Assembly: GCA_029907605.1 (NCBI GenBank)
Contig: JARYLO010000003.1
Location: 1-64,000, forward strand
Length of the DNA stretch: 64,000 nt
Reading direction: 5' to 3'
Source: Sedimentisphaerales bacterium
GTDB taxonomy: Bacteria; Planctomycetota; Phycisphaerae; Sedimentisphaerales; Anaerobacaceae
Positions 1 to 64,000 of the stretch are shown piece by piece. Within the stretch, counting starts at the first letter, position 1. The number at the start of each line of letters is the position of its first letter. Made by a program: the position numbers and the translations under genes. The notes beneath the pieces are model-generated. The model saw nothing but the letters and a program-made list of their open reading frames with translations, did no database searches and was not told the DNA's origin.

Positions 1-647
1 ATGTTCTGGTATTCATCCTCCAATGGCATGCCCAGGTACATATCCAGGAATTGCTCCAACTGACCTGAAAGCAATGCCATGCCGAGCAGGTGGCCATCCC
101 TTCGGTTCCCAAACCTCTGTGGCCCAAAGTAGTTCGGGGCACCACGATCCATCAAGACCTCCAGGATCGACTGGGTCATCTTGATCGCCTGCGGTAATGG
201 CACACTGAACTGCCTGATCCTGATCCTAAACCTGTTTGCGCGGAGGTGACCTAGCCTGATCTTGTTCGTGTGCCTGGTGACCTGGAGGATCTCCAGCTGA
301 GGTATGCGTAGGCCCAGCAGTGCCTCGATATCCACATGCTCCAAGGAAAGCCACTGCCTTGCAATGGCCTTTGCATCCTTCATGCCTGCAAATCCGATCT
401 CGATCCTCTTCCTGCCAAGTGCCTTGGCGATCCTGGAGATGGTCTCCACTGTGGATATACCTCGCTTCTCGATGTACATGTAGACGTGCGTACCATCCCC
501 GCAGGCCTGGTAAAGTGGCAGCTCCTCTACGAAGAAATCGCTCGGCCGTGCCCTGATGATCCCGCCTATACCCGGCAGATCAGCAGTCATGTAAGGTAGC
601 TCGTGCTCGAGCAACAGACCTTCCTGATCCTGGTCGATGTGGGCCAT
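1..647 (-). CDS. truD: tRNA pseudouridine(13) synthase TruD, 3' part missing
   Basis: Cytoplasmic enzyme that isomerises U13 of certain tRNAs to pseudouridine. The reading frame enters from the left window edge, so only the first 215 codons are present. Visible TruD signatures are the N-terminal LPYMTADLPGIGG stretch (residues 17-29), PSDFFVEE (35-42), the catalytic-loop motif GMKDAKA with the nucleophile Asp at residue 91, and NYFGPQRFGN near residue 172. I chose the ATG at 645-647 because the family-typical LPY..ADLPGIGG begins upstream of the next ATG at 588-590. That choice makes truD overlap the preceding gene by about 68 nt. It is the last visible gene of a three-gene minus-strand run. 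Family identity is very likely; the exact start is less certain. Confidence 0.88.
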   Translation of the reverse strand, partial: MAHIDQDQEGLLLEHELPYMTADLPGIGGIIRARPSDFFVEELPLYQACGDGTHVYMYIEKRGISTVETISRIAKALGRKRIEIGFAGMKDAKAIARQWLSLEHVDIEALLGLRIPQLEILQVTRHTNKIRLGHLRANRFRIRIRQFSVPLPQAIKMTQSILEVLMDRGAPNYFGPQRFGNRRDGHLLGMALLSGQLEQFLDMYLGMPLEDEYQN

Positions 648-1140
648 AGCCAACAAAGAAGGGGCAACTTACGGCCTCTATCAGCCGTTCAAGGATAGGG
701 CCCAGGTTATCATAATCCCTTTGATCCAGCCTGATGGTCCTTTGGCCCTCTTGTTGACTGTCATAGGTAAGCAGGAAGTAACCTCGGTCCTGGAAATGGG
801 TCTTGTCGATCTGTTTGATGGAACTATAGGGGATCTGCAGGGTCTTCTTTACGATCAAGGCCTGGTCAGTAGCAACAAGGCCTCCCCGCCGCATCTTGGA
901 CAGCCATAAGGACAGCCCCAAGGCTGCTAACAACAGGATTGGCCCCCCGAGCCGATTCAGGATGAGGGTGCCATCGGCCCTACCTTGCTGATCCAGGTGG
1001 GCGGCAATGAAGTCCTTGTTAATGAATCCATCATAGATACACCAGACCGCAAGGCCGAAACATATGGCCATATACAGGACTACCGAATCCTTCCTGCCTT
1101 TGCTAACCGGTGCAACGATCTGGTTGGTCTGAGCAGTCAA
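580..1140 (-). CDS. Membrane protein with PH-like domain
   Basis: Unrecognised 186-residue protein. Two hydrophobic segments are visible (about residues 20-38 and 65-82). A soluble stretch of alternating beta-type sequence follows (about 90-160), resembling the bacterial PH-like domain of small membrane proteins. The start is a TTG three bases after the stop of the upstream gene, which suggests translational coupling; the first in-frame ATG would cut into the first membrane segment. The last 20-odd residues are Arg/Gly-rich, overlap the truD start in another frame, and look like a run-on tail. A recent frameshift near the 3' end is possible. Role unknown; probably co-transcribed with the upstream hypothetical gene and truD. 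Confidence 0.6.
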   Translation of the reverse strand: MTAQTNQIVAPVSKGRKDSVVLYMAICFGLAVWCIYDGFINKDFIAAHLDQQGRADGTLILNRLGGPILLLAALGLSLWLSKMRRGGLVATDQALIVKKTLQIPYSSIKQIDKTHFQDRGYFLLTYDSQQEGQRTIRLDQRDYDNLGPILERLIEAVSCPFFVGYGPHRPGSGRSVARARATLHDC

Positions 1141-1143
1141 GGC

Positions 1144-1905
1144 CTAGTCTGATCGCCTTTGGTTCAGGGCCCCGATCAAGGGTTGAACAAAGTAGGGGAT
1201 GATACGCTCGGTCATGAGGTCCTCTGCCATCTGGCACTGGTCCATAAAGGCAGCCAGGGGATCCAACCTCCCCACAAGGGGCGGGAACTGCCGGACGGTT
1301 AGGGACAACGTAATGGCCTCATCCGACCCTTGCCTGTGCGAGTCATCCTCCAGTACGCTGGTCTTGGACTCAACGCTTACCCTGGCCTGGGTACGGTTGT
1401 CCTCAGAGAGGGCAATCGCCACAGAAGGCGAAAACCCTACCGCCTTTGCACCTGGCCAGTCCAGCAAGGTGCCAAACGCCGTGGAGCCAAAAAGGGCCTC
1501 TGCTATGACCTCGTCGTGGTTGCCAGAGTAGACGAAGTCCATTGCGAAGGATAGCTCCAAGGACTCAATGTCCAGGGGGCTGACACCCAACATGTATGGT
1601 ATCAGCTCCAATACAAGTTGATCCTGCTGGTAGACCTGATCCAGGACCTCTGGGTTGACCCAGCCCGAGCCTATGCGGTTAGGCTCTAGGTTTACCCACC
1701 TGTACTGGCCTAGGCTGCGGTTTTCCTCCAGGCTGAACTGGCCGGCCTGGCCGCGGTAGAAACAGGTCATGGACGGGTATTGCTTCTGGATCCGCTCGAA
1801 GAAGGTCAGGATCGTCTCACGATTGGTCGGTAGGTCCAGTTGTGTGTTGACAAACATCTCCACATAGAGGTCATCGCATATCGATGCCAGGCTCTTGGCA
1901 TCCAT
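1144..1905 (-). CDS. Conserved hypothetical protein (no recognised domain)
   Basis: Soluble acidic protein of 253 residues without signal peptide or membrane segment. I do not recognise a named domain. The sequence is well-behaved coding sequence with an amphipathic N-terminal helix region and a motif-like stretch around GVSPLDIESLELSFAMDF (about residues 105-125). It resembles hypothetical proteins I associate with planctomycetes, which is recollection rather than evidence. A clear Shine-Dalgarno GGAGGG lies 7-8 bases before the ATG. It is the first gene of the run leading to truD. A TATACT box at 1941-1946, flanked by a perfect 7-bp inverted repeat, lies just upstream and suggests regulated transcription. 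Confidence 0.7.
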   Translation of the reverse strand: MDAKSLASICDDLYVEMFVNTQLDLPTNRETILTFFERIQKQYPSMTCFYRGQAGQFSLEENRSLGQYRWVNLEPNRIGSGWVNPEVLDQVYQQDQLVLELIPYMLGVSPLDIESLELSFAMDFVYSGNHDEVIAEALFGSTAFGTLLDWPGAKAVGFSPSVAIALSEDNRTQARVSVESKTSVLEDDSHRQGSDEAITLSLTVRQFPPLVGRLDPLAAFMDQCQMAEDLMTERIIPYFVQPLIGALNQRRSD

Positions 1906-1935
1906 CTTTTACCCTCCAATAGCAACATCATCAGA

Positions 1936-1962
1936 GTGCAAGTATAACACGAGGGCTTGCAC
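1936..1962 (-). promoter_or_regulatory. Promoter -10 box inside a perfect inverted repeat
   Basis: On the minus strand TATACT (1941-1946) is a good -10 box for the gene starting at 1905; a weak TGGATA lies 17 bp upstream as -35. The -10 is enclosed by GTGCAAG (1936-1942) and CTTGCAC (1956-1962), a perfect 7-bp inverted repeat with a 13-bp gap, so the half-site centres are about two helical turns apart. This geometry fits an operator for a dimeric repressor. Confidence 0.4.
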
Positions 1963-2016
1963 ATATCCAGCTAAATCTCTTACCCCCATTCGGGCCCATT
2001 CGTTCGCAGGAAAAAC

Positions 2017-2817
2017 TCAATAGATCCACATTATCAACCCGCCAAGTACAAGCCTATACCAGGCAAAGGGCCTGAATGTATGCCTCTGGACATAGCCAAG
2101 TAGCCACCTTACTGTCAAAAAGGCAGTACCTGCTGCAACCATCATTGCGAAGCTCAGTTGTGCCCAATCCTCCTGAACGGCCCTACCAGGCCTTAGGACC
2201 CCCAACCCCACCTCCAGCAGGCCAGCTGCCAAGAGGGTAGGCACACCAAGCAGGAAGGAGAACTCCACTGCCTGCCTCCGGGCCACGCCCATGGCCATGG
2301 CCGCCAGGATCGTGGCTGCAGAACGAGATGTCCCTGGGAATATAGCGGCCACTAGCTGCGCTATACCGACCATCACCGCGGTTGGCCAGGTGATCCCTGA
2401 GCTACCCTCTTTGCCTTTTAGATAGGCCTCAACCGCAATGATCCCCAGGCCCCCAACGATTGTGGCCCAGATGACAGGCCCAGGGCTTGTCGGCAGGTGC
2501 AGGCCTGCCAACTTCAACCCAAGGCCACCGATGACGGTCACGGCAAAAGAGGTAAGGAGCTTGGCAATATACTGTCCTTCCTCTCTTGACTGCCAGGACC
2601 TGGCAAGGTGCACAACACGCCTGCCAAAGACTGCAAGGACCGCCAGGACCGCACCAGTCTGTATGACCGTATTGAAAAGGTCGGACCTCTGCACCAGGTT
2701 GGCCTGGGCACCAAAGAGGTGTTGTAGCAGCAACAGGTGGCCTGTTGAGGAGACAGGCAGGAATTCGGTGATCCCTTCCGTAACCGCCAAGATCAATGTC
2801 GCAAGCCAGGTACCCAC
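2017..2817 (-). CDS. uppP: Undecaprenyl-diphosphatase UppP/BacA
   Basis: Integral membrane phosphatase that recycles undecaprenyl pyrophosphate to the monophosphate carrier used for peptidoglycan and other envelope polymers; it also confers bacitracin tolerance in many bacteria. The 266-residue length matches the family. Motifs seen are EGITEFLPVSSTGHLLL (residues 14-30) and PGTSRSAATI (from residue 161), the two conserved active-site regions, with about seven or eight hydrophobic segments. The start is GTG at 2815-2817, four bases after the pgpA stop, so the two phosphatases of lipid carriers are probably coupled. Identification is firm. Confidence 0.93.
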   Translation of the reverse strand: MGTWLATLILAVTEGITEFLPVSSTGHLLLLQHLFGAQANLVQRSDLFNTVIQTGAVLAVLAVFGRRVVHLARSWQSREEGQYIAKLLTSFAVTVIGGLGLKLAGLHLPTSPGPVIWATIVGGLGIIAVEAYLKGKEGSSGITWPTAVMVGIAQLVAAIFPGTSRSAATILAAMAMGVARRQAVEFSFLLGVPTLLAAGLLEVGLGVLRPGRAVQEDWAQLSFAMMVAAGTAFLTVRWLLGYVQRHTFRPFAWYRLVLGGLIMWIY

Positions 2818-2821
2818 TGTT

Positions 2822-3322
2822 TCAATACCATATCCAATAACCCAAGGCCAGGCATATCAGGGCATAAAGACCAGCTACCAGGTCATCGGCCAGGATGCCC
2901 CAGCCTGTTGGCAGCCTCTCCAGGGGCCTACAGGGCCAGGGCTTGATGGTGTCAAACAGTCGAAAGCACAGATAGCCAAGGCACGTAACAAAAAGGACCT
3001 GATTGACACCGAGCCTGGCTGCAGGTCCTGTGCAAAACATCACCCCCAATAGGCAGATCGCCTGGCCTGCCACCTCATCCAGTACCACCTCATCAGGGTC
3101 TTGTGAGCCAGTCAGGCTGATGGTATAAGGTGACAACCAGACACATCCTACTGCACCCAACAAGGCCAATACGACCTGCACGCCTGCTATTAACATCGCC
3201 TTGCAGCCTGCCAGGCCCATGGCCGCAAATACCCCTGCCGGCAACAATGAGCCCCAAGAACCTGGGGCAAGGGGAAGCCAGCCAAGGCCCAGACCTGCAG
3301 CCAACCACCTTCTTGTATCCAT
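2822..3322 (-). CDS. pgpA: Phosphatidylglycerophosphatase A
   Basis: Membrane enzyme that dephosphorylates phosphatidylglycerophosphate to phosphatidylglycerol. Family features are the N-terminal GLGWLPLAPGSWGSL stretch, the acidic DPDEVVLDEVAGQ motif (metal/phosphate site), the FRLFDTIKPWP motif and the C-terminal GWGILADDLVAGLYA motif. I used the ATG at 3320-3322 (MDTRRW...), which gives 166 residues, the usual family size. The frame is open to a TTG at 3361 just after the cheA stop, which cannot be excluded. It sits between cheA and uppP, all on the minus strand, and overlaps neither. Confidence 0.9.
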   Translation of the reverse strand: MDTRRWLAAGLGLGWLPLAPGSWGSLLPAGVFAAMGLAGCKAMLIAGVQVVLALLGAVGCVWLSPYTISLTGSQDPDEVVLDEVAGQAICLLGVMFCTGPAARLGVNQVLFVTCLGYLCFRLFDTIKPWPCRPLERLPTGWGILADDLVAGLYALICLALGYWIWY

Positions 3323-3375
3323 AGGGCCATGAAGGCTAACCGGCCTTGCAGGCCAAGTCAAAGCTTATCTGGCCC

Positions 3376-6309
3376 CTAGGGCCTGCCAACGAGCTGCCCA
3401 ACAGCGCCGAGCAGGTTGTCCTTGTCCAGCTTGATCTGATATTGGCACAGACCTGCTGCCCTACCCTTTTCCATGTCAAGGTCACTAGCAAGGGTGGTCA
3501 ATGCCATCACAGGGATGTGCTGGAATCGCCTGTCTGCCTTGATCCGTTTTGCAAGCCCAATACCATCTAGGTTGGGCATCTCTATGTCCGTCAGCACTAG
3601 CCTTATGTTTTGGCCGCACTGCTCGAGGATCCTCATCGCATCCAGACCGTCAACCGCGTCTACCACATCATAGCCGGCCTGTTGGAGCATGCCCTTGACC
3701 GTCTGGCGAAAGAACTCAGAGTCCTCCACATAGAGTATCGTCGGTCTGCCATTTGGATCGACCGTGCTGGCAGTGCCAGTTGCCTTCGGGGCCAGCAGAT
3801 CCGCAAGGTATTGGACATCCAGGATCAGTATAGTACTGTCACCTATGACAACCGACCCAATCAGGCCGGGCTGATATAGTGTTTGTGTATCAATGGTCTG
3901 ATCGAGCTGAACTGTATCCACAGGACCTGTGGCAAGCAGCCCGAATCTGGCCCCATCCCTATTGAAGACCACCACCAATAGGTCATCCTTCTGAGCAAGT
4001 GGGCCTGCCTTGATGACCTCGTCTATGGTGTATACAGGCAGTATACCCTCCCTGTACCGGATCACCTTCTTGCCGCCTATGGACTTGACCTCATGGGCCT
4101 TTATCTGCTCTATCCTGTCAACTAGGTTTATTGGTACCCCAAACCTTTCTGGCTGGGCACTGCTAAAGACAAGCAGGGATTGCAAGGCCGCTGTAGCACT
4201 AATTGCAGCATTTGCCTCTGAACCTGCCTTAGACCCGAGCTGCTCGTAATCCAGGCCTGCCATCTGGGCCAGCCCAACCACGTCCAGGATCAGGGCCACC
4301 TGTCCATCACCAAGTATGGTGGCACCAGCATAGACACCTACCTTCTTGAGCTGGCCATTCAGTGGCTTGACCACGATCTCTTCGGAATCGTGGAGCTGAT
4401 CCACTATAAGGCCATAGCGGAGTGCACCTGCAGATACGACCACGATATTGAGGATCTTGTCTTGCTGGTCCTCCTGCTGGTATCCCAGGATCTTGGAAAG
4501 GCTGATCACAGGCAACAACTGGTCCCTCAGCCTCAAGACCACTACATCGCCGACCTTCTCCTGGAGATTCTTGGTCTTGGAAGGCACGATCCGCAGCAGC
4601 TCTACTACATTGACCATGGGCAGGGCATACCGATTCTGCTGGCAGGATACCATGAGGCTGGGTATGATAGCCAATGTTAGGGGGAGTTTGAGCCTTGTGG
4701 TCGTGCCCGCGCCGAGCCTTGTATCAACCTCTATCTGACCGCCCAACTTCTCCAGGTTGGTCTTGACCACGTCCATGCCCACACCACGACCAGAGATATC
4801 GGTGACGCGTTCTGCAGCAGACAGACCCGCAAGGAAGATCAATGAGATCTTCTCCTTGTCGGACATGGCCTGGACCTGCTGGGGGCTAACAAGCCCTTTT
4901 TCTACCGCTGCCCTTGCCACCCGATCAGGATCTATACCCTTTCCATCGTCGCCAACCTCTATGTTGACCTGGCCTGCCTCATGATAAGCCTTTAGCCATA
5001 CCCTCCCTACCTCACCCTTACCAGCAGCCAACCGATCTGCAGGTGACTCAATGCCATGGTCTACGGCATTACGGACCAGGTGTGTCAGAGGATCGGCCAA
5101 TCCCTCTATGATCGTCTTGTCCAATTCTACGTCGCTGCCCTCTATGGAAAGGTCTATCTTCTTGCCAAGCTGGTTGGCCAGGTCCCTGACCACACGTGGG
5201 AACCTGCCAAACAGGTTCCCAATAGGCTGCATCCGGGTCCGCATGATCGCCTCTTGCAGCTCGCTGGTGACCAGGCTTATCCTCTGCGTAGCGGACTTGA
5301 CCATATCCTGTCTTGCTATCCCTGCCGCCTGTACCAGCTCATTGCGGCTCAAGACCAGCTCACCTGCCAGGTTCATCAGGTCATCCAACAACTTGACATT
5401 GACCCGCAATGTGGTCTGGCCTAGACAGGCGCTCCCTATAGCAGTCCCCTTCTGGAGTTCGCTGGGCCGCTGCTCGGCTGCATCAGTGCCGGATGCCTGA
5501 CCTGCCTGGGTTGGCTCATTAGGCAGGTCGGGGGCCTTCACTGTAAGATCACGTCTGACCTCAAAGACACTGCTTGTCGCAATGCCAAGGTGCTCGCACA
5601 AGACCGCAGGCCCAAGATCAGTCCCGACAAGTATCAATACCGGCAGATGCTCGAGGCAGAGCTGATCACTCGAACCGATCGGGTCTACCCTGAAGTTCAT
5701 GTCTATGATCTTGCCATTCCGTTCTAACAACTCCAGGAACTCGGTGGGCAGGATCTCTTTATTGTGGAGGTCTTGTATCAGGTCTAATCTGAGGATCAAC
5801 ACATGCTTGTATTGTGAGAATGCCTGCTCCAATACAGGCATTGGCAATCTGAATCCCACCATCCCTGGCGGGCAGGCCAGATCTACTAGCAGGCCCTCTG
5901 TCTGGCCTTCGGAAGGCCGATTGGCAACGGAACCGATACCCTCCAGGGCAGCAAGGTACTCGCTGATGTCCTGGTTGTTGCTTTCAGACACATCCTCCAG
6001 CATGGCCTTGAGCTTGTCAAAGCATCGCAATAGTATGCTGACGATCTCTGGGTTGGGGATCAAGGTCCGGTTGCGTATCGCCCCGAGGACCGTCTCTATG
6101 CTGTGTGCCAGGTTCTTTATGACGTCTAGGCCAAGAAAACCTGCCCCGCCCTTTATACTGTGGGCTGCCCTAAAGACCTTGTTGATCAGGTCATCCTCTA
6201 CCTGCGGGCCCTGCTGTTCGATAACCAGCAGGTCTGCCTCGATGTCTGCCAGATGCTCACGGGATTCCTCTACAAAAGACTGGAGTATCTCAAGATCCTG
6301 GTTATCCAT
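3376..6309 (-). CDS. cheA: Hybrid chemotaxis-type histidine kinase CheA with REC domain
   Basis: Cytoplasmic kinase of 977 residues with this order: N-terminal HPt domain with phosphoacceptor His50 in AAHSIKGGAGFLG; a middle linker/P2-like region; the CheA dimerisation helices (about 310-370); a HATPase domain with N-box HLVRNAVDHGIE and G-boxes VGDDGKGID and SGRGVGMDVV; a first CheW-like domain; a second CheW-like domain (about 710-840); and a C-terminal response-regulator receiver (about 860-975) with phosphoacceptor Asp in LVLTDIEMPNLDG. The ATG at 6307-6309 lies inside the end of the upstream STAS gene (8-nt overlap), implying translational coupling. No CheW, CheY, MCP or methylation genes are nearby, so the sensory input is encoded elsewhere. 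Confidence 0.93.
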   Translation of the reverse strand: MDNQDLEILQSFVEESREHLADIEADLLVIEQQGPQVEDDLINKVFRAAHSIKGGAGFLGLDVIKNLAHSIETVLGAIRNRTLIPNPEIVSILLRCFDKLKAMLEDVSESNNQDISEYLAALEGIGSVANRPSEGQTEGLLVDLACPPGMVGFRLPMPVLEQAFSQYKHVLILRLDLIQDLHNKEILPTEFLELLERNGKIIDMNFRVDPIGSSDQLCLEHLPVLILVGTDLGPAVLCEHLGIATSSVFEVRRDLTVKAPDLPNEPTQAGQASGTDAAEQRPSELQKGTAIGSACLGQTTLRVNVKLLDDLMNLAGELVLSRNELVQAAGIARQDMVKSATQRISLVTSELQEAIMRTRMQPIGNLFGRFPRVVRDLANQLGKKIDLSIEGSDVELDKTIIEGLADPLTHLVRNAVDHGIESPADRLAAGKGEVGRVWLKAYHEAGQVNIEVGDDGKGIDPDRVARAAVEKGLVSPQQVQAMSDKEKISLIFLAGLSAAERVTDISGRGVGMDVVKTNLEKLGGQIEVDTRLGAGTTTRLKLPLTLAIIPSLMVSCQQNRYALPMVNVVELLRIVPSKTKNLQEKVGDVVVLRLRDQLLPVISLSKILGYQQEDQQDKILNIVVVSAGALRYGLIVDQLHDSEEIVVKPLNGQLKKVGVYAGATILGDGQVALILDVVGLAQMAGLDYEQLGSKAGSEANAAISATAALQSLLVFSSAQPERFGVPINLVDRIEQIKAHEVKSIGGKKVIRYREGILPVYTIDEVIKAGPLAQKDDLLVVVFNRDGARFGLLATGPVDTVQLDQTIDTQTLYQPGLIGSVVIGDSTILILDVQYLADLLAPKATGTASTVDPNGRPTILYVEDSEFFRQTVKGMLQQAGYDVVDAVDGLDAMRILEQCGQNIRLVLTDIEMPNLDGIGLAKRIKADRRFQHIPVMALTTLASDLDMEKGRAAGLCQYQIKLDKDNLLGAVGQLVGRP

Positions 6310-6625
6310 TGGAGCTGCCCCCCTGGTCATCTATCACAAGTATCCTGTCCAATCGCATGACCCTCAACATGCGTGTAATAGCAGGCGACGCATTTGAGAT
6401 CATAACCCTACCACCAGACTCTGATAGCTTGTTGGCAACAGCCACCAACATGCCCAGGCCAATTGCATCTATCTTCTGTACATTGCAAAGATCAACGGTG
6501 AACTGCTTGGCGCCAGAATCCAATTGGTTGGACAACTCCACCCTGAATGCCTCTGTTGCCGCCCCTACCAGATCGGCCGCAGGTCTTATAACATGCTGTA
6601 CATCCGGCTCCACTAGCTTGCTCAT
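6302..6625 (-). CDS. STAS-domain anti-sigma-factor-antagonist-like protein
   Basis: A single STAS domain of 107 residues. The typical pattern is visible: a beta-strand ending in VDLCNVQKIDAIGLGMLVAVANKL, where a D(S/A).G.G.L motif normally follows the phosphorylatable Ser/Thr. The usual DSSGLG Ser is replaced here (IDAIGLG), so regulation by serine phosphorylation may be lost. A strong Shine-Dalgarno CGGAGGA precedes the ATG. Its 3' end overlaps cheA by 8 nt, so the two are made together and probably act in one signalling complex, as in CheA systems carrying a STAS partner. An RsbU-like phosphatase encoded at 30833-32194 could also act with a STAS partner, but a link is speculation. Confidence 0.82.
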   Translation of the reverse strand: MSKLVEPDVQHVIRPAADLVGAATEAFRVELSNQLDSGAKQFTVDLCNVQKIDAIGLGMLVAVANKLSESGGRVMISNASPAITRMLRVMRLDRILVIDDQGGSSNG

Positions 6626-6769
6626 AGATCTTCCTCCGAGCCAAGATACCCATAAATATCCTGTCCAACACTGCGAGTTGGCATAGTGCCATTCTGGGGC
6701 CTCTATCAGCTGCCGTCCTTGATATCGGCCAGGCCCAGCTATGGCTTTATGGAGCGGCCGATGAGCTGT

Positions 6770-8017
6770 TTATGTCCCTTGACTGGTTTGGGTCGTTCCA
6801 GTCTCTTGATTCGCAGGCTGCTGCGGAGGGGTTGAAGGTGTAGGGGTCTGGGCCTTTTCGCGTTCTACCTTTTCTATGGCCGTGCCATCTACTGCCTTGC
6901 GGAGAAGGGCATATATGATGGTATTGGCAGTAAAATAAAAACTCAGGCAGAAGGCCACAAGCAGACCCAATACCGCCAGGCAACAGACATAGATCAGAAA
7001 ACGCCCGACTATCATCGTAGCAGGTAAGGACTGCAGATCCTCGGCCCGAAACTGACCAACAAGGCTCACAAAGGTCGGCTCTGGCCACAGATCCAGAAGC
7101 TTTGCATTACCACCAAATACCCCTAACTGTAGGAACTTGTAGGAGGTCCAAAGCATCCCAAAGGCAACGATGCGGACGAAGTAATAGGTGACCATCCCAT
7201 ATACGCCGGCAAGCAGGTAATAAAAACCTGTCAGCCATGGCCTAACGAATACATACCTAAAACCGTTGTTGACCGCTATGAAACAGTCTGTATCCTCATA
7301 GGCCACTGCAGGGAAGAACAGGCCAAAGCCTGCCAATGTACCCAATATCAATAGGGCCATAAATGCCCCAAACAATAGTACCAATGGCATGCCTAGGCCT
7401 AGCAGGATCTCGCCTACGTACTTGATATTCCCAAAAAGGCCTCCCACAAAGACAAAGACCCCTATCAGGATCACAAGGGCAAGTGGTGCAACAGGCGAAA
7501 GGAATAGGTGCCAAAACCTGCGAAAGGCAAACCTTATGCAATCCATAAGACCAGGCCTTTCGCCCTCAGCAAACTGCAAGGCCGCCAGCCTACATATGCC
7601 ACCACCAGCCAGGGACAGCACGACCAGCATCAAGGCAAAGAATATACTGCTCCATAGCGGATGTGTATTGAACGCACAACCTAGGGCCTCCAAGCTGCTG
7701 ATAACCGAGCGTATAAAGGCAGGTATATCCAGCTTAGCTAAGGCAAAGAAGCCCACATGGACCTGGCTGGCTATGATCCCATAAAGCTGCCGGAACATAC
7801 CTACCTCTTTGCCAGTATCCGGAACAAGGAGTGTATCAGGCCATCGATCCACCTGCAATCCAGAAAGGTCCATCAGCCATCCGATCAGGCCTATCGCAAG
7901 CACGGCCAAGAAGGCCAAGGTCATCTTCCTGGGATGTATGGCCATACGGAAGGTCTTGAAGATACGGCGGAACATCAGTTGATCACAGAGCTCCTTGATC
8001 TTGGCACCGTCGGGCAT
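6770..8017 (-). CDS. Multi-spanning membrane protein of unknown function
   Basis: Protein of about 415 residues with roughly six to eight hydrophobic segments, a cytoplasmic N-terminus containing a basic stretch (RRIFKTFRMAIHPRK) and a hydrophilic Pro/Thr/Gln-rich C-terminal tail. No catalytic motif is recognised. It looks like a conserved planctomycete-type inner-membrane protein. Of the two close in-frame ATGs (8023 and 8017) the second has the better spacing from GGAAAGG. A promoter TTGCAA-17-TAGGCT (8068-8096) faces it, divergent from the pilT promoter. The 145 bases between this gene and the STAS gene show no further gene. Confidence 0.7.
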   Translation of the reverse strand: MPDGAKIKELCDQLMFRRIFKTFRMAIHPRKMTLAFLAVLAIGLIGWLMDLSGLQVDRWPDTLLVPDTGKEVGMFRQLYGIIASQVHVGFFALAKLDIPAFIRSVISSLEALGCAFNTHPLWSSIFFALMLVVLSLAGGGICRLAALQFAEGERPGLMDCIRFAFRRFWHLFLSPVAPLALVILIGVFVFVGGLFGNIKYVGEILLGLGMPLVLLFGAFMALLILGTLAGFGLFFPAVAYEDTDCFIAVNNGFRYVFVRPWLTGFYYLLAGVYGMVTYYFVRIVAFGMLWTSYKFLQLGVFGGNAKLLDLWPEPTFVSLVGQFRAEDLQSLPATMIVGRFLIYVCCLAVLGLLVAFCLSFYFTANTIIYALLRKAVDGTAIEKVEREKAQTPTPSTPPQQPANQETGTTQTSQGT

Positions 8018-8067
8018 AGTCATATCCTTTCCAACGCCTGCCTAAAGGTTTGTCACGATGGCACAAT

Positions 8068-8096
8068 AGCCTATCTAGTGGTCTTAGTCTTTGCAA
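8068..8096 (-). promoter_or_regulatory. Sigma-70 promoter for the membrane protein
   Basis: Minus-strand TTGCAA (8091-8096) and TAGGCT (8068-8073) are separated by 17 bp. Transcription would start near 8061, about 44 nt before the chosen ATG. It is back to back with the pilT promoter. Confidence 0.5.
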
Positions 8097-8132
8097 GGCC
8101 CATCCTCATGATCCAGTCGACAGGCGGGGCCA

Positions 8133-8160
8133 TTGACAATATAGGACCAGACCGTAAAAT
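8133..8160 (+). promoter_or_regulatory. Sigma-70 promoter for pilT operon
   Basis: TTGACA (8133-8138), 16 bp, TAAAAT (8155-8160) is one of the best consensus matches in the window. The predicted start near 8167 leaves a leader of about 70 nt before the pilT ATG, which has a GGAGG Shine-Dalgarno. Confidence 0.65.
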
Positions 8161-8237
8161 TATATCTGTCGAAACGTGGTTTTGCGGCGTTCTGAAGGTA
8201 TCTGACACGGCGGCGAGGGCCTTTATGGAGGTATTGC

Positions 8238-9371
8238 ATGACCACAGAACAACCAGACAGGTCACAAGGCAAGGTTGGCCACGAGCCTGCCATAAATAAA
8301 TATTTCCGCGCGGCAATCAAGACACAGGCTAGTGACCTACACATCAAGGCTGGACAGACCCCAAAGTTGAGGATCATGGGCACATTAAAGAGCACCTCAG
8401 GTGAACCCCTGACCAGCGAGCAGGCAGAGCAGATGATCCTGGAGATCCTCACGTCCCAACAGAAACAGCGGCTTGCAGAACATGGGACCCTGGACTTTGC
8501 CTATGAGTATGATCCTGAGAACAGGTTTAGGGTCAATGTGTTCCGCCAAAGGGGCCACCTGAGCCTGGCTGCAAGAAGGGTGGTAAGCACGATACCATCC
8601 TTTGATCAATTGCACCTGCCACCCATCATAGCCAAGATAGCAGAGAGCCAGGAAGGGCTGGTGCTCGTGGTTGGCCCTACTGGTTCTGGTAAGACCACGA
8701 CTATAGCAGCCATGTTGGATCACATAGCACGCACCAGGGCATGCCATATCATCACGATAGAGGACCCTATCGAATATCTATACAAGGACAGCAAGGCCAT
8801 TGTATCACAGCGTGAGATCGGCATAGACGTACCAAGCTATGAGGAGGCCCTGACATACCTGATGCGGCAGGACCCAGACGTGGTGCTTGTAGGTGAGATG
8901 CGGGACGCGCAAACCGTCACTGCCGGCATGAGGGCTGCAGAGACAGGACATCTGGTCTTCGGAACCCTCCATTCAGCGAATGCCTCGCAGGCCATACACC
9001 GCATCCTGGACCTATTCCCACCCAATGAAAGGGACCTGGTACGTCAGGCCCTTGCCATAAGCATAAAGGCCATCATTAGCCAGGTACTGATCCCGTCCAT
9101 AAAGGAGGGCATAGGCCGGGTACCTGCTGTGGAGGTCCTATTGTCAAATCCTACGGTCAGAAAGCTCATATCGGAAGGTCGGGAGGCAGACCTGCCCAGT
9201 GTAATAAGGGCCTGCCAAAGGGAAGGCATGCAGGACCTCACTGACAACCTGTGCGAACTGGTCAAGAGCGGGATTATAGATCCTAAGGAGGCCTACAAAC
9301 ACGCACCAAACCAGGACGAACTGAAGATGGCCCTCAAGGGGATCAGGACAGTGGCCGAAGGAATCCTCTGA
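8238..9371 (+). CDS. pilT: Type IV pilus retraction-type ATPase PilT
   Basis: Hexameric cytoplasmic ATPase that drives pilus disassembly or retraction. The 377-residue length fits the family. Domain order is an N-terminal PAS-like domain with SDLHIKAGQTPKLRI (about residues 30-45), Walker A GPTGSGKTTT (about 146), the Asp box ITIEDPIEY, Walker B DPDVVLVGEMRD and the His box TGHLVFGTLHS. The C-terminus carries the helical retraction region, although the AIRNLIRE-type motif is diverged. The ATG is preceded by GGAGG with good spacing. A membrane-anchored PilB-like ATPase follows 40 bp downstream on the same strand, and both prepilin genes lie around 60 kb, so a pilus or pseudopilus machine is plausible. 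Confidence 0.93.
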   Translation: MTTEQPDRSQGKVGHEPAINKYFRAAIKTQASDLHIKAGQTPKLRIMGTLKSTSGEPLTSEQAEQMILEILTSQQKQRLAEHGTLDFAYEYDPENRFRVNVFRQRGHLSLAARRVVSTIPSFDQLHLPPIIAKIAESQEGLVLVVGPTGSGKTTTIAAMLDHIARTRACHIITIEDPIEYLYKDSKAIVSQREIGIDVPSYEEALTYLMRQDPDVVLVGEMRDAQTVTAGMRAAETGHLVFGTLHSANASQAIHRILDLFPPNERDLVRQALAISIKAIISQVLIPSIKEGIGRVPAVEVLLSNPTVRKLISEGREADLPSVIRACQREGMQDLTDNLCELVKSGIIDPKEAYKHAPNQDELKMALKGIRTVAEGIL

Positions 9372-9411
9372 TAGGCAATCTGGCTATCTAGACATGACCA
9401 AAGAGTAGGTG

Positions 9412-11079
9412 ATGGTGACAGAGTTTGGTAACTATATATCTATTGTAAAACTGGCGATCTTTTGGGCAGTATTCATGGGAACATTGCCCCTGCTGGCCTG
9501 GATACACAGGGACGCAAAGGCGATAGGTGCAGATGTGCTCCGATGGACCGCCGCTGTCTTGGCATGTCTGGTGTTCGGTACGATAATATGGTGGATCATA
9601 CCGATCTACATCCTAGGTCTATTGTTCTACATCGTGGCCATCGGTACTGTGGCCATTGCATATATACGGGAACATAATAGGCATGCAATGCCCTTTGACA
9701 AGCTCCTGACCGTAGATCACATAAAGAGGCTCTTGAGCAAGAAGGCCGCACAGGCGGAGTTATCAAGCGAATTTGTCTTTGTGACAAAGAACAATAATCC
9801 TGTTCCTACACCTCAACCAAAGACCCCTGACTTCTATGGATATAAGGTGGCCTACGATGTGATCTCTGAGGCCCTCAGGAGGCGTGTTGCCTCCATAACC
9901 TTCCGCCTTGCTGCCAATGGCCAGACCGTCATCTACGAGATTGATGGCCTTGCCACAAAGGAACCTGAGATGCCAAGGGAGCAGATGGCCTACCTGCTCA
10001 GATTTGTAAAGCTGCTTGCAGACGTAGACCTGAATGAGAGGCGCAAACCACAACAGGGGATCTTCAGGATCTGGAAGGGCAAGGACTCGATAGAATGGGA
10101 GGTAAAGACCGCTGGCTCAGTGACTGCCGAACAGATGCAGATCCGCAGGATCTTCAAGGATGCAGGGATGCGTCTATCCGAAATTGGTCTAGCAAACGAC
10201 CAGGCGGCTGCCCTGCAGGACATAGGTAAGAGGAAACAAGGCATATTTATTATCTCAGGCCCACAAAAAAGTGGTGTCACGACTACCTTCTATGCATTCT
10301 TGAGGGAACATGACGCATACATCAATAGCGTCCAGACACTCGAGACGGAGATATCGGAGAAGTTGCCCAGTGTTACACAGGAGCTTTACAGCCTATCAGA
10401 TACGGCCACGCAGTCCTACGCGGACAAACTCGAGTCGATGATCAGGCTTGGGGCAGACATAATAGGTGTGGCTGAATGCAAGGACCAGCAGACGGCAAAG
10501 GTTATATGCCGCGCTGCCAGGGAGGGCAAGATGCTCTATGTGGTCCTGAAGGCAGATAGCGCGCTAAATGCACTTGGGATCTGGCTCAAACTAGTCGGGG
10601 ATCGCAAGGCTGCCTTGGCGGATCTGGTGGGGGTGACATGTCAGAGGCTAGTCAGGAAGCTATGTGAGAACTGCAAGCAGGCATATACACCCAATCCTGA
10701 GATACTCAAGAGGTTCAACCTCCCTGCAGACAAGATAAAGGCCTTGTACAAGGCTAGCGGTGTGATCTATGACAAGAAGGGCAGGGAGAGCACCTGTCCC
10801 CAGTGCCAGGGTACAGGGTTTGTTGGAAGGACAGGCCTCTTCGAGATCATCTTCTGCAACGATGAACTCAGGCAGTCACTCTACAGATGCAAGAGCCTTT
10901 CGGAGATGGGTTCAGTAATCCGCAAGTCTGGTTTCTTGAGCATCCAAGAACAGGGCCTGCGGAAGGTCTTACAGGGCCTGACGGCCATCCAGGAACTCGT
11001 GCGAGTACTCGGGCAGACGCAAAAGGAGCAGGCAAAGGGTACAGGTCAATCCAGAAATGGGGCAGCACCAAATGCTTAG
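9412..11079 (+). CDS. Membrane-anchored PilB/GspE-like ATPase with degenerate P-loop
   Basis: Protein of 555 residues related to type II secretion/type IV pilus assembly ATPases. Three hydrophobic segments occupy roughly residues 8-85, unlike classical PilB, which is peripheral. A PilB-like N2 domain follows. The Walker A position reads GPQKSGVTTT (about 283-292): the invariant lysine before the Thr pair is replaced by Val. The Walker-B region is GADIIGVAECKD, and the TLHT box is replaced by VLKADSA. The C-terminal zinc-binding pairs CENC (about 417-420) and CPQC (about 461-464) are intact, as is TGFVGRTGLFEI. The start ATG follows TAGGTG. The protein probably assembles like PilB, but whether it hydrolyses ATP is doubtful. 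Co-directional with pilT and a CvpA-like gene. Confidence 0.8.
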   Translation: MVTEFGNYISIVKLAIFWAVFMGTLPLLAWIHRDAKAIGADVLRWTAAVLACLVFGTIIWWIIPIYILGLLFYIVAIGTVAIAYIREHNRHAMPFDKLLTVDHIKRLLSKKAAQAELSSEFVFVTKNNNPVPTPQPKTPDFYGYKVAYDVISEALRRRVASITFRLAANGQTVIYEIDGLATKEPEMPREQMAYLLRFVKLLADVDLNERRKPQQGIFRIWKGKDSIEWEVKTAGSVTAEQMQIRRIFKDAGMRLSEIGLANDQAAALQDIGKRKQGIFIISGPQKSGVTTTFYAFLREHDAYINSVQTLETEISEKLPSVTQELYSLSDTATQSYADKLESMIRLGADIIGVAECKDQQTAKVICRAAREGKMLYVVLKADSALNALGIWLKLVGDRKAALADLVGVTCQRLVRKLCENCKQAYTPNPEILKRFNLPADKIKALYKASGVIYDKKGRESTCPQCQGTGFVGRTGLFEIIFCNDELRQSLYRCKSLSEMGSVIRKSGFLSIQEQGLRKVLQGLTAIQELVRVLGQTQKEQAKGTGQSRNGAAPNA

Positions 11080-11082
11080 GAG

Positions 11083-12186
11083 ATGCACATTGCCATGGCC
11101 TTGTTAGCGGTATTGTTGATCATTGCTGGGTCTGCAGCCATTCAGTATTTCAAAGGGAATACTGCAAAGGCAGCCGCAACACTGATAGCCGTGATCAGTT
11201 GTGGATTTGCTGCCCTGGGACTATCCGAGCCACTTGCAAGGCTGGTCGGGACCTACCTTGGTATGTTAGCAGAATGGGCTGACCTGCTATGCTTTGTACT
11301 GGTCTTTGTCCTATCCTTTGCCATCCTCCAGACAGCCATATCGCAGATCCTGAAGGAACCAATAGATCTAGGCAAGCCCATCGAGCAGGTGGCCAGACCT
11401 ATCTTGGGGGCAATCATCGGCTACATAATCAGTGGTGTGGTATTGATAGGGTTGGCATTGGCCCCATTGCCGCCTGGCTATCCATACCCAAGGTTCGACA
11501 GTGTAAGGCCTGATGCCAGCAGGCCAAAAAGGGGGCTGCTCAATCCGGATGGCTTCCTGTGTGGGTGGTTTGGTCTTGCCAGCAGGGGAAGCCTTGCAGC
11601 AATAGGCAACCCACAGAGTTTTTCGCTGGTCAGGGCTGGGTTCCTTGATCAACTGTATCTCAACAGACTGGGCACCGCACACAAGGTCACCAGACGCACA
11701 GAAGGTCCTGCCATAGAGGCTGGAAGGCCAGGGGTCTGGCAGGGGCCAACAGATATCACCGATACGCAAGGATCAAGGCTGACCACCATGCCAGGCCACA
11801 CATTCATGCTGGCCAGGATAGGTTTCAAGCGCGGTGCACTAAAGGATATAAGTCCATTCTTGTTGGGGCAGGTAAGGCTGATATGCAAGGCCTCTAGCAA
11901 CGGCAATCCCTTCTCAGGCAAAGGCAGGGCCATTTATCCAATCGGTTTGATGGTAGGCCCCAGACAGATCGCACTGAAGGGCCTGGCAGAATCGATCAGA
12001 TTGGAGGAAAAGGACTTTGGCAGGGAGGACTCGGTAAGATACATCGACTTTGGATTCTTTGTACCAGACGGCTGGACACCAGTGCTTGCCCAGTTCAAGC
12101 TCAATAATATGGTACAGTTGAGCATGGCAAGGGAACAGATACCGCAGGTAATCCCATTTGGACATGCAGATGCCAGTGGTGAATAA
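11083..12186 (+). CDS. CvpA-like membrane protein with long C-terminal extension
   Basis: The first ~130 residues contain four hydrophobic segments in the arrangement of CvpA-type proteins (integral membrane proteins linked to colicin V export and envelope homeostasis). They are followed by about 230 residues of soluble, probably periplasmic sequence starting PPGYPYPRF. No catalytic motif is recognised. The gene begins 3 bases after the upstream stop. AGGAG abuts the first ATG (11083), so the in-frame ATG at 11095 may be the true start. It closes the pilT operon and converges with the oxidoreductase gene (22-bp gap). Assignment to CvpA is based on membrane topology and is moderate. Confidence 0.6.
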   Translation: MHIAMALLAVLLIIAGSAAIQYFKGNTAKAAATLIAVISCGFAALGLSEPLARLVGTYLGMLAEWADLLCFVLVFVLSFAILQTAISQILKEPIDLGKPIEQVARPILGAIIGYIISGVVLIGLALAPLPPGYPYPRFDSVRPDASRPKRGLLNPDGFLCGWFGLASRGSLAAIGNPQSFSLVRAGFLDQLYLNRLGTAHKVTRRTEGPAIEAGRPGVWQGPTDITDTQGSRLTTMPGHTFMLARIGFKRGALKDISPFLLGQVRLICKASSNGNPFSGKGRAIYPIGLMVGPRQIALKGLAESIRLEEKDFGREDSVRYIDFGFFVPDGWTPVLAQFKLNNMVQLSMAREQIPQVIPFGHADASGE

Positions 12187-12208
12187 GGCTTCCAGCCCAA
12201 TAGCCAGC

Positions 12209-13249
12209 CTAGGACCAGCGATGCCTGGCTACTTGGTCGATGATCCTCTTAGCGCACCGTAAGGCTGCAAGTCCCTCCTGGGCCGTTACGATAGGAAGAC
12301 CAGGTCGACGGGCCACTGCATCCAGAAATGCCTGTTGCTCTAGGACAACTGGCTCACCATCCCCTATCTGGAGTCGTTCTAACTGGACAAGATTGGCCCA
12401 GTCTAGATTATCCTGGATCTTGCCTTCCAAGATCCCCTGTCTAAGCTGGTCGATTTGACCGGCCTTTTGTCTGAGGCGGATCAAGGTGCCCTTTCGAGCC
12501 AGGCAATCCACGCTCATATAGACATCGTCAGTGAACACACGTATCCGTCGTTCCTTTTTTAGTGCCAACCTGGAGGCCGTAAGATTGGCCACACAACCAT
12601 TCGCAAAGGCCATCCTGGCACTACAAAGGTCCTGGTTGTCTGTGACCACGCCAACACCAACTGCCTGTACCTGTTTGAGGGGGCTGCAGACCATGGATAG
12701 GACCAGGTCAATATCGTGGATCATCACATCCAGGACGACACTAACCTCTGTTGAGCGAAACGGAAATGGGCTTACCCTTATTGCCTCTATGAACCTGGGT
12801 CTTGCCAGATGGGGTCGCATGGCCAAAACAGCAGGGTTATATCTCTCTGAATGCCCTACTGCCACCAAGGTCTGATACCTCTCGGAAAGCTCGACTATCC
12901 TGCGGGCCTGCCTGATATCAGCAGCGATGGGCTTTTCGATCAGCACAGGAATCTCCCTGGTGATGAACATACTGGCTAGCTCCAGGTGCGTGGGCGTTGG
13001 GGTGGCAATGGTGACAGCATCTACCTGATCCAATATCTGCTTGCAATCGCCAAAGGCTTGACAACCATATGTCTTTGCCAACTCCGCTGCCTTTTGCAGA
13101 TCTATATCTACGATCGCAACCAGCCTACTGGATGCCAATTGACTGTATGCCTTGGCATGGATGGCCCCCATACGGCCTGCGCCCACAACCGCGGTGCGTA
13201 GGTACGGTCTGCCAGACTGGCACGATGCCGATATGTCAGGACCGTGCAT
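12209..13249 (-). CDS. Gfo/Idh/MocA-family oxidoreductase next to lpxA
   Basis: NAD(P)-dependent sugar dehydrogenase fold of 346 residues. The Rossmann motif VVGAGRMGAIHAKAY begins near residue 20, the cofactor/substrate motif EKPIA lies near 105, and the catalytic-domain stretch VVLDVMIHDIDLV is typical of the family. Its start overlaps the end of lpxA by 14 nt, so it is the last gene of the lipid A cluster. In bacteria that build 3-amino-sugar lipid A, a member of this family (GnnA) oxidises UDP-GlcNAc at C3 next to lpxA, with GnnB as aminotransferase. No GnnB-like gene is visible in the window, so that role is only a suggestion. Confidence 0.85.
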   Translation of the reverse strand: MHGPDISASCQSGRPYLRTAVVGAGRMGAIHAKAYSQLASSRLVAIVDIDLQKAAELAKTYGCQAFGDCKQILDQVDAVTIATPTPTHLELASMFITREIPVLIEKPIAADIRQARRIVELSERYQTLVAVGHSERYNPAVLAMRPHLARPRFIEAIRVSPFPFRSTEVSVVLDVMIHDIDLVLSMVCSPLKQVQAVGVGVVTDNQDLCSARMAFANGCVANLTASRLALKKERRIRVFTDDVYMSVDCLARKGTLIRLRQKAGQIDQLRQGILEGKIQDNLDWANLVQLERLQIGDGEPVVLEQQAFLDAVARRPGLPIVTAQEGLAALRCAKRIIDQVARHRWS

Positions 13250-14051
13250 TCCTAGTGCACTCTAGAAACCTGCCGTAGCGATGCTGGCTACTCCTGTGGA
13301 TGGCCTCAACCATGGCACGGACATTCTCATCTAGTCCATCCTGTTGGGCCAGTTCCTGGGCCTTGGTCAATAGGGGGCCACCCTTCCTATATAACTCCTT
13401 AAAGGCCGCGATTATCCTTTTCTGTTGCTCACGGTTAAGGCCGGCCCTAATAAGGCCGCGGACATTCACGCCACGTACCTTCGTAGGATAGCTCCCAGAA
13501 ACCACAACGAATGGCGGCACATCCCTTGTAATAGAGGTCATGCCTGCTGCGTAAGCCCACCTTCCGATGGTCACGAATTGATGGATGCCTACTAGCCCAC
13601 TGAGCCACGCCCCGGTCTCTATATGGCAATGACCAGCTACCTGGACATAGTTGGTCATCACGATATGATCCTCCAGTACACAGTCGTGACCAACATGGGC
13701 ACCGACCATCAGCAGGTTGTGATTGCCTATCTTGGTAGAGCAGCCAGAGTATTTACTCCTATGAATGGTAACGTATTCCCTAAATGTATTCCCATCCCCA
13801 ATCACCACAGAGCCGACCGTCACCTGTTCCTTGAAACCTAGGATCTGCGGCCTAGAACCGATTACACAATAGGGATAAAAAACATTATCTTTACCGATTA
13901 TCACCTCGTCGCCGATGACCACGTGAGACCTCAGGACCGTGCCCGCCCCTATCTGAGCGGCCCTGCCTACAATACAATAAGGCCCTATCTGGGCCTGGGG
14001 ATCTATGATCGCCTCTTTATCTATGACAGCGGTTGGATGTATACTTGACAT
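13236..14051 (-). CDS. lpxA: Acyl-ACP-UDP-N-acetylglucosamine O-acyltransferase LpxA
   Basis: First step of lipid A synthesis: transfer of a 3-hydroxyacyl chain from ACP to UDP-GlcNAc. The 271 residues form hexapeptide repeats of a left-handed beta-helix (IHPTAVIDKEA, IDPQAQIGPYCIVG, etc.) up to about residue 190, with a helical C-terminal domain. Diagnostic features are GDGNTFREYVTIHR and the catalytic His in GAHVGHDC (about residue 120). The gene lies between lpxC/fabZ (21-bp gap) and the Gfo/Idh gene (14-nt overlap). Identity is firm; acyl-chain length and acceptor sugar cannot be told from sequence here. Confidence 0.95.
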   Translation of the reverse strand: MSSIHPTAVIDKEAIIDPQAQIGPYCIVGRAAQIGAGTVLRSHVVIGDEVIIGKDNVFYPYCVIGSRPQILGFKEQVTVGSVVIGDGNTFREYVTIHRSKYSGCSTKIGNHNLLMVGAHVGHDCVLEDHIVMTNYVQVAGHCHIETGAWLSGLVGIHQFVTIGRWAYAAGMTSITRDVPPFVVVSGSYPTKVRGVNVRGLIRAGLNREQQKRIIAAFKELYRKGGPLLTKAQELAQQDGLDENVRAMVEAIHRSSQHRYGRFLECTRNARS

Positions 14052-14072
14052 ACGCCTCCATAATCGGGCAAG

Positions 14073-15428
14073 TTATTGCTGGGTCGTGTCGCTGGCCAGG
14101 CCTTCAGCCTGCCTTGCATCCAATTCATCGATAAGCATGAACTTGATCTCTGCCTCGGCAGCCAAGGCATCCCTGACCCATGCAGTACACCTACAGTGGG
14201 CAGTCCTTCTCCTGAGCCTTACGGTCTCTGCACATAGGATAAGCTGATCACCAGGTACTACAGGCTTGCGAAACTTCACGCCATCCATGCTTAACAGCAA
14301 TGCCAGTTTACCTGTGTGCTCTAGCCTCTGGGCAAACAAAAGACCTGAGACCTGGGCCAAGGCCTCCAAGATCAATACGCCTGGCATGATGGGGGTACCT
14401 GGGAAGTGACCTTGGAAGAATAATTCATTGAAGGTAACGTTCTTTATGCCCTTTATCCGCGTATCACCCTCTATCTCTATGATCTTGTCCACAAGCAAAA
14501 ATGGATACCTATGTGGCAATATCTTCTGGATCCGCCTTATGTCCAAGACAGCATCCGTTCCCTCCTTTGCTATCCGATCCTGCCTTATCGCCATCTCGTA
14601 CAGCTTGCGGACAAGCTGCTGGTTCAATGCATGACCGCTTCTATGCGCAACGATCCTGGCAGATACAGGCCTGCCAACCAAGACCAGGTCACCGACTAGG
14701 TCCACTATCTTGTGCCTGACACACTCGTTTGGGAACCTGTATGAGTTGCGGATCGGTCCGTCGGAATCTATCACCAACAAGTCCTTTGGGCCAAGATGCA
14801 TGCCTATACCACGTGACTGAAATTGCCTGGCCTCTGCCTCAAGCACGAATGTCCTGGCAGGGGCCAGGTGTAACTCAAATGTCTCAGGGGTGATGGTGCA
14901 ACCATAGGTCTGCCGCCCGATACCTGTATGGCCTGCATAATCCAGGTCAAATGAGATCGTCAGACCAGGCTGGCTGGACTCAGGTGGAAGGGCATATATG
15001 GAGGCATCTTCATTGGAGACGACCACCGGCTCTGTAAGTACCAGTTCCCTCTGAACGGCCTGCTGCTCCAAGACGCCGCAGTCCTTCAATACCCGCAGAT
15101 ACTCGGCAGCACTGGCATCAGGCCCTGGCATCTCTGGGCTATCAACCTCTATGATGAGGTTGTCTATCTGCAGCCCCCCAATGGCGGCTAGACAGTGTTC
15201 AACCGTCTCAATATACACGTGGCCCTTCTTGAGGCAGGTCCTGCGGGGACCCTCAGCCAGGTTCGGGGCTATGGCCTTGATCTGAACAGGCTCGGGCAGG
15301 TCGGTCCTGACAAAGACGATCCCTCTATCCTCTTCAGCAGGCCTGAACCTCACGGTGGCATGCTGTCCACTAAACAGCCCCCTGCCCTCCAACTGGGCCT
15401 GTTCACGAATGGTCTTTTGAAGCCTCAA
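14073..15428 (-). CDS. lpxC/fabZ: LpxC-FabZ fusion: UDP-3-O-acyl-GlcNAc deacetylase / 3-hydroxyacyl-ACP dehydratase
   Basis: Bifunctional protein of 451 residues. Residues 1-290 are LpxC, the zinc deacetylase that commits substrate to lipid A: zinc ligands appear in VEHCLAAI and [10 protein letters not shown], and the catalytic His in HRSGHALN. Residues 300-440 are FabZ, a hot-dog-fold dehydratase of fatty acid elongation, with [14 protein letters not shown], the catalytic His in [13 protein letters not shown] and the active-site region EALAQ. Such fusions are known from Bacteroidetes and some planctomycetes, and they tie the two pathways that compete for 3-hydroxyacyl-ACP. The start is a TTG at 15426-15428 with AGAAAGGC upstream, overlapping the end of lpxD by 26 nt. 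Confidence 0.94.
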
Positions 15429-16446
15429 GCCTTTCTAACCTCCTGGCCAGTTCCTTTACCTTGGAGGCCAGCTTTGGAAGACGCAGTATTTCCCCTACTA
15501 CACGCAGTGCCTGCACCTGATCCAGGGCTGGGGTCCACGCCTTCTTGGACCCAGCCGGCACGTCCGACATCACACCTGCCTGCGCACCGATCATGGCTCG
15601 ATCGCCGATCGTGAGGTTGTCGGCTATCCCCACCTGCCCAGCAAGGACCACACCATCCCCGATCCTACAACTACCGGCAATCCCAACCTGGGCAGAAATC
15701 AGGCAACATTTTCCAATAACCACATTATGCCCTATCTGCACCAGATTATCCAGCTTCGTACCTGCCCCAATGATCGTATTGGTGAACTTTGCCCTGTCAA
15801 TGCAGCAATTGGCCCCTATCTCCGCATAGTCCTCTATGACCACACCACCATTGTGTGGGACCAACTCCGGCCTGCCGTCTATGACCACATAGCCAAAGCC
15901 TATAGAACCGATGGTACTGTTGGCCTGGATGACCACATGATCGCCGATCTTGCAGCCATGATAGACCACCACATTCTGGTGCAGATGCGTATAACTGCCG
16001 ATCTGGCTGGCCTGGCCGATCTTACAGCCCGCACCTATGATGGAATGGCTGCCTATCTTGACCCCATCCTCTATGACCACATAGGGCCCGATGGATACAT
16101 GTTGGCCCAGCTCTACAGCCCGGCCGATCAAGGCAGTCGGATGCACCCCCTCAGGCGCTGGGGCCAATGGCGGCGCAAACAGTCTCAATGCCTTTATCAG
16201 TGCCACATCCACATCGGCAGCTATCAACTGCGGCTTGTCCAGACCTGGTATGGGCTGGGCCACCAGTATCACTGCTGCCCCACAGGTCTTTGCAGCCATA
16301 TGATGTCGATCGGTTGTGGCAAAGCTGAGGCAATCAGGCCCTGCTGCGTCCAGGGGTCTGATCGCCCTAACGATTCCGTGGGCATCGGCCGGCATCAGCC
16401 TTGCATCAAGCCTGGCGGCAAGCTCTTGGAGTGTGATCTCAACCAT
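15403..16446 (-). CDS. lpxD: UDP-3-O-acylglucosamine N-acyltransferase LpxD
   Basis: Adds the second hydroxyacyl chain (N-linked) after LpxC. 347 residues, in the usual range. An N-terminal uridine-binding domain (about 1-100; LSFATTDRH) is followed by a left-handed beta-helix of hexapeptide repeats ([14 protein letters not shown] onward) with the motif GSIGFGYV and the catalytic His in [12 protein letters not shown]-terminal helix with a coiled-coil tendency follows. It lies 12 bp after skp and overlaps lpxC/fabZ by 26 nt, the classical bamA-skp-lpxD order. Confidence 0.95.
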
Positions 16447-16458
16447 CGACTAGGCCAA

Positions 16459-17043
16459 CTACTTCTGATCAATAATCGCCATTACATCAGCAGTGATGTC
16501 TACACAACCCTTGGCATATAGTACCTTCTGTGTATTTATGGTAGCAACAAACCGCTCCGGGGGTATCGGAAACTCGGGCTCGGTCCACTCCAGGACCAAG
16601 GAAAGCCCCTTCTGCTGGGCCACTTGTGTAACGGCCTGGAGGATCTCCTTGTACAACTGCTCGGTCCACTGCCGCTCCTTGGCAGCACTGGCCTGCCGGT
16701 GATATTCCTGCAGTGCTTGGAGCTTGGCCTGCTTTTCTACCATGGCCTTATACAGGTCCATGTACTCTGGGCTTCCCTGCTTGAATGCCTTTAGCTTGGC
16801 CTGGTCAGACTCCAGTTCTTGGTTGAGTCTGGTCAATTCGCCAGTGATCTGCTCTTGCTCTGCCTCAAACTGCCTTTGGCGCTGGCTGGCCCTTTGAGAA
16901 TCACGAAGCAGTCTCATCATACTGACCACCCCGATCCTGGGGACCTGTTCAGGTACCTGCAACTCTGCAGCCCCCCTGTGCATGAAAGATGCGGCTGACA
17001 AGACGATCATCCCAGCGATTACAAACACTGTAAAGCCCTTCAT
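16459..17043 (-). CDS. skp: OmpH/Skp-like periplasmic chaperone
   Basis: Periplasmic holdase that keeps unfolded outer-membrane proteins soluble on their way to BamA. 194 residues: an N-terminal signal peptide (hydrophobic residues 5-20), then VPRIGVVSMMRLLRDS (the OmpH start strand), and a long Gln/Glu/Lys-rich helical hairpin (about 50-135) typical of Skp tentacles, ending with strands (GLSLVLEW, VLYAKGCVDIT). It sits directly between bamA and lpxD as in many diderms. Sequence identity within this family is always low, so the call relies on architecture plus gene order. Confidence 0.85.
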   Translation of the reverse strand: MKGFTVFVIAGMIVLSAASFMHRGAAELQVPEQVPRIGVVSMMRLLRDSQRASQRQRQFEAEQEQITGELTRLNQELESDQAKLKAFKQGSPEYMDLYKAMVEKQAKLQALQEYHRQASAAKERQWTEQLYKEILQAVTQVAQQKGLSLVLEWTEPEFPIPPERFVATINTQKVLYAKGCVDITADVMAIIDQK

Positions 17044-17084
17044 ACTCTATCCTTCCACCACAAGACCAACGAACCTTTCTTTCA

Positions 17085-19301
17085 CTATCTAAACATCCCG
17101 CCCATCGTGAAGCTGAACCTTCTGGTCTCGTCCAGATCATGATATACAAGCGGGACACCATACTCGAATCTTATGGGCACATTACTGCCGAAGAACTGCG
17201 GGACCTGTATCTGGATCCCTGCGCCAACAGACAGCCTCCAATGCCCATCCTCAATGGTGCCTGCATCTGTAAAGGCCAAGAAGGACAGGTTGTCCCCTAC
17301 CAATGGGATTATTAGCTCCAGATTTCCAACCACCGCATACTTGCTTCCAATAGGATCCACATATCTAGGTACCAGGTTGGGATCATTGCTGTCAAATACC
17401 TGAAGGCCCCTTGGACTTATGCCGCGGTAGTCAAATCCCCGCACTGCATACCTGCCCATGCCTCCCACATAGAACCGTTCAAAGGGAGGGGCAGAACCTA
17501 CTATCGTGCCTGCCCGCATACTTACAGCTAAGACCGTCTTTCTGCCTAGCGGGTCCTCGTAGATGGTGATGTATTTGGAGGCACTTGCGGTCACGACCCC
17601 AAAATCAAAATCCCCAAATACCTGTTCATAGGATCCGGAAACCCTAAATCCTGTATGCGGTTGATATATGTCATCAACCCTTGTCAACCCTAACCCACCC
17701 CTGATTCCATATATGGTATTGGTGCCAGCCACATCCCTGATCTGTTGTGGGGCATCATAGTCGAGATTCACCACGCCAACGGCCTCCGCCCGCACGCCAC
17801 CGATCCGCCTCCACCCATCCGGCAACCTCTGTTCAAGCTCCACCAAGGCCCTGGTCCGGTCCTCATCGTAGCTTTCCAAGAATCTCTTGTACTTGCTGCC
17901 TAGAAGATCTAGACCAATGGGTCTATCCATCAAATATGGCTCGGAGAACTCTAAGCTGTAATAGCTTACCACCGTGCCCGGCTGAAGCGAAAGCTCCAGG
18001 GTCTGGCCTCCACCTCTAAAGGCCTTCATGGCAAAGAAATCCGACCAGCTTTGTGGCCAGTTGGTGATGTCGAAATTCTTCTGCCTATAGATCAACTGGC
18101 CGATGATACCGTGGTCGCTACTGACGCCGACACCCGGCATGATCATGCCGGTAAGGCCTTCAGTGACGTCTACCCTCGCATCCCTGCGGTTCGGTTCGCC
18201 CTCTGCAGCAGGCTCAGGCCTTATCAAGACCTGGTCTGCCATGATCGCCATCTGGACATACTTTTCCAATAGACCTTGACCCTGCTGGGGGGCTATCTTG
18301 GCATTGTAGGGCTGGCCTGGCACAAAGCCATATTCATCCAGGACCCTCCGGATGGTCTTATCCTGGGTGGTATCATTCCCAGATATCTCGATCCGACCTA
18401 TCCTAAACTGTCTACCTTCGTTGATCTGGATCTCCAAGGTGACATGGTTGTCATTCACATCGGGGCTGAACCTGGGCAGATGTGCGACCTCTGCATCTAT
18501 GAAGCCCTTTTCCCGATGGAGGTCCAATATGCTTCTGACACCCAATGTGACCTTATCCTTCTTGTAGACCTGGCCGGGTCCTATGCGGAGCATCTTCTTG
18601 ATCTGGTCGTCGGGAAAGGCCCTGTTACCACTCACCAGTATCTCCCTAATCTGATAGGGCCTTCCCTCCGAGATCCTAAAGATCACCGTCACTTCGGTAC
18701 GATCTGGCGAGAATTGCCTTTCTACAGAGACCTCATAGCCCAAGTATCCGTGTTTATAATAAAAGCCCCGAAGCGCATCCAGATCCTCATTGAGGGTCTG
18801 CTCACTGTAGTAGCCAGGGATTATCAACCAAGAGCTCTGTTTGGTCTTCAGGAGGTTAGCTAAGGTCGAACCACTAAAGGTCTTATTCCCAATAAACTTG
18901 ATCCGCTTTATCTTGACCCTGGGACCTTCGTTTATCTTGTATACTAGCCGGCCTTCTTTCGCCTTATCCGAATCAAGGGCCACCTCCACAAAGGCATATC
19001 CAACCTTCTGATATACGTCGATAATCGTCCTGCGGCCAGTCTCTGCTAAGAATGGATCGTAGCGCTCGCCTAACTCGATCCCGATCCTCTTGTGTAGGCG
19101 CTCATCACTGAAATGTTTGTTGCCGACAAACTCTATCGAACGGATGATTACACCAAAGGACCGACCTAATGGAAAGGCAGTATTGCTGTCTGGGACCTGG
19201 CAAGAAGCCTTATTAACACATCCAACCAATGCCAGCAAGCAAACGAAAAACCACACCGCCATATAGCGACCTGGCCTACCGAGATTGCCTGATGCGAGCA
19301 T
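17085..19301 (-). CDS. bamA: Outer-membrane protein assembly factor BamA
   Basis: Omp85-family outer-membrane insertase of 738 residues. An N-terminal signal sequence is followed by about five POTRA repeats (each with GN..FS...L-type starts, e.g. EFVGNKHFSDERL and KFIGNKTFSGSTL) to about residue 400. The C-terminal 16-strand barrel follows, with the conserved VRGF motif present as AVRGFDYRGISPRG. The signal region ends LALVGC, which matches a lipobox, so the mature protein could be lipidated, unusual for BamA. The start ATG at 19301 has GAGGG upstream; an in-frame ATG at 19262 is an alternative. It is ten bases downstream of the dnaB stop. Confidence 0.94.
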   Translation of the reverse strand: MLASGNLGRPGRYMAVWFFVCLLALVGCVNKASCQVPDSNTAFPLGRSFGVIIRSIEFVGNKHFSDERLHKRIGIELGERYDPFLAETGRRTIIDVYQKVGYAFVEVALDSDKAKEGRLVYKINEGPRVKIKRIKFIGNKTFSGSTLANLLKTKQSSWLIIPGYYSEQTLNEDLDALRGFYYKHGYLGYEVSVERQFSPDRTEVTVIFRISEGRPYQIREILVSGNRAFPDDQIKKMLRIGPGQVYKKDKVTLGVRSILDLHREKGFIDAEVAHLPRFSPDVNDNHVTLEIQINEGRQFRIGRIEISGNDTTQDKTIRRVLDEYGFVPGQPYNAKIAPQQGQGLLEKYVQMAIMADQVLIRPEPAAEGEPNRRDARVDVTEGLTGMIMPGVGVSSDHGIIGQLIYRQKNFDITNWPQSWSDFFAMKAFRGGGQTLELSLQPGTVVSYYSLEFSEPYLMDRPIGLDLLGSKYKRFLESYDEDRTRALVELEQRLPDGWRRIGGVRAEAVGVVNLDYDAPQQIRDVAGTNTIYGIRGGLGLTRVDDIYQPHTGFRVSGSYEQVFGDFDFGVVTASASKYITIYEDPLGRKTVLAVSMRAGTIVGSAPPFERFYVGGMGRYAVRGFDYRGISPRGLQVFDSNDPNLVPRYVDPIGSKYAVVGNLELIIPLVGDNLSFLAFTDAGTIEDGHWRLSVGAGIQIQVPQFFGSNVPIRFEYGVPLVYHDLDETRRFSFTMGGMFR

Positions 19302-19310
19302 CGTGTGCCC

Positions 19311-20759
19311 TCAGTATTCCTCAGTCGAATCTGACACAAAGGCAAGATTCTCGAACCTTGTGCATTGCTCGCGGAATATCAACTTGACCGTGCCGGTAGG
19401 TCCATTCCTCTGCTTGGCTATGATCAGCTCGGCGGTATTGGTCTGTTCATAATCAGGCTCCCCCTTGCGGTAATAATCCTCTCTGTGAAGAAGGATGATC
19501 AGGTCTGCATCCTGCTCTATGCTCCCACTTTCACGCAGGTCACTCATCCTGGGCCTATGGCCTTCCCTGCCCTCTGGAGCACGATTGAGCTGGCTGAGAA
19601 CTACTACAGGTATGTTCAGCTCCCGTGCCAATCCTTTAAGATATCTGGAGATGGTAGAGATCTCCTGTTGCCTAGACTCTACGTTTGGCTGCCCCAAATG
19701 CATCAACTGCAGGTAGTCCACCATCACACACTGGATGCCGTATAGGTTCCTTAGCCTCCTTGCCTTTGCCCGCAACTCCAGAGGGGTAAGGGAGGAGGCA
19801 TCATCTATAAAGATAGGGGCCTCTGCCAACACGCCACAGGCCTCAACCAGACGGCGGTAGTGCTCGGTGCTCAATATACCCTTTCGCACCAATTGCCCGT
19901 CGACCCCACTGACACTACAAAGGAACCTCTCAGCAAGGACCTGTTTGCTCATCTCCAGCGAGAAGATGGCGATGGGCCTCTTTTCCACTACACCAAGGTG
20001 CTCAGCAATGTTGAGGGCCAAGGCCGTCTTGCCCATACTTGGCCTGCCTGCAATCACCACCATCTCACCGGGCTGCAGTCCACATGTCATGTCATCTAGT
20101 TGGTGGAAGCCGGTTGGCAGGCCCGTGACATGGGTACCTTCCCTCTTCTCGATCAGCTCATACACAGCGGTCACCAGGTCCTTGAGGCTGGCGGCAGTAC
20201 TTGATACCTTCTTTTCTGAGACTGCAAACAATCTCTGCGTAGCCAGGTCCAGGATCTCTGCCACATCGGAGGACTGCTCATATGCCTGCTGCATGGTCTG
20301 GGCAGAGACGGCGATAAGTTCCCTCAGAAGGGCCTTGTCGTGTACGATCCCTGCATAGTACATCACATTGGCCGATGAAGGGACCGAATCCACCACCTTG
20401 GCCAGGTATTCGACCCCGCCGACCGCCTCCATCTGGCCTCGTCTTTCCAATTCATCGCGGAGCAAGACCCCATCTATGGCCTCGGCCTTGTGTCGCTGAT
20501 ATAGGTCTACCAAGGCATCGAAGATGATCTGGTGCTCTGGCCTGTAGAAACAATCCCTGTTGAGTACCTCAATGACCTGGCCTATACAGGCCGGGTCGAT
20601 GAGCATCGAACCCAACACCGCGGCCTCAGCAGCCACAGACTCCGGCATAGACTTTGTTAAGGCCAATTGCTCGGTCGGCCTTGCACTGGCCGAGGAACGG
20701 CTGATCGCCCTGGTGGTCTTCTTGTCCGCAGACATATCCATATGCCCACAGGCCAGCAT
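19311..20759 (-). CDS. dnaB: Replicative DNA helicase DnaB
   Basis: Hexameric helicase that unwinds DNA at the replication fork. The N-terminal domain (PESVAAEAAVLGSMLIDPACI) is followed by the RecA-like ATPase with Walker A GRPSMGKTALALN, Walker B VDYLQLMH, and the C-terminal motifs SDLRESGSIEQDAD and IAKQRNGPTG. No intein is present. I placed the start at the ATG 20757-20759 because GGAGG lies seven bases upstream. The frame is open to a TTG at 20846, but that would add a basic unrelated extension. It follows rplI in the conserved rpsF-ssb-rpsR-rplI-dnaB order. Confidence 0.95.
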   Translation of the reverse strand: MLACGHMDMSADKKTTRAISRSSASARPTEQLALTKSMPESVAAEAAVLGSMLIDPACIGQVIEVLNRDCFYRPEHQIIFDALVDLYQRHKAEAIDGVLLRDELERRGQMEAVGGVEYLAKVVDSVPSSANVMYYAGIVHDKALLRELIAVSAQTMQQAYEQSSDVAEILDLATQRLFAVSEKKVSSTAASLKDLVTAVYELIEKREGTHVTGLPTGFHQLDDMTCGLQPGEMVVIAGRPSMGKTALALNIAEHLGVVEKRPIAIFSLEMSKQVLAERFLCSVSGVDGQLVRKGILSTEHYRRLVEACGVLAEAPIFIDDASSLTPLELRAKARRLRNLYGIQCVMVDYLQLMHLGQPNVESRQQEISTISRYLKGLARELNIPVVVLSQLNRAPEGREGHRPRMSDLRESGSIEQDADLIILLHREDYYRKGEPDYEQTNTAELIIAKQRNGPTGTVKLIFREQCTRFENLAFVSDSTEEY

Positions 20760-20860
20760 TAGCCGGCCTCCATACCCATCCTTACATGCAGTAACAGTCC
20801 TGCGATTGACCAGCAGGATTCTATCTGCCTGTGCGGGGTTCGTCAAACAAAGCCGCTGGC

Positions 20861-21349
20861 CTATTGGGTGGCCTGCTCGGCCTGGCCGGACTGAGTCTGC
20901 TGCTCGCCCTCAGGCACGACCACTACCAACACGTTCACCTTCAGGTCGTCAGCAAACCGCAACTCTACAGTATGCTTGCCTATATGCTTGATATGCGTAG
21001 GCAGATAAACGACCTCATCGGCCACCTCAAAGCCTTGTTCCCTGAGGTTGGCCGCGATGTCTTGTGCAGTGATGGAGCCAAACAACACCCCCTGCTCATT
21101 GGCCTTTGCAGCCAGGACTGCCTCAGCATTAGCCACCGCCTTTGCAGCCTGTTCGAGTCGCCTCCTCTGCTGTATCCTGATCTCGGCGCGCCTGGCCTTT
21201 TCCTTTGCTATGGCCTTGATGTTGTCTGGCGTGGCTGGCCTTGCCAGGCCCTGCGGAAAGAGGTAATTCCTGGCATAGCCGGCCTTGACCTCCACTACGT
21301 CCCCTACGAAGCCGAGCTTCTTGATATCTTCACACAGTAATACCTTCAT
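20861..21349 (-). CDS. rplI: Large-subunit ribosomal protein bL9
   Basis: bL9 binds 23S rRNA near the L1 stalk. The N-terminal motif MKVLLCEDIKKLGFVGDVVEVKAGYARNYL is diagnostic in its G.G..V.VK.GYARN.L pattern. A long linking helix (residues about 40-80) and a C-terminal RNA-binding domain follow. The C-terminal tail beyond residue 150 is Gln/Glu-rich. The start is the ATG at 21347-21349 rather than the ATG five codons upstream. Member of the ribosomal-ssb-dnaB block; 31 bp separate it from rpsR. Confidence 0.95.
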   Translation of the reverse strand: MKVLLCEDIKKLGFVGDVVEVKAGYARNYLFPQGLARPATPDNIKAIAKEKARRAEIRIQQRRRLEQAAKAVANAEAVLAAKANEQGVLFGSITAQDIAANLREQGFEVADEVVYLPTHIKHIGKHTVELRFADDLKVNVLVVVVPEGEQQTQSGQAEQATQ

Positions 21350-21379
21350 AGTAGCCATCCTCAATGTCCAGCAAGAAAC

Positions 21380-21658
21380 CTAGGCCGTATAGGGCAACAG
21401 TGCCATATACCGTGCCAACTTGATCGCACGCTTGACCTTACGCTGACAGCTCGAGCAGTTCCCACTCCTCTTGCGGGAATAGATCTTGCCCCTGTTTGTC
21501 AGCAGTTTCTGTAAGGTCTCCACGTCCTTATAGTCAATGTATTTGACCTTGGCCCTACAGAATCGACATTGGACCTGCTCTCTTGCCCCTGCTAGACCTG
21601 AGCGACGCTTACTGGACCGAGCAGATTTTGAAGTCTTGTTACTAGATGCCTTTGCCAT
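21380..21658 (-). CDS. rpsR: Small-subunit ribosomal protein bS18, four-cysteine form
   Basis: bS18 partners bS6 on the 30S platform. 92 residues with a basic Ser/Lys-rich N-terminal extension. The core retains the YKDVETLQKLLTNRGKIYSR motif. Two CxxC pairs (CRFC near residue 31 and CSSC near residue 68) mark the zinc-binding C-plus form of the protein; many bacteria carry the cysteine-free form. Located between ssb and rplI with short gaps. Confidence 0.95.
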   Translation of the reverse strand: MAKASSNKTSKSARSSKRRSGLAGAREQVQCRFCRAKVKYIDYKDVETLQKLLTNRGKIYSRKRSGNCSSCQRKVKRAIKLARYMALLPYTA

Positions 21659-21678
21659 TGTGCCCTCACTATGATCTA

Positions 21679-22107
21679 CTAGAACGGTATATCGTCATCC
21701 GGTGGGACCTGAGGCATGTCTACAGGAGGCAGTTTCTGCTCCTCTGTCTGAACAGCCTCCTTAGGCTGCTGGTCACCAGGCCCACCTAGAAACTGAAAAC
21801 TCTCCACAGTAACCCTGTGCTTGCTCCTCTTAGATCCATCCTGGGCAGTCCAGGTCTCGTATGTCAAACGACCTTCGATGAATACGGCCCTGCCTTTGGT
21901 CAGATACTTGCTGATCGTCTCGGCCTGCCGACCAAATGCCCTGCAATCAACAAAGCATGTGTCCTCCTTCTGGACCCCGTCTTGACCAGTCCATCTACGA
22001 TTCACTGCCAGGCCAAAGTCCACCACAGGGGTCTGACTGGGTGTATAGGACAACTGTGGGTCGCGGGTCAGATTACCGATCAGCAGTACCTTATTGAGGC
22101 TGGCCAT
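21679..22107 (-). CDS. ssb: Single-stranded DNA-binding protein
   Basis: Tetrameric OB-fold protein protecting single-stranded DNA in replication, repair and recombination. 142 residues: OB fold with NKVLLIGNLTRDPQLSYTPS, FVDCRAFGRQAETISKYLTKG and VFIEGRLTYETW, then a short Gln/Pro-rich linker. The acidic tip DDDIPF recruits partner proteins. Start at MASLNK; an ATG two codons upstream is possible. It sits between rpsF and rpsR, the arrangement common in many bacteria. Confidence 0.96.
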   Translation of the reverse strand: MASLNKVLLIGNLTRDPQLSYTPSQTPVVDFGLAVNRRWTGQDGVQKEDTCFVDCRAFGRQAETISKYLTKGRAVFIEGRLTYETWTAQDGSKRSKHRVTVESFQFLGGPGDQQPKEAVQTEEQKLPPVDMPQVPPDDDIPF

Positions 22108-22133
22108 ATGCAACTCCCTTCTATGGCAGAAAC

Positions 22134-22613
22134 TCAGCTATCCTGCTGGCTGCCATCGTCTTCCTGTGGTTCCTCAGCAATAGGCTCAAGCTCCTGTTCT
22201 TCAACCTCTTCAGTCACTTCCGGTGCTATGCTTTCGACCTGCGGCCCAGGCTGCAGGGCCTCCTGCATCTCTGGAGGCAGGGTGGCCATATCCCGCTCAA
22301 TCACCTCCGCAGGCCTATCCTCTGCAAGCAGTATCAGTGTCCGCATGATCCGCTCTGAGAGCCTGATATCACGCTCAATCTCGGCGATCTTCCTGCCTTC
22401 TGCTCGAAAGTAGCATTGGATGTAGGTGCCGCGGGACTTGTGCTGGATCTCGTATGCCAGCTTCCTCTCTGCCCATTTGCGTAGGCAGACGATCTCCACA
22501 CCAGCCCGCTTCAATATCCCTTGTATCAGGCCAGTGATACCGTCCCAATCAGATGCAACCAATGCTGGATCAACCAGGAACATCGCCTCATACAACCGCT
22601 TTGTCGTTTCCAA
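22134..22613 (-). CDS. rpsF: Small-subunit ribosomal protein bS6
   Basis: bS6 core with RLYEAMFLVDPAL at the N-terminus, the KRAGVEIVCLRKWAERKLAYEI segment and the RGTYIQCYF strand. A long acidic C-terminal tail (about 45 residues, Glu/Pro-rich) follows. The start is set at a TTG (22611-22613), because AGGAGG lies nine bases upstream of it and the protein then begins METTKRLYEA as bS6 usually does. The open frame continues to another TTG at 22652, which would place the AGGAGG inside the coding region. First ribosomal gene of the rpsF-ssb-rpsR-rplI group. Confidence 0.93.
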   Translation of the reverse strand: METTKRLYEAMFLVDPALVASDWDGITGLIQGILKRAGVEIVCLRKWAERKLAYEIQHKSRGTYIQCYFRAEGRKIAEIERDIRLSERIMRTLILLAEDRPAEVIERDMATLPPEMQEALQPGPQVESIAPEVTEEVEEQELEPIAEEPQEDDGSQQDS

Positions 22614-22657
22614 TGACCAATACCTCCTGCCCACTTGGGCATCCAAGGACAATAGTA

Positions 22658-23224
22658 CTATCCATCACTACGATTGAAATAGGTCATGGCCTTCTCAAGA
22701 CCATACCCTAACCAGTACTCAATGGCCTGGCACGACCGTACGACAGCCTGATCAAGGAGCTGTCTTTCCTCAGGTGTAGGCCTGGACAAGACATATGTCG
22801 CCCCATCCATGCGTCTGTCGAAACCTATACCGATCCTGCAGCGGCAGAATTGGTCGGTCCCGAGCCTTGCGATGATATCCTCAAGGCCATGATGGCCGCC
22901 TGCCGACCCACCAGACCTGATACGTATCCTGCCAGGTTCGAGGTCCATGTCGTCCACCACCACCATCAGGTGCTGGGGATCCACCTGATAGAAGTTCACT
23001 GCCTGGCTGACCGAAAGTCCGCTGTTATTCATATAAGTACAAGGCTTCAGGAGGATCACGTTCTTGCCTGCCACATTTGACTGTCCAATCCTGGCATGGA
23101 ATCGCCGACGATCCAGTCTGACATTCCAACACTCAGCAAGGGCATCAACCACCTCAAAGCCCATGTTATGCCTTGTCCCTACATATTCCCGACCAGGATT
23201 ACCTAGACCAACCACCATCCACAT
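22658..23224 (-). CDS. pth: Peptidyl-tRNA hydrolase
   Basis: Frees tRNA from drop-off peptidyl-tRNA. 188 residues. Active-site motifs are present: VVGLGNPGREYVGTRHNMGFEVVD (catalytic His in TRHN), KPCTYMNNSG, VVVDDMDLEPG and GSAGGHHGLEDI. The ATG is eight bases after the ctc stop, and the ctc-pth pair is a widely conserved neighbourhood. Identity is firm. Confidence 0.96.
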   Translation of the reverse strand: MWMVVGLGNPGREYVGTRHNMGFEVVDALAECWNVRLDRRRFHARIGQSNVAGKNVILLKPCTYMNNSGLSVSQAVNFYQVDPQHLMVVVDDMDLEPGRIRIRSGGSAGGHHGLEDIIARLGTDQFCRCRIGIGFDRRMDGATYVLSRPTPEERQLLDQAVVRSCQAIEYWLGYGLEKAMTYFNRSDG

Positions 23225-23231
23225 TCAGCGG

Positions 23232-23882
23232 TCAATCCTGCTCCTTCTGCTGGTCCGATTCGGCCTTCTTGGCCTCTCTGATCACCTCAGGGGCAGCAGG
23301 GGTCTCCATCTGGACCTGCTCGGTCGTCTTGGCCTCTGCTACCATCCTACAGGTGACGATCAGCAGCTCTGGGGAGCTTACCAGCTTGGCACCAGCAGGC
23401 AATTGGACCTTGCCTGCATGGATTGCATCCCCCACACCCAGCCCGTCAACCCATACCTCGATGGCCTCTGGGATGGCAGTGACAGGGCACTCGATCTCTA
23501 TCTTGTCTGCATGCACCTCCAGGATCCCACCCTCGTGGGTACCCTTTGCAACGCCCTTGATTATTATGGGTACCTCTACGCTCACCACGTCGCTGAGTGC
23601 GACCCTGACCATGTCCACGTGTATGATCGACCTGGCCAGGTGATCGTATTGGAGGTCCTTGATCAAGACCTGCTGTTCTTCGCCATCTAGCTGCAGATGC
23701 AACAAACGATGACCGTGTTGAATCAGGACGGCTAGATCATATCCGCTGACCGTCACTGGCACTGGCTCGGCCTCATGGCCATACACTATCCCAGGCACCA
23801 GGCCTGCACGACGCAACCTGCGTGCGCGTCTAGTCCCAAGCATCTGCCTCTTGTGTGCCTCTAATCTTGCAGTCTTCTCCAT
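23232..23882 (-). CDS. rplY: Ribosomal protein bL25, Ctc/TL5 type
   Basis: 5S-rRNA-binding protein of the two-domain general-stress (Ctc/TL5) form. The N-terminal bL25 domain (RARRLRRAGLVPGIVYGHEAEPVPV) is followed by the beta-rich TL5 C-domain (VEVPIIIKGVAKGTHEGGILEV). It ends with a charged tail. The start ATG at 23880-23882 (MEKTARLEAHKR) is chosen over an upstream TTG (23909) because it matches the family start and has GAGG spaced upstream. It lies between prs and pth, as in many bacteria. Confidence 0.93.
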   Translation of the reverse strand: MEKTARLEAHKRQMLGTRRARRLRRAGLVPGIVYGHEAEPVPVTVSGYDLAVLIQHGHRLLHLQLDGEEQQVLIKDLQYDHLARSIIHVDMVRVALSDVVSVEVPIIIKGVAKGTHEGGILEVHADKIEIECPVTAIPEAIEVWVDGLGVGDAIHAGKVQLPAGAKLVSSPELLIVTCRMVAEAKTTEQVQMETPAAPEVIREAKKAESDQQKEQD

Positions 23883-23889
23883 GTCCGCC

Positions 23890-24897
23890 TCATATACTAC
23901 TAGGTCCAATAGGTATCGTCTTCTTGGGGGCCTTGCCCCTTTCTGTTAGTTGCTGGAACATGATACTTACCGATTCATTCATGTGTATCCGCCTGATCGC
24001 CTCTCCTAGCATGGCAGCAGCACTGAGCACCTTGATCTTCTTTACCTGCCTGGTCGCCTCCTGGGTAGGTATGGTATCGGTCACCACCACCTCATCTATG
24101 GGGGCCTTGTCCAGGGCCTCAAGGGCCCCAGGGGCAAATACGCCATGGGTAGCCCCGACGTATACGGACCTGGCACCCTCGGACTTGACCAGCTCTGCTG
24201 CAGTGCAGACCGTGCTGCCAGTGGAGATGATGTCGTCACACATCAGCACATTCCGATCCCTTACGTGTCCGATCAGGTCTGCTGCCACAACCACCTTACC
24301 GCTAAGCCGCTTCTTATGGATGATCGCCAGATCCGCACCAAGGAAGTTTGCATACCTCGATGCAGTCTTGATGTTCCCAACATCAGGGGCCACTACCTTA
24401 AGATCCGGTATCCGCTTGGCCTCAAAATAGCGGGCCAGTATCAATTCGCCAGTAAGATGATCTACCGGTATGTCAAAGAAGCCCTGCAACTGCTGCGCGT
24501 GGAGGTCGACTGCCAGTATCCTATCAGCGCCTGCAGTAGCCAAGAGGTTGGCGACCAGCTTTGCAGTTATGGGCACCCTGCCCTCATCCTTTCGATCCTG
24601 CCTGGCATATCCGAAGTAGGGGATCACCGCAGTCACACGCCTGGCACTGGCCCTGCGGAGACAATCCAGGAATATCAGCAGCTCCATTAGGTGCTCGTCT
24701 ACAGGCCTACAGGTAGACTGGACTACAAAACAGTCCCGCCCCCGGACGTCGTCATCTACCCTGACGATCTTCTCCCCGTCCGGGAACCGCCCAATCCTTG
24801 CCCTACCAAGGTGTATGTGCAGGTAGTCACATATGGCCTTGGTAAGCTCAGGATTGCTGTTTCCTGAAAACACCCTAAGTTCATCATCAAGATCCAT
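23890..24897 (-). CDS. prs: Ribose-phosphate pyrophosphokinase
   Basis: Makes PRPP from ribose-5-phosphate and ATP for nucleotide, NAD, histidine and tryptophan synthesis. 335 residues. Signatures are FSGNSNPELTKAI, the FPDGEKIV motif, the catalytic flexible loop PYFGYARQDRKDEGR, DLHAQQLQGFFDIPVDHL, and the PRPP-binding loop VLMCDDIISTGSTV. First protein gene of the 12-kb minus-strand train, 37 bp downstream of the tRNA-Gln gene, and probably read from the promoter upstream of that tRNA. The first codons of ctc overlap nothing; the gap is 7 bp. Confidence 0.96.
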   Translation of the reverse strand: MDLDDELRVFSGNSNPELTKAICDYLHIHLGRARIGRFPDGEKIVRVDDDVRGRDCFVVQSTCRPVDEHLMELLIFLDCLRRASARRVTAVIPYFGYARQDRKDEGRVPITAKLVANLLATAGADRILAVDLHAQQLQGFFDIPVDHLTGELILARYFEAKRIPDLKVVAPDVGNIKTASRYANFLGADLAIIHKKRLSGKVVVAADLIGHVRDRNVLMCDDIISTGSTVCTAAELVKSEGARSVYVGATHGVFAPGALEALDKAPIDEVVVTDTIPTQEATRQVKKIKVLSAAAMLGEAIRRIHMNESVSIMFQQLTERGKAPKKTIPIGPSSI

Positions 24898-24933
24898 TCA
24901 GCACCTATCCAAATCACCAAGAGCACCAAACCA

Positions 24934-25004
24934 CTACCCGGCCAGGATTCGAACCTGGACAAGGAGAACCAAAATCTCCTGTGCTACCGTTACACCACCG
25001 GGTA
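24934..25004 (-). tRNA. tRNA-Gln (UUG anticodon)
   Basis: Cloverleaf on the minus strand: acceptor TACCCGG/CCGGGTA with G73, D-stem region GGTGTAACGGTAGCAC, and anticodon stem GGAGA/TCTCC with loop TTTTGGT, giving anticodon TTG. The T-arm is GTCCAGGTTCGAATCCTGGC. 71 nt, CCA not encoded. The U1-A72 pair is typical of bacterial tRNA-Gln. It precedes prs and shares its promoter. Confidence 0.95.
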
Positions 25005-25151
25005 AGCCACCTATCTCAACGCACAGCGCACCAGATAGCTTTCACGGAGGTCGAAGACACCGACCTGGACGGGCCCTACCCAAGGCCTGAACCAGCCATG
25101 CCGTGATCCTGCTGGCCCCATACCTCTTTTGGTAAGGCATAACTTATTATT

Positions 25152-25180
25152 AGTATAAACCGTCCAGCAGCCCCGATCAA
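25152..25180 (-). promoter_or_regulatory. Sigma-70 promoter for tRNA-Gln and the prs gene train
   Basis: Minus strand TTGATC (25175-25180), exactly 17 bp, TATACT (25152-25157). The predicted start near 25145 is about 140 nt upstream of mature tRNA-Gln. No other strong promoter is evident before prs. Confidence 0.6.
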
Positions 25181-25198
25181 GCCCTCTATGATCATAAT

Positions 25199-25540
25199 CT
25201 AGGGGATATGGACCACTATCTGCCGATCTCCGACTATCAAGCTCAATAGATAGAAGATCTGGAGACACGCACCCCCTGGTACACCCAACTGGCAGGACAT
25301 AGTCGATTGGGTATAGATCGCCGCAGGTCCTCCTGAGCCAACCAAGACCTGGTAGCTACTGACCATCGCCACGCTACTGGATTGATTGATCGTCGCGACA
25401 GTGCCAGTAGAAAGGGCACCAGCGGTCCCACAATACCCAATCGGCACCTGGACAAGACCTATCTGATATGGCTGGTATGCCCACCCCGGCCCTGCAATGC
25501 ACAACAAAGCTAACACGCTGAATAGTAGTCTTGTACTCAT
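25199..25540 (-). CDS. Small exported protein, function unknown
   Basis: 113 residues beginning with a clear Sec signal peptide (MSTRLLFSVLALLCIAGPGWA, cleavage likely after GWA). The mature part is small, hydrophobic-neutral, rich in Gly/Ser/Val, with three cysteines in the mature chain, and no recognised domain. The start ATG (25538-25540) has AGGAGG upstream; the longer frame to 25624 starts in the untranslated leader. It has its own excellent promoter at 25630-25657. It stands alone between tRNA-Gln and the divergent lptF. Confidence 0.68.
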   Translation of the reverse strand: MSTRLLFSVLALLCIAGPGWAYQPYQIGLVQVPIGYCGTAGALSTGTVATINQSSSVAMVSSYQVLVGSGGPAAIYTQSTMSCQLGVPGGACLQIFYLLSLIVGDRQIVVHIP

Positions 25541-25629
25541 AGCATCCTCCTTGATGGTTCCATTAGACATGGTCTGTTTGACAACGAGTGGTGGTCTGGG
25601 AAGATCGCGGGTGCTTGTAAGCAATATTC

Positions 25630-25657
25630 ACTATATACTATGCCCGATGATTGTCAA
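25630..25657 (-). promoter_or_regulatory. Strong sigma-70 promoter for the small exported protein
   Basis: Minus strand TTGACA (25652-25657), 16 bp, TATAGT (25630-25635). The start near 25623 gives an ~83-nt leader ending in AGGAGG. A near-consensus promoter on a lone small gene suggests high expression. Confidence 0.65.
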
Positions 25658-25687
25658 TAGGGGATCCGCCAATACGGGGCTCGGCTG

Positions 25688-27268
25688 ATGAGCAAGACTA
25701 TCCAATGGTACATCTTGCGGGACCTACTGAAGGTCTTCGGCATTACCACGATGGCCCTTGCCATGATCCTGACCCTGGGCAGCCTGGTCAGGCCCATACA
25801 GAGGTTTGGGGTTGGCCCCAGCCAGGCAGTTAGGCTCGTGGCCTACATGATGCCTGTGACCGTAACGCTGGTCCTGCCTGTTGCGGCCTTGTTTGCAGCC
25901 GCACTGACCTACGGCCGATTCGCCACAGACAACGAGTACGATGCCTGCAGGGCCAGCGGCATCAGTCCTATGGAGATTACCTATCCAGGTCTTCTATTGG
26001 CATGCATTACGGGTATCTGCACCCTATTGATGGCCCTTCATATAATGCCCTACTTCGTCCAGATGGCCGAGAGGGCCATCAACGCCGATCTAAGACGCAT
26101 CGTCTTCAGGCACCTGGAGAGGTTTGGCTACTACCGATTTGGGCCTTCAGGTGCCTACACGATATATGCAGACCACGCAGACCCAAAGACCGGCACGCTT
26201 TACGGCGTGGTGATCCTGCAGGAAGGACAAGACAGGATCGAGCAGGTCCTTGGGGCAGACCTTGCACAGGTCTTCTTTGAACGGGCCGGTCAATTGAACA
26301 AGATCAGGATCGTCTCTTCCAGACCGTTCCAGTGGGATCTAACGGCAGGTACACAATTGCAGGCCTCTGCGATCTCCGCAGCCGCGATAATGGAGCCATT
26401 GCTCACAGACAAGATCGTATTCAAGGATGTAGGCCAGATAAATCAGATAAGGGCCAACCCACTGCTCTACAGGCCCATCCAGGCTCAGGCAACAGACCTC
26501 TGGCTGCAGGCCATTGTGGAGATCCTTGGTGGCCAGATCCAGCAGGCCTCCCAGTCAGGCCTTGCCTACAGACTCACCGGCCCAGGCCTAGGTTGTGAAT
26601 TGAAGGCAGGCCAAGCCACAGTCGGGAAGGGGAGGATCGAGATCGCTGGACCAGTTGAACTTGCCATAAGACCCTACCAGGGACCTGATACATCCACCAG
26701 ATGGCTTGCCCGATGGGCAAGGTTGTCCATCCGCTACGATGGCCAGGCCCCTGTCTTGGTCCTGGAACTGGACGATGCGAGAGCTGTGGATGGGACTGGC
26801 CCCATCACAGGACCTCAGTTACCGCCGCTTGAGGTCCCAGGCCCCACCCTACAGATCATCGGTCCTCCCTCAAGCCTGGCAGGCATAACATCCTCAAAGA
26901 CCAAGCCTGGTCTATCCAATCCAAGCCCCTATTTCTTAGATCAACTGCAGACACTGGACCGATCTCTACGCCTGCTGTATGCGCAGATCAGGGCGGAGCT
27001 GCATACCCGTCTTGCCATAGGTATCGCATGTGTGCCTTTGGTGATCATTGGGATTGGTCTGGGGATCATCAAGCGTGGCGGGCACCTACTCAGCGCGTTT
27101 GCGATCAGTTGTATACCTGCACTGGTACTAGTGGCAGCGATAGTGGGTGGCAAGGGCCTGGCCCGCGAGCCAGGCGGGCACAATTGGCTCGGGTTGGCAA
27201 TAATCTGGGCTGGGGTGGCAGGCATGGTAGCAGTGGCAGGTTGGGTGTACGCCAGACTTCCAAGATAG
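25688..27268 (+). CDS. lptF: LptF/LptG-family lipopolysaccharide export permease (LptF position)
   Basis: Inner-membrane permease of the LPS transporter. The N-terminal pattern YILRDLLKVFGITTMALAMILTLGSL and the cytoplasmic coupling segment ATDNEYDACRASGISPMEI are typical of the family; the latter contacts the LptB ATPase. Three membrane helices precede and three follow a large periplasmic domain. At 526 residues it is well above the usual ~360, because the periplasmic part (about 110-440) carries an extra Pro/Gly-rich insertion. Followed 3 bp later by a second family member. LptB, LptC and LptA are not in the window. Confidence 0.88.
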   Translation: MSKTIQWYILRDLLKVFGITTMALAMILTLGSLVRPIQRFGVGPSQAVRLVAYMMPVTVTLVLPVAALFAAALTYGRFATDNEYDACRASGISPMEITYPGLLLACITGICTLLMALHIMPYFVQMAERAINADLRRIVFRHLERFGYYRFGPSGAYTIYADHADPKTGTLYGVVILQEGQDRIEQVLGADLAQVFFERAGQLNKIRIVSSRPFQWDLTAGTQLQASAISAAAIMEPLLTDKIVFKDVGQINQIRANPLLYRPIQAQATDLWLQAIVEILGGQIQQASQSGLAYRLTGPGLGCELKAGQATVGKGRIEIAGPVELAIRPYQGPDTSTRWLARWARLSIRYDGQAPVLVLELDDARAVDGTGPITGPQLPPLEVPGPTLQIIGPPSSLAGITSSKTKPGLSNPSPYFLDQLQTLDRSLRLLYAQIRAELHTRLAIGIACVPLVIIGIGLGIIKRGGHLLSAFAISCIPALVLVAAIVGGKGLAREPGGHNWLGLAIIWAGVAGMVAVAGWVYARLPR

Positions 27269-27271
27269 CAG

Positions 27272-28369
27272 ATGAAGCAACTGGATCGATACATAATCGC
27301 AGGCTTCCTCCAGGGATACATCATGGCTGCCGCAGTGCTGGTAGGGCTGCGGATCGTCATAGACCTATTCGTCAATCTCGATGAGTTCTCCAGGAAAGCA
27401 GACCTTGGAGGCCTGGTAGTGGCCAGGCAGATCCTCGGTTTCTATGCCCTGAACTCCACGGTCTACTTCAGGGACTTTGCCGGTATGATCTTGGTAGTGG
27501 CAGCGGCCTTTTGTGTGGCCAGGATGGTGCGATCCAATGAGCTTACTGCCCTGATGGCATCTGGCATAAGCATCAGGAGGGTGATGGTACCTGTGCTGCT
27601 GGTAGGTGTACTATTGACAGGCCTGCTCGTGCTGGACCAAGAGGTGGTGATCCCAGGCCTTGCCGACCGGCTGGCAAGGGGAAGGGACATGATCCCTGGC
27701 CAGGAGGCATACACCGCCCGGTTCATACCTGCCCAAGATGGATCCCTTATATTCAGCCGCCATTTCGACCTGGCAGATGGATCCTTTGATAGGCCGGTCA
27801 TCATCTGCCGCAGACCATCTGGGGACGGCGGCCTGTGGGTCGTGACCGGCTGCATAGTGGCAGACAAAGCCACATACAACCAGCAACGGCGATCTTGGGA
27901 GCTGGTCAATGGCAGGTTCATCAGCAGAGATCCAAATCAGCCCATCCAACCAATAGATCGCTGCGATTCCATGGGTCTACTGCCCTGGCACGTGCCGATA
28001 CTGGCCAAGTCAGACCTAAAGCCACTGCTCAGTTGGGGCCAACTCAACACCCTTGTAGGCCTGCGGCCAAGGGATATGACCCTGCTGGTCAGCCAGAAAC
28101 ACTTTAGGGTCACTGAGCCTATCATAGACCTGATCATGCTCCTGATAGGCCTTTCGGTACTGATGTGCCGTGACCCTAGGTATGTAAAGACTGCAGTCCT
28201 AAGGTGTCTGGCCCTGACAGGCCTTTGCCACATCCTTACCTTCCTTGCCAAGGTCCTGTCTGTAGAACCCTGGTTGTTCGGAAGGCCCATCCCGCAACTG
28301 TGGGCCTGGCTACCTGTGATAGTATTCCTGCCGGTAGGCCTGGTCGCCCTAGACTCGGTACAGACATGA
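27272..28369 (+). CDS. lptG: LptF/LptG-family lipopolysaccharide export permease (LptG position)
   Basis: Second permease of the LptBFG complex, 365 residues, the normal length. N-terminus LDRYIIAGFLQGYIMAAAVLVGLRIVIDLF, coupling motif ARMVRSNELTALMASGISIRRV, a periplasmic beta-jellyroll region (about 110-270) and three C-terminal helices. It starts three bases after the first permease gene, so the two are co-translated. It converges on thiC with only 3 bp between stop codons. Which of the pair is F and which G is assigned by order only. Confidence 0.88.
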   Translation: MKQLDRYIIAGFLQGYIMAAAVLVGLRIVIDLFVNLDEFSRKADLGGLVVARQILGFYALNSTVYFRDFAGMILVVAAAFCVARMVRSNELTALMASGISIRRVMVPVLLVGVLLTGLLVLDQEVVIPGLADRLARGRDMIPGQEAYTARFIPAQDGSLIFSRHFDLADGSFDRPVIICRRPSGDGGLWVVTGCIVADKATYNQQRRSWELVNGRFISRDPNQPIQPIDRCDSMGLLPWHVPILAKSDLKPLLSWGQLNTLVGLRPRDMTLLVSQKHFRVTEPIIDLIMLLIGLSVLMCRDPRYVKTAVLRCLALTGLCHILTFLAKVLSVEPWLFGRPIPQLWAWLPVIVFLPVGLVALDSVQT

Positions 28370-28372
28370 AGG

Positions 28373-29671
28373 CTATCTGGCCTGCCTCAGCTCCTTGCTT
28401 ATCCGCAGGCTGCACCACTGTTTGCCGCACATAGTGCAATAGTCTGCCTTTCCTGGCTCCAGGTTGTTGCTATCCTTGCAGGCCTGCAGGTAGATCCTTC
28501 GGGCCGTTTGGGGATCTATAGCGATGGCAAGGTGCCTTTCCCAATCAAGCTCCCTCCTGGCCAGGCTTATCTGGCGGTCCGCTGCCAATGCACTAGGTAG
28601 GCCCCGCGCAAGATCCGCCGCATGGGCCGCTATTCGCGCGGCAATAACACCGATCCTCACATCCTCAGCGCTGGGTAGGCCCAGGTGTTCTGTAGGCGTC
28701 ACATAGCAAAGGAATGAGGCCCCATAATAGGCAGCTGCAGTCCCACCTATGGCAGCGGTTATGTGGTCATAACCAGGCGCAATATCCGTCACCACCGGAC
28801 CCAATACATAAAATGGTGCACCATGGCAGAGCCGCTGTTGCAGCTCCATGTTGTACTGGATCTGATTGAATGGCACATGTCCAGGCCCCTCTACCATCAC
28901 CTGGCAGCCATGCGCCCAGGCCCTTTCCACCAATTCGGCCAACACCTCCAGTTCAGCCAGCTGGGCCTGGTCAGTGGCGTCGGCTATGGCCCCAGGTCTT
29001 AGCCCATCCCCTAGGGAGATACAGACGTCAAATTCGGTCAGGATCTGGCATATATCGTCAAAGTATTCGTACAGGGGATTCTCCTTGCCGTGATGCACCA
29101 TCCACTTGGCCAGCAATGCCCCTCCCCTGCTAACTATCCCTGCCAGCCTATCCTCTACCAGGGCAAGATGCCTGCTCAAGAGCCCAGCGTGAAGGGTAAA
29201 GAAGTCCACACCCTGCCTGGCCTGAGATTCGATGGTCCCTATGATCAGGTCCACCGTCACCTCATCCACATCCCTACCCTGGATGACCTGATAGATGGGC
29301 ACGGTCCCAAACGGCACAGGACATGCCTGGAGCAATTCCTGGCGGATATGGTCAATATCACCGCCAGTGCTTAGGTCCATGATCGTGTCCGCACCTGCCT
29401 CCAAGGCAATTCGAAGCTTCTCTAGCTCCAGACTCAGATCAGACCTGGCCCCGCTTGTCCCTATATTCGCATTCACCTTGGTCCTCAAGGGCCTGCCTAT
29501 CCCTATCGGACGTAGGCCCCTCTGGAGATGGACCTTGTTTGCAGGTATCACGACCCTGCCGCTGGCCACCTCCTGGCTAAGCTGCTCGGCAGGGATGGAC
29601 TCTGCCCTTCCAACCAGGCGGACCTGGTCTGATATGACTCCCTGCCGGGCGATCTGTAATTGGGTGGGCAT
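28373..29671 (-). CDS. thiC: Phosphomethylpyrimidine synthase ThiC
   Basis: Radical-SAM enzyme that rearranges aminoimidazole ribotide to hydroxymethylpyrimidine phosphate in thiamine synthesis. Motifs are KVNANIGTSGARSD, DLSTGGDI, QVMVEGPGHVPFNQI, VTDIAPGYDHI and the C-terminal iron-sulphur motif CTMCGKQWC (CX2CX4C). Start at MPTQLQIARQG; the frame upstream runs through tRNA-Pro and is not coding. 432 residues, typical of the shorter bacterial form. No TPP riboswitch fits in the 50 bp between the start and the tRNA. Confidence 0.95.
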   Translation of the reverse strand: MPTQLQIARQGVISDQVRLVGRAESIPAEQLSQEVASGRVVIPANKVHLQRGLRPIGIGRPLRTKVNANIGTSGARSDLSLELEKLRIALEAGADTIMDLSTGGDIDHIRQELLQACPVPFGTVPIYQVIQGRDVDEVTVDLIIGTIESQARQGVDFFTLHAGLLSRHLALVEDRLAGIVSRGGALLAKWMVHHGKENPLYEYFDDICQILTEFDVCISLGDGLRPGAIADATDQAQLAELEVLAELVERAWAHGCQVMVEGPGHVPFNQIQYNMELQQRLCHGAPFYVLGPVVTDIAPGYDHITAAIGGTAAAYYGASFLCYVTPTEHLGLPSAEDVRIGVIAARIAAHAADLARGLPSALAADRQISLARRELDWERHLAIAIDPQTARRIYLQACKDSNNLEPGKADYCTMCGKQWCSLRISKELRQAR

Positions 29672-29720
29672 TGCTACTCCAATCCAGGCACGACAAAAAG
29701 GCAAGATAGCATCCAGCCAA

Positions 29721-29795
<75 letters not shown>

Positions 29796-29808
29796 GAGCC
29801 AGATCGGT

Positions 29809-29836
29809 ATTCTAGTCTAAAGGCCATCCTTTGCAA
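29809..29836 (-). promoter_or_regulatory. Promoter of tRNA-Pro
   Basis: Minus strand TTGCAA (29831-29836), 16 bp, TAGAAT (29809-29814). The start near 29802 is about 7 nt before the mature tRNA 5' end. Confidence 0.6.
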
Positions 29837-29952
29837 GGATAGAGCCAGAAACGACAACCAAAGGATTACAGGACCTAGCACTGTTAGTCAACATCACTGT
29901 ATAGAAGGCCGATACACGACCATGTGAAGGTACAAAAGGAAATGGCTTATTA

Positions 29953-29981
29953 TTGCCTGTGGGTGGAATATTGGGTAAAAT
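29953..29981 (+). promoter_or_regulatory. Promoter of the lipoprotein gene
   Basis: TTGCCT (29953-29958), 17 bp, TAAAAT (29976-29981). The start near 29988 fixes the lipoprotein start codon to 30016, since the longer open frame begins inside the promoter. Confidence 0.62.
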
Positions 29982-30015
29982 ACATAATGCAGATAAATCG
30001 GACTGGAGGCTTACC

Positions 30016-30726
30016 ATGAACGCACGGGGATATATACTTGTGGCATTCTTGCTTATATTACCTGTTGGCTGCAGGACAGGGACCCAAGGGGAGAGCTATA
30101 CAAGGGCAGGCTACGACTTCTCCGACATAGACGTCATTGCAGTGGTAGATGTCAATGGAGTTATTGAGAGCGAGGCCATAAAGAACCAGATCGCTGAGTT
30201 CTTCTCCAAACAACTGCTAAGACGCGGGTACGGCCCTATCGAACGGCAGCAGGTCCAGTACCTCCTGAGCCAAGCCAACCTGCAGAATGGAGGCCGCAAG
30301 GGCGATGCATACGCGATAGAGGCAGGTCGTGCACTCAACTATCCAATCGTACTGGCCATATATATACCAGTGTTTGGGGACGAGATCAGTATCACGGCCA
30401 AACTATTGGAGGTTGAACACGGCAGCACCTTATGGGTAGGAAGCGGCTCCCTGACCAGGCTTGGATCTGCTTGGTGGTCGTTTGGACAGGGCACTGAGAG
30501 CACGGGTCTTACCGGCAATATATTCGCGGCAAACCAGGGCCCATATGTGGATCAACAGCAACAGGCAGCCAGACAAAGGCAGGCTGCAGCAACCCGGGCC
30601 TTGACGGTCCGCCAGGCCAGACAGGTGGAGGGTCTGGTCAAACGTATCTGCCAAAGCCTTCCATACAAGCATGCAGAGCTGCAGCCCAAGGGAGGCTTTC
30701 TAAAGGCGCCTCGGATAGGAAGCTAG
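30016..30726 (+). CDS. Outer-envelope lipoprotein, CsgG/LpoB-like fold suspected
   Basis: 236 residues with a lipoprotein signal ending in LPVGC (lipobox, Cys about residue 19). The mature part resembles curli-transport/LpoB-type lipoproteins in outline: DVIAVVDVNGV strand, EFFSKQLLRRGYGPIERQQVQYLL helix-strand, YPIVLAIYIPVFGDEISITAKLLEVEHGSTLWVGSGS. The C-terminal part is Gln/Ala-rich. The fold assignment is an impression, not a domain hit. The start has TGGAGG and a matching promoter leader of ~28 nt. Likely anchored to a membrane; role unknown. Confidence 0.65.
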   Translation: MNARGYILVAFLLILPVGCRTGTQGESYTRAGYDFSDIDVIAVVDVNGVIESEAIKNQIAEFFSKQLLRRGYGPIERQQVQYLLSQANLQNGGRKGDAYAIEAGRALNYPIVLAIYIPVFGDEISITAKLLEVEHGSTLWVGSGSLTRLGSAWWSFGQGTESTGLTGNIFAANQGPYVDQQQQAARQRQAAATRALTVRQARQVEGLVKRICQSLPYKHAELQPKGGFLKAPRIGS

Positions 30727-30817
30727 TTATATCCCCCTTGTCAAATCCTGCCAGACTGGCGGCTGCCATTTGAGCCGAACCAGGTACTTTTTTCAATACC
30801 AGCCGCATTCTGCTCCG

Positions 30818-30823
30818 TATAAT
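30818..30823 (+). promoter_or_regulatory. TATAAT -10 box placed for a leaderless transcript
   Basis: A perfect TATAAT lies ten bases before the ATG at 30833, predicting a start near 30830. No Shine-Dalgarno is present. The -35 region is weak. Confidence 0.4.
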
Positions 30824-30832
30824 TAGCTTGCT

Positions 30833-32194
30833 ATGGATACCGGCACCAAGACAAGGGAACAATCGGATAGGGACGAACAGATATACCAGCTTACCACCCT
30901 GGTGGCAGGTGACTTCTCACTGCAAGAGGTACTCGACAAACTGGCCGAGGCCGCCGTAAAGATCCTTGGGGTCAAGGCCTGCTCCATCAGGTTGCTGGAT
31001 GAAGAGACCAACGACCTTAAGATGCGGAGCACATATGGGCTCAGCGAGGAGTACCGCAACAAGGGACCTGTCACCAAGTCTGATCCTGTCATCCAGGCTG
31101 CGTTTGCCGGCGAGGCGGTGGTAATACATGACATGCAGCATGACCAGAGGGTCAGGTACAAGGAGGCCACCATCAAGGAAGGGCTTGCCAGCCAGTTGAC
31201 CGTGGCAATGACCTTCAAGAACAAGCCCATTGGCGTACTGCGGCTTTACAGCCCTATCCCTATGCGGTTTGATGAGGACGATATCCGTGTTGCCAGGGCA
31301 GTTGCATCCCAGTGTGCAGTGGCGATCACGAATGCCAGGCTCTATAACCAGGCCCTAGAAGGGGCAAGGATGGCCGAGCAGATCCGCCTGGCAGGCCTTG
31401 TACAGAGGCGAATGATACCACAGAACATACCCCAGCTAGAGGGCTTTGACATAGCTGCCAGCTACATACCTTGTTTCGATGTCGGTGGCGATCTTTACGA
31501 TTTCCTGCCCATAGGCAAGGACAGGCTAGCGATCGTCATGGCCGATGTGATGGGAAAGGGTCTACCTGCTGCCTTGATGATGAGCTGGTTGAGGGGGGCC
31601 ATAAGATCATATGTTGCAAGTTCTTCGGTGCTTATCGAACAAGGCTACGGGCAATGGGATAGGCCCGATCGCCAAGCCTGCAATGTCACGCACGTACAGA
31701 CCGCGATCCAGGACTTCAACCGCATGACCCATGCGGAGTGCCAGGATGGCGAGTTCGTCACACTGATCTATGCCATCATAGATCAACAGACCAATACCAT
31801 AACCTACAGCTCCGCAGGCCATGAACCGATCGTCCTACTACGCGGTGGACAGGTCATTGACCTAGCTGCCGGCGGCCTTGTATTAGGTGTGGATCCCCAG
31901 GCCAACTACCAAGTCCAGACCGTGCAGTTGCAGGTCGGTGACTGTCTTATCTTCTATACAGACGGGCTTATAGATGCCATAAACTTCGATGGTCAGATAT
32001 GGACCAGGGAGCGGATGATCGAGGCCGCACAGAAGGGCCTTGCCTGCACTGCAGAGCACATAGTCAACAACATACTGCGGTTTAGACGCAGGTTCGTGGG
32101 ACTTGCCAAGCAGGTCGACGATACCAGCCTGATCGTGGCAAAGGTGGGCAGATCTGAGGGGCTGGCTGGACAGTGCAACTGCCAGGTAGACTGA
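30833..32194 (+). CDS. RsbU-like PP2C phosphatase with GAF sensor domain
   Basis: 453 residues. An N-terminal GAF domain (about 20-170) is followed by a short coiled linker (LEGARMAEQIRLAGLVQRRMIPQ) and a SpoIIE/PPM-type phosphatase domain (about 200-445). Metal-binding motifs are DVGGDLYDF, MADVMGKGLPAAL, SAGHEP and the terminal DDTSLIVAK. Such enzymes dephosphorylate STAS anti-anti-sigma proteins in partner-switching pathways. No STAS or anti-sigma kinase gene is adjacent; the STAS protein at 6302-6625 is distant. The start codon has no Shine-Dalgarno and sits ten bases after a TATAAT. Followed one base later by cmk. Confidence 0.88.
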   Translation: MDTGTKTREQSDRDEQIYQLTTLVAGDFSLQEVLDKLAEAAVKILGVKACSIRLLDEETNDLKMRSTYGLSEEYRNKGPVTKSDPVIQAAFAGEAVVIHDMQHDQRVRYKEATIKEGLASQLTVAMTFKNKPIGVLRLYSPIPMRFDEDDIRVARAVASQCAVAITNARLYNQALEGARMAEQIRLAGLVQRRMIPQNIPQLEGFDIAASYIPCFDVGGDLYDFLPIGKDRLAIVMADVMGKGLPAALMMSWLRGAIRSYVASSSVLIEQGYGQWDRPDRQACNVTHVQTAIQDFNRMTHAECQDGEFVTLIYAIIDQQTNTITYSSAGHEPIVLLRGGQVIDLAAGGLVLGVDPQANYQVQTVQLQVGDCLIFYTDGLIDAINFDGQIWTRERMIEAAQKGLACTAEHIVNNILRFRRRFVGLAKQVDDTSLIVAKVGRSEGLAGQCNCQVD

Positions 32195-32195
32195 A

Positions 32196-32918
32196 GTGGC
32201 ACCATTCGTTGTCACCATAGATGGCCCTGCAGCCAGCGGTAAGAGCACGGTTGCCAGACTGCTTGCAATGCGGATCCAGGGGCAATACCTCGACACAGGG
32301 GCAATGTATAGGACCATCGCCTGGGCAGCAATAAAGGCCGGGGTCGACCTGCAGGATACACAGTCCCTTATTGCCCTGATCGATAGGACCAGGTTTGACT
32401 TTGTACCAGGACCTGACCGGATGGAGGTATACGTGGACGGCCAACAGGTAACAGATCAGATTCGCGATCCTGAACTGACAAACCTTGTCAGGTTTGTGGC
32501 CGACTGCAGACCGGTCAGGGATAGGCTGGTCCAGATGCAACGGCAATTTGCTCAAGGGGTCGCCAGGCTCGTGACAGAGGGAAGGGACCAGGGTACAGTG
32601 GCATTCCCAGAGGCCCCAGCAAAGTTCTATCTTGTCGCTGATCCCAGGGAGCGGGCCAGAAGAAGGCAGCACCAGCTCCGCCAGACCGGGATAGAGTGCC
32701 CGCTAGAAGAGATAGAAAAGGCCATCAGGGAACGGGACAAGATCGATCAGGAAAGACAAAAGGGTGGATTGAGACCTGCCCCGAATGCCGTGATCGTGGA
32801 TACGACTGGCCTTTCAGCCGAACAGGTTGTGGACCTGATGGCCAGTCTGCTCCACCAGGCATTTGGTATCACCATTGCAAGTGCAAATAGGGCCGACGAT
32901 GAAGGTCTTGCTGGCTGA
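32196..32918 (+). CDS. cmk: Cytidylate kinase
   Basis: Phosphorylates CMP and dCMP. 240 residues. P-loop GPAASGKSTVARLLA, then the LDTGAMYRTIA motif, a CMP-binding insert with DPELTNLVRFVA, and the EGRDQGTVAFPEAPAKFYL motif followed by RARRRQHQL. The usual GRDIGTVVFP reads GRDQGTVAFP. It starts with GTG one base after the phosphatase stop. The cmk-ispH-rpsA order recalls other bacteria in which these genes are adjacent or fused. Confidence 0.93.
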   Translation: MAPFVVTIDGPAASGKSTVARLLAMRIQGQYLDTGAMYRTIAWAAIKAGVDLQDTQSLIALIDRTRFDFVPGPDRMEVYVDGQQVTDQIRDPELTNLVRFVADCRPVRDRLVQMQRQFAQGVARLVTEGRDQGTVAFPEAPAKFYLVADPRERARRRQHQLRQTGIECPLEEIEKAIRERDKIDQERQKGGLRPAPNAVIVDTTGLSAEQVVDLMASLLHQAFGITIASANRADDEGLAG

Positions 32919-33738
32919 GAAGTGTGGGTTCTGCCCAGGCGTGCGAAGTGCAATCCGCACCGCCGAAAAGGTCCTGGCCCAGGCTGCAGGCCAGCAACCT
33001 GTCTTTAGCCTAGGACCTATCATCCACAACCCTACGGAGGTAAACAGGCTTGCCGCTGCCGGGCTTATCACTGTAGAGTCTGCCGATCAGATAGACAGAG
33101 GGATCGTCCTGATCCGCTCACATGGGGCTGCCCCTGCCCAGGTCGCCGCCTTGAAGGCCAAAGGACTTACGATCATCGATGCCACCTGTGTATTGGTCAA
33201 GCGGCTTCAAAGGATCGCCACCGATCTGGAGGGCTCTGGGTATCAGGTCCTTATCGTCGGCCAACCTGACCACCCAGAGGTCCAGGCGGTCTGTGGATAC
33301 CTAAAAAGGCCAATAGTCGTCTGTACCCAAGGGGACCTGGCCAATGTCCCACTGGATAAGAGGCTAGGGATCGTCAGTCAGACCACACTGAGTCCCCAGC
33401 GTTTTGCCTCTATGGTTGCAGCCATATGCAAAGGATCATTTACGGAATTGAAGGTGGTGAACACCCTCTGCAGGGAATCCTGCAAGCGGCAGGAGGCAGC
33501 GGTACGGCTTTGCAAGCAGGTGGATGTGATGTTCGTGCTTGGTGGCCTGCAGAGCGCAAATACCCGCAGCCTGGCCGAGTTGTGCAGGGCACACAACCCC
33601 AATACCTATCACCTAGAGGGCATCCAAGACCTTGACGTGGATGTCCTACGAGGCAAGACCGACGCTGGTGTCACAGCTGGGGCCTCAACCCCAGACTCGG
33701 TAATAGAATCCTTCGTTGACCAGTTGCAGCAACTATAA
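32899..33738 (+). CDS. ispH: 4-hydroxy-3-methylbut-2-enyl diphosphate reductase IspH
   Basis: Last enzyme of the non-mevalonate isoprenoid pathway; it reduces HMBPP to IPP/DMAPP with a 4Fe-4S cluster. The cluster cysteines are expected in EKCGFCPGVRSAI, IDATCVLVKR and VNTLCRESCKRQ. GPIIHNPTEVNRL and IRSHGA are the other conserved blocks, and GASTPDSVIE closes the protein. 279 residues. Start at MKVLLAEKCG; this overlaps the cmk end by 20 nt. The usual DATCP reads DATCV here, a mild deviation. Confidence 0.93.
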   Translation: MKVLLAEKCGFCPGVRSAIRTAEKVLAQAAGQQPVFSLGPIIHNPTEVNRLAAAGLITVESADQIDRGIVLIRSHGAAPAQVAALKAKGLTIIDATCVLVKRLQRIATDLEGSGYQVLIVGQPDHPEVQAVCGYLKRPIVVCTQGDLANVPLDKRLGIVSQTTLSPQRFASMVAAICKGSFTELKVVNTLCRESCKRQEAAVRLCKQVDVMFVLGGLQSANTRSLAELCRAHNPNTYHLEGIQDLDVDVLRGKTDAGVTAGASTPDSVIESFVDQLQQL

Positions 33739-33755
33739 GTTATCAGGTTTATGCC

Positions 33756-33784
33756 TTGCATCAAACGGGCATAAATGCTAAGCT
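33756..33784 (+). promoter_or_regulatory. Possible rpsA promoter
   Basis: TTGCAT (33756-33761), 17 bp, TAAGCT (33779-33784), about 130 nt before the rpsA start. The -10 is poor, and read-through from ispH is equally possible. The 185-bp gap holds nothing else I can support. Confidence 0.3.
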
Positions 33785-33923
33785 TTATGTTTTCGCTGGA
33801 AATCAGACTCTATCCACGCAGGCAGCTGGATATCGAGCCAAGGCCGTGTTGTGTTAGCCTCTTGCCGTGTGTGCGGGGCGACAAGGGGCCCTATGGAAAA
33901 GACGCCGCACATGGAAAGTATTT

Positions 33924-35738
33924 ATGGTCGATAGAAACATACTAAAGAAGCTAGGTCTCTCTGAACAAGAACTTGATCAACAGGTAAATCAGATCTTTGG
34001 TCCACAAGAGGGTGAATATCTAGACCAGATGCTCAAGGGCAAGGTCGAATCCCACGCCCCTGGCGCGATCCTGAAGGGCATAATCGCAGGCAGACAGGGC
34101 AACGAGGTGATCGTGGAGGTGGGACTGAAATGCGAGGGCGTAGTTGATGCCAGCGAGTTTAGCGACCCCAACGAGATAGTACCAGGCAGAGAGATCGAGG
34201 TGTTGGTGGAGGAGGCCGATTCAGAGACCAATCAACTACTGCTGAGCAAGCGCAAGGCAGACGTCATCAGGAGCTGGGAGCACATCATTGCCACCAAGAA
34301 GGAAGGGGATGTGGTCTCAGGCAGGGTAATCCGGAGGATAAAAGGTGGACTATTGGTGGATATCGGCGTTCCAGTATTCCTACCAGCTTCTCAGGTAGAT
34401 ATACGCAGGCCAGGTGATATCAGCAGGTTCATAGGCAAGGATGTCCAATGTAAGATCCTCAAGATAGACGTGGAGAACCGCAACATTGTGGTCTCCAGGA
34501 GGCGTCTGATAGAAGAAGAGCGTAAGAGCAGCAAGGAGAAACTCCTGGCTGAGCTGGAGGTAGGGCAGATACGTAAGGGCATCGTCAAGAATATGGCCGA
34601 TTTCGGGGTATTTGTGGACCTGGGCGGCATAGATGGACTATTACACATCTCAGACCTCAGTTGGGGCAGGGTATCGCATCCATCTGAGGTGGTAAGTCTA
34701 GATCAGGAGATAGAATGCGTGGTCTTGTCTGTAGACAAGGCCAACGAGAAGGTCTCACTTGGGCTAAAACAAAAGACACCGTGCCCTTGGGATATGGTTG
34801 AGATCAAGTACCCAGTTGGTACAAAGGTCAAGGGCAAGGTGGTCAACATCATGAATTATGGGGTATTTGTGCGGCTAGAAGAGGGGGTGGAAGGGCTGGT
34901 CCATATAAGCGAGATGAGCTGGACCAAGCGGATAAACCACCCAAGCGAGATGGTCAACATAGGCGACGAGGTGGAGGTAGTGGTACTGAGTGTCAATAAG
35001 GACAAACAAGAGATCTCCCTGGGCCTAAAACAGACGGAAACCAACCCATGGAGTGTGGCTGCACAGAAATACCCACCTGGGACGATCGTTAACGCCACGG
35101 TACGAAGCCTTACGGCCTTTGGGGCATTTGTGGAGATAGAGCCCGGCATTGACGGGATGATCCATGTCTCTGATCTGAGCTGGACAAAGAAGTATAGCCA
35201 TCCCAAGGAGGCCCTGCAAAAGGACCAGGTGGTAAGATGTGTTGTACTAGAGATAAATGAAGAAAAGCGTCGTATCTCATTGGGTGTCAAACAATTGACC
35301 GAGGACCCATGGATCAAGGCAATCCTTGAGAAGTACATACCTGGCCAGATCGTAAAGGGCAAGGTGGCGAAGTTGACCAACTTCGGTGCATTTGTGGAGC
35401 TGGAACCGGACTTGGAAGGTCTCCTTCATATCTCCGAGATGGCAGACCATAAAGTAGAAAAGCCACAGGACATACTCAAGCCCGGAGACGAAGTTGAGGT
35501 GAAGATCCTGAAGGTGGACACAGAGGCGCGAAAGATCGGGTTAAGCCTGCGACGCGTCCAGTGGGCTGCTGAGCAGCTGCAGTCTGCAGAGGATGCTGGC
35601 CACCATCAAGGGCTCCAGATCCCAATACCTGCTACCAAGAAGCAAAGGGCAAAGGCCAAGGTTGCAGCAGAACCTGCACCCCAGCCCCAACAGGGGCCAA
35701 CAGATGATGCCAGCCCCACCGATACCAGTCAGGCCTAG
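33924..35738 (+). CDS. rpsA: Small-subunit ribosomal protein bS1
   Basis: mRNA-binding ribosomal protein of 604 residues with six S1 (OB-fold) repeats. The repeat pattern G.V..I..YGVFV.LE.G..GLVHISEMSW is visible in repeats 3-6, and repeats 1-2 are the diverged ribosome-binding pair. The C-terminal tail is Ala/Pro/Gln-rich. The start is taken at MVDRNILKK; the frame upstream to 33867 is Arg/Trp-rich and unlikely to be coding. The stop codon TAG lies in CTAG, which is also the stop of the converging DUF6485-like gene. Confidence 0.95.
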   Translation: MVDRNILKKLGLSEQELDQQVNQIFGPQEGEYLDQMLKGKVESHAPGAILKGIIAGRQGNEVIVEVGLKCEGVVDASEFSDPNEIVPGREIEVLVEEADSETNQLLLSKRKADVIRSWEHIIATKKEGDVVSGRVIRRIKGGLLVDIGVPVFLPASQVDIRRPGDISRFIGKDVQCKILKIDVENRNIVVSRRRLIEEERKSSKEKLLAELEVGQIRKGIVKNMADFGVFVDLGGIDGLLHISDLSWGRVSHPSEVVSLDQEIECVVLSVDKANEKVSLGLKQKTPCPWDMVEIKYPVGTKVKGKVVNIMNYGVFVRLEEGVEGLVHISEMSWTKRINHPSEMVNIGDEVEVVVLSVNKDKQEISLGLKQTETNPWSVAAQKYPPGTIVNATVRSLTAFGAFVEIEPGIDGMIHVSDLSWTKKYSHPKEALQKDQVVRCVVLEINEEKRRISLGVKQLTEDPWIKAILEKYIPGQIVKGKVAKLTNFGAFVELEPDLEGLLHISEMADHKVEKPQDILKPGDEVEVKILKVDTEARKIGLSLRRVQWAAEQLQSAEDAGHHQGLQIPIPATKKQRAKAKVAAEPAPQPQQGPTDDASPTDTSQA

Positions 35739-35929
35739 AGGCCCCAGGCCTTTGCAAAGGCCTTGAAGCTGCGGTCGTAGGTCCTTTCTGCCTCTGGTGG
35801 GAAACAACAGCCTGGCAACTGGCGGCTTGCCAAGTGATAGCTGAGGCATTCGCAGCACAGCCCCTTGCGGCTGCACCCATCATATGTACAGGTACACCTT
35901 CTTGTATTCTCCTTTTTCCTGCATTCCAT
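35735..35929 (-). CDS. Small cysteine-rich protein (DUF6485-like)
   Basis: 64 residues with seven cysteines in the first 42 residues: pattern MEC...RRCTCTYDGCSRKGLCCECLSYH, then GCCFPPEAERTYDRS. I recognise this as the DUF6485-type family: short cytosolic proteins, likely metal-binding, with conserved C.C.Y..CSRKG.CC.CL and CYFPPE.E.TYDRS segments. Function unknown. It starts four bases after dgt's stop and is probably co-transcribed with it. Its stop shares CTAG with the stop of rpsA on the other strand. Two longer overlapping frames on this strand are not coding. Confidence 0.85.
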   Translation of the reverse strand: MECRKKENTRRCTCTYDGCSRKGLCCECLSYHLASRQLPGCCFPPEAERTYDRSFKAFAKAWGL

Positions 35930-35933
35930 AGGC

Positions 35934-37034
35934 CTATCCCGTCAACAGTTTCATACAATATCGGTCTGTCATTCCAGCAATATAGTCTGCAACCACCCTC
36001 TGAAGGCCACATGTTGCAACAAATCCCTGGAAATACCGCGGCATCAGATCCGGCTGGTTGCAGAAGCGGTCAAACAACCGGCCAAGCCACTGTCTTACCT
36101 GGCTGGAGGTCTCCTGAAGTCTAGGATGAAGGTAAAAGTTCTTCAACAAGAACCCTTCCAATTGACACAACTGGCTGTGCCTTCGGGCCGAAAGGCAGAT
36201 CAGGGGCCTGCCTATGGCATATACGTCATCGAGCGAACGTATCCCTGCACTCTCTATGGCCTCTGTGCTTGCCTGTATGCAGTCGCTGACAAGGCAATTG
36301 ATAATGGCCTTGCTGACCCTGGTCCTGACGATGGCCAAGTCCTCTATTTGATCAGCACCTATGATATCCTCTGCCTCCTGTACCAACTCCACTGACCTTG
36401 CCTGCTGGGCGCTGATCAACCTCGCCCTGCGCCCATCCTCAAGGTCATGACAATTGTATGCGATCCTATCGGCCATGTCGGCCACCTGCCCTTCTAGGGG
36501 CATTGGAGGCCTTGCAACACTGGCAGGCCGATCATACGGGCCACTGTGGCCCTCTAGGCCGAGTATCGTCTCGTGCATCAGATTCAGGCCAAAGAATTGT
36601 GGATATGGATGCTCCAGCAATGTGACGATCCTGACCGTCTGCTGGTTGTGCTCAAAGCCCCCATAGGCCTGCATCAACTGATCCAACGCCTCCTCGCCTG
36701 CATGCCCAAATGGTGGGTGACCGAGGTCATGGGCCAGGCATATGGCCTCGGTCAAGGCCTCGTTAAGACCGAGTGCCTTGGCTATGGTACGGCCGATCTG
36801 ACTGACCTCTATTGTATGTGTTAGACGGGTCCTGTAGAAATCATCCAGCCCAGGTGTAAAGACCTGGGTCTTGCCCTCAAGCCTGCGGAATGCAGCACAG
36901 TGTATGATACGATCCCTGTCACGTTCAAACTCTGACCTGTATGGATGAGGCTGCTCTGGATATGACCTGCCCTTACTGTTGGCAGAACTGACCGCATATG
37001 GCTTGAGGTTCTCTTGTTGCCAGGTAAGGACCAT
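35934..37034 (-). CDS. dgt: dGTPase-like HD-domain triphosphohydrolase
   Basis: Hydrolyses dGTP (or other dNTPs) to nucleoside and triphosphate. 366 residues. The N-terminal RDRIIHCAAFRRLEGKTQVF and TRLTHTIEVSQIGRTIA contain the first HD-domain His. HDLGHPPFGHAGEEAL carries the HD pair and the catalytic His. ADMADRIAYNCHDLEDGRRA holds the last metal ligand. Conserved C-terminal family features (PRYFQGF) are recognisable. It lies between the HIT gene and the DUF6485-like gene. Confidence 0.92.
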   Translation of the reverse strand: MVLTWQQENLKPYAVSSANSKGRSYPEQPHPYRSEFERDRDRIIHCAAFRRLEGKTQVFTPGLDDFYRTRLTHTIEVSQIGRTIAKALGLNEALTEAICLAHDLGHPPFGHAGEEALDQLMQAYGGFEHNQQTVRIVTLLEHPYPQFFGLNLMHETILGLEGHSGPYDRPASVARPPMPLEGQVADMADRIAYNCHDLEDGRRARLISAQQARSVELVQEAEDIIGADQIEDLAIVRTRVSKAIINCLVSDCIQASTEAIESAGIRSLDDVYAIGRPLICLSARRHSQLCQLEGFLLKNFYLHPRLQETSSQVRQWLGRLFDRFCNQPDLMPRYFQGFVATCGLQRVVADYIAGMTDRYCMKLLTG

Positions 37035-37044
37035 CTGCCAAGAC

Positions 37045-37560
37045 CTAAACAGCCCCAGGCCGATCTGCCTTACCAGCAGCGCTGACCAATTGCTCCCAGA
37101 GCTCCTGCAGCGACTGGCTGATCACCTTTGTATCCCCACAAACAGACATGAAGTTCGTGTCACCATTCCATCTGGGTACCACATGTATGTGCAGATGATC
37201 GGCCAACCCAGCCCCTGCACATCGCCCGAGATTTATGCCGATGTTATAACCTTGCGGTTTGAGGACCTGATCCAGTAACAACTGCGCCTTCTTGACCTGT
37301 ACGAGGATATCCTGAAGCTCCTGGTCGCTGGTCTCCAACAGGCCGCCAATATGGCGCAAGGGGGCGATCAACAAATGACCATTATTGTATGGGAAGCGAT
37401 TGAGTACCACTATACTCGATCCTGTCCGCCATACCTCAAGGTTCTCCTTGGCCTTCTGGGGCTGCTGGATACACTTACAAAGGAAACAGCCTCCTGCCTT
37501 GCCAGCCGCATCCTGGATATACCCTATCCGCCACGGTGCCCAAAGATCCCTTTGATCCAT
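37045..37560 (-). CDS. HIT-family nucleotide hydrolase/phosphorylase
   Basis: 171 residues. The histidine-triad motif HLHIHVVPRW (about 140-149) is intact. The upstream pattern CFLC...VLNRFPYNNGHLLIAPLRHIG is that of the Ap4A-phosphorylase-like/HIT branch common in bacteria. The N-terminal CFLCK with a further cysteine may bind zinc. Likely substrates are dinucleoside polyphosphates or AMP-conjugates, but the exact reaction cannot be deduced. Its start abuts the stop of the upstream exported-protein gene (adjacent codons). Confidence 0.9.
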   Translation of the reverse strand: MDQRDLWAPWRIGYIQDAAGKAGGCFLCKCIQQPQKAKENLEVWRTGSSIVVLNRFPYNNGHLLIAPLRHIGGLLETSDQELQDILVQVKKAQLLLDQVLKPQGYNIGINLGRCAGAGLADHLHIHVVPRWNGDTNFMSVCGDTKVISQSLQELWEQLVSAAGKADRPGAV

Positions 37561-39510
37561 TTATCTGCCCTTGAAGGATGATGTGTCTATCCGTTGGATC
37601 TTGACGGTCTGATCAACAAATATGATCGGATTGCCCGCCCCAGCCCTGGCAAACGGTATCGGCACTGCAGCCTGCACCTTGTACCAGAATTGTTGGCTGG
37701 TCCCCTCCCAGATACCCTTATCCACGTTGAACCTATCAACACCAGAACCTTGCAGATCCTGAAACCTATAAGCACCTAGGAACCCAAATGTCCCACTGAC
37801 ACGGAATCGGCCAGAATATGGGATAGGCCAGGAAGATGGAGCAGGCATTCCAGATAGACTATATCTGCTACCAATGACTGCGACCAAGCCATCCGAGGTC
37901 TGCTCCAGCCGATCAAGACTGTAGGCCACCTGCCTAGCCTTCCTTGAGACCATGGGCGTTGGAACTGAAAGTAGCGAATTCCATCCCTGGCCAGGACGGA
38001 CCCCATTGGCATCCATGCTGGATATGGCATCCCAGAAGAACCACAGTGTTGCAACCACATCACTGATCATCTCCTGATCCTTGACCCAGCCATACCTTGG
38101 ATCCTGACGGAAGGCAGATTGACCGACCTGCTTCAATAATGCATCCAGGTCACTGGCATCGACAATCCTTCCATTGGCAGCGACATCCAGTGTGAACTGT
38201 TTAGCCTGCAATGATTCTACAGGATCAGGTGATTGCACCTGGCCATCCTGACCTTGACGGCCCCTTTCCACACGCACTGACCTGAAGACCCCCTGGAGCC
38301 TTGCACTGCCACCAGGCCTGACAAGGATTGGCTCCAATGTCACCAACATGTGTAGCGACTCATCTAGGCTAGAGAGTGCGTCGGGGCGGAGGTTCGGATC
38401 TGTATTCGGGTCCCAATGGATCTTTATCTGACGACTAGAGCGGATCTCATAACCAAAGGCCCTGCCTTCCTCGAAGTGTAGTCTGCACCTTACAGGCTCG
38501 GCCAATGATAGATCGTTCCCATCAGGCCTGATCCGCCGAAGTTCAAGCCCCTGGACTGACCGCATCAGGATCGTATTGGGTTCCGGGGTCTTGTCGGTCA
38601 GTTGTACCCGCGGATCTATGGCAACCCAGTTGACTTCCAGCACTTCTTTGGAGGACTCGATGGCCCCTTCAGACAGGTCTATCTGCAACTGGCCTCCATA
38701 TCGAAACTGAAAGTCCATCCTATCGATCAGGGCCTTGAGCTTTGGATCCTGAAGATATGCCTGCTGGGCCGGGTCAGAGGCCAGTGAACCAGTCATATCA
38801 ACGACAGCCACCCTGCGACCTTCCTCCTGCTTGATCTGGCTGAGCGTATAGCTCCTCTCAAAGGTCCTGGATCCCAACGTGCCAAATGAAACCGTCTTGA
38901 TATCGCTCCAATGAGAGCCCACCAGATGTGGACCTGGCCCACATGCCGCCAGGCCTGCAACGGTATGCACCTGCCTGATGAATGGCCCTGACAATAGCTC
39001 AGCGGCCTTCCTTGCCTGCGGGCCGCCATTAGGATCTACCAATAGCTTGGCCAGCTCTGCAATCCCCTGGATATCAAGGACCCTGCCGTCAGGTGCAAGA
39101 CGAATCTTGTAGCCCTTTCCCACTAACCTTGCCAAGGGGCCGGTCTTGTCGCGCCGGCTGTCAGAATCGATTACAGGATCGCCCACCTGCTCCTCAAAGA
39201 CACTCAGGCCCTCTATCTGGATATCCGCAACTGCATTCCCATTTGGATCTACAGAGCGGACCTGTTGGGAGAATCTCAGGTCCACAGAACTGCCTGTAAG
39301 GCCGCTTGGCACCTCATAAGGCTGGCTGCCTGATGTGGTCTTCACCACCACAGACCTTTGCCACCAACTATTGAACTGATATGTCGTCTTCTGACCGCAG
39401 ACAAAGGTAAGCCTCAGGTTGACCTGCGGTTCGTTCGGCCCAGATGGGACCAGGCCAGCAATAGTACACAAGATTGCACTCACCAACAGAGTGTACGTCA
39501 TGACATTCAT
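37561..39510 (-). CDS. Large exported protein with repeated beta-rich modules, unknown
   Basis: About 649 residues. Signal peptide MNVMTYTLLVSAILCTIAG. The mature part seems to hold two similar halves, each beginning with a strand of the type LRLTFVCGQKTTYQF or LVTLEPILVRPGG and containing an ANGRIVD/PDGRVLDI element. This suggests a duplicated beta-sandwich, perhaps DUF6263-like. No catalytic motif. The start is chosen at 39510 because a TTGTAT-16-TATAAT promoter lies at 39529-39556, inside the longer open frame, and GGTTGGAG precedes this ATG. Probably envelope-located; function unknown. Confidence 0.68.
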   Translation of the reverse strand: MNVMTYTLLVSAILCTIAGLVPSGPNEPQVNLRLTFVCGQKTTYQFNSWWQRSVVVKTTSGSQPYEVPSGLTGSSVDLRFSQQVRSVDPNGNAVADIQIEGLSVFEEQVGDPVIDSDSRRDKTGPLARLVGKGYKIRLAPDGRVLDIQGIAELAKLLVDPNGGPQARKAAELLSGPFIRQVHTVAGLAACGPGPHLVGSHWSDIKTVSFGTLGSRTFERSYTLSQIKQEEGRRVAVVDMTGSLASDPAQQAYLQDPKLKALIDRMDFQFRYGGQLQIDLSEGAIESSKEVLEVNWVAIDPRVQLTDKTPEPNTILMRSVQGLELRRIRPDGNDLSLAEPVRCRLHFEEGRAFGYEIRSSRQIKIHWDPNTDPNLRPDALSSLDESLHMLVTLEPILVRPGGSARLQGVFRSVRVERGRQGQDGQVQSPDPVESLQAKQFTLDVAANGRIVDASDLDALLKQVGQSAFRQDPRYGWVKDQEMISDVVATLWFFWDAISSMDANGVRPGQGWNSLLSVPTPMVSRKARQVAYSLDRLEQTSDGLVAVIGSRYSLSGMPAPSSWPIPYSGRFRVSGTFGFLGAYRFQDLQGSGVDRFNVDKGIWEGTSQQFWYKVQAAVPIPFARAGAGNPIIFVDQTVKIQRIDTSSFKGR

Positions 39511-39528
39511 CTCCAACCAGGACAATTC

Positions 39529-39556
39529 ATTATATGGGCCATGGTACCCCATACAA
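39529..39556 (-). promoter_or_regulatory. Promoter of the large exported protein
   Basis: Minus strand TTGTAT (39551-39556), 16 bp, perfect TATAAT (39529-39534). The leader before the ATG at 39510 would be only about 12 nt, just holding GGTTGGAG. Confidence 0.6.
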
Positions 39557-39562
39557 TGGTTT

Positions 39563-39592
39563 TTGCTTGTCCACCATGCCAGCTACTATACA
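39563..39592 (+). promoter_or_regulatory. Promoter of ilvD
   Basis: TTGCTT (39563-39568), 18 bp, TATACA (39587-39592), divergent from the promoter of the exported protein. The start near 39599 is ~35 nt before the ilvD ATG, which has AAGGAGG. There is no room for a T-box or leader peptide. Confidence 0.5.
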
Positions 39593-39633
39593 GTATTTGA
39601 GGTATGTCACAGACAGATTAAGGAGGTCTACAG

Positions 39634-41304
39634 ATGGCAAACAGCGATACGATCAAGGCCGGTTTTCAGAGGGCCCCGCACAGGGGGCTTCTGAGGGCCT
39701 GCGGTTTGAAGGACGCGGACCTGGAAAGGCCTTTCATCGCGGTTGCAAATAGCTTCTGCGAGATAGTACCAGGGCATGTGCACCTCAATGAGGTAGCCAA
39801 GGTGATCAAGAAGGCCATACGGGATGCTGGTGGTGTGCCCTTTGAATTCAACACCATCGCGGTCTGCGATGGCATCGCCATGGGACATACCGGCATGAAG
39901 TACTCCCTTGTCAGCAGGGAGATAGTCGCAGATTCGGTTGAGACGATGTGTAGGGCCCACTGCTTCGACGGGCTGGTATGCATCCCCAACTGCGACAAGA
40001 TCATACCAGGCATGCTCATGGCTGCAGTACGCCTTGACATCCCGACCATATTTGTATCAGGCGGCCCAATGCGGGCAGGCAAGACCCCAGATGGCAAGAC
40101 CATAGACCTGATCAGTATCTTTGAGGCAGTGGCTGCATACAAGGCAGGTAAGATCGATCTTGCGCAACTAAAGCAACTGGAGTATCTAGCCTGCCCAACG
40201 GTCGGGAGCTGTTCGGGCTTGTTTACTGCCAACTCCATGAACTGCCTGTGCGAGGCCATAGGCATAGCCCTGCCAGGCAATGGGACCATACTGGCGGTAG
40301 ACCCACGAAGGCAAGGCCTCTATGAGGCTGCAGGCCGGCAGATCGTGGAGCTGGTAAGAAAGGGCATCAGGCCATCGCACATCATCACTCCCCAATCGCT
40401 GGACAATGCCCTAGTGCTAGATATGGCCATGGGTGGGTCCACCAACACGATCCTTCACACCCTGGCCCTGGCAAGTGAGGCAGGGATCAAGTACGATCTG
40501 GACCGAATAAACCAGCTTTCTGCAAGGTGCCCCAATATTTGCAAGGTTGCGCCATCCAGTACTTGGCACATCGAGGATGTGGATGCAGCAGGTGGGGTCA
40601 GCGCGATCCTGAAAGAGGTCAGTAAGATCCCTGGCCTGCTAAGCCTTGAGTGTATGACCGTCTCCTGTGTCAGCCTGGGCGAGAGGATCAAGCACGCCAA
40701 GATCACCAATCCAGAGTGCATCCGTCCCCTGGAACGGGCATATTCTACCACTGGCGGCCTTTCCATACTGTTTGGCGACCTTGCCCCAAATGGCGCTGTA
40801 GTGAAGACCGCTGGTGTGGCCCCATCCATGCTCAAACACAGGGGTCCTGCGGTCATATTCGACAGTCAAGAGGAGGCCTGCGAAGGGATCCTTGCCGGCA
40901 AGGTCAGGCCCGGTGATGTAGTGGTGATACGTTACGAAGGGCCAAAGGGTGGACCGGGCATGCAGGAGATGCTCAGCCCTACCAGCTACATAATGGGTGC
41001 TGGGCTGGGCGAATCAGTGGCATTGATAACGGATGGCAGGTTCTCAGGCGGCACGCGTGGGGCCTGTGTAGGGCATATCAGTCCTGAGGCAGCTGTAGGT
41101 GGGCCGATCGCCCTCATAAGGCCAGGTGATATCATTTCTATAGACATCCCCAACCACCGACTCGATGTGGAACTGACAGACCAAGACCTTGCCAGGCGGC
41201 GTCAGGATTGGAGACCGCCAAAACCAAGGGTCACAAAGGGTTGCCTGGCAAGATATGCCGCCCTTGCTACCAGCGCCGATACAGGGGCCATACAAAGATG
41301 GTAG
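39634..41304 (+). CDS. ilvD: Dihydroxy-acid dehydratase
   Basis: Iron-sulphur dehydratase of valine, isoleucine, leucine and pantothenate synthesis. 556 residues. Motifs are [27 protein letters not shown] (cluster cysteines), [15 protein letters not shown] (third cysteine) and the C-terminal [11 protein letters not shown] containing the catalytic Ser. A strong AAGGAGG precedes the ATG. No other branched-chain genes are nearby. Its last 7 nt overlap the start of the first cysteine-cluster gene, so three genes form an operon. Confidence 0.96.
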
Positions 41305-41744
41305 AGGAGGCTGGGGATCTACCTTGGTTTGCAGCAGGACTGAGGTTTAGCTGCACAAAGTGCGGCAGGTGCTGCTCTGGCCCTGCAGAAGGTTACATAT
41401 GGGTCGATATGGAGCAGATAGCGCAGATAGCTGCATTCCTGAAGATCCCCGTTGAGAGGTTCAAGGCCACATACACACGCACCGAGGGTCCTTTCAATAC
41501 CCTCATAGAAGACCCTCACACAAAGGATTGCATATTCCTGGAGGCATCGGGCCCCATCAGGCAGTGTGCCATCTATCCAGTCCGACCCCCACAATGTCGC
41601 ACATGGCCTTTCTGGCCTAGCAACCTGACCACTCCCCAGGCATGGCAGAGGGCAAGCAGGCGATGTCCTGGGATCAATCATGGCAGGCTCTACACCTACC
41701 AACAGATCCTACAACTCTGCGGTGCATGCAGCCATCGCATCTAG
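41298..41744 (+). CDS. YkgJ-like cysteine-cluster protein 1
   Basis: 148 residues. N-terminal cluster [13 protein letters not shown], later [28 protein letters not shown] and CGAC. The CxxCGxCC motif followed by C.IY..RP..C..WPF is the YkgJ/zinc- or iron-chelating Cys-cluster family, whose biochemical role is not settled. Start at the ATG overlapping the ilvD stop; the frame continues upstream inside ilvD but is not the family start. Followed by a second, diverged copy. Confidence 0.85.
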
Positions 41745-42135
41745 GGTAGGCGAGGTCTATCTGTGGCTGGACCAACAGCTCTGGCCTAGCAGATGCAACA
41801 GGTGCGGCAGGTGTTGCGACCTAGAGCGGTTTGGCCATAGGCTCTTTGTCTGCACCGTGGAGTGGATATACCATCTGTATCACAACCCTCAGCCTGTAGA
41901 CATCCAAGGCCATGGGCGTTGCCCATATAACCACTCAGGCCTATGCACGATCTATGATCATCGGTTTGCAGGCTGCAGGATCTTCCAGTGCGATAAAGAT
42001 ATGGATACACAGGCCATGATATATGAAACCACCTTGGCGAAGTTCAAGCAACTTTGCATCGCCTATAACATCCCTTACCGATATGTGGACCTATTCGATG
42101 CACTTAATGGGGTACTATCTGATATCGGTCCATAG
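41680..42135 (+). CDS. YkgJ-like cysteine-cluster protein 2
   Basis: 151 residues. Central cluster CNRCGRCCDLERFG, then CTVEW, GRCPYNHSGLCTIYDHRFAGCRIFQC. Same cysteine scaffold as the preceding gene but low overall similarity, so an old tandem duplication or two sub-families of one complex. The first ATG (41680) overlaps the upstream gene by 65 nt; GTG at 41722 is an alternative start nearer to the conserved region. The 3' end overlaps the converging ftsQ-like gene by 32 nt. Confidence 0.8.
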   Translation: MAGSTPTNRSYNSAVHAAIASRVGEVYLWLDQQLWPSRCNRCGRCCDLERFGHRLFVCTVEWIYHLYHNPQPVDIQGHGRCPYNHSGLCTIYDHRFAGCRIFQCDKDMDTQAMIYETTLAKFKQLCIAYNIPYRYVDLFDALNGVLSDIGP

Positions 42136-42985
42136 GGGTAGGGAGCTGGTATTGGGCAGGACGGAGGTCTATGTACTTGACCAGGCCTATGAGGGTACCG
42201 GACTCCTTATAGAATGAATAGAGCCTTGCAAGCTTTTCTTGTTCACTTGCCTCCAGGTATCTTGCAGCAGACCCGACCTCCGCGCCCCAGATGATCTTCG
42301 TCCCATCCTTTGCGTACATGGCCAAATGTGCTGACCTCTGATCACGGCGGCCTAGGTAATTACTGACGTCTATCCTATCAATCTGGGAAAGCAGTGGGGA
42401 TGTCGGACAAGTCGTCATATCCATGGATTCCAACAAGGCAAGCAGCTCGAGGCCCTGCCTGAGGTCCTCACAAGGCAGCACCTGGCCTATGGTCGGCTTG
42501 CCTAACCATTCCACCCCTTCTATCTTCTTTACATCCAGACCTGGTATCTCAATGAAATCCAATACCACAAGGTCCTGATCCACATAGAACCGCGACCCTC
42601 CTATCTCTAGGACCGCTGCGGGCCTTCTCCAGCGGGCCTTGACCCTAACATCCAATGGGGTTAGACGCACCTGCACCTGGTCTAGCCAGGCGACCTCCCC
42701 AAGCCTACTGGCCAGATGTGCAGCCAGGTCCTCGGTCAGCGGCAATCTAACGCCGCCAGCAGCAGCTATCACCTTCTGGATCAGTTCATTGCTGCGGTCG
42801 GCCCAGGCAGGTATCTCCTCCAAGACCAATGGACCTGTCCTTGGCCCTATGGCAGCCTGCATGTATCTATCCAAGGCCACCAATGCAGCTACAGCACTTG
42901 CAATAAACAAGACCGCCACCACAACGGCTATGGGCCGTCTCCACTTGGCTGCCAATGTTACAAGACGGCCAAACAGTTGCCCCAT
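42104..42985 (-). CDS. ftsQ: FtsQ/DivIB-like cell-division protein
   Basis: Bitopic inner-membrane protein of 293 residues. A basic cytoplasmic N-terminus (AAKWRRP) and one membrane helix (about 18-40) are followed by a periplasmic part. It has a POTRA-like segment (VRLPLTEDLAAHLASRL..VAWLDQVQVRLTPLDVRVKARWRRPAAVLEI, with the FtsQ-type WL..V.V...P..L.V..R.R.P.AV pattern) and a beta domain starting SRFYVDQDLVVL. Position right after murC-murB-ddl is the classic ftsQ slot. No ftsA or ftsZ follows; the gene converges with the YkgJ-like gene. Similarity is modest, so gene order carries much weight. Confidence 0.68.
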   Translation of the reverse strand: MGQLFGRLVTLAAKWRRPIAVVVAVLFIASAVAALVALDRYMQAAIGPRTGPLVLEEIPAWADRSNELIQKVIAAAGGVRLPLTEDLAAHLASRLGEVAWLDQVQVRLTPLDVRVKARWRRPAAVLEIGGSRFYVDQDLVVLDFIEIPGLDVKKIEGVEWLGKPTIGQVLPCEDLRQGLELLALLESMDMTTCPTSPLLSQIDRIDVSNYLGRRDQRSAHLAMYAKDGTKIIWGAEVGSAARYLEASEQEKLARLYSFYKESGTLIGLVKYIDLRPAQYQLPTPMDRYQIVPH

Positions 42986-42994
42986 CTGCGGCCC

Positions 42995-43939
42995 TCAGTC
43001 AAAGACCTTTGAGGCCATGGTATCCAAGAACGCAGCACGGACTAACTGGTCACACATCTGCCAGAATGGGATACCTGCATGCATGGCTGCCTTGGGTAGA
43101 AGGGAATGGTCGGTCAATCCAGGTATGGCGTTTGCCTCCAGTACGTAAGCCTTCCCTGATGGGGCCAGGATAAGGTCGATCCTACCTAAGTGGCGCATGC
43201 CCAGGCCCTCGAATACGGCCATGGCCTGGTCCTGGATATGCCGCTGCAAATCTGCAGGCAATGTGTCGAACATGAACTGTGTCCGGTCATCATCGTACTT
43301 TGCCTGGTAGTCATAGAAGGACCTGGCAGGCCTGATCTCGATTACAGGCAGGGGCCTGCCTAACAAGACGCCGACGGTCAGCTCTCGGCCTTCTATGTAT
43401 TCCTCCACCAGGCAATCACCAAACTCACTGGCAGTCCTCTTGCAGATATCCAAGACCGCATCAGGATCATCTACGATGCTGACACCCACGCTGCTACCCT
43501 GTCTGGCAGGCTTGACCACGTACCTGGTACTGAGCTGTCGGACCTGATCTCTAAGAAGACCATCGTGCTTGCCTGGGCCAAAGACAAGATACCGCGGCGT
43601 GCAAAGGCCAAGGTCATTCAGCAAGCGTTTTGTGGCAAGTTTGTCGAATGCCAGCCTACAGGCCTGTGGGCCACTACCTGTGTACCTCAGATGCCTCTGC
43701 TCCATAATGGACTGCAATTGCCCATCCTCGCCGAATGCCCCGTGCAAGGCCACGAAGAAGACATCGATGGTAGGATCCTCGAGAACATCAAGCCTATCGG
43801 GTCCTATGTCATGGCAGGTGCATCTATGGCCTGCCTGCCTCAGCGCGGCCTCTGCAGCAGCTCCACTTTGCAGGCTCACCTGGCGCTCTGGACTGATCCC
43901 CCCAGCTAGTACCGCAACGTTCAAGGGTCTATCGAGCAT
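42995..43939 (-). CDS. ddl: D-alanine-D-alanine ligase
   Basis: ATP-grasp ligase making the D-Ala-D-Ala dipeptide for peptidoglycan. 314 residues. N-terminal GGISPERQVSLQSG, HGAFGEDGQLQSIME, the ATP-grasp strands YVVKPARQGSSVGVSIV and LVEEYIEGRELTVGVL, and the metal/product motif LEANAIPGLTDHSLLPKAA. Start at the ATG 43937-43939; a TTG further upstream overlaps murB more. Adjacent to murB and the ftsQ-like gene (9-bp gap). Confidence 0.95.
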   Translation of the reverse strand: MLDRPLNVAVLAGGISPERQVSLQSGAAAEAALRQAGHRCTCHDIGPDRLDVLEDPTIDVFFVALHGAFGEDGQLQSIMEQRHLRYTGSGPQACRLAFDKLATKRLLNDLGLCTPRYLVFGPGKHDGLLRDQVRQLSTRYVVKPARQGSSVGVSIVDDPDAVLDICKRTASEFGDCLVEEYIEGRELTVGVLLGRPLPVIEIRPARSFYDYQAKYDDDRTQFMFDTLPADLQRHIQDQAMAVFEGLGMRHLGRIDLILAPSGKAYVLEANAIPGLTDHSLLPKAAMHAGIPFWQMCDQLVRAAFLDTMASKVFD

Positions 43940-43947
43940 CTTACGGC

Positions 43948-44826
43948 CTACCAAACCTCTATCTCACGCTGGAGCTCTATGCCAAAATCACCCTTGACAC
44001 GATCGACAATGATCTCCATCAGCCGCAATACGTCCTTGCTTGAACAGCCTGGCTCTACCACGATGAAGTTGGCGTGCTTGTCACTTACCATGGCCTTGCC
44101 TACCTTAAAGCCCTTCAGGCCAGCCCGCTCGATCAATGCCCCAGCAGATTGACCTGGCGGATTCTTGAAAGCACAACCACAGCTACGGGCATCGAGTGGC
44201 TGATGGTTCTTCTTGTATATCCATACCTCCTGTACAGACCTGAGGACCTGATCTGGCTCGGCACTGGCCAGGCGCATGGTTGCCCCAAGGATGAACTTGG
44301 AGGCGATATTGGATGACCTATAGTCAAAGCTCAGCTCCGGCTTGGCCTTCTGAAAGACCTGGCCGTTGATATCCATCAGTGTCACAGACTCAATCACCGT
44401 GCCTATGTTGCCGAACCTGCCGCCTGCATTCATCTTGACGGCACCACCGACAGAGCCTGGTATGCCTGTAAGTCCCTCTAACCCAGAAAGACCACGCTTG
44501 ACACACTCCAGCACCAGGGCCCCTAGGCCAACACCTGCACCTGCATAGACCTGTTCCCCGTCAAACCTCATCTGTGTGAACCCAGGCCCATCGAGCTTTA
44601 TTACAACACCCCTGACCCCCTCATCAGGTATCAACAGGTTCGAGCCAGCCCCAAGGACATATATCCTCACCCCAGCGTCCTGGCACCGCTTGACCACCTC
44701 CTGTAGCTGACCTACATCCTGGGGCTGCACCAGATAATCTGCAGGCCCGCCTATCCCATACCAGGTCAGCCCAGCAAGTGGGTAGTTACACCTTACTATC
44801 TGCTCCAAGCCTTTGAACAAGGACAT
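43948..44826 (-). CDS. murB: UDP-N-acetylenolpyruvoylglucosamine reductase MurB
   Basis: FAD enzyme completing UDP-MurNAc. 292 residues. Motifs are LTWYGIGGPADYLVQP, VLGAGSNLLIPD, the flavin-binding LTGIPGSVGGAVKMNAGGRFGNIG, CAFKNPPGQSAGALIERAG and GDFGIELQREIEVW. Start at MSLFKGLEQ with GGAAGG upstream; the start region overlaps the murC end by about 40 nt, implying coupling. Part of murC-murB-ddl-ftsQ. Confidence 0.95.
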   Translation of the reverse strand: MSLFKGLEQIVRCNYPLAGLTWYGIGGPADYLVQPQDVGQLQEVVKRCQDAGVRIYVLGAGSNLLIPDEGVRGVVIKLDGPGFTQMRFDGEQVYAGAGVGLGALVLECVKRGLSGLEGLTGIPGSVGGAVKMNAGGRFGNIGTVIESVTLMDINGQVFQKAKPELSFDYRSSNIASKFILGATMRLASAEPDQVLRSVQEVWIYKKNHQPLDARSCGCAFKNPPGQSAGALIERAGLKGFKVGKAMVSDKHANFIVVEPGCSSKDVLRLMEIIVDRVKGDFGIELQREIEVW

Positions 44827-46267
44827 CGGCAACCTTCCATATATCCCCTGCACCCATGGTAACCACTAAATCCCCTGGGACCACATGCTCTGCCAGGTAA
44901 TCACAGATGGCCTCGAAGCCGTCTATAAACACGGCCTGCGAGCCATAACCATGGATACGCTCGACCAGCATCTGACTGTTGACGGTCTGCCTTGTCTGCT
45001 CCGAATCCCTGACAAAGTAGATCTGGGGCACCACCGTCACGTCCGCCAGCCCAAAGCTCTGGGCAAACTCCTCCAGCAGGAACCTGGTCCTGCTATGCTG
45101 ATGAGGCTGGAACACACACCAAAGCCTGCTCGGTCTATAACGCTGGCGGATCGCCTCCAGACTGGCCTTGATCTCGGTTGGGTGGTGTGCATAGTCATCG
45201 AGTATCGTTACTCCGCCTGCCAACCCCTTGATGCTAAGCCTCCTTTCAACGCCAAGAAACTCAGGTAACAGCCTCAGGACGGTCTGGCCTGGAACGCCGA
45301 TCCTCATGGCCATGGCAGAGACTGCCAAGGCATTCATGACATTGTGTTTGCCAGGCAAACAGATGTGTGTCCTACCAAGGTTGCGGCCATCGGCCCAGAG
45401 GTTGAAGTTGTAGAGGCCATCGACCAGCTCCAGGTCGGTTGCGTAGAATGAACATCGTTCATCCAGGCCAAAGGTCACACATTCAACATCAGGTCTAAGG
45501 GCAGCCAAGGCCTGATGCACACAAGGATCCTGGCCATTTGCCACCACTGTACCCTCAAAGGCCACACCGGCGATGAACTGCCCGAAGGCATCCACGATCT
45601 CCTGTAGGTCCTTGTAATAATCTAGGTGGTCCGGCTCGATATTCAGGACTGCTGCCATGGTGGGCCTAAGGTTCAGAAAACTTCGGTCATACTCACAGGC
45701 CTCTGCCACAAAGTAGTGCCCTTGGCCCACGCCTGAAGAGCCACCAAGCTGACCCACGACCGCCCCTACCACAAAATTCACATCTATACCTGCCCGCCGC
45801 AGCAAGAAGCTCAACCACCCAGTGGTTGTGCTCTTGCCATGTGTGCCGCTGATGGCTATGCCGTGATATCGGTTCATCAGCAAGCCAAGCATCTGTGCAT
45901 ACTTGTAGATCGGACAACCCAGTTGCCTTGCTCGGACCAACTCAGGGTTGTCTGACCTGACCGCAGCGGTCATTACCACCATATCCACGTTTTCAGGTAT
46001 GTTCTCGGGCCTGTGTCCGATACTGATCTGGATACCCTTTGAGGCCAGATAAGATACCATAGGCCCTGCCACCTGGTCAGACCCGGTAACGATCGCATTG
46101 CAATGGACCAGCATCTGGGCTAGCCCACTCATGCCTATGCCGCCTATACCTATCAGGTGGACCCTCTTTCCGGCGATCCTCATGGGCTGAACCCCATCCT
46201 CTACAACCATGAATCTATGGGCTGGCCTGACCCTCCCTACACGAATTCCAAACCTTGTCCGGTCCAT
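44786..46267 (-). CDS. murC: UDP-N-acetylmuramate-L-alanine ligase MurC
   Basis: Adds L-Ala to UDP-MurNAc. 493 residues. N-terminal Rossmann motif HLIGIGGIGMSGLAQML, Mur-ligase P-loop ISGTHGKSTTTGW, AEACEYDRSFL, VLNIEPDHLDYY and C-terminal DDYAHHPTEIKA, FQPHQHSRTR. The ATG at 46267 has AAGGAG seven bases upstream and a promoter at 46308-46335, which supports this longer N-terminus (28 residues before the Rossmann motif). A second in-frame ATG at 46183 also has a purine-rich sequence. First gene of the shortened dcw cluster. Confidence 0.95.
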   Translation of the reverse strand: MDRTRFGIRVGRVRPAHRFMVVEDGVQPMRIAGKRVHLIGIGGIGMSGLAQMLVHCNAIVTGSDQVAGPMVSYLASKGIQISIGHRPENIPENVDMVVMTAAVRSDNPELVRARQLGCPIYKYAQMLGLLMNRYHGIAISGTHGKSTTTGWLSFLLRRAGIDVNFVVGAVVGQLGGSSGVGQGHYFVAEACEYDRSFLNLRPTMAAVLNIEPDHLDYYKDLQEIVDAFGQFIAGVAFEGTVVANGQDPCVHQALAALRPDVECVTFGLDERCSFYATDLELVDGLYNFNLWADGRNLGRTHICLPGKHNVMNALAVSAMAMRIGVPGQTVLRLLPEFLGVERRLSIKGLAGGVTILDDYAHHPTEIKASLEAIRQRYRPSRLWCVFQPHQHSRTRFLLEEFAQSFGLADVTVVPQIYFVRDSEQTRQTVNSQMLVERIHGYGSQAVFIDGFEAICDYLAEHVVPGDLVVTMGAGDIWKVADVLVQRLGADSKV

Positions 46268-46307
46268 CTTTTGGCTCCTTATGGATCACTTCCATGTTCA
46301 TACACGT

Positions 46308-46335
46308 ATCCTAGCAGATCGGACATGGTGGGCAA
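46308..46335 (-). promoter_or_regulatory. Promoter of murC-murB-ddl-ftsQ
   Basis: Minus strand TTGCCC (46330-46335), 16 bp, TAGGAT (46308-46313), directly downstream of the terminator at 46361-46408. The start near 46301 gives a 34-nt leader with AAGGAG. Confidence 0.5.
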
Positions 46336-46359
46336 GGTGCAAGGCGATTCGAGTGGTGA

Positions 46360-46479
46360 CAAAAAAAGAAGGGCAGCGACCCCCCAGCTCTCGCCCGGTC
46401 TGCCGCCCCCCCAAGAGAAGAAGGAAGGAGTTTTGTGAGTTACGGTTCTGAGAAACCCACTGGCTTTCTATCTTGCTCT
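46360..46479 (-). ncRNA. Candidate small RNA upstream of murC
   Basis: A ~120-nt minus-strand unit is bounded by its own promoter (TTGTAG-17-TATACT, 46486-46514) and a rho-independent terminator (46361-46408). No open frame of note lies inside. A small hairpin GAAAGCC-AGT-GGGTTTC (one mismatch) sits at 46452-46468. A single-stranded pyrimidine tract follows, ACTCCTTCCTTCTTCTC, complementary to AAGGAG-type ribosome-binding sites including that of murC. It matches no RNA family I can recognise (not tmRNA, SRP RNA or RNase P). Confidence 0.5.
46361..46408 (-). terminator. Rho-independent terminator of the candidate small RNA
   Basis: Minus strand hairpin between GGGCGGCAGACC (46397-46408) and GGGTCGCTGCCC (46371-46382), with two mismatches and wobble pairs. 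It is followed by TTCTTTTTTT (46361-46370). Confidence 0.65.
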
Positions 46480-46485
46480 GCTGAA

Positions 46486-46514
46486 AGTATAGAACATAAT
46501 CCGGCAGGCTACAA
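46486..46514 (-). promoter_or_regulatory. Promoter of the candidate small RNA
   Basis: Minus strand TTGTAG (46509-46514), exactly 17 bp, TATACT (46486-46491). Predicted start near 46479. Confidence 0.5.
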
Positions 46515-46555
46515 AAAAGTGAGTTTTTTTCTGGAAGGCACGACCACCTTGCAAT

Positions 46556-46611
46556 AAAAAAGGGCGGGTCAGTCCTCCTTGAGCATCGCCGGTTTTAGGA
46601 CGCGCCGCCCC
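46556..46611 (-). terminator. Rho-independent terminator after the sulfatase gene
   Basis: Minus strand: GGGCGG (46605-46610) pairs with CCGCCC (46562-46567), and the inner GTCCT (46597-46601) pairs with AGGAC (46572-46576) across a small internal loop. T6 follows at 46556-46561. It lies 226 nt beyond the stop at 46837, or ends a separate structured RNA. Confidence 0.65.
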
Positions 46612-46720
46612 GTGAGTCCATCCTTTTTGGGTGCTCCATCTTGTATTAATGCAAGGGTTGTGCCAACAGGCACAGCCGAGGATATCTGGCAGGCAAGTCA
46701 TCTGTAAGCATCGACCCGCC
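46556..46720 (-). ncRNA. Structured RNA element with mutually exclusive pairings
   Basis: Upstream of the terminator, GGCGGGTC (46713-46720) is perfectly complementary (8 bp) to GACCCGCC (46563-46570), which is also the 3' arm of the terminator hairpin. The two pairings exclude each other. Between them lies a clean hairpin TGTGCC-TGTT-GGCACA (46659-46674). This looks like an attenuator or riboswitch-like element, or a compact ncRNA; no known aptamer is recognised and no promoter is clear. Confidence 0.35.
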
Positions 46721-46836
46721 AAGGTGTTACATGCAACCAATCAACCCCCCGCCTTTTCCCTGCACATCTGGATGGTTGCCCAAAGGCAACAGAATAGGTT
46801 CACAGCAGCTACAGTCTGCAGCCCTGATCAGAGGCC

Positions 46837-48807
46837 TCAGCCCTGCGGCCTGTATTTGCAGGTGCAGTCCCTTGCCACAGGCCTACAGACCCACTCGTCA
46901 AATACCATGGCCTTCCTATCCACCTGGTATGGTACCTTCAATATGGTAGACCTCCTCCAGGCAAGGACCTGTATCTTGATCGCATCTGCCTGCTGATCAG
47001 AGAGCACACAGGCAGACCTCTCTAGAGGATCTGTGGCAAGGTCGTAGGCCAGCACCTGATCACACACACCGTCATACACATACTTCTTGTTATCTATCAC
47101 AAACCCCGCAGGCCCCTCGTTGGCCCAGCAGGAGAAATACACTGGCCTATCCTTTCTGAGATCGGCCAGGCAGTCTGCACCATCAAACCCGTCTGTTGCA
47201 AAGCCTAGCATTCCAAGGATGGTTGGACAGACATCGATGGAGGAGGTTGGCAGGAGGATCCTTGTGCCTGGTCTAACGCCTATGGGCCCTGTGATCAACC
47301 AGGGGACATGCAGGGCCTCATCGAAACCGATCATATCATGGCCTAGCCTGCCATGCTCGCCAAACGCCTCGCCATGGTCGCCGACCACACAGAAGATCGT
47401 CTCCTGATCTAGCCCCAACTCCTTCAATTGTCCATGAAGGGCCTCAATGAAGGAATCCGTGTATCTGATGGTCTGGATGTATCTATCCACAGGGTCACTA
47501 GCCCTCTGGCCATACCACGTCGGGACCTCATAGGGGTCGTGCGTAGCAGAACACATCACCACCAACAAGAAGGGACGCTGCTCTGCACTAACCCAGTTGC
47601 GTATCGCAGGCAGCATCGCAAACTCATCTGCCGCCAGATAACCTAGGTACCTGCTTGGGTCGACCAACTGTTCCCTTGCCATGAATAGATCAAAACCAAG
47701 GTTGGCAACCAGGGAAGGCCTGGCCTCAAAGGTCCCCTTTGCAGATTGGAAGAAGGCGGCACGATAACCTGCCTGCCCTGCCAGGATTGTGGCCAGACTG
47801 GCAAAACGCCTCGGGTTTGGTATTGCCTCAACAACGTCCTGTGATGCAGAAGGGAAACGGCCTGTCAGCATCGCGAATATGGCCTTGGTGGTGTGCGTGA
47901 CCGTTGAACGCATAGAGGCAAACTCCACACCACTTGAGGCCATCTGCCTTAGGAAGGGTGTGGTATCCATCTGTGGCTGGGCCAGCGATGTATACCTGTA
48001 GGCCAGACCCTCCAAGATGACGATCACGACTTTTGAGGACCTGGCATTCTCAGACCCAGCCAAACGCACATCCTCAGGCCCTGGGACCATCCTTTCCGCA
48101 GTGTATAGGTCCTGCCTGGTCAGGCCATTACCCTGCCTGATAAGGCTGACAATGGCCCTCAATTGGCTGTTGTAGTGCATCTCTGACAGGCCAGGTGCAG
48201 ATGGAAGTCGCTTTGTGATACTGGCCCTGGCAGGCAATGCCACTAGTGCTATGCACCCTGTGACCAGCACGCGGACCAAGAACGGCCTTGTCCTGTATAA
48301 GGGCAGAATGGGCCTGGCAATCGTCATGACCAACAGCCAACTGCATACCAGGCATGGTATCAACAGTGCAAGGAATCCAACAGGGTGCTTTATCAGGTTG
48401 ACCCCCACTATCAGGGATACATTCAAGGGATCCCTTATCAGCGGCAGGATGGCCTGGGGGAATACCTGTGTGCCAGTTCGGACCAGCCAACCGGCGTTCA
48501 CGATGGACCAAAGGCACACAAGGCTGGCAATGGCAGTATTGACCCTAAAGACAGACCTGCGTGGCCAGACAAAGAACAATAGGGCCATTGCGACCTCTAT
48601 CCCTCCAAGCACGGCTACATCCGATAATACCCATGAGACATATTGGGCCAGCATATCGGACCGCAATGCATGGAAGAGCTTCACTGACAGTGTGCAGGAA
48701 AGGGCAAGTGCCATCAATAGGCTAAATGCCCTGGATGCCAAGCCTGCCAGCACCCTCCTGGCACTGGCGCGGAGACGTTCCAAGGCATCCATCCTTTCTA
48801 CTCGCAT
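46837..48807 (-). CDS. Sulfatase/alkaline-phosphatase-superfamily membrane enzyme (LTA-synthase-like)
   Basis: About 656 residues. Roughly five membrane helices in the first 210 residues are followed by an extracytoplasmic sulfatase-fold domain (about 240-610). The metal/nucleophile region is VVIVILEGLAYRY...STVTHTTKAIFAMLTGRFP, where a Thr would be the nucleophile. GDHGEAFGEHGRLGHD and HDPYEVP are the other metal-site motifs. This architecture is that of phosphoglycerol/phosphoethanolamine transferases and LTA-synthase-like enzymes, so modification of envelope glycolipid or LPS is likely; the substrate is unknown. Several nearby starts exist (48813, 48807, 48792). A TTGCTG-17-TAAGGT promoter ends so close to the start that the mRNA may be almost leaderless. 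Confidence 0.82.
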   Translation of the reverse strand: MRVERMDALERLRASARRVLAGLASRAFSLLMALALSCTLSVKLFHALRSDMLAQYVSWVLSDVAVLGGIEVAMALLFFVWPRRSVFRVNTAIASLVCLWSIVNAGWLVRTGTQVFPQAILPLIRDPLNVSLIVGVNLIKHPVGFLALLIPCLVCSWLLVMTIARPILPLYRTRPFLVRVLVTGCIALVALPARASITKRLPSAPGLSEMHYNSQLRAIVSLIRQGNGLTRQDLYTAERMVPGPEDVRLAGSENARSSKVVIVILEGLAYRYTSLAQPQMDTTPFLRQMASSGVEFASMRSTVTHTTKAIFAMLTGRFPSASQDVVEAIPNPRRFASLATILAGQAGYRAAFFQSAKGTFEARPSLVANLGFDLFMAREQLVDPSRYLGYLAADEFAMLPAIRNWVSAEQRPFLLVVMCSATHDPYEVPTWYGQRASDPVDRYIQTIRYTDSFIEALHGQLKELGLDQETIFCVVGDHGEAFGEHGRLGHDMIGFDEALHVPWLITGPIGVRPGTRILLPTSSIDVCPTILGMLGFATDGFDGADCLADLRKDRPVYFSCWANEGPAGFVIDNKKYVYDGVCDQVLAYDLATDPLERSACVLSDQQADAIKIQVLAWRRSTILKVPYQVDRKAMVFDEWVCRPVARDCTCKYRPQG

Positions 48808-48859
48808 GGCCATGACCTTAGCACAGGTTACGAAAAACAGCAAGCCCTTGTCTGCTATA

Positions 48860-48888
48860 TTGAAATACAGGCCATATCATAGTAGAGT
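48860..48888 (+). promoter_or_regulatory. Promoter of tRNA-Ser
   Basis: TTGAAA (48860-48865), 17 bp, TAGAGT (48883-48888). The start near 48895 is five bases before the tRNA. Confidence 0.6.
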
Positions 48889-48899
48889 TTGTTTGGCCC

Positions 48900-48987
48900 G
48901 GAGAGGTGTCGGAGTGGCTTATCGAGCTGGTTTCGAAAACCAGTGTCCCGATCCTCGGGACCGCGGGTTCGAATCCCGCCCTCTCCG
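48900..48987 (+). tRNA. tRNA-Ser (CGA anticodon)
   Basis: Acceptor GGAGAGG/CCTCTCC with G73, D-arm TGTCGGAGTGGCTTATCGAGC, anticodon stem CTGGT/ACCAG with loop TTCGAAA giving CGA. The long class-II variable arm is TGTCCCGATCCTCGGGACC, and the T-arm is GCGGGTTCGAATCCCGC. 88 nt, CCA not encoded. The last 16 nt plus one base recur 76 bp downstream. Confidence 0.96.
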
Positions 48988-49102
48988 TTAGATAGCAAAG
49001 GGTACCATCTCCGGGGATCTGGCCCTATCTCAGCCGAAGGCTGGGGCAATCCCGCCCTCTCCGTCCGTTTTTCTGAGCCGAAGGCTGGGTAAATCTGGCC
49101 CT
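48972..49102 (+). repeat. Partial duplication of the tRNA-Ser 3' end with nested short repeats
   Basis: AATCCCGCCCTCTCCGT occurs at 48972-48988 (the tRNA 3' end) and again at 49048-49064. AGCCGAAGGCTGGG, itself able to form a small hairpin, occurs at 49032-49045 and 49076-49089. ATCTGGCCCT occurs at 49017-49026 and 49093-49102. The 213 bp between tRNA-Ser and nadE contain nothing else recognisable. Confidence 0.8.
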
Positions 49103-49200
49103 TAGGTTCCTGACAGGGGCGGTGCTTGGACCTATGCCAGGACCAATACCACAACTGGAGCTGCTTGCCAGGCAAGCAGTCCACCCATAGAATCGCCCTG

Positions 49201-50838
49201 ATGAGACTTGCACTGGCACAATTCAATGCAGTAGTAGGTGATCTCGATGGCAATATCCACCAGATGCATCTATTCTGGCAGCAGGCAGTTGAGCATGGTG
49301 CAGACCTGATCCTGTTCCCGGAGTTGGCTATATGTGGTTATCCACCAGAAGACCTGGTCTTCAGCAGGCAATTCCTGACCGATTGTCGCAAAGCACTAGA
49401 TCAGCTTGCCAAATACTGTGATCATAAGACCATCGTGGTTGGCTTTCCCCAATGGACGGATGGCCAGATCTACAATGCTGCTGCTGTGATAACCGATGGC
49501 AAGATAAAGGCCATCTACCGCAAGGGTAGGCTGCCAAACTTCGCGGTCTTCGACGAATCACGCTATTTTAGGCCTGGTTCTGAGCCGGTCGTGATAGAGG
49601 TGGACGGGATGAGGGCGGCAGTGACGATATGCTTCGACATCTGGGACCTGGGCTGGCTTGCAGGCACCCTTCGGCCAATAGGGCCCATAGGCCTGATACT
49701 GAACATCTCTGCCTCCCCTTTTGACCTTGGTAAGCAGGCAAGGAGACAGGCCGTGGTCCTCAGGGCCGCACGGTATTTTGACTGCCCAGTTGCCTTGTGC
49801 AACCTGGTAGGCGGGCAGGATGAGCTTGTCTTTGACGGGCGCAGTATGGTTGCCAATCCAGATGGGACCGTAGTTACGTTGGGCAAGGCATTCGATCAGG
49901 ACCTGCAGTTGGTGGATGTCTTACAAGAAGGCCGGCACCATATCGCTAGGCCTGTCACAGAGCCGGCCCCGGACATATCTGACGCCATGGAGGAGGTCTA
50001 TCTGGCCCTGGCCCTAGGTACGAGGGACTATATCACCAAGAACCACTTCCAGCAGGCACTAGTTGGGGTCAGCGGTGGGATTGACTCGGCCTTGACAGTG
50101 GCCATTGCTGCCAAGGCCATCGGACCAACGAATGTCTGGGCGGTAAGTATGCCATCACGATTTAATAGCCCAGAAACCATCGCCGATGCCAGGCAGGTAG
50201 CGGAGAACGTGGGTGTAAGGTTCATCTCCATACCCATAGACCCTATCCTAGATACCTTTGACCGACAATTGGCCATGGTGAAGGGCTGGAATGATCAGGG
50301 TGTGGCATATGAGAACCTTCAGGCCAGGATCAGGGGTACCATCCTGATGTCCCTGAGCAATCAGTTTGGGGCATTGGTACTGGTGACTGGTAACAACAGT
50401 GAGGTCTCCAGCGGTTATTGCACGCTCTACGGAGATACGGCCGGTGGCCTGGCGGTCCTGAAGGATGTGCCAAAGACGATGGTCTACCAACTGGCCAGGT
50501 TCATAAACACCAGGGCCGGACGGCCTCTTATACCTGAGACCACCATCACAAGGACCCCCTCTGCGGAGCTTCGACATGGACAGACAGATCAACAGACCCT
50601 GCCCCCATATCCTGTACTTGATCAGATCATCTCCAAGTACGTAGAACAGGACCTGGCCCCTGGGCAGATCATCGCCTCTGGGATACCGTCAGCGATTGTC
50701 CATAAGGTCGTCCGTATGATAGACCGAAGCGAATACAAGCGAAGGCAGTCGCCCATCGGCATAAGGATCACAACAAAGGCCTTTGGAAAGGATAGACGCC
50801 TGCCCATAACCAACCGCTATGACCCTTGTAGGCAGTGA
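49201..50838 (+). CDS. nadE: Glutamine-dependent NAD+ synthetase
   Basis: Last step of NAD synthesis. 545 residues. An N-terminal nitrilase-fold glutaminase domain (about 1-250) has Glu in LFPELAICGYPPEDL, Lys in YRKGRLPNFAVFDE and the nucleophile Cys in TICFDIWDLGW. The C-terminal synthetase domain (about 270-545) has the PP-loop VGVSGGIDSALT and TGNNSEVSSGYCTLYGD. The nitrilase motif is usually CEDIW; here the residue after Cys is Phe. Start at MRLALAQFNAVVGD; the upstream 25 codons read through non-coding repeat sequence. It overlaps ogt by 20 nt. Confidence 0.95.
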   Translation: MRLALAQFNAVVGDLDGNIHQMHLFWQQAVEHGADLILFPELAICGYPPEDLVFSRQFLTDCRKALDQLAKYCDHKTIVVGFPQWTDGQIYNAAAVITDGKIKAIYRKGRLPNFAVFDESRYFRPGSEPVVIEVDGMRAAVTICFDIWDLGWLAGTLRPIGPIGLILNISASPFDLGKQARRQAVVLRAARYFDCPVALCNLVGGQDELVFDGRSMVANPDGTVVTLGKAFDQDLQLVDVLQEGRHHIARPVTEPAPDISDAMEEVYLALALGTRDYITKNHFQQALVGVSGGIDSALTVAIAAKAIGPTNVWAVSMPSRFNSPETIADARQVAENVGVRFISIPIDPILDTFDRQLAMVKGWNDQGVAYENLQARIRGTILMSLSNQFGALVLVTGNNSEVSSGYCTLYGDTAGGLAVLKDVPKTMVYQLARFINTRAGRPLIPETTITRTPSAELRHGQTDQQTLPPYPVLDQIISKYVEQDLAPGQIIASGIPSAIVHKVVRMIDRSEYKRRQSPIGIRITTKAFGKDRRLPITNRYDPCRQ

Positions 50839-51418
50839 TTACTATGTGATCTTCACCACCGCCTGGGGCATGTTTGGCCTGGTGGGCAACCGGGATGGGC
50901 TCTTGAGGACGGGCCTGCCAACCGATGACCCTGCTGCCATGCTCAAGGGCCTCTTGGCTGGGATAGAACTGGCAAGGTATGACCGCGGTCTGTTTGTTGA
51001 TCTGCAGGAAAGGATCCGCGCATACTTTGATGGCGAGGTGGTGGACCTTTCCGGGCAGGTCCCTCTGGTCCTTGAGGGTCTTAGGCCATTTACACAGGCA
51101 GTGCTGCTGGCATGCACTAAGGTGGCATACGGCCAGGTATGTTCCTACAAGGACCTCGCTGCCCTGGCAGGCAGAAGGTCTGGGGCAAGACCTGCTGCCA
51201 ATGCACTGGCCACCAATCCCATGCCACTGGTGATACCCTGTCACAGGATCGTGCGGGCAGATGGCCGAATAGGAGGGTTCAGCGGACCTGGCGGCCCTGC
51301 GATGAAGAAGAGGCTCTTGGCCCTTGAGGCCCAAAAGCCAACGGTCGGATTCGAACCGACAACCGCTGGTTTACAAAACCAGAGCTCTACCGTTGAGCTA
51401 CGTTGGCGACAGGTATAG
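50819..51418 (+). CDS. ogt: Methylated-DNA-[protein]-cysteine S-methyltransferase (Ogt-like)
   Basis: Suicide repair protein removing O6-alkyl groups from guanine. An N-terminal RNase-H-like part (1-80) is followed by the DNA-binding/active-site domain FTQAVLLACTKVAYGQVCSYKDLAALAG, ARPAANALATNPMPLVIPCHRIV (nucleophile Cys) and GGFSGP. The family normally ends soon after KKRLLALE, but this frame runs on about 27 residues straight through the antisense of tRNA-Thr before stopping, giving 199 residues in total. The start overlaps the end of nadE by 20 nt. Confidence 0.9.
   Translation: MTLVGSDYYVIFTTAWGMFGLVGNRDGLLRTGLPTDDPAAMLKGLLAGIELARYDRGLFVDLQERIRAYFDGEVVDLSGQVPLVLEGLRPFTQAVLLACTKVAYGQVCSYKDLAALAGRRSGARPAANALATNPMPLVIPCHRIVRADGRIGGFSGPGGPAMKKRLLALEAQKPTVGFEPTTAGLQNQSSTVELRWRQV
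51336..51407 (-). tRNA. tRNA-Thr (UGU anticodon)
   Basis: Minus-strand cloverleaf: acceptor GCCAACG/CGTTGGC with T73, D-arm AGCTCAACGGTAGAGC, anticodon stem CTGGT/ACCAG with loop TTTGTAA giving TGT, and T-arm TGTCGGTTCGAATCCGACC. 72 nt. It lies entirely inside the 3' end of ogt on the other strand. Confidence 0.95.
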
Positions 51419-51445
51419 CCTACCGCCATCCCCACAAGGTTTCAA
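51417..51445 (-). promoter_or_regulatory. Promoter of tRNA-Thr
   Basis: Minus strand TTGAAA (51440-51445), 17 bp, TAGGCT (51417-51422). The start near 51410 is a few bases before the tRNA. The -10 overlaps the ogt stop codon. Confidence 0.55.
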
Positions 51446-51559
51446 GCGTGGTAGGCGCCGATTGGCCTTGCAATGGACCGCAAGATCGGTGAATATATCC
51501 AGCAAACTACCGCGGGCACTACCAGTTGTCTAGGTACCATGGCAGGCCAGGGGTTAACG

Positions 51560-52597
51560 ATGGCTAAGACAAAGAAGGGCGAAACAGAGAAGGCAAGTTC
51601 TGAAAGGGAGGCTGCCCTCGAAAGGGCAATAGCCCAGATCGAGAAGCAATATGGGGCAGGTTCGATCATGAAGATGGACCAGGCCCAATACGCACCTGTA
51701 GAAGGGATCAGCACAGGGGCCTTGTCCCTTGATATTGCCCTCGGTGGCAGCGGTGTGCCACGGGGTAGGATCACAGAGCTGTTCGGCCCGGAATCCTCAG
51801 GCAAGACCACACTAGCCCTCCATGTGGTTGCCAACGCCCAGAGGGCAGGAGGGGTCGCTGCATTCATCGATGCAGAACATGCCCTGGACACCACATGGGC
51901 AAGGAAGGTGGGGGTAGACATAAACAGCCTGTTGATCAGCCAACCTGATACAGGTGAGCAGGCCTTGGATATCGCTGAGATGTTGGTCAGGTCTAATGCT
52001 GTCGACACGATCGTGGTAGACTCTGTGGCGGCTCTGGTCCCGCAGGCAGAGCTCCAAGGCGAGATGGGCCAAAGCCATGTGGGACTCCAAGCAAGGCTGA
52101 TGAGTCAGGCACTGCGTAAGCTGGCAGGTGCCATACACAAGAGCAGGACATGCCTGATATTCATCAACCAGATCAGGATGAAGATAGGGGTGATGTTTGG
52201 CAATCCTGAGACCACTACTGGCGGCACTGCATTGAAGTTCTATAGTTCCATCCGTGTAGACATACGCCGTCTATCCACAATCAAGGATGCAAACGACCAG
52301 GCCATAGGCAGCAGGATCAAGGCCAGGGTGGTAAAGAACAAGCTGGCCCCGCCATTTAGGTCCGCGGAGTTTGACATCATGTTTGACAGCGGTATCAACT
52401 ATGAGGGGGACCTGATAGACCTGGGTGCAGAATCTGGTGTGATCCAAAAGAGCGGCTCATGGATCCAGTTTGGCCAGATCAAGTTGGGCCAGGGAAGGGA
52501 TAACGCCAGGAGATTCCTGCAGGAACACCCTGACATAACCCAGCAGATCCGGCAGAAGATCCTGGAGGTCAAGGGACTGGCCCAGCCTGTTGCTTGA
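51560..52597 (+). CDS. recA: Recombinase RecA
   Basis: Strand-exchange ATPase and SOS co-protease. 345 residues. [11 protein letters not shown], Walker [21 protein letters not shown], Walker [17 protein letters not shown], and the DNA-binding loops [12 protein letters not shown] and [22 protein letters not shown] are all present. No intein is inserted. Start at [10 protein letters not shown] (an ATG seven codons upstream is possible). I find no convincing LexA box in the 140 bp upstream. Followed by alaS, an arrangement common in other phyla. Confidence 0.96.
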
Positions 52598-52619
52598 CAG
52601 CGAGGACAAAGACCAGAGG

Positions 52620-55325
52620 ATGCTTACTGCCAATCAGATCCGCAGTCAGTTTATAAGGTTCTTTGAGGAAAGGGGGCATGTCTTTGTCCCCAGTTGGCCG
52701 GTCGTGCCTGCTGGTGACCCTACATTGATGTTCACCAATGCGGGCATGAACCAGTTTAAGGACATATTCCTCGGGCTTCGTGCACCTGATCATCCAAGGG
52801 CCGTAAATAGCCAAAGATGCATAAGGGTCAGTGGCAAGCACAACGACCTTGAGGAGGTCGGGCTCGATACGTACCACCACACCTTCTTCGAGATGCTGGG
52901 CAATTGGTCCTTTGGTGATTACTTCAAGGCAGAGGCCATCCAATGGGCCTGGCAGCTCTTGACTGATGTCTACCAGATCCCGCCGGAGAGGCTTTGGGTA
53001 ACCGTATTTGCAGGCGATCAGCAAGATGGCTCCGCCCCAGACACAGAATCGCAGACCCTGTGGCCCAAGGTTACTGGCATACCAAAGGAAAGGGTCTTGC
53101 AATTCGTAAAGAAGGAGAACTTTTGGGAGATGGGCAGCACTGGGCCTTGTGGTCCATGCTCCGAGATACATATAGATCTTGGTCCAGAAAGGTGTAATAA
53201 GGCTGGTATCCCTGGGCACGTCTGTAGGGTCAATGGTGATTGTGGCAGGTTCATAGAGCTCTGGAATCTGGTCTTCATACAGTTCAATCGCCAGCAGGAT
53301 GGGACCCTCGTACCTCTTAAGGCAAATCATGTAGATACCGGTGCAGGCCTGGAGAGACTCTGTGCAGTATTGCAAGGCAGATCCAGTAACTATGATACAG
53401 ACCTATTCTCCCCCATTATCGAGGCTATCGGCCAGCTAACAGGCAGGCAATACAAGGGCCAGCTTGGCGATCAGGTCGATAATGCATTTCGCGTAATTGC
53501 AGACCATATCCGGGCGCTAACATTTGCTATAGCCGATGGTGTCATCCCATCCAATGAAGGTAGGGGATATGTAGTAAGGCGTATCCTCCGCAGGGCATGG
53601 CGGTTCGGCAGGATACTCCAGATGCGGGAGCCGTTCTTATACAAGCTTGTGCCTGCTGTCGTACAGACCCTCTCGGAGGCCTTTCCTGAGCCACTAAAGA
53701 GGGCAGGGTTTGTCTGCGAGGTGATAGAGGCCGAGGAGGCCAGCTTCTGTAGGACACTGGACAGGGGCCTGGAGTTATTTGCACAGGCAGCCGCAAGGGC
53801 AAGACAGTCGGACGGTGTGATCAGCGGTGATGATGCCTTCTTGTTGTACGATACATATGGTTTCCCTATCGATCTGACAGGACTGCTTGCAAGGGAACAG
53901 GACCTGAAGGTGGATCAGGCAGGCTTCGAGGCCTTGATGGAACAACAAAGGTCTAGGGCCAGGGCTGCTGCAAAGGCATCTGACCTGGCAACGCAATTGG
54001 CAGGTTGTAGGCTGCCGGTCACAGACGATAGTCTCAAGTACCAGGCAGATACCTGTCAGGCCCGGATCCTCGGCTGGCTCGATCAACAAGGCCTGCACCA
54101 AGAAGGCATCCTGGACCGGACCGATCAGCAAGTGGGGCTGGTCCTGGACAAGACATGTTTCTATGCAGAGGCAGGTGGACAGGTAGGGGACAAGGGGCTG
54201 ATAAAGGGTGATGGCCTGGAATTCGTAGTTGAGGGCACAGAGAGGATCGCAGACTGCATCATACACAAGGGAAAGCTCATAAGTGGGCAGATCAGCATAG
54301 GACAGATCGTTACAGCAACCGTAGATGCCGGCCGTCAGCAGACCAAGAAGAATCACACCGCCACACATCTACTGCAGTGGGCCCTGCAGCAGGTCTTGGG
54401 CAGCCACGTACATCAACAGGGCAGTCTTGTGTGTCCGGATTACCTCAGGTTCGACTTCATTTATCAAAAGGCCTTGACCAAGGAACAGCTTGAACAGGTT
54501 GAAGGGCTGGTACAGGAGAAGATCGAGCAGGACCTCCCTGTGGTCTGCGAGGTCTTGCCTATCGAAAAGGCCAGGCACTTGGGCGCTATGGCCCTCTTCG
54601 GCGAGAAGTATGGCAGCCATGTCCGTGTCTTGGGCATCGGTGCGACGAAGCTCGAGCAGGCATTCAGCCGCGAATTCTGCGGCGGGACACATGTACAGAG
54701 GACAGGACAGATAGGTGGGTTTGCCATCATCAAAGAAGAGTCCGTCTCTGCAGGCGTGCGGAGGATCACCGCACTAACCGGCCATTGCCTGATGCAATAC
54801 CTGTTGGAAAGGCGAAGGATCGTAGAGGAATTGACCGGTATGTTGCAGGTCAGATCTGACCAAATTGTTGCAAGGGTCGCCAAGCTGATCGAGGACAACA
54901 AGCGTCTTTCCAAGCAACTCAAGGCCGGCCACCCCAAGTCACAGGATGCACTCGCACAGGCCAGACAATTCCTAGAACAGGCCAAGATGGTGGGCAATAC
55001 CGCCATCGTGACTGGGCTGCTACCGGATGTGAGCATAGACCAGGCAAGGGCTGCCATAGACATGGTCCGGAATAAGGCCAAGTCTGCGGCCGTAGTCTTC
55101 GGCCTGGATGAGGATACAAAGGCAACGGTGCTTATAGGCCTGACCGACGACCTGGTCGCCAAGGGCCTAGATGCAGGCCGGTTGGCAAGGGCCATCGCCC
55201 CATTGATCCAGGGTGGTGGCGGCGGCAGGCCACATCTTGCGCAGGCAGGCGGCAAGGATCCAAAGGGGATAGAAGAGGCCTTGAGCAAGGCCTCGCAGAT
55301 GATCAGTCAGGCACTGGCTGGTTAG
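52620..55325 (+). CDS. alaS: Alanyl-tRNA synthetase
   Basis: Class II synthetase of 901 residues with full architecture: a catalytic domain (RSQFIRFFEERGHVFVPSW, TLMFTNAGMNQFKDIFLG, GNWSFGDYFK, STGPCGPCSEIHID), a tRNA-recognition domain, an editing domain with zinc ligands HTATHLL and CGGTHVQRTG, and a C-terminal C-Ala domain with a coiled region and the GGGGGRPHLAQAGG motif. Start at MLTANQIRSQF; a TTG ten codons upstream overlaps the recA stop. Its stop overlaps the hisD stop by sharing TTAG. Confidence 0.96.
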   Translation: MLTANQIRSQFIRFFEERGHVFVPSWPVVPAGDPTLMFTNAGMNQFKDIFLGLRAPDHPRAVNSQRCIRVSGKHNDLEEVGLDTYHHTFFEMLGNWSFGDYFKAEAIQWAWQLLTDVYQIPPERLWVTVFAGDQQDGSAPDTESQTLWPKVTGIPKERVLQFVKKENFWEMGSTGPCGPCSEIHIDLGPERCNKAGIPGHVCRVNGDCGRFIELWNLVFIQFNRQQDGTLVPLKANHVDTGAGLERLCAVLQGRSSNYDTDLFSPIIEAIGQLTGRQYKGQLGDQVDNAFRVIADHIRALTFAIADGVIPSNEGRGYVVRRILRRAWRFGRILQMREPFLYKLVPAVVQTLSEAFPEPLKRAGFVCEVIEAEEASFCRTLDRGLELFAQAAARARQSDGVISGDDAFLLYDTYGFPIDLTGLLAREQDLKVDQAGFEALMEQQRSRARAAAKASDLATQLAGCRLPVTDDSLKYQADTCQARILGWLDQQGLHQEGILDRTDQQVGLVLDKTCFYAEAGGQVGDKGLIKGDGLEFVVEGTERIADCIIHKGKLISGQISIGQIVTATVDAGRQQTKKNHTATHLLQWALQQVLGSHVHQQGSLVCPDYLRFDFIYQKALTKEQLEQVEGLVQEKIEQDLPVVCEVLPIEKARHLGAMALFGEKYGSHVRVLGIGATKLEQAFSREFCGGTHVQRTGQIGGFAIIKEESVSAGVRRITALTGHCLMQYLLERRRIVEELTGMLQVRSDQIVARVAKLIEDNKRLSKQLKAGHPKSQDALAQARQFLEQAKMVGNTAIVTGLLPDVSIDQARAAIDMVRNKAKSAAVVFGLDEDTKATVLIGLTDDLVAKGLDAGRLARAIAPLIQGGGGGRPHLAQAGGKDPKGIEEALSKASQMISQALAG

Positions 55326-56644
55326 CCCTTAAACCTGATCTGAACACTGTGTGCATGGGCATCCAGACCCTCAAGCAATGCGAGCCTGATAATGTCATCT
55401 GCTGCCTGCTGCAGCATGGACTTGTCATACTCGATCAGGCTGAGAGACTTGATAAAGTCATTGCTACTCAGTGGGCTAAAGAACCTTGCGGTCTGGCCTG
55501 TAGGCAATGTGTGGCTGGGACCTGCCCAATAATCCCCTATTGCAACAGGACTGTATGGTCCGATGAAGATGGCCCCTGCATTGGTAATCCTAGATGCAAT
55601 ATCCCTGGTTTGATCGCCACAGTGTATCTCAAGGTGCTCTGGTGCAAAGTCATTGGCCACATCCACCGCCTGATCCAGGTCCTCAAGAACCACAATGGCC
55701 CCGTACTTGATCAGGTAGTCGATGGTAGTATCTGCCCTACTTAGACCTCCTAACTGCGACCTCAGTTGCTCAAGCACGGCCCTGGCCAATGACATGCTGT
55801 CTGTCAAAAGGACCGCCACACCTGGTGCATGTTCGGCCTGACTGAGCATGTCCGCTGCCACCCAGGTGCTATTGGCCTGATCATTGGCTATTATCACTAC
55901 CTCACTGGGACCAGCTATGGAGTCTATATCCACCTGACCAAAGACCCTCCTCTTTGCCATCTGTACCCAGCTATTGCCTGGCCCAACGATCTTGTCCACA
56001 GGGCGGATCGTCTCTGTACCAAAGGCAAGGGCGGCCACTGCCTGCGCACCGCCTATGCGGTAGACCTCCTCTATGCCCAGCTCCCAGCAGACGGCCATTA
56101 TCATCGGATGTATATCGCCATGGTGTCGCGGCGGACATACGACCGCGATCTGTCGCACACCAGCAACCTGGGCTGGGACGGCGGTCATGATAACGGTTGA
56201 AGCAAGGGGCGCTGAGGCCCCTGGGACACAGATCCCTACCCTCTGCAGGGCAGTAAACCTGATACCAGGATGTCTGATCCTGCTAGGGATGAATATCTCT
56301 GACTGATATCGCCTGACGTTGGCTATAGCAGACCTGATAGCAGATAGTATCTGGGACTCCACAAGGCCGTGGGCATCTTGCAGGGCCTGTCTGGGCACGC
56401 GGATCTGATCTGCCCCCATCGTCACACCGTCATAACGGCTGGTGTATTCCAACAATGCCCGATCCCCATCCTTCCTTACGGCCTGGATGATCTGGCATAA
56501 CTGGGTATCCTCAGGGCTTCCATCCTCAAACCAGGTCGCCTGCCGTATGGCATTTCTGATCGTGGCAAGCCTGGCCTGCCAGTCCTGCTGGCCTTGTACG
56601 ACCAATAGATCATCCAGCCTTTCTGTACGCCTGTCCTTGCTCAT
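55322..56644 (-). CDS. hisD: Histidinol dehydrogenase
   Basis: Zinc enzyme for the last two oxidations of histidine synthesis. 440 residues. Signature blocks are GICVPGASAPLASTVIMTAVPA, KIVGPGNSWVQMAKR, DSIAGPSEVVIIAND, ADMLSQAEHAPGV (zinc ligands Gln and His), APEHLEIH and GDYWAGPSHTLPT. Start at MSKDRRTERL, where the ATGA overlap with the upstream stop shows coupling. Last gene of acn-exported protein-hisD; no other his genes in the window. Confidence 0.95.
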   Translation of the reverse strand: MSKDRRTERLDDLLVVQGQQDWQARLATIRNAIRQATWFEDGSPEDTQLCQIIQAVRKDGDRALLEYTSRYDGVTMGADQIRVPRQALQDAHGLVESQILSAIRSAIANVRRYQSEIFIPSRIRHPGIRFTALQRVGICVPGASAPLASTVIMTAVPAQVAGVRQIAVVCPPRHHGDIHPMIMAVCWELGIEEVYRIGGAQAVAALAFGTETIRPVDKIVGPGNSWVQMAKRRVFGQVDIDSIAGPSEVVIIANDQANSTWVAADMLSQAEHAPGVAVLLTDSMSLARAVLEQLRSQLGGLSRADTTIDYLIKYGAIVVLEDLDQAVDVANDFAPEHLEIHCGDQTRDIASRITNAGAIFIGPYSPVAIGDYWAGPSHTLPTGQTARFFSPLSSNDFIKSLSLIEYDKSMLQQAADDIIRLALLEGLDAHAHSVQIRFKG

Positions 56645-57390
56645 AACCCCAGATTCCCATGACCCCATTGGCGGTATGATCGAAGGATCAAGAGGTAACC
56701 TTGGCCCTTGTAAAAGACCAACAGGCCAGAGACATTGAACACAATAGGGTCTGCAGATCTTGATTGCATCACCTCCATGCCCTCCAGGCTGCTGCAGAGG
56801 ATCAATGGATAGACCCTCGATCTGGCATCTATCCCCACAGGCGTGGTGACAAGATAGGGCCTGCCTTCATTGTATACCAACCTGCCCACCTCATCGGTAA
56901 TGGCCTGCTGATATGCAAGACCGGTCTGCACGACCTGACCGTTAGCCTGATATGCCCCTAGCACCTTGGCGATCTGGGAAGGGATGGAAAACTGGTCAGG
57001 GACGCTGGCCTGTATATCCTCTACCTGGCCTATTGTCTTCTCATCCAGCCACCTCCACATGGTGGCAAAGAGGTATCGCCGGCCCCTGTATAACTCCAAT
57101 TGACCCCACACCATACATCTTTGCTGGCTGCCAGTAGCTCCTTCGAGGTATTCCAGTAGTGCAGACGGTAATAGCTCCAGCACCTGATTCGGTTCATTGG
57201 CCCTGGCCGGCTGGGCCTGTTGAGGCAAGAAACACCATCTTCCCTCCTGCAAGACAAAACTACCTGTTACCCCCTCCAACCACATGCCTGGTGCCAGTGT
57301 CGCTGGACCAGCCCCAGCATGGGCACTGGAGAATGTGCCTGCCAATACGAGGCACAATATCGTCGCTTTGGCCCTATTTTGCAGAGACAT
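56641..57390 (-). CDS. Exported protein of unknown function
   Basis: 249 residues starting with a signal peptide (MSLQNRAKATILCLVLAGTF, cleavage near SAHA). The mature part is compact with strands such as GMWLEGVTGSFVLQEGRWCFLP and YRGRRYLFATMW and a C-terminal PIVFNVSGLLVFYKGQGYLLI. It may comprise two similar sub-domains around the Y.GRRYL and YKGQGYL motifs. No recognised family. It overlaps acn by 17 nt upstream and hisD by 4 nt (ATGA) downstream, so it is firmly within this operon even though its function appears unrelated. Confidence 0.75.
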   Translation of the reverse strand: MSLQNRAKATILCLVLAGTFSSAHAGAGPATLAPGMWLEGVTGSFVLQEGRWCFLPQQAQPARANEPNQVLELLPSALLEYLEGATGSQQRCMVWGQLELYRGRRYLFATMWRWLDEKTIGQVEDIQASVPDQFSIPSQIAKVLGAYQANGQVVQTGLAYQQAITDEVGRLVYNEGRPYLVTTPVGIDARSRVYPLILCSSLEGMEVMQSRSADPIVFNVSGLLVFYKGQGYLLILRSYRQWGHGNLGL

Positions 57391-59338
57391 ATCCCATCAG
57401 TCCACCTGCCAGCAGGATCTGTCTTTCCCTCTCGGAGAGCATCAGTTGCCCAATGACCTGCCAGCGTCCATCCTTTTGTTGGATAGAGACCTGTTGCTGT
57501 TCTGCAATGGACTTCCTGAGGCCCTTGATCACGATCAGATCGTCCTCTTGGATCTGCTGGTAGTCATCAGGATCGGCCAATATGATCGGAACGATACAGA
57601 AGTTGATCAGGTTGGACCGGTGTATACGCTCTATGCCCCTTGCCAACACGATCCTCACACCCAGGTACATCGGGCAAAGGGCTGCATGCTCCCTGGAAGA
57701 ACCCTGGCCGTAACCATCCCCTGCCACGATCACCCCGGCAAGCCCTTTGGACTTCAGGTCCAGGGCCCTCTGTGCGAATGTGGGCCTGCCAGGCTGGTTG
57801 AAACTATTGAACACCACCTTTGCATACTCCGGCACGTTGGAGCGCAACTTGAGGAATGGACCTGCTGGCATGATCTGGTCGGTACTGACCTTATCGCCCA
57901 GCTTTATAAGCACCTGGCCCTCCAGATCCTCCGGTAGCGGCGAGGGTCTGTCTGGGACAACGATGGTAGGCCCACGGAGGACCTGCACCTGGGCTGCCTG
58001 GTGCGGTTCAGCAGGTGGTATGATCAGGCCGTCGTCTAGGGGCAGGTCTGCAGGTATCTGTACCTTCGGGTGCCTGATCCCAAGCAGGGCAGGTAGTTCC
58101 CTGGGGTCGGTGATCTGACCTGTCAGTGCAGCAGCCACAGCTGCCTGGGGACTGACCAGATAGACCTGGTCCGATCGTGTGCCTGACCTACCTGGGAAGT
58201 TGCGGTTGAAGGTCCGTAGGCTCACCACCCCATCTGCTGGTGAGAGGCCCTGGCCAATACAGGGGCCACAACCTGCCTCCAAGATCCTTGCCCCACTACG
58301 GATAAGACCTGCCAGGCTCCCATTGCGTGCCATAACCTGCAGGACCTGACTGCTGCCTGGTGCTATGGCCATCTCCACCATCGGATGTACACGCCTACCA
58401 TTTAAGACCTTGCTGACCAGCATCAGGTCTGCGAGGCTCGAGTTCGTGCAGCTGCCGATGATGACCTGTCTGACAGGTATGCCTACAAGCTCTCGGATCG
58501 GCCTGATATGATCAGGGCTAGATGGGCAGGCAGCAAGTGGTTCAAGCTGACCAAGGTCGATCTGTATGAGTCGGTCATAATGGGCGTCCTCATCTGCATC
58601 CAACTCAACAAAATACCCGGCCCTCCCCTGGGCACTGAGGAACCTCAATGTCTGCTGATCGCTTGGGAATATGCTGAATGTCACACCTAGCTCTGCCCCC
58701 ATATTGGCGATAGTGGCCCTCTGGGGCACGGTAAGGGTCCTGACACCTGGGCCTAGGTACTCGATGGCCCAACCGACATTGCCTTTGCTCGTCAGAAGTC
58801 CTAGCAGGTGCAGAATCAGGTCCTTTGCACTGACCCATGGCCTCAACCTGCCTGTAAGTTGGACCCCTATGACCTTCGGACAATCCAGATAGAATGGCCC
58901 ACCTGCCATGGCATAGGCTACATCCAGGCCACCAGCCCCAATGGCGACCATCCCCATCCCGCCTGCAGTGGGTGTATGGGAGTCGCTGCCGAGCAATGTC
59001 CTTCCGGGCCTGGCAAACCTCTCAAGGTGTACCTGATGGCAGATCCCATTGCCTGGCCTGGAGAAATAGACCCCGGTCTTGGCCGCGATGGTCTGAAGAT
59101 AGAGATGGTCATTGTGGTTCTCAGGTCCGAAGCCTGCAAGATTGTGATCCACATAACTGACCGAAAGCTCCGTCCTGACGCGGCCCTCGCCCATGAGCTC
59201 ATAGAGCATAAAGACCGTAGTACCTGTTGCGTCCTGCGTGAGGGTCTGGTCTATGCGGATCCCGATCTGGCTACCAGCAACGAGCTGGCCTTCAATAAGA
59301 TGGTCCTTTAGGACCTTGTATGTAAGCGTCTGGCCCAT
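57374..59338 (-). CDS. acn: Aconitate hydratase (short monomeric type)
   Basis: Citrate-isocitrate isomerase of the TCA cycle with a 4Fe-4S cluster. 654 residues, matching the shorter bacterial/mitochondrial-like class. Cluster ligands are expected in IIGSCTNSSLADL and GCGPCIGQG. HNDHLY, LLGSDSHTPTAGGMGM, TFNRNFPGRSG and the swivel domain with GDGYGQGSSREHAALCP are present. The start is set at MGQTLTYKVLK because the promoter TTGTCT-17-TAAAGT (59346-59374) lies inside the longer open frame. That puts the transcription start one base before the ATG (leaderless). Confidence 0.94.
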   Translation of the reverse strand: MGQTLTYKVLKDHLIEGQLVAGSQIGIRIDQTLTQDATGTTVFMLYELMGEGRVRTELSVSYVDHNLAGFGPENHNDHLYLQTIAAKTGVYFSRPGNGICHQVHLERFARPGRTLLGSDSHTPTAGGMGMVAIGAGGLDVAYAMAGGPFYLDCPKVIGVQLTGRLRPWVSAKDLILHLLGLLTSKGNVGWAIEYLGPGVRTLTVPQRATIANMGAELGVTFSIFPSDQQTLRFLSAQGRAGYFVELDADEDAHYDRLIQIDLGQLEPLAACPSSPDHIRPIRELVGIPVRQVIIGSCTNSSLADLMLVSKVLNGRRVHPMVEMAIAPGSSQVLQVMARNGSLAGLIRSGARILEAGCGPCIGQGLSPADGVVSLRTFNRNFPGRSGTRSDQVYLVSPQAAVAAALTGQITDPRELPALLGIRHPKVQIPADLPLDDGLIIPPAEPHQAAQVQVLRGPTIVVPDRPSPLPEDLEGQVLIKLGDKVSTDQIMPAGPFLKLRSNVPEYAKVVFNSFNQPGRPTFAQRALDLKSKGLAGVIVAGDGYGQGSSREHAALCPMYLGVRIVLARGIERIHRSNLINFCIVPIILADPDDYQQIQEDDLIVIKGLRKSIAEQQQVSIQQKDGRWQVIGQLMLSERERQILLAGGLMGYVSAK

Positions 59339-59345
59339 AGGCGGC

Positions 59346-59374
59346 ACTTTAGCAGAAACAGCAACACCAGACAA
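59346..59374 (-). promoter_or_regulatory. Promoter of acn, leaderless geometry
   Basis: Minus strand TTGTCT (59369-59374), 17 bp, TAAAGT (59346-59351). The predicted start near 59339 abuts the ATG at 59338, and no Shine-Dalgarno precedes it. Confidence 0.5.
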
Positions 59375-59377
59375 GCC

Positions 59378-59397
59378 AAAGGCGGCCTCGTGCCGCC
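59378..59397 (-). terminator. Possible weak terminator after the broken prepilin gene
   Basis: Minus strand GGCGGC-ACGAG-GCCGCC (59381-59397) followed by only three T. It is placed 60 bp after the prepilin stop. Confidence 0.3.
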
Positions 59398-59457
59398 CCT
59401 TCGCACAAGGCCGCCCATCCTGTCCATCCATGGCCTACCTGGCCTTGGGTGGGTCGT

Positions 59458-60370
59458 TTACCAGGTAGGAGTCCTGCCTGTTTGCAGGCTCAATGCCTGT
59501 ACGCGGACCAGGCTGGACCCCTTGACCCGATCTATGGTGCCACCTGTTATCAATTGCTGGGTATAGATGTCATCGTCCTGCAGACCTAAAAAGGACCTCT
59601 TCTCAAATTCTACGCGCCCATCCATGTAAAGGACATTCTGACCCTCAAGCTGATGTGCATCAGAATTGCCCTTCTTGGCGTCGTCTGGGTTTGCATTTGC
59701 AGCATTGGGATATCCTGCCAAATCCGGATTGAAGGACGCAAACCTATTAGAGATGGCCGCCTCGTCAGTACCCGTATACCACAGGTTCCGATCTGCGGCC
59801 ACCGCCATGCCAGGCTCGCTGTTAGTAGTAAGGACATAGGCCCCAAAAGGTGCGTGATATGCGTAGCTGCAGAACCTCCATGTCTCCTGACCTGCCTGGC
59901 CAGAGCTGAAATCCCAATAGCTCTGGATATCAGGCAGTCCTCTTTGTGGCTCCGGCCTTATGTCTGCCACGCGGGTCTCACCCTTGCACACAAACATCTT
60001 GGGCGTACATTCTGCATACTTGCCCAATAAATACAGGCTGGCACTGGCGGTCACCTGACCGTTGGACTGGGCATTGGCCATAGGCCTTGGCCCTTGAACC
60101 GCCTATCAGTGCGGTGCTTGCACCGCCAGTCCAGTCAGGCAGCCTTGCGGCCCAGGCATTCTGCCTTGCACCTGCCTTGGGCAATTCACCATCGAAGTCA
60201 TTTGCGTACAGCATCATTGCCTTGCCAAGGCCAGACAGGTTTGTACCACAGGTGAGCCTGTAGGCCAGCATCCTGACCCTCGCAAGTGCAGGCATCAAGA
60301 TACCCATCAGCAAGGCTATGATCGCTATGACCACCAACAATTCCACCAATGTAAAGCCTCGCCTATTCAT
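59458..60370 (-). pseudogene. Prepilin-type protein split by a frameshift
   Basis: The N-terminal part (59978-60370) starts MNRRGFTLVELLVVIAIIAL, a class III/type IV prepilin leader with cleavage after RRG. The C-terminal part (59458-60081) lies in another frame. Compared with the intact paralogue at 60741-61688, the two halves join near 60075 (after GGSRAKAY, before NAQSNGQVT), so a one-base gain, or loss of two, breaks the frame. Downstream sequence such as AECTPKMFVCKGE, IQSYWDF, DDAKKGNSDAH and GQNVLY is conserved, so the break is recent, a sequencing error, or programmed. AAGGAG precedes the ATG. Confidence 0.8.
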
Positions 60371-60402
60371 AAACTGGCTCCTTTCTCGAAAAGGGCCTGC
60401 GG

Positions 60403-60517
60403 TGCCTGCTACTGAGGGGCGGAGTATCTCTAGGATTACTGGGAGATGCGCGGTTCCTCTTTGCGCAATGGACCTTCAACCGCAGACCGGTTTAGGAAAC
60501 CTATCCAGTAGCAGGCA
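60403..60517 (-). other. Long inverted repeat / structured leader upstream of the split prepilin gene
   Basis: TGCCTGCTACTG (60403-60414) and CAGTAGCAGGCA (60506-60517) form a perfect 12-bp stem around 91 nt that hold further stems (GGTTT/AAACC and GCGGTT/AACCGC on the minus strand). It ends about 30 nt before the ribosome-binding site of the split prepilin gene. The rest of the 370-bp gap (60371-60740) contains only this, a doubtful 64-codon frame and the hairpin at 60697-60730. Confidence 0.5.
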
Positions 60518-60696
60518 GTGAAGACCTCGCCTTTTAGGACCGTCTCTGGATCGGTTTCACCAGGTTGGAAGGGGATAAGACATGCAGGATCAAGATATGA
60601 TGGCATTGGATATGAAGCACGATATCCCAACCACTACTTGGTCATATTCGGTTCAGAGATCTGGACCGAGAAGGCCTCAGTATTGTCAAAGAGCAA

Positions 60697-60730
60697 CCTA
60701 AGGGCAGCGCCTTTCGGCGCTGCCCTTAGG
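60697..60730 (-). terminator. Perfect 15-bp hairpin after the intact prepilin gene
   Basis: CCTAAGGGCAGCGCC and GGCGCTGCCCTTAGG enclose a four-base loop (GAAA on the minus strand, a GNRA tetraloop), 11 bp after the stop at 60741. No proper T-run follows, so it may stabilise the 3' end or act as a processing signal rather than terminate by itself. Confidence 0.5.
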
Positions 60731-60740
60731 AAGAGATCGC

Positions 60741-61688
60741 CTATCTACCGCCACCGCTACTACCGGACTTGCCAGCATAGTCATTGACTAGGAATGAATC
60801 ACGCCTGTCAATTGGGGCTGGGCCAGCGGCCATAGGTATCTGACCCTTGACCTTGTCAGCGGTGGAGGCAGTAGCTCCCTGCCACCTGGTATAGATGTTG
60901 TCGTTCTCCAGGCCTACAAAGGACCTCTTTTCTAACTCAACGTGGCTATCCAAGTAAAGGACATTCTGGCCCTCCTGCTGGTGTGCATCGGAATTGCCCT
61001 TCTTTGCATCATCTGCATTGCCTACCCCCGTATAACCAGCAAGGTCTGGCTTGAAGGCCGTGAACCGCGTCTGGTCTGGGGCAGTGCCCTGATACCAGGG
61101 GCTGCGGTCTGCTGCCACCGCCATCTGTGCCTCGTGACTTGTGGTCAATGCAAAGGCGTCAAATGGCCAGTGGTACGCATAGCTGCAGTACTGATAGGTG
61201 TTGGACGCAGCAAAGTCCCAATAGCTCTGGATGTCAGGCAATGCCGGAGGATTGGGCTTTATGTCAGCAGCACGTGTGTCGCTCTCGCCCTTGCATACAA
61301 ACATCTTTGGTGTGCACTCAGCATGCTTGACCAATAGCCACAGGCTCGAAGAGACGGTCACCTGCCCCGTGGTAGGATTCGTTGGAGGTTGAAGATTATA
61401 GGCTATAACCCTAGAACCACCCACCAGGGTTGCAGTTGCGCTGCCCGTCCAGTTGGGTAGCTGCCCTACCCACGTATTCGACCTGGCCCCTGCCTTCGGG
61501 AACTCATCCTCGTAGTCATTGGCATAGAGCATCATGGCCTTGCCTATGCCCGAAAGGTTTGAACCACAGGTCATCCTGTAGGCCAGCATCCTCACCCTTG
61601 CCAGGGCGGGCATCAGGATGCCCATCAATAGGGCTATGATCGCTATGACGACCAATAGCTCAACCAGTGTGAAACCTCTTCTTCTCAT
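60741..61688 (-). CDS. Prepilin-type protein with planctomycete-like C-terminal domain
   Basis: 315 residues. Leader MRRRGFTLVELLVVIAIIAL (prepilin peptidase cleavage after the Gly, methylated Phe next, Glu at mature position 5) is followed by the N-terminal helix LMGILMPALARVRMLAYRMTCGSNLSGIGKAMMLYANDY. A large globular domain follows with NVLYLDSHVELEKR, similar to the H-x9-DG-type ending of planctomycete pseudopilins, and a Gly/Ser-rich tail. Five cysteines could stabilise the extracellular fold. Start at the second ATG with AGGAG spacing of six. Paralogous to the broken copy downstream (tandem duplication). Confidence 0.88.
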   Translation of the reverse strand: MRRRGFTLVELLVVIAIIALLMGILMPALARVRMLAYRMTCGSNLSGIGKAMMLYANDYEDEFPKAGARSNTWVGQLPNWTGSATATLVGGSRVIAYNLQPPTNPTTGQVTVSSSLWLLVKHAECTPKMFVCKGESDTRAADIKPNPPALPDIQSYWDFAASNTYQYCSYAYHWPFDAFALTTSHEAQMAVAADRSPWYQGTAPDQTRFTAFKPDLAGYTGVGNADDAKKGNSDAHQQEGQNVLYLDSHVELEKRSFVGLENDNIYTRWQGATASTADKVKGQIPMAAGPAPIDRRDSFLVNDYAGKSGSSGGGR

Positions 61689-62083
61689 AAGCATCTCCTT
61701 TCAAACACACCTTGGCCGACCGATCCGCAGCTAAACCGCCCAGGCCAACATGACCTATACGAGGACATATCTGACTAACCAGACCTGCCACGGATCAGTT
61801 CTGCCTAACCAATCATTCGGTCGGTCTGGTCAGAACCCATGCTCTTGCCGACCACCAGGTCAACTTGGCTACTCTTCTCCTTCGGGCAGGAAGGTTTGTG
61901 GTATGAATGAGGAATTCTAGATATGATGGCAATCCACTATTATGACTACTTATGAATCCCAAAAACCTACCTGTCACCAATAATTATTACGTCTGCGACC
62001 ATGCCAGGTCAATAGGATTTTTCCCAGAATAGCAGGATTTTTCTGGCTATCTTGCCCAGAGCCAACCTCGTTATAGGACAGAT
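61689..62083. other. 395-bp non-coding leader region upstream of the prepilin gene
   Basis: No open frame with coding character and no clear sigma-70 or sigma-54 promoter is visible. It contains ACCAGACC (61778-61785) complementary to GGTCTGGT (61823-61830), and GTTCTG (61798-61803) complementary to CAGAAC (61831-61836), interleaved like an H-type pseudoknot. The part near 61920-62050 is AT-rich with T-tracts. Confidence 0.4.
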
Positions 62084-63202
62084 CTAGGCCTTGTCATTAT
62101 CCACCTGGGACTCATGGTTACGCCGCCAAGGCCTTCTCCGCTCAGGTCGCTCCTCCTGTTGGTTGGTGGTCTGTACCACGGATTCAAGCCTGCCAAATAT
62201 CATCCTGCCAGCAGCGGTCTGGAGGGAGCTGGTCACGCTGAAGGTCACGTCCTTGCCGATCTTGTTCCTGGCCCCCTCTACCACCACCATGGTCCCATCC
62301 TCCAGGTAGCCCACACCCTGGTCCTCCTCCTCCCCAGGACGGATGATCCGGATCTGCATGGTCTCACCTGGCAGTGCCACCACCTTCAGGCAGTTGGCCA
62401 CATCATTGATGTTTATCACCTCCACCCCCCTGACCTGTGCGACCTTAGTAAGGTTATAGTCGGTGGTCACCAGCTTGCCGTCCTTGACCTTCACGAAGGC
62501 CAGAAGCTTCTGATCCACCCCATGTAGGCCCTCCACCTCCGGGATAAGGGTGTCGTCGATCTGGATGTCTATGGCCTTGTTGTTCTGCATCTTGTTGAGT
62601 ATGTCCAGCCCCCGCCTGCCCCTGTTCCTCTTGAGCTTGTCTGCCGAGTCGGCTATCAGTTGCAGCTCATGCAGCACGAACCTGGGCACCAATATGGGTG
62701 CATCGAAGAGCTTGTTCTGACACAGGTCGGCAATCCTCCCATCTACAATAGCGGAGGTGTCTAGGACGATGGGCCTATTGCCCTTGAGCTGTTTGGCAAA
62801 CTCCACATAAGGGATCACAAACCTGATATCGTCCTTTGTCCTCATGACTATGGTCACCACCAGGTAGCAGACACACACGCCTATCACAGACTTGGCCGCC
62901 ACCTTTGCATCTGCACTGAGGCCAAGCCTATAGAACACATCGATCATGTCCACCACCATGGCAAGGCCAAGGCTTATCAACAGGCCCACCACCAACCCAA
63001 AGAACACCCCTGCCAATACATTCAGCTTGTCCTTGGGTAGGAACACGTCTATAGCAACCACTGCCAAGACCATCAGGACACCGAATGCCAGCAACATCCA
63101 GAAGTGGATGGGTTTTTCTGCTATGGTGTCGGCGTTCAGCCATACTGCTGCAAGCACCAGGGCCAGCAACAGGAACCGCATAACCCAGATGAAGATACGC
63201 AT
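62084..63202 (-). CDS. PIN-TRAM domain membrane protein (YacL-like)
   Basis: 372 residues. Four membrane helices fall in the first ~120 residues. A PIN-type nuclease domain (about 140-265) begins PIVLDTSAIVDGRIADL and contains FVLHELQLIADSAD and TTDYNLTKVA with the acidic active-site residues. A TRAM-type beta domain (about 280-340; GVGYLEDGTMVVVEGA) and a basic tail follow. Such proteins are widespread; an RNase role is presumed from the domain. A strong AGGAGG and promoter TTGCCC-16-TATAAT precede it. It is divergent from dnaA and shares the intergenic region with it. Confidence 0.9.
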   Translation of the reverse strand: MRIFIWVMRFLLLALVLAAVWLNADTIAEKPIHFWMLLAFGVLMVLAVVAIDVFLPKDKLNVLAGVFFGLVVGLLISLGLAMVVDMIDVFYRLGLSADAKVAAKSVIGVCVCYLVVTIVMRTKDDIRFVIPYVEFAKQLKGNRPIVLDTSAIVDGRIADLCQNKLFDAPILVPRFVLHELQLIADSADKLKRNRGRRGLDILNKMQNNKAIDIQIDDTLIPEVEGLHGVDQKLLAFVKVKDGKLVTTDYNLTKVAQVRGVEVININDVANCLKVVALPGETMQIRIIRPGEEEDQGVGYLEDGTMVVVEGARNKIGKDVTFSVTSSLQTAAGRMIFGRLESVVQTTNQQEERPERRRPWRRNHESQVDNDKA

Positions 63203-63232
63203 AAACTGTCACCTCCTTTAAGGTTACGCAAG

Positions 63233-63260
63233 ATTATAGCTGCAGGCCGCCACAGGGCAA
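63233..63260 (-). promoter_or_regulatory. Promoter of the PIN-TRAM gene
   Basis: Minus strand TTGCCC (63255-63260), 16 bp, perfect TATAAT (63233-63238). The DnaA box at 63273-63281 lies just upstream of the -35. Confidence 0.62.
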
Positions 63261-63272
63261 TCGTCTGATCTT

Positions 63273-63281
63273 TTATGCACA
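63273..63281 (+). promoter_or_regulatory. DnaA box TTATGCACA
   Basis: Exact match to the TTATNCACA consensus, 219 bp before the dnaA ATG and 12 bp upstream of the divergent promoter's -35. Confidence 0.6.
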
Positions 63282-63373
63282 GGTATTCCACAAGGCCGAT
63301 TTGCGCAGTGTATAGACTGTTGGCCCAGAAAAATATCCAGCCGCATGCTTAGTGCCTACAATGACCTGGGCGA

Positions 63374-63382
63374 TGTGCATAA
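63374..63382 (-). promoter_or_regulatory. DnaA box TTATGCACA (inverted)
   Basis: Plus strand reads TGTGCATAA, the exact complement of TTATGCACA. It lies 19 bp upstream of the dnaA promoter -35, a usual place for autoregulation. Confidence 0.6.
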
Positions 63383-63401
63383 CTACATCAAGGAATCTCC
63401 G

Positions 63402-63429
63402 TTGATCAACAGCCGAGCTGATCGATAAT
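63402..63429 (+). promoter_or_regulatory. Promoter of dnaA
   Basis: TTGATC (63402-63407), 16 bp, GATAAT (63424-63429). The start near 63436 gives a leader of ~55 nt ending in GGAGG before the ATG. Confidence 0.5.
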
Positions 63430-63491
63430 GGCCTGCCAGTATTGTTTGATTGTCGATTATAAGGACGAACCAGACGGAACTGGAGGAATCG

Positions 63492-64000
63492 ATGCATCAG
63501 GTCACGGATGGCAGCACCCAGCCTGATCAGCTACAAAGGCTGACCACATGCATTGCAGAGCGTGTGGGCACCAAGAGATTCAAGGCATGGTTTGGCGCTG
63601 AAGGTGGACTTAAGCTCTCTCCAGACAAGACCCTGCTGATCACTGTGCCCAACCAATTTGTCGCCAACTGGATCAAGACCCGCTGCTCGCAACCAATCGA
63701 ATCCGCAGCACAGGAGGTCTTGGGGTACAAGCCAGAGATCCAGTTCCAGATCGCCGTCCGAGGCAAGTCGTCAAGGCAGGCGCCAGACCAAAGACCGCCT
63801 AACAAGGACCAGACAGCCGCACCAGCCACCAGGACCCTGCTGACATTCGAAGACCTTGTAGTTGGCAGGTCCAATGAACTGGCAGTCAGTGCGGCAAAGG
63901 CCCTGCTTCGTGATGGGCCCAGCCCATTCAATCCGCTTTTCGTTCATGGTGGCTGCGGTGTGGGCAAGACCCACCTGTTGCAGGCGATCTGTGACCAGGT
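63492..64000 (+). CDS. dnaA: Chromosomal replication initiator DnaA, N-terminal part
   Basis: The frame is open to the right edge, giving 169 codons. Domain I occupies about residues 8-85 (CIAERVGTKRFKAWFG, TVPNQFVANWIKTR). A short Gln/Pro/Ala-rich linker (domain II, about 95-120) follows. The AAA+ domain starts LTFEDLVVGRSNELAVSAAKAL and NPLFVHGGCGVGKTHLLQAI, with Walker A at about 153-161. The usual GG.GLGKTH reads GGCGVGKTH, a tolerated variant. GGAGG five to six bases before the ATG supports the start. Being at the right edge, it marks the origin-proximal end of the window. Confidence 0.95.
   Translation, partial: MHQVTDGSTQPDQLQRLTTCIAERVGTKRFKAWFGAEGGLKLSPDKTLLITVPNQFVANWIKTRCSQPIESAAQEVLGYKPEIQFQIAVRGKSSRQAPDQRPPNKDQTAAPATRTLLTFEDLVVGRSNELAVSAAKALLRDGPSPFNPLFVHGGCGVGKTHLLQAICDQ

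Follow-up and report, generated by a model that had tools for sequence, protein, structure and literature searches.

CU-rich or C-rich small RNAs (sRNAs) that target Shine-Dalgarno (SD) regions include the actinobacterial 6C RNA and the staphylococcal RsaE. Anti-Shine-Dalgarno motifs are also carried by sRNAs of alpha-rhizobia, namely AbcR1 and AbcR2, whose motifs are CUCCUCCC and UUCCCCUC, and the 115-nt NfeR1 (PMC8844928). Knowledge of sRNAs in Planctomycetota seems scant. In one review table (PMC9029176) the Planctomycetes-Verrucomicrobia-Chlamydiae group accounts for 8 distinct sRNAs and Proteobacteria for 345, and there is no title on a planctomycete sRNA among the literature matches listed. 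The Rhodopirellula-1 RNA motif is described as a candidate RNA from Planctomycetes (PMC2864571).

Here we consider a putative sRNA gene in a window, the whole 64,000-nt stretch of DNA that was analysed, from a Sedimentisphaerales bacterium. On balance, and with some reserve, we favour the reading that it specifies a trans-encoded sRNA of about 119 nt with its own promoter and terminator, whose CU-rich tract would block AAGGAG-type ribosome-binding sites of several mRNAs. Like AbcR1/2 and NfeR1 (PMC8844928), it would be a trans-acting sRNA with a short pyrimidine motif directed against ribosome-binding sites, and as with AbcR1/2, which are homologous to each other, two sRNAs carry the same motif. 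It differs from them in belonging to another phylum, in having no Rfam match and in occurring in a family where Hfq was not found; moreover, its tract, of up to 19 nt, lies between a 5' domain and the terminator. The 6C RNA and RsaE would resemble it in the way they work, in that a pyrimidine tract is set against a purine-rich SD sequence; among Rfam families, tRNA alone passed the cut-off in the window.

When the window was searched with the 4227 families of Rfam 15, four tRNAs alone reached the cut-off. Between 46200 and 46860, at E up to 5, the one match was to MEG8_1, at 14.6 bits against a cut-off of 70, and none was found at cut-off in the loci of six relatives. The view that this RNA is new is thus supported as regards the Rfam families, and no paper on it is among the literature matches listed, from a search whose scope excluded most subscription journals and bioRxiv. 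The family is new to Rfam, but the kind of sRNA is one already known. Hfq (PF17209) was detected in none of the 89 genomes of the window's family, many of which are incomplete, and in 5 of 14 named control genomes.

The features of the gene are collected in Table 1. Its 5' end was placed at 46479, about 7 nt past the -10 element, and its 3' end at the U-run. A covariance model of the conserved core (R2, below), run on the window with filters off, gave one significant match, at 46440-46361 with 81.5 bits. Open reading frames (ORFs) overlap the stretch, and the conserved core has single-base indels among relatives, from which the stretch appears to be non-coding. The preliminary description had proposed a complete transcription unit on the murC strand, made up of a promoter, about 120 nt of non-coding sequence and a T-rich terminator; the sequence is as it described, and promoter and terminator are conserved. 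That this is a gene for an sRNA, predicted to have its own sigma-70-type promoter and an intrinsic terminator, is well supported.

Table 1. Predicted features of the putative sRNA gene, with positions in the window
Feature	Position	Strand	Basis or remark
-35 element, TTGTAG	46509-46514	-	Read from sequence; 17 nt before -10
-10 element, TATACT (TATACTTT)	46486-46491	-	Sequence and conservation
Putative sRNA gene, about 119 nt	46361-46479	-	Promoter and terminator positions; R2 match
5' stem-loop, GTGGGTT...AACTCAC	46435-46460	-	Predicted fold
CU-rich tract ACTCCTTCCTTCTTCTCTT, putative anti-Shine-Dalgarno seed, up to 19 nt	46413-46431	-	Sequence and relatives
Terminator hairpin, GGGGGGGCGGC-A-GACC ... 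GGUC-GCUGCCC, with small apical hairpin	46371-46412	-	Scan and covariation
G-run GGGGGG on 3' side of terminator loop, last two Gs paired with CC	46380-46385	-	
Terminator U-run, 7 T	46361-46367	-	Sequence and terminator scan

Homologs were sought by several routes. A blastn search of 61 genomes (the window's own and 60 relatives) matched four, namely its own, that of a sister species (G001), G032 and G025. In the sister species, identity is 91% over query positions 73-174, where the alignment stops. Within the order, 20 of 161 genomes contain the pattern CTCCTTCCTTCTTN{2,8}GGGGG, each at a single place, against 0 for the reversed pattern, and the tract is nearly identical across the six genera of this set, for which the pattern itself selects. 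A similar pattern in a collection of named genomes returned 21 stretches. Of these, 17 belong to Planctomycetota, from metagenome-assembled genomes (MAGs) labelled Phycisphaerae, Phycisphaerales or Sedimentisphaerales, and each of them has a U-run and a box like TATACTTT; the other four (a cyanobacterial MAG, Paenibacillus, Paraburkholderia and Acidimicrobiia) are without box or U-run and were set aside as chance matches. The pattern was found in 0 viral contigs.

Three covariance models extended this picture, each trained on earlier matches, so that their agreement is not independent; sets of more than 40 genomes were searched with stricter filters, under which weak copies can drop out. Of 397 genomes in the class, R1, built from 20 cores with the promoter excluded, matched 20 at E <=0.001, all within the window's family. 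R2, built from 29 matches and run at E <=0.01 on the 161 genomes of the order, found 56, again all in that family, at 61 places, of which 46 are like the window (class A) and 15 are of a second type (class B). Among 392 genomes of the phylum its 1 match was the window's own genome, and none lay in the other 391, which would set the family apart from the Rhodopirellula-1 motif. R3 was built from 42 of the 46 class A places; of the copies left out, those of G062, G063 and G102 are close to others in the set, and that of G036 was omitted because its locus also holds class B. It matched 61 of 161 genomes of the order, including 60 of the 89 in the window's Phycisphaerae family (26 genera), 11 of these 60 through class B only, at E 0.001 to 0.004, and 29 of the 89 gave no match. 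A new sRNA family, apparently kept by descent within one Phycisphaerae family, is well supported by these comparisons.

Outside that family R3 matched 1 of 72 genomes of the order, marginally (G053, from another family, E 4.7e-4). We rejected this stretch (L194, 1001-1075) as a member, since its loop has CCCCC instead of the G-run and no promoter box is seen by eye at the usual distance in the 100 nt upstream. Its tract and terminator are similar to those of class A, and its T-run is followed by GCGCC.

A generic promoter scan of 44000-50000 found none at the sRNA site. The same scan detects the sRNA terminator, and the 6 terminators that it calls in this interval (3 of them at this site) are near the chance expectation of 3.8. 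These results would fit a terminator alone, or a chance cluster of promoter- and terminator-like DNA that makes no functional RNA. The upstream sequences of the relatives speak against such a cluster. In the 120 nt upstream of the 42 class A cores, which were found with models built without the promoter, TATACTTT is exact in 28 copies and has one mismatch in 12, compared with 0.6% and 7.6% in mononucleotide shuffles; in all 40 box-bearing copies a TTG or TTTG, read by eye as the -35 element, is separated from the box by 17 nt. Given that the box is conserved before cores found without it, we regard the promoter as confirmed despite the miss of the scan; and since no model included the promoter, it is support independent of the models. 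With a box before 40 of 42 cores, and with the covariation described next, we give a chance cluster scarcely any credence. Both class A-like copies in G023 (L132 and L133) have no clear TATACTTT box; they lie about 18 kb apart on one contig.

The terminator hairpin shows covariation in the alignment of the 42 class A copies (A6), in which 13 of 15 pairs have changed on both sides. There, the paired share of cells is 95.4%; shuffles give 83.8%, none of the 500 reaching the observed value, and slid structures give at most 64.5%, figures biased towards the structure, to which A6 was fitted. A MAFFT alignment of the 20 closest copies has both-side change in only 1 of 15 pairs. The mean fold z-score over the 42 copies is -2.2; the window's own transcript, at -0.58, is not unusually stable. 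The preliminary description had proposed conservation in close relatives and a covariance search as checks on its candidate, and it fared well in both, with the close match in the sister species, the core pattern elsewhere in the order, and the R3 matches together with the two-sided changes in the terminator.

The unit lies upstream of murC, which starts at 46267, has Mur ligase domains (Pfam) and is, like the unit, on the minus strand. Upstream of the sRNA is a sulfatase-domain gene (46837-48843), LTA-synthase-like by eye. Between the latter and the sRNA there is a second GC-rich hairpin with a T-run (ACGGGGCGGCGCGTCCTAAAACCG...GACCCGCCCTTTTTT; 46557-46615, minus strand), which has a counterpart of 86% identity over 59 nt in the sister species and is absent from all other fetched loci; it may terminate the sulfatase-type gene or be another RNA.

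In the window and the sister species alike, the unit precedes murC on its strand, a position that would suit a murC leader or attenuator, in which transcription terminates before murC and the tract serves as an alternative pairing partner. Beyond these two genomes of genus g1, however, class A genes were not seen beside murC. They stand instead beside gyrA (G017, G078, G105, G106, G107), a Na/H exchanger gene (G061, G025), thiamine genes (G089, G009), rpiB (G075), a radical SAM gene (G033), a sulfatase gene (G090) or a gene for a DUF5117 protein (G010), and 5 of 20 neighbour proteins scanned have no Pfam match. In 27 of the 44 class A loci with a downstream ORF, the next one is on the opposite strand, by a crude ORF call that missed, for example, murC in G001. 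Because the neighbours differ and the downstream ORF is so often on the other strand, we suspect a trans-acting RNA rather than a leader. We rejected a role as a murC element, as the unit moves between loci, and consider the leader very improbable; the location next to murC given in the preliminary description is right for genus g1 but does not extend to other genera. By its predicted promoter, intrinsic terminator, apparent lack of coding capacity and free-standing position, the unit is what would be expected of a trans-encoded bacterial sRNA.

The class B genes (L106, L108-L110, L116, L118, L121-L129) have the tract CATAATACTCCTT/CTTC as in class A, with three extra bases in genus g36. Their terminator differs and is simpler (GGGGCTGGTC..GGTCAGCCCC), and their promoter, where readable by eye, is TTGGCA-TATAAT, further upstream. 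Both types are present in G036, G098, G099 and G101. Among the proteins scanned (10 of the 15 places), those encoded upstream have Ig/cadherin-like domains in 9 of 10 cases and those encoded downstream have a PEP-CTERM domain in 9 of 10; in 13 of 14 cases the ORF downstream shares the strand of the class B gene. Given this nearly fixed place before PEP-CTERM genes, class B may have a role in cis. About 250-400 nt downstream of class B, before the PEP-CTERM gene, lies a conserved leader-like stretch (L121, L128, L129 and others), with a promoter ACTCTTGACTTTT..TAAACTTA followed by GGGGGGTTCTCAA...TTGAGCACCC; Rfam gave no match to it at gathering level in L121, L129, L106 and L110.

In class A, the exact sequence ACTCCTTCC is present in 22 of 42 copies, and the tract is CU-rich by eye in the rest. 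Genera g36 and g1 have the variants ACTCTTTCC and CACAAAACTCC, and distant members drift to TTTTCTCTCCTCTTCT and CCTTCTCTTCTCCTCTCTTCTTC, still CU-rich. A total of 25 copies (14 of class A and 11 of class B) contain the exact complement of AAGGAGTATTATG, which reads as AAGGAG-TATT-ATG; the window's own copy would fit GGAAGGAGTTTTGTG. The tract, which we take to be like the tail of 16S rRNA, is conserved and complementary to SD sequences, as an anti-SD sRNA should be. The 16S gene of the window's genome is cut, and its 3' end is missing.

Target prediction with this tract, as the preliminary description had suggested, was unsuccessful. AAGGAGTATTATG is matched 41 times in the 89 genomes: 25 matches are the sRNA genes in antisense, and 16 lie elsewhere, against 8 for the reversed pattern. 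When 10 of the 16 were inspected, 4 were start sites of hcp (G097, G098, G099, G101) and 2 more (L165, L173) resemble gene starts; the others were not judged to be starts. We rejected hcp as a general target: hcp-like genes are present in 26 of 30 chosen genomes, and the perfect match is confined to the four species of genus g36, outside which the start sites differ. The window's genome has 12 14-mers complementary to the tract when up to 2 mismatches are allowed, a count that includes the sRNA's own site, compared with 15 for the reversed control.

For the 54 ORFs of the window, seed-to-start-site pairing averages -10.6 kcal/mol, and 89 of 100 shuffled seeds pair with these start sites at least as well as the true seed. 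Random coding stretches average -8.6, and the advantage of start sites over them is as expected of any anti-SD tract, this complementarity being expected of any CU-rich sequence. Pairing with murC reaches -12.0 kcal/mol and that with a prepilin gene (60741-61688) -15.2, sixth of the 54. The tract thus does complement the AAGGAG core of both ribosome-binding sites, as had been noted, but by the shuffled seeds not above chance; so too, its designation as an anti-Shine-Dalgarno tract stands on conservation and on the tract common to both classes, but the exact sequence is kept in only 22 of 42 copies and no target was established. That no conserved target emerged counts against the anti-SD reading: shuffled seeds do as well, the genome has no excess of sites and hcp fails outside genus g36.

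Lack of a target excess would be expected if the RNA is real and the tract is a binding site for a protein, the RNA being a sponge or scaffold for a pyrimidine binder such as S1 or a cold-shock protein. The drift of distant tracts, which yet stay CU-rich, is what composition-dependent binding allows. However, near-identity over six genera, in the set that the pattern selected, and recurrence of the tract in class B exceed what composition needs, and we regard protein binding as unlikely, if by no means negligible.

The tract had been described as unpaired, a detail that the predicted folds weaken. Its mean unpaired probability is 0.53 over the 42 copies, but 0.33 in the window's copy; about half is predicted to be unpaired since the purine-rich 5' end offers it a pairing partner. 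In the minimum free energy folds of many copies, an SD-like 5' end, AAGGGGTA or AGGAGTA, pairs with TACTCCTT. Such folds might mean that the tract is structural, paired with the 5' end or, in a pseudoknot, with the loop GGGGGG, and that the RNA acts by its fold. A copy's own 5' end and seed pair at a mean of -11.1 kcal/mol, compared with -10.4 when swapped (46 of 2000 permutations reach this, over 38 copies; 98 of 2000 over 15 divergent copies), in permutations that ignore relatedness, but 5' ends shuffled with their composition preserved do nearly as well, at -10.5, with 22 of 200 reaching the observed mean. The G-run is steadier than the exact tract: 39 of 42 copies retain at least 5 Gs, L145, L146 and L147 having fewer, whereas the exact tract is kept in 22 of 42. 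In L146 and L147, however, the G-run is broken and the tract is retained. The 5' stem-loop, in which by eye one pair is G-U in the window and U-G in the sister species, is not universal: the -10 box is only 15 and 23 nt before the core in L105 and L131. As these two copies are almost without a 5' domain, the minimal unit would be tract plus terminator, and a purely structural role for the tract appears rather improbable to us.

Returning to the blocking of ribosome-binding sites, which we favour, the sRNA would be transcribed from its own sigma-70-type promoter and end at the intrinsic terminator, its CU tract flanked by a variable 5' domain and the structured terminator hairpin. From the tract and the known examples (AbcR1/2, NfeR1) we infer that the most likely partners of the tract are ribosome-binding sites of the AAGGAG type in several mRNAs, where pairing would block ribosome binding and lower protein output. 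Where the complement spans SD, TATT and ATG, as in the 25 copies, it could cover a whole start site. The purine-rich 5' end might conceivably mask the tract until needed, as the modelled pairings faintly suggest, and the sRNA would presumably work without Hfq or with another helper. That all of this holds at once, in a self-gated repressor of whole start sites that mimics the 16S tail and acts with two types and one seed on perhaps many mRNAs of an Hfq-free lineage, is a long shot.

From the perspective of riboregulation, a family spanning 26 genera in which no Hfq was found offers a well-delimited case in which to study how regulation by base pairing works there, and two types with one common tract open the question of targets to comparative testing. 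Directly after the U-run comes TGCG or GCGC in 25 of the 42 copies of class A and in 9 of the 15 of class B, by raw count without a control.
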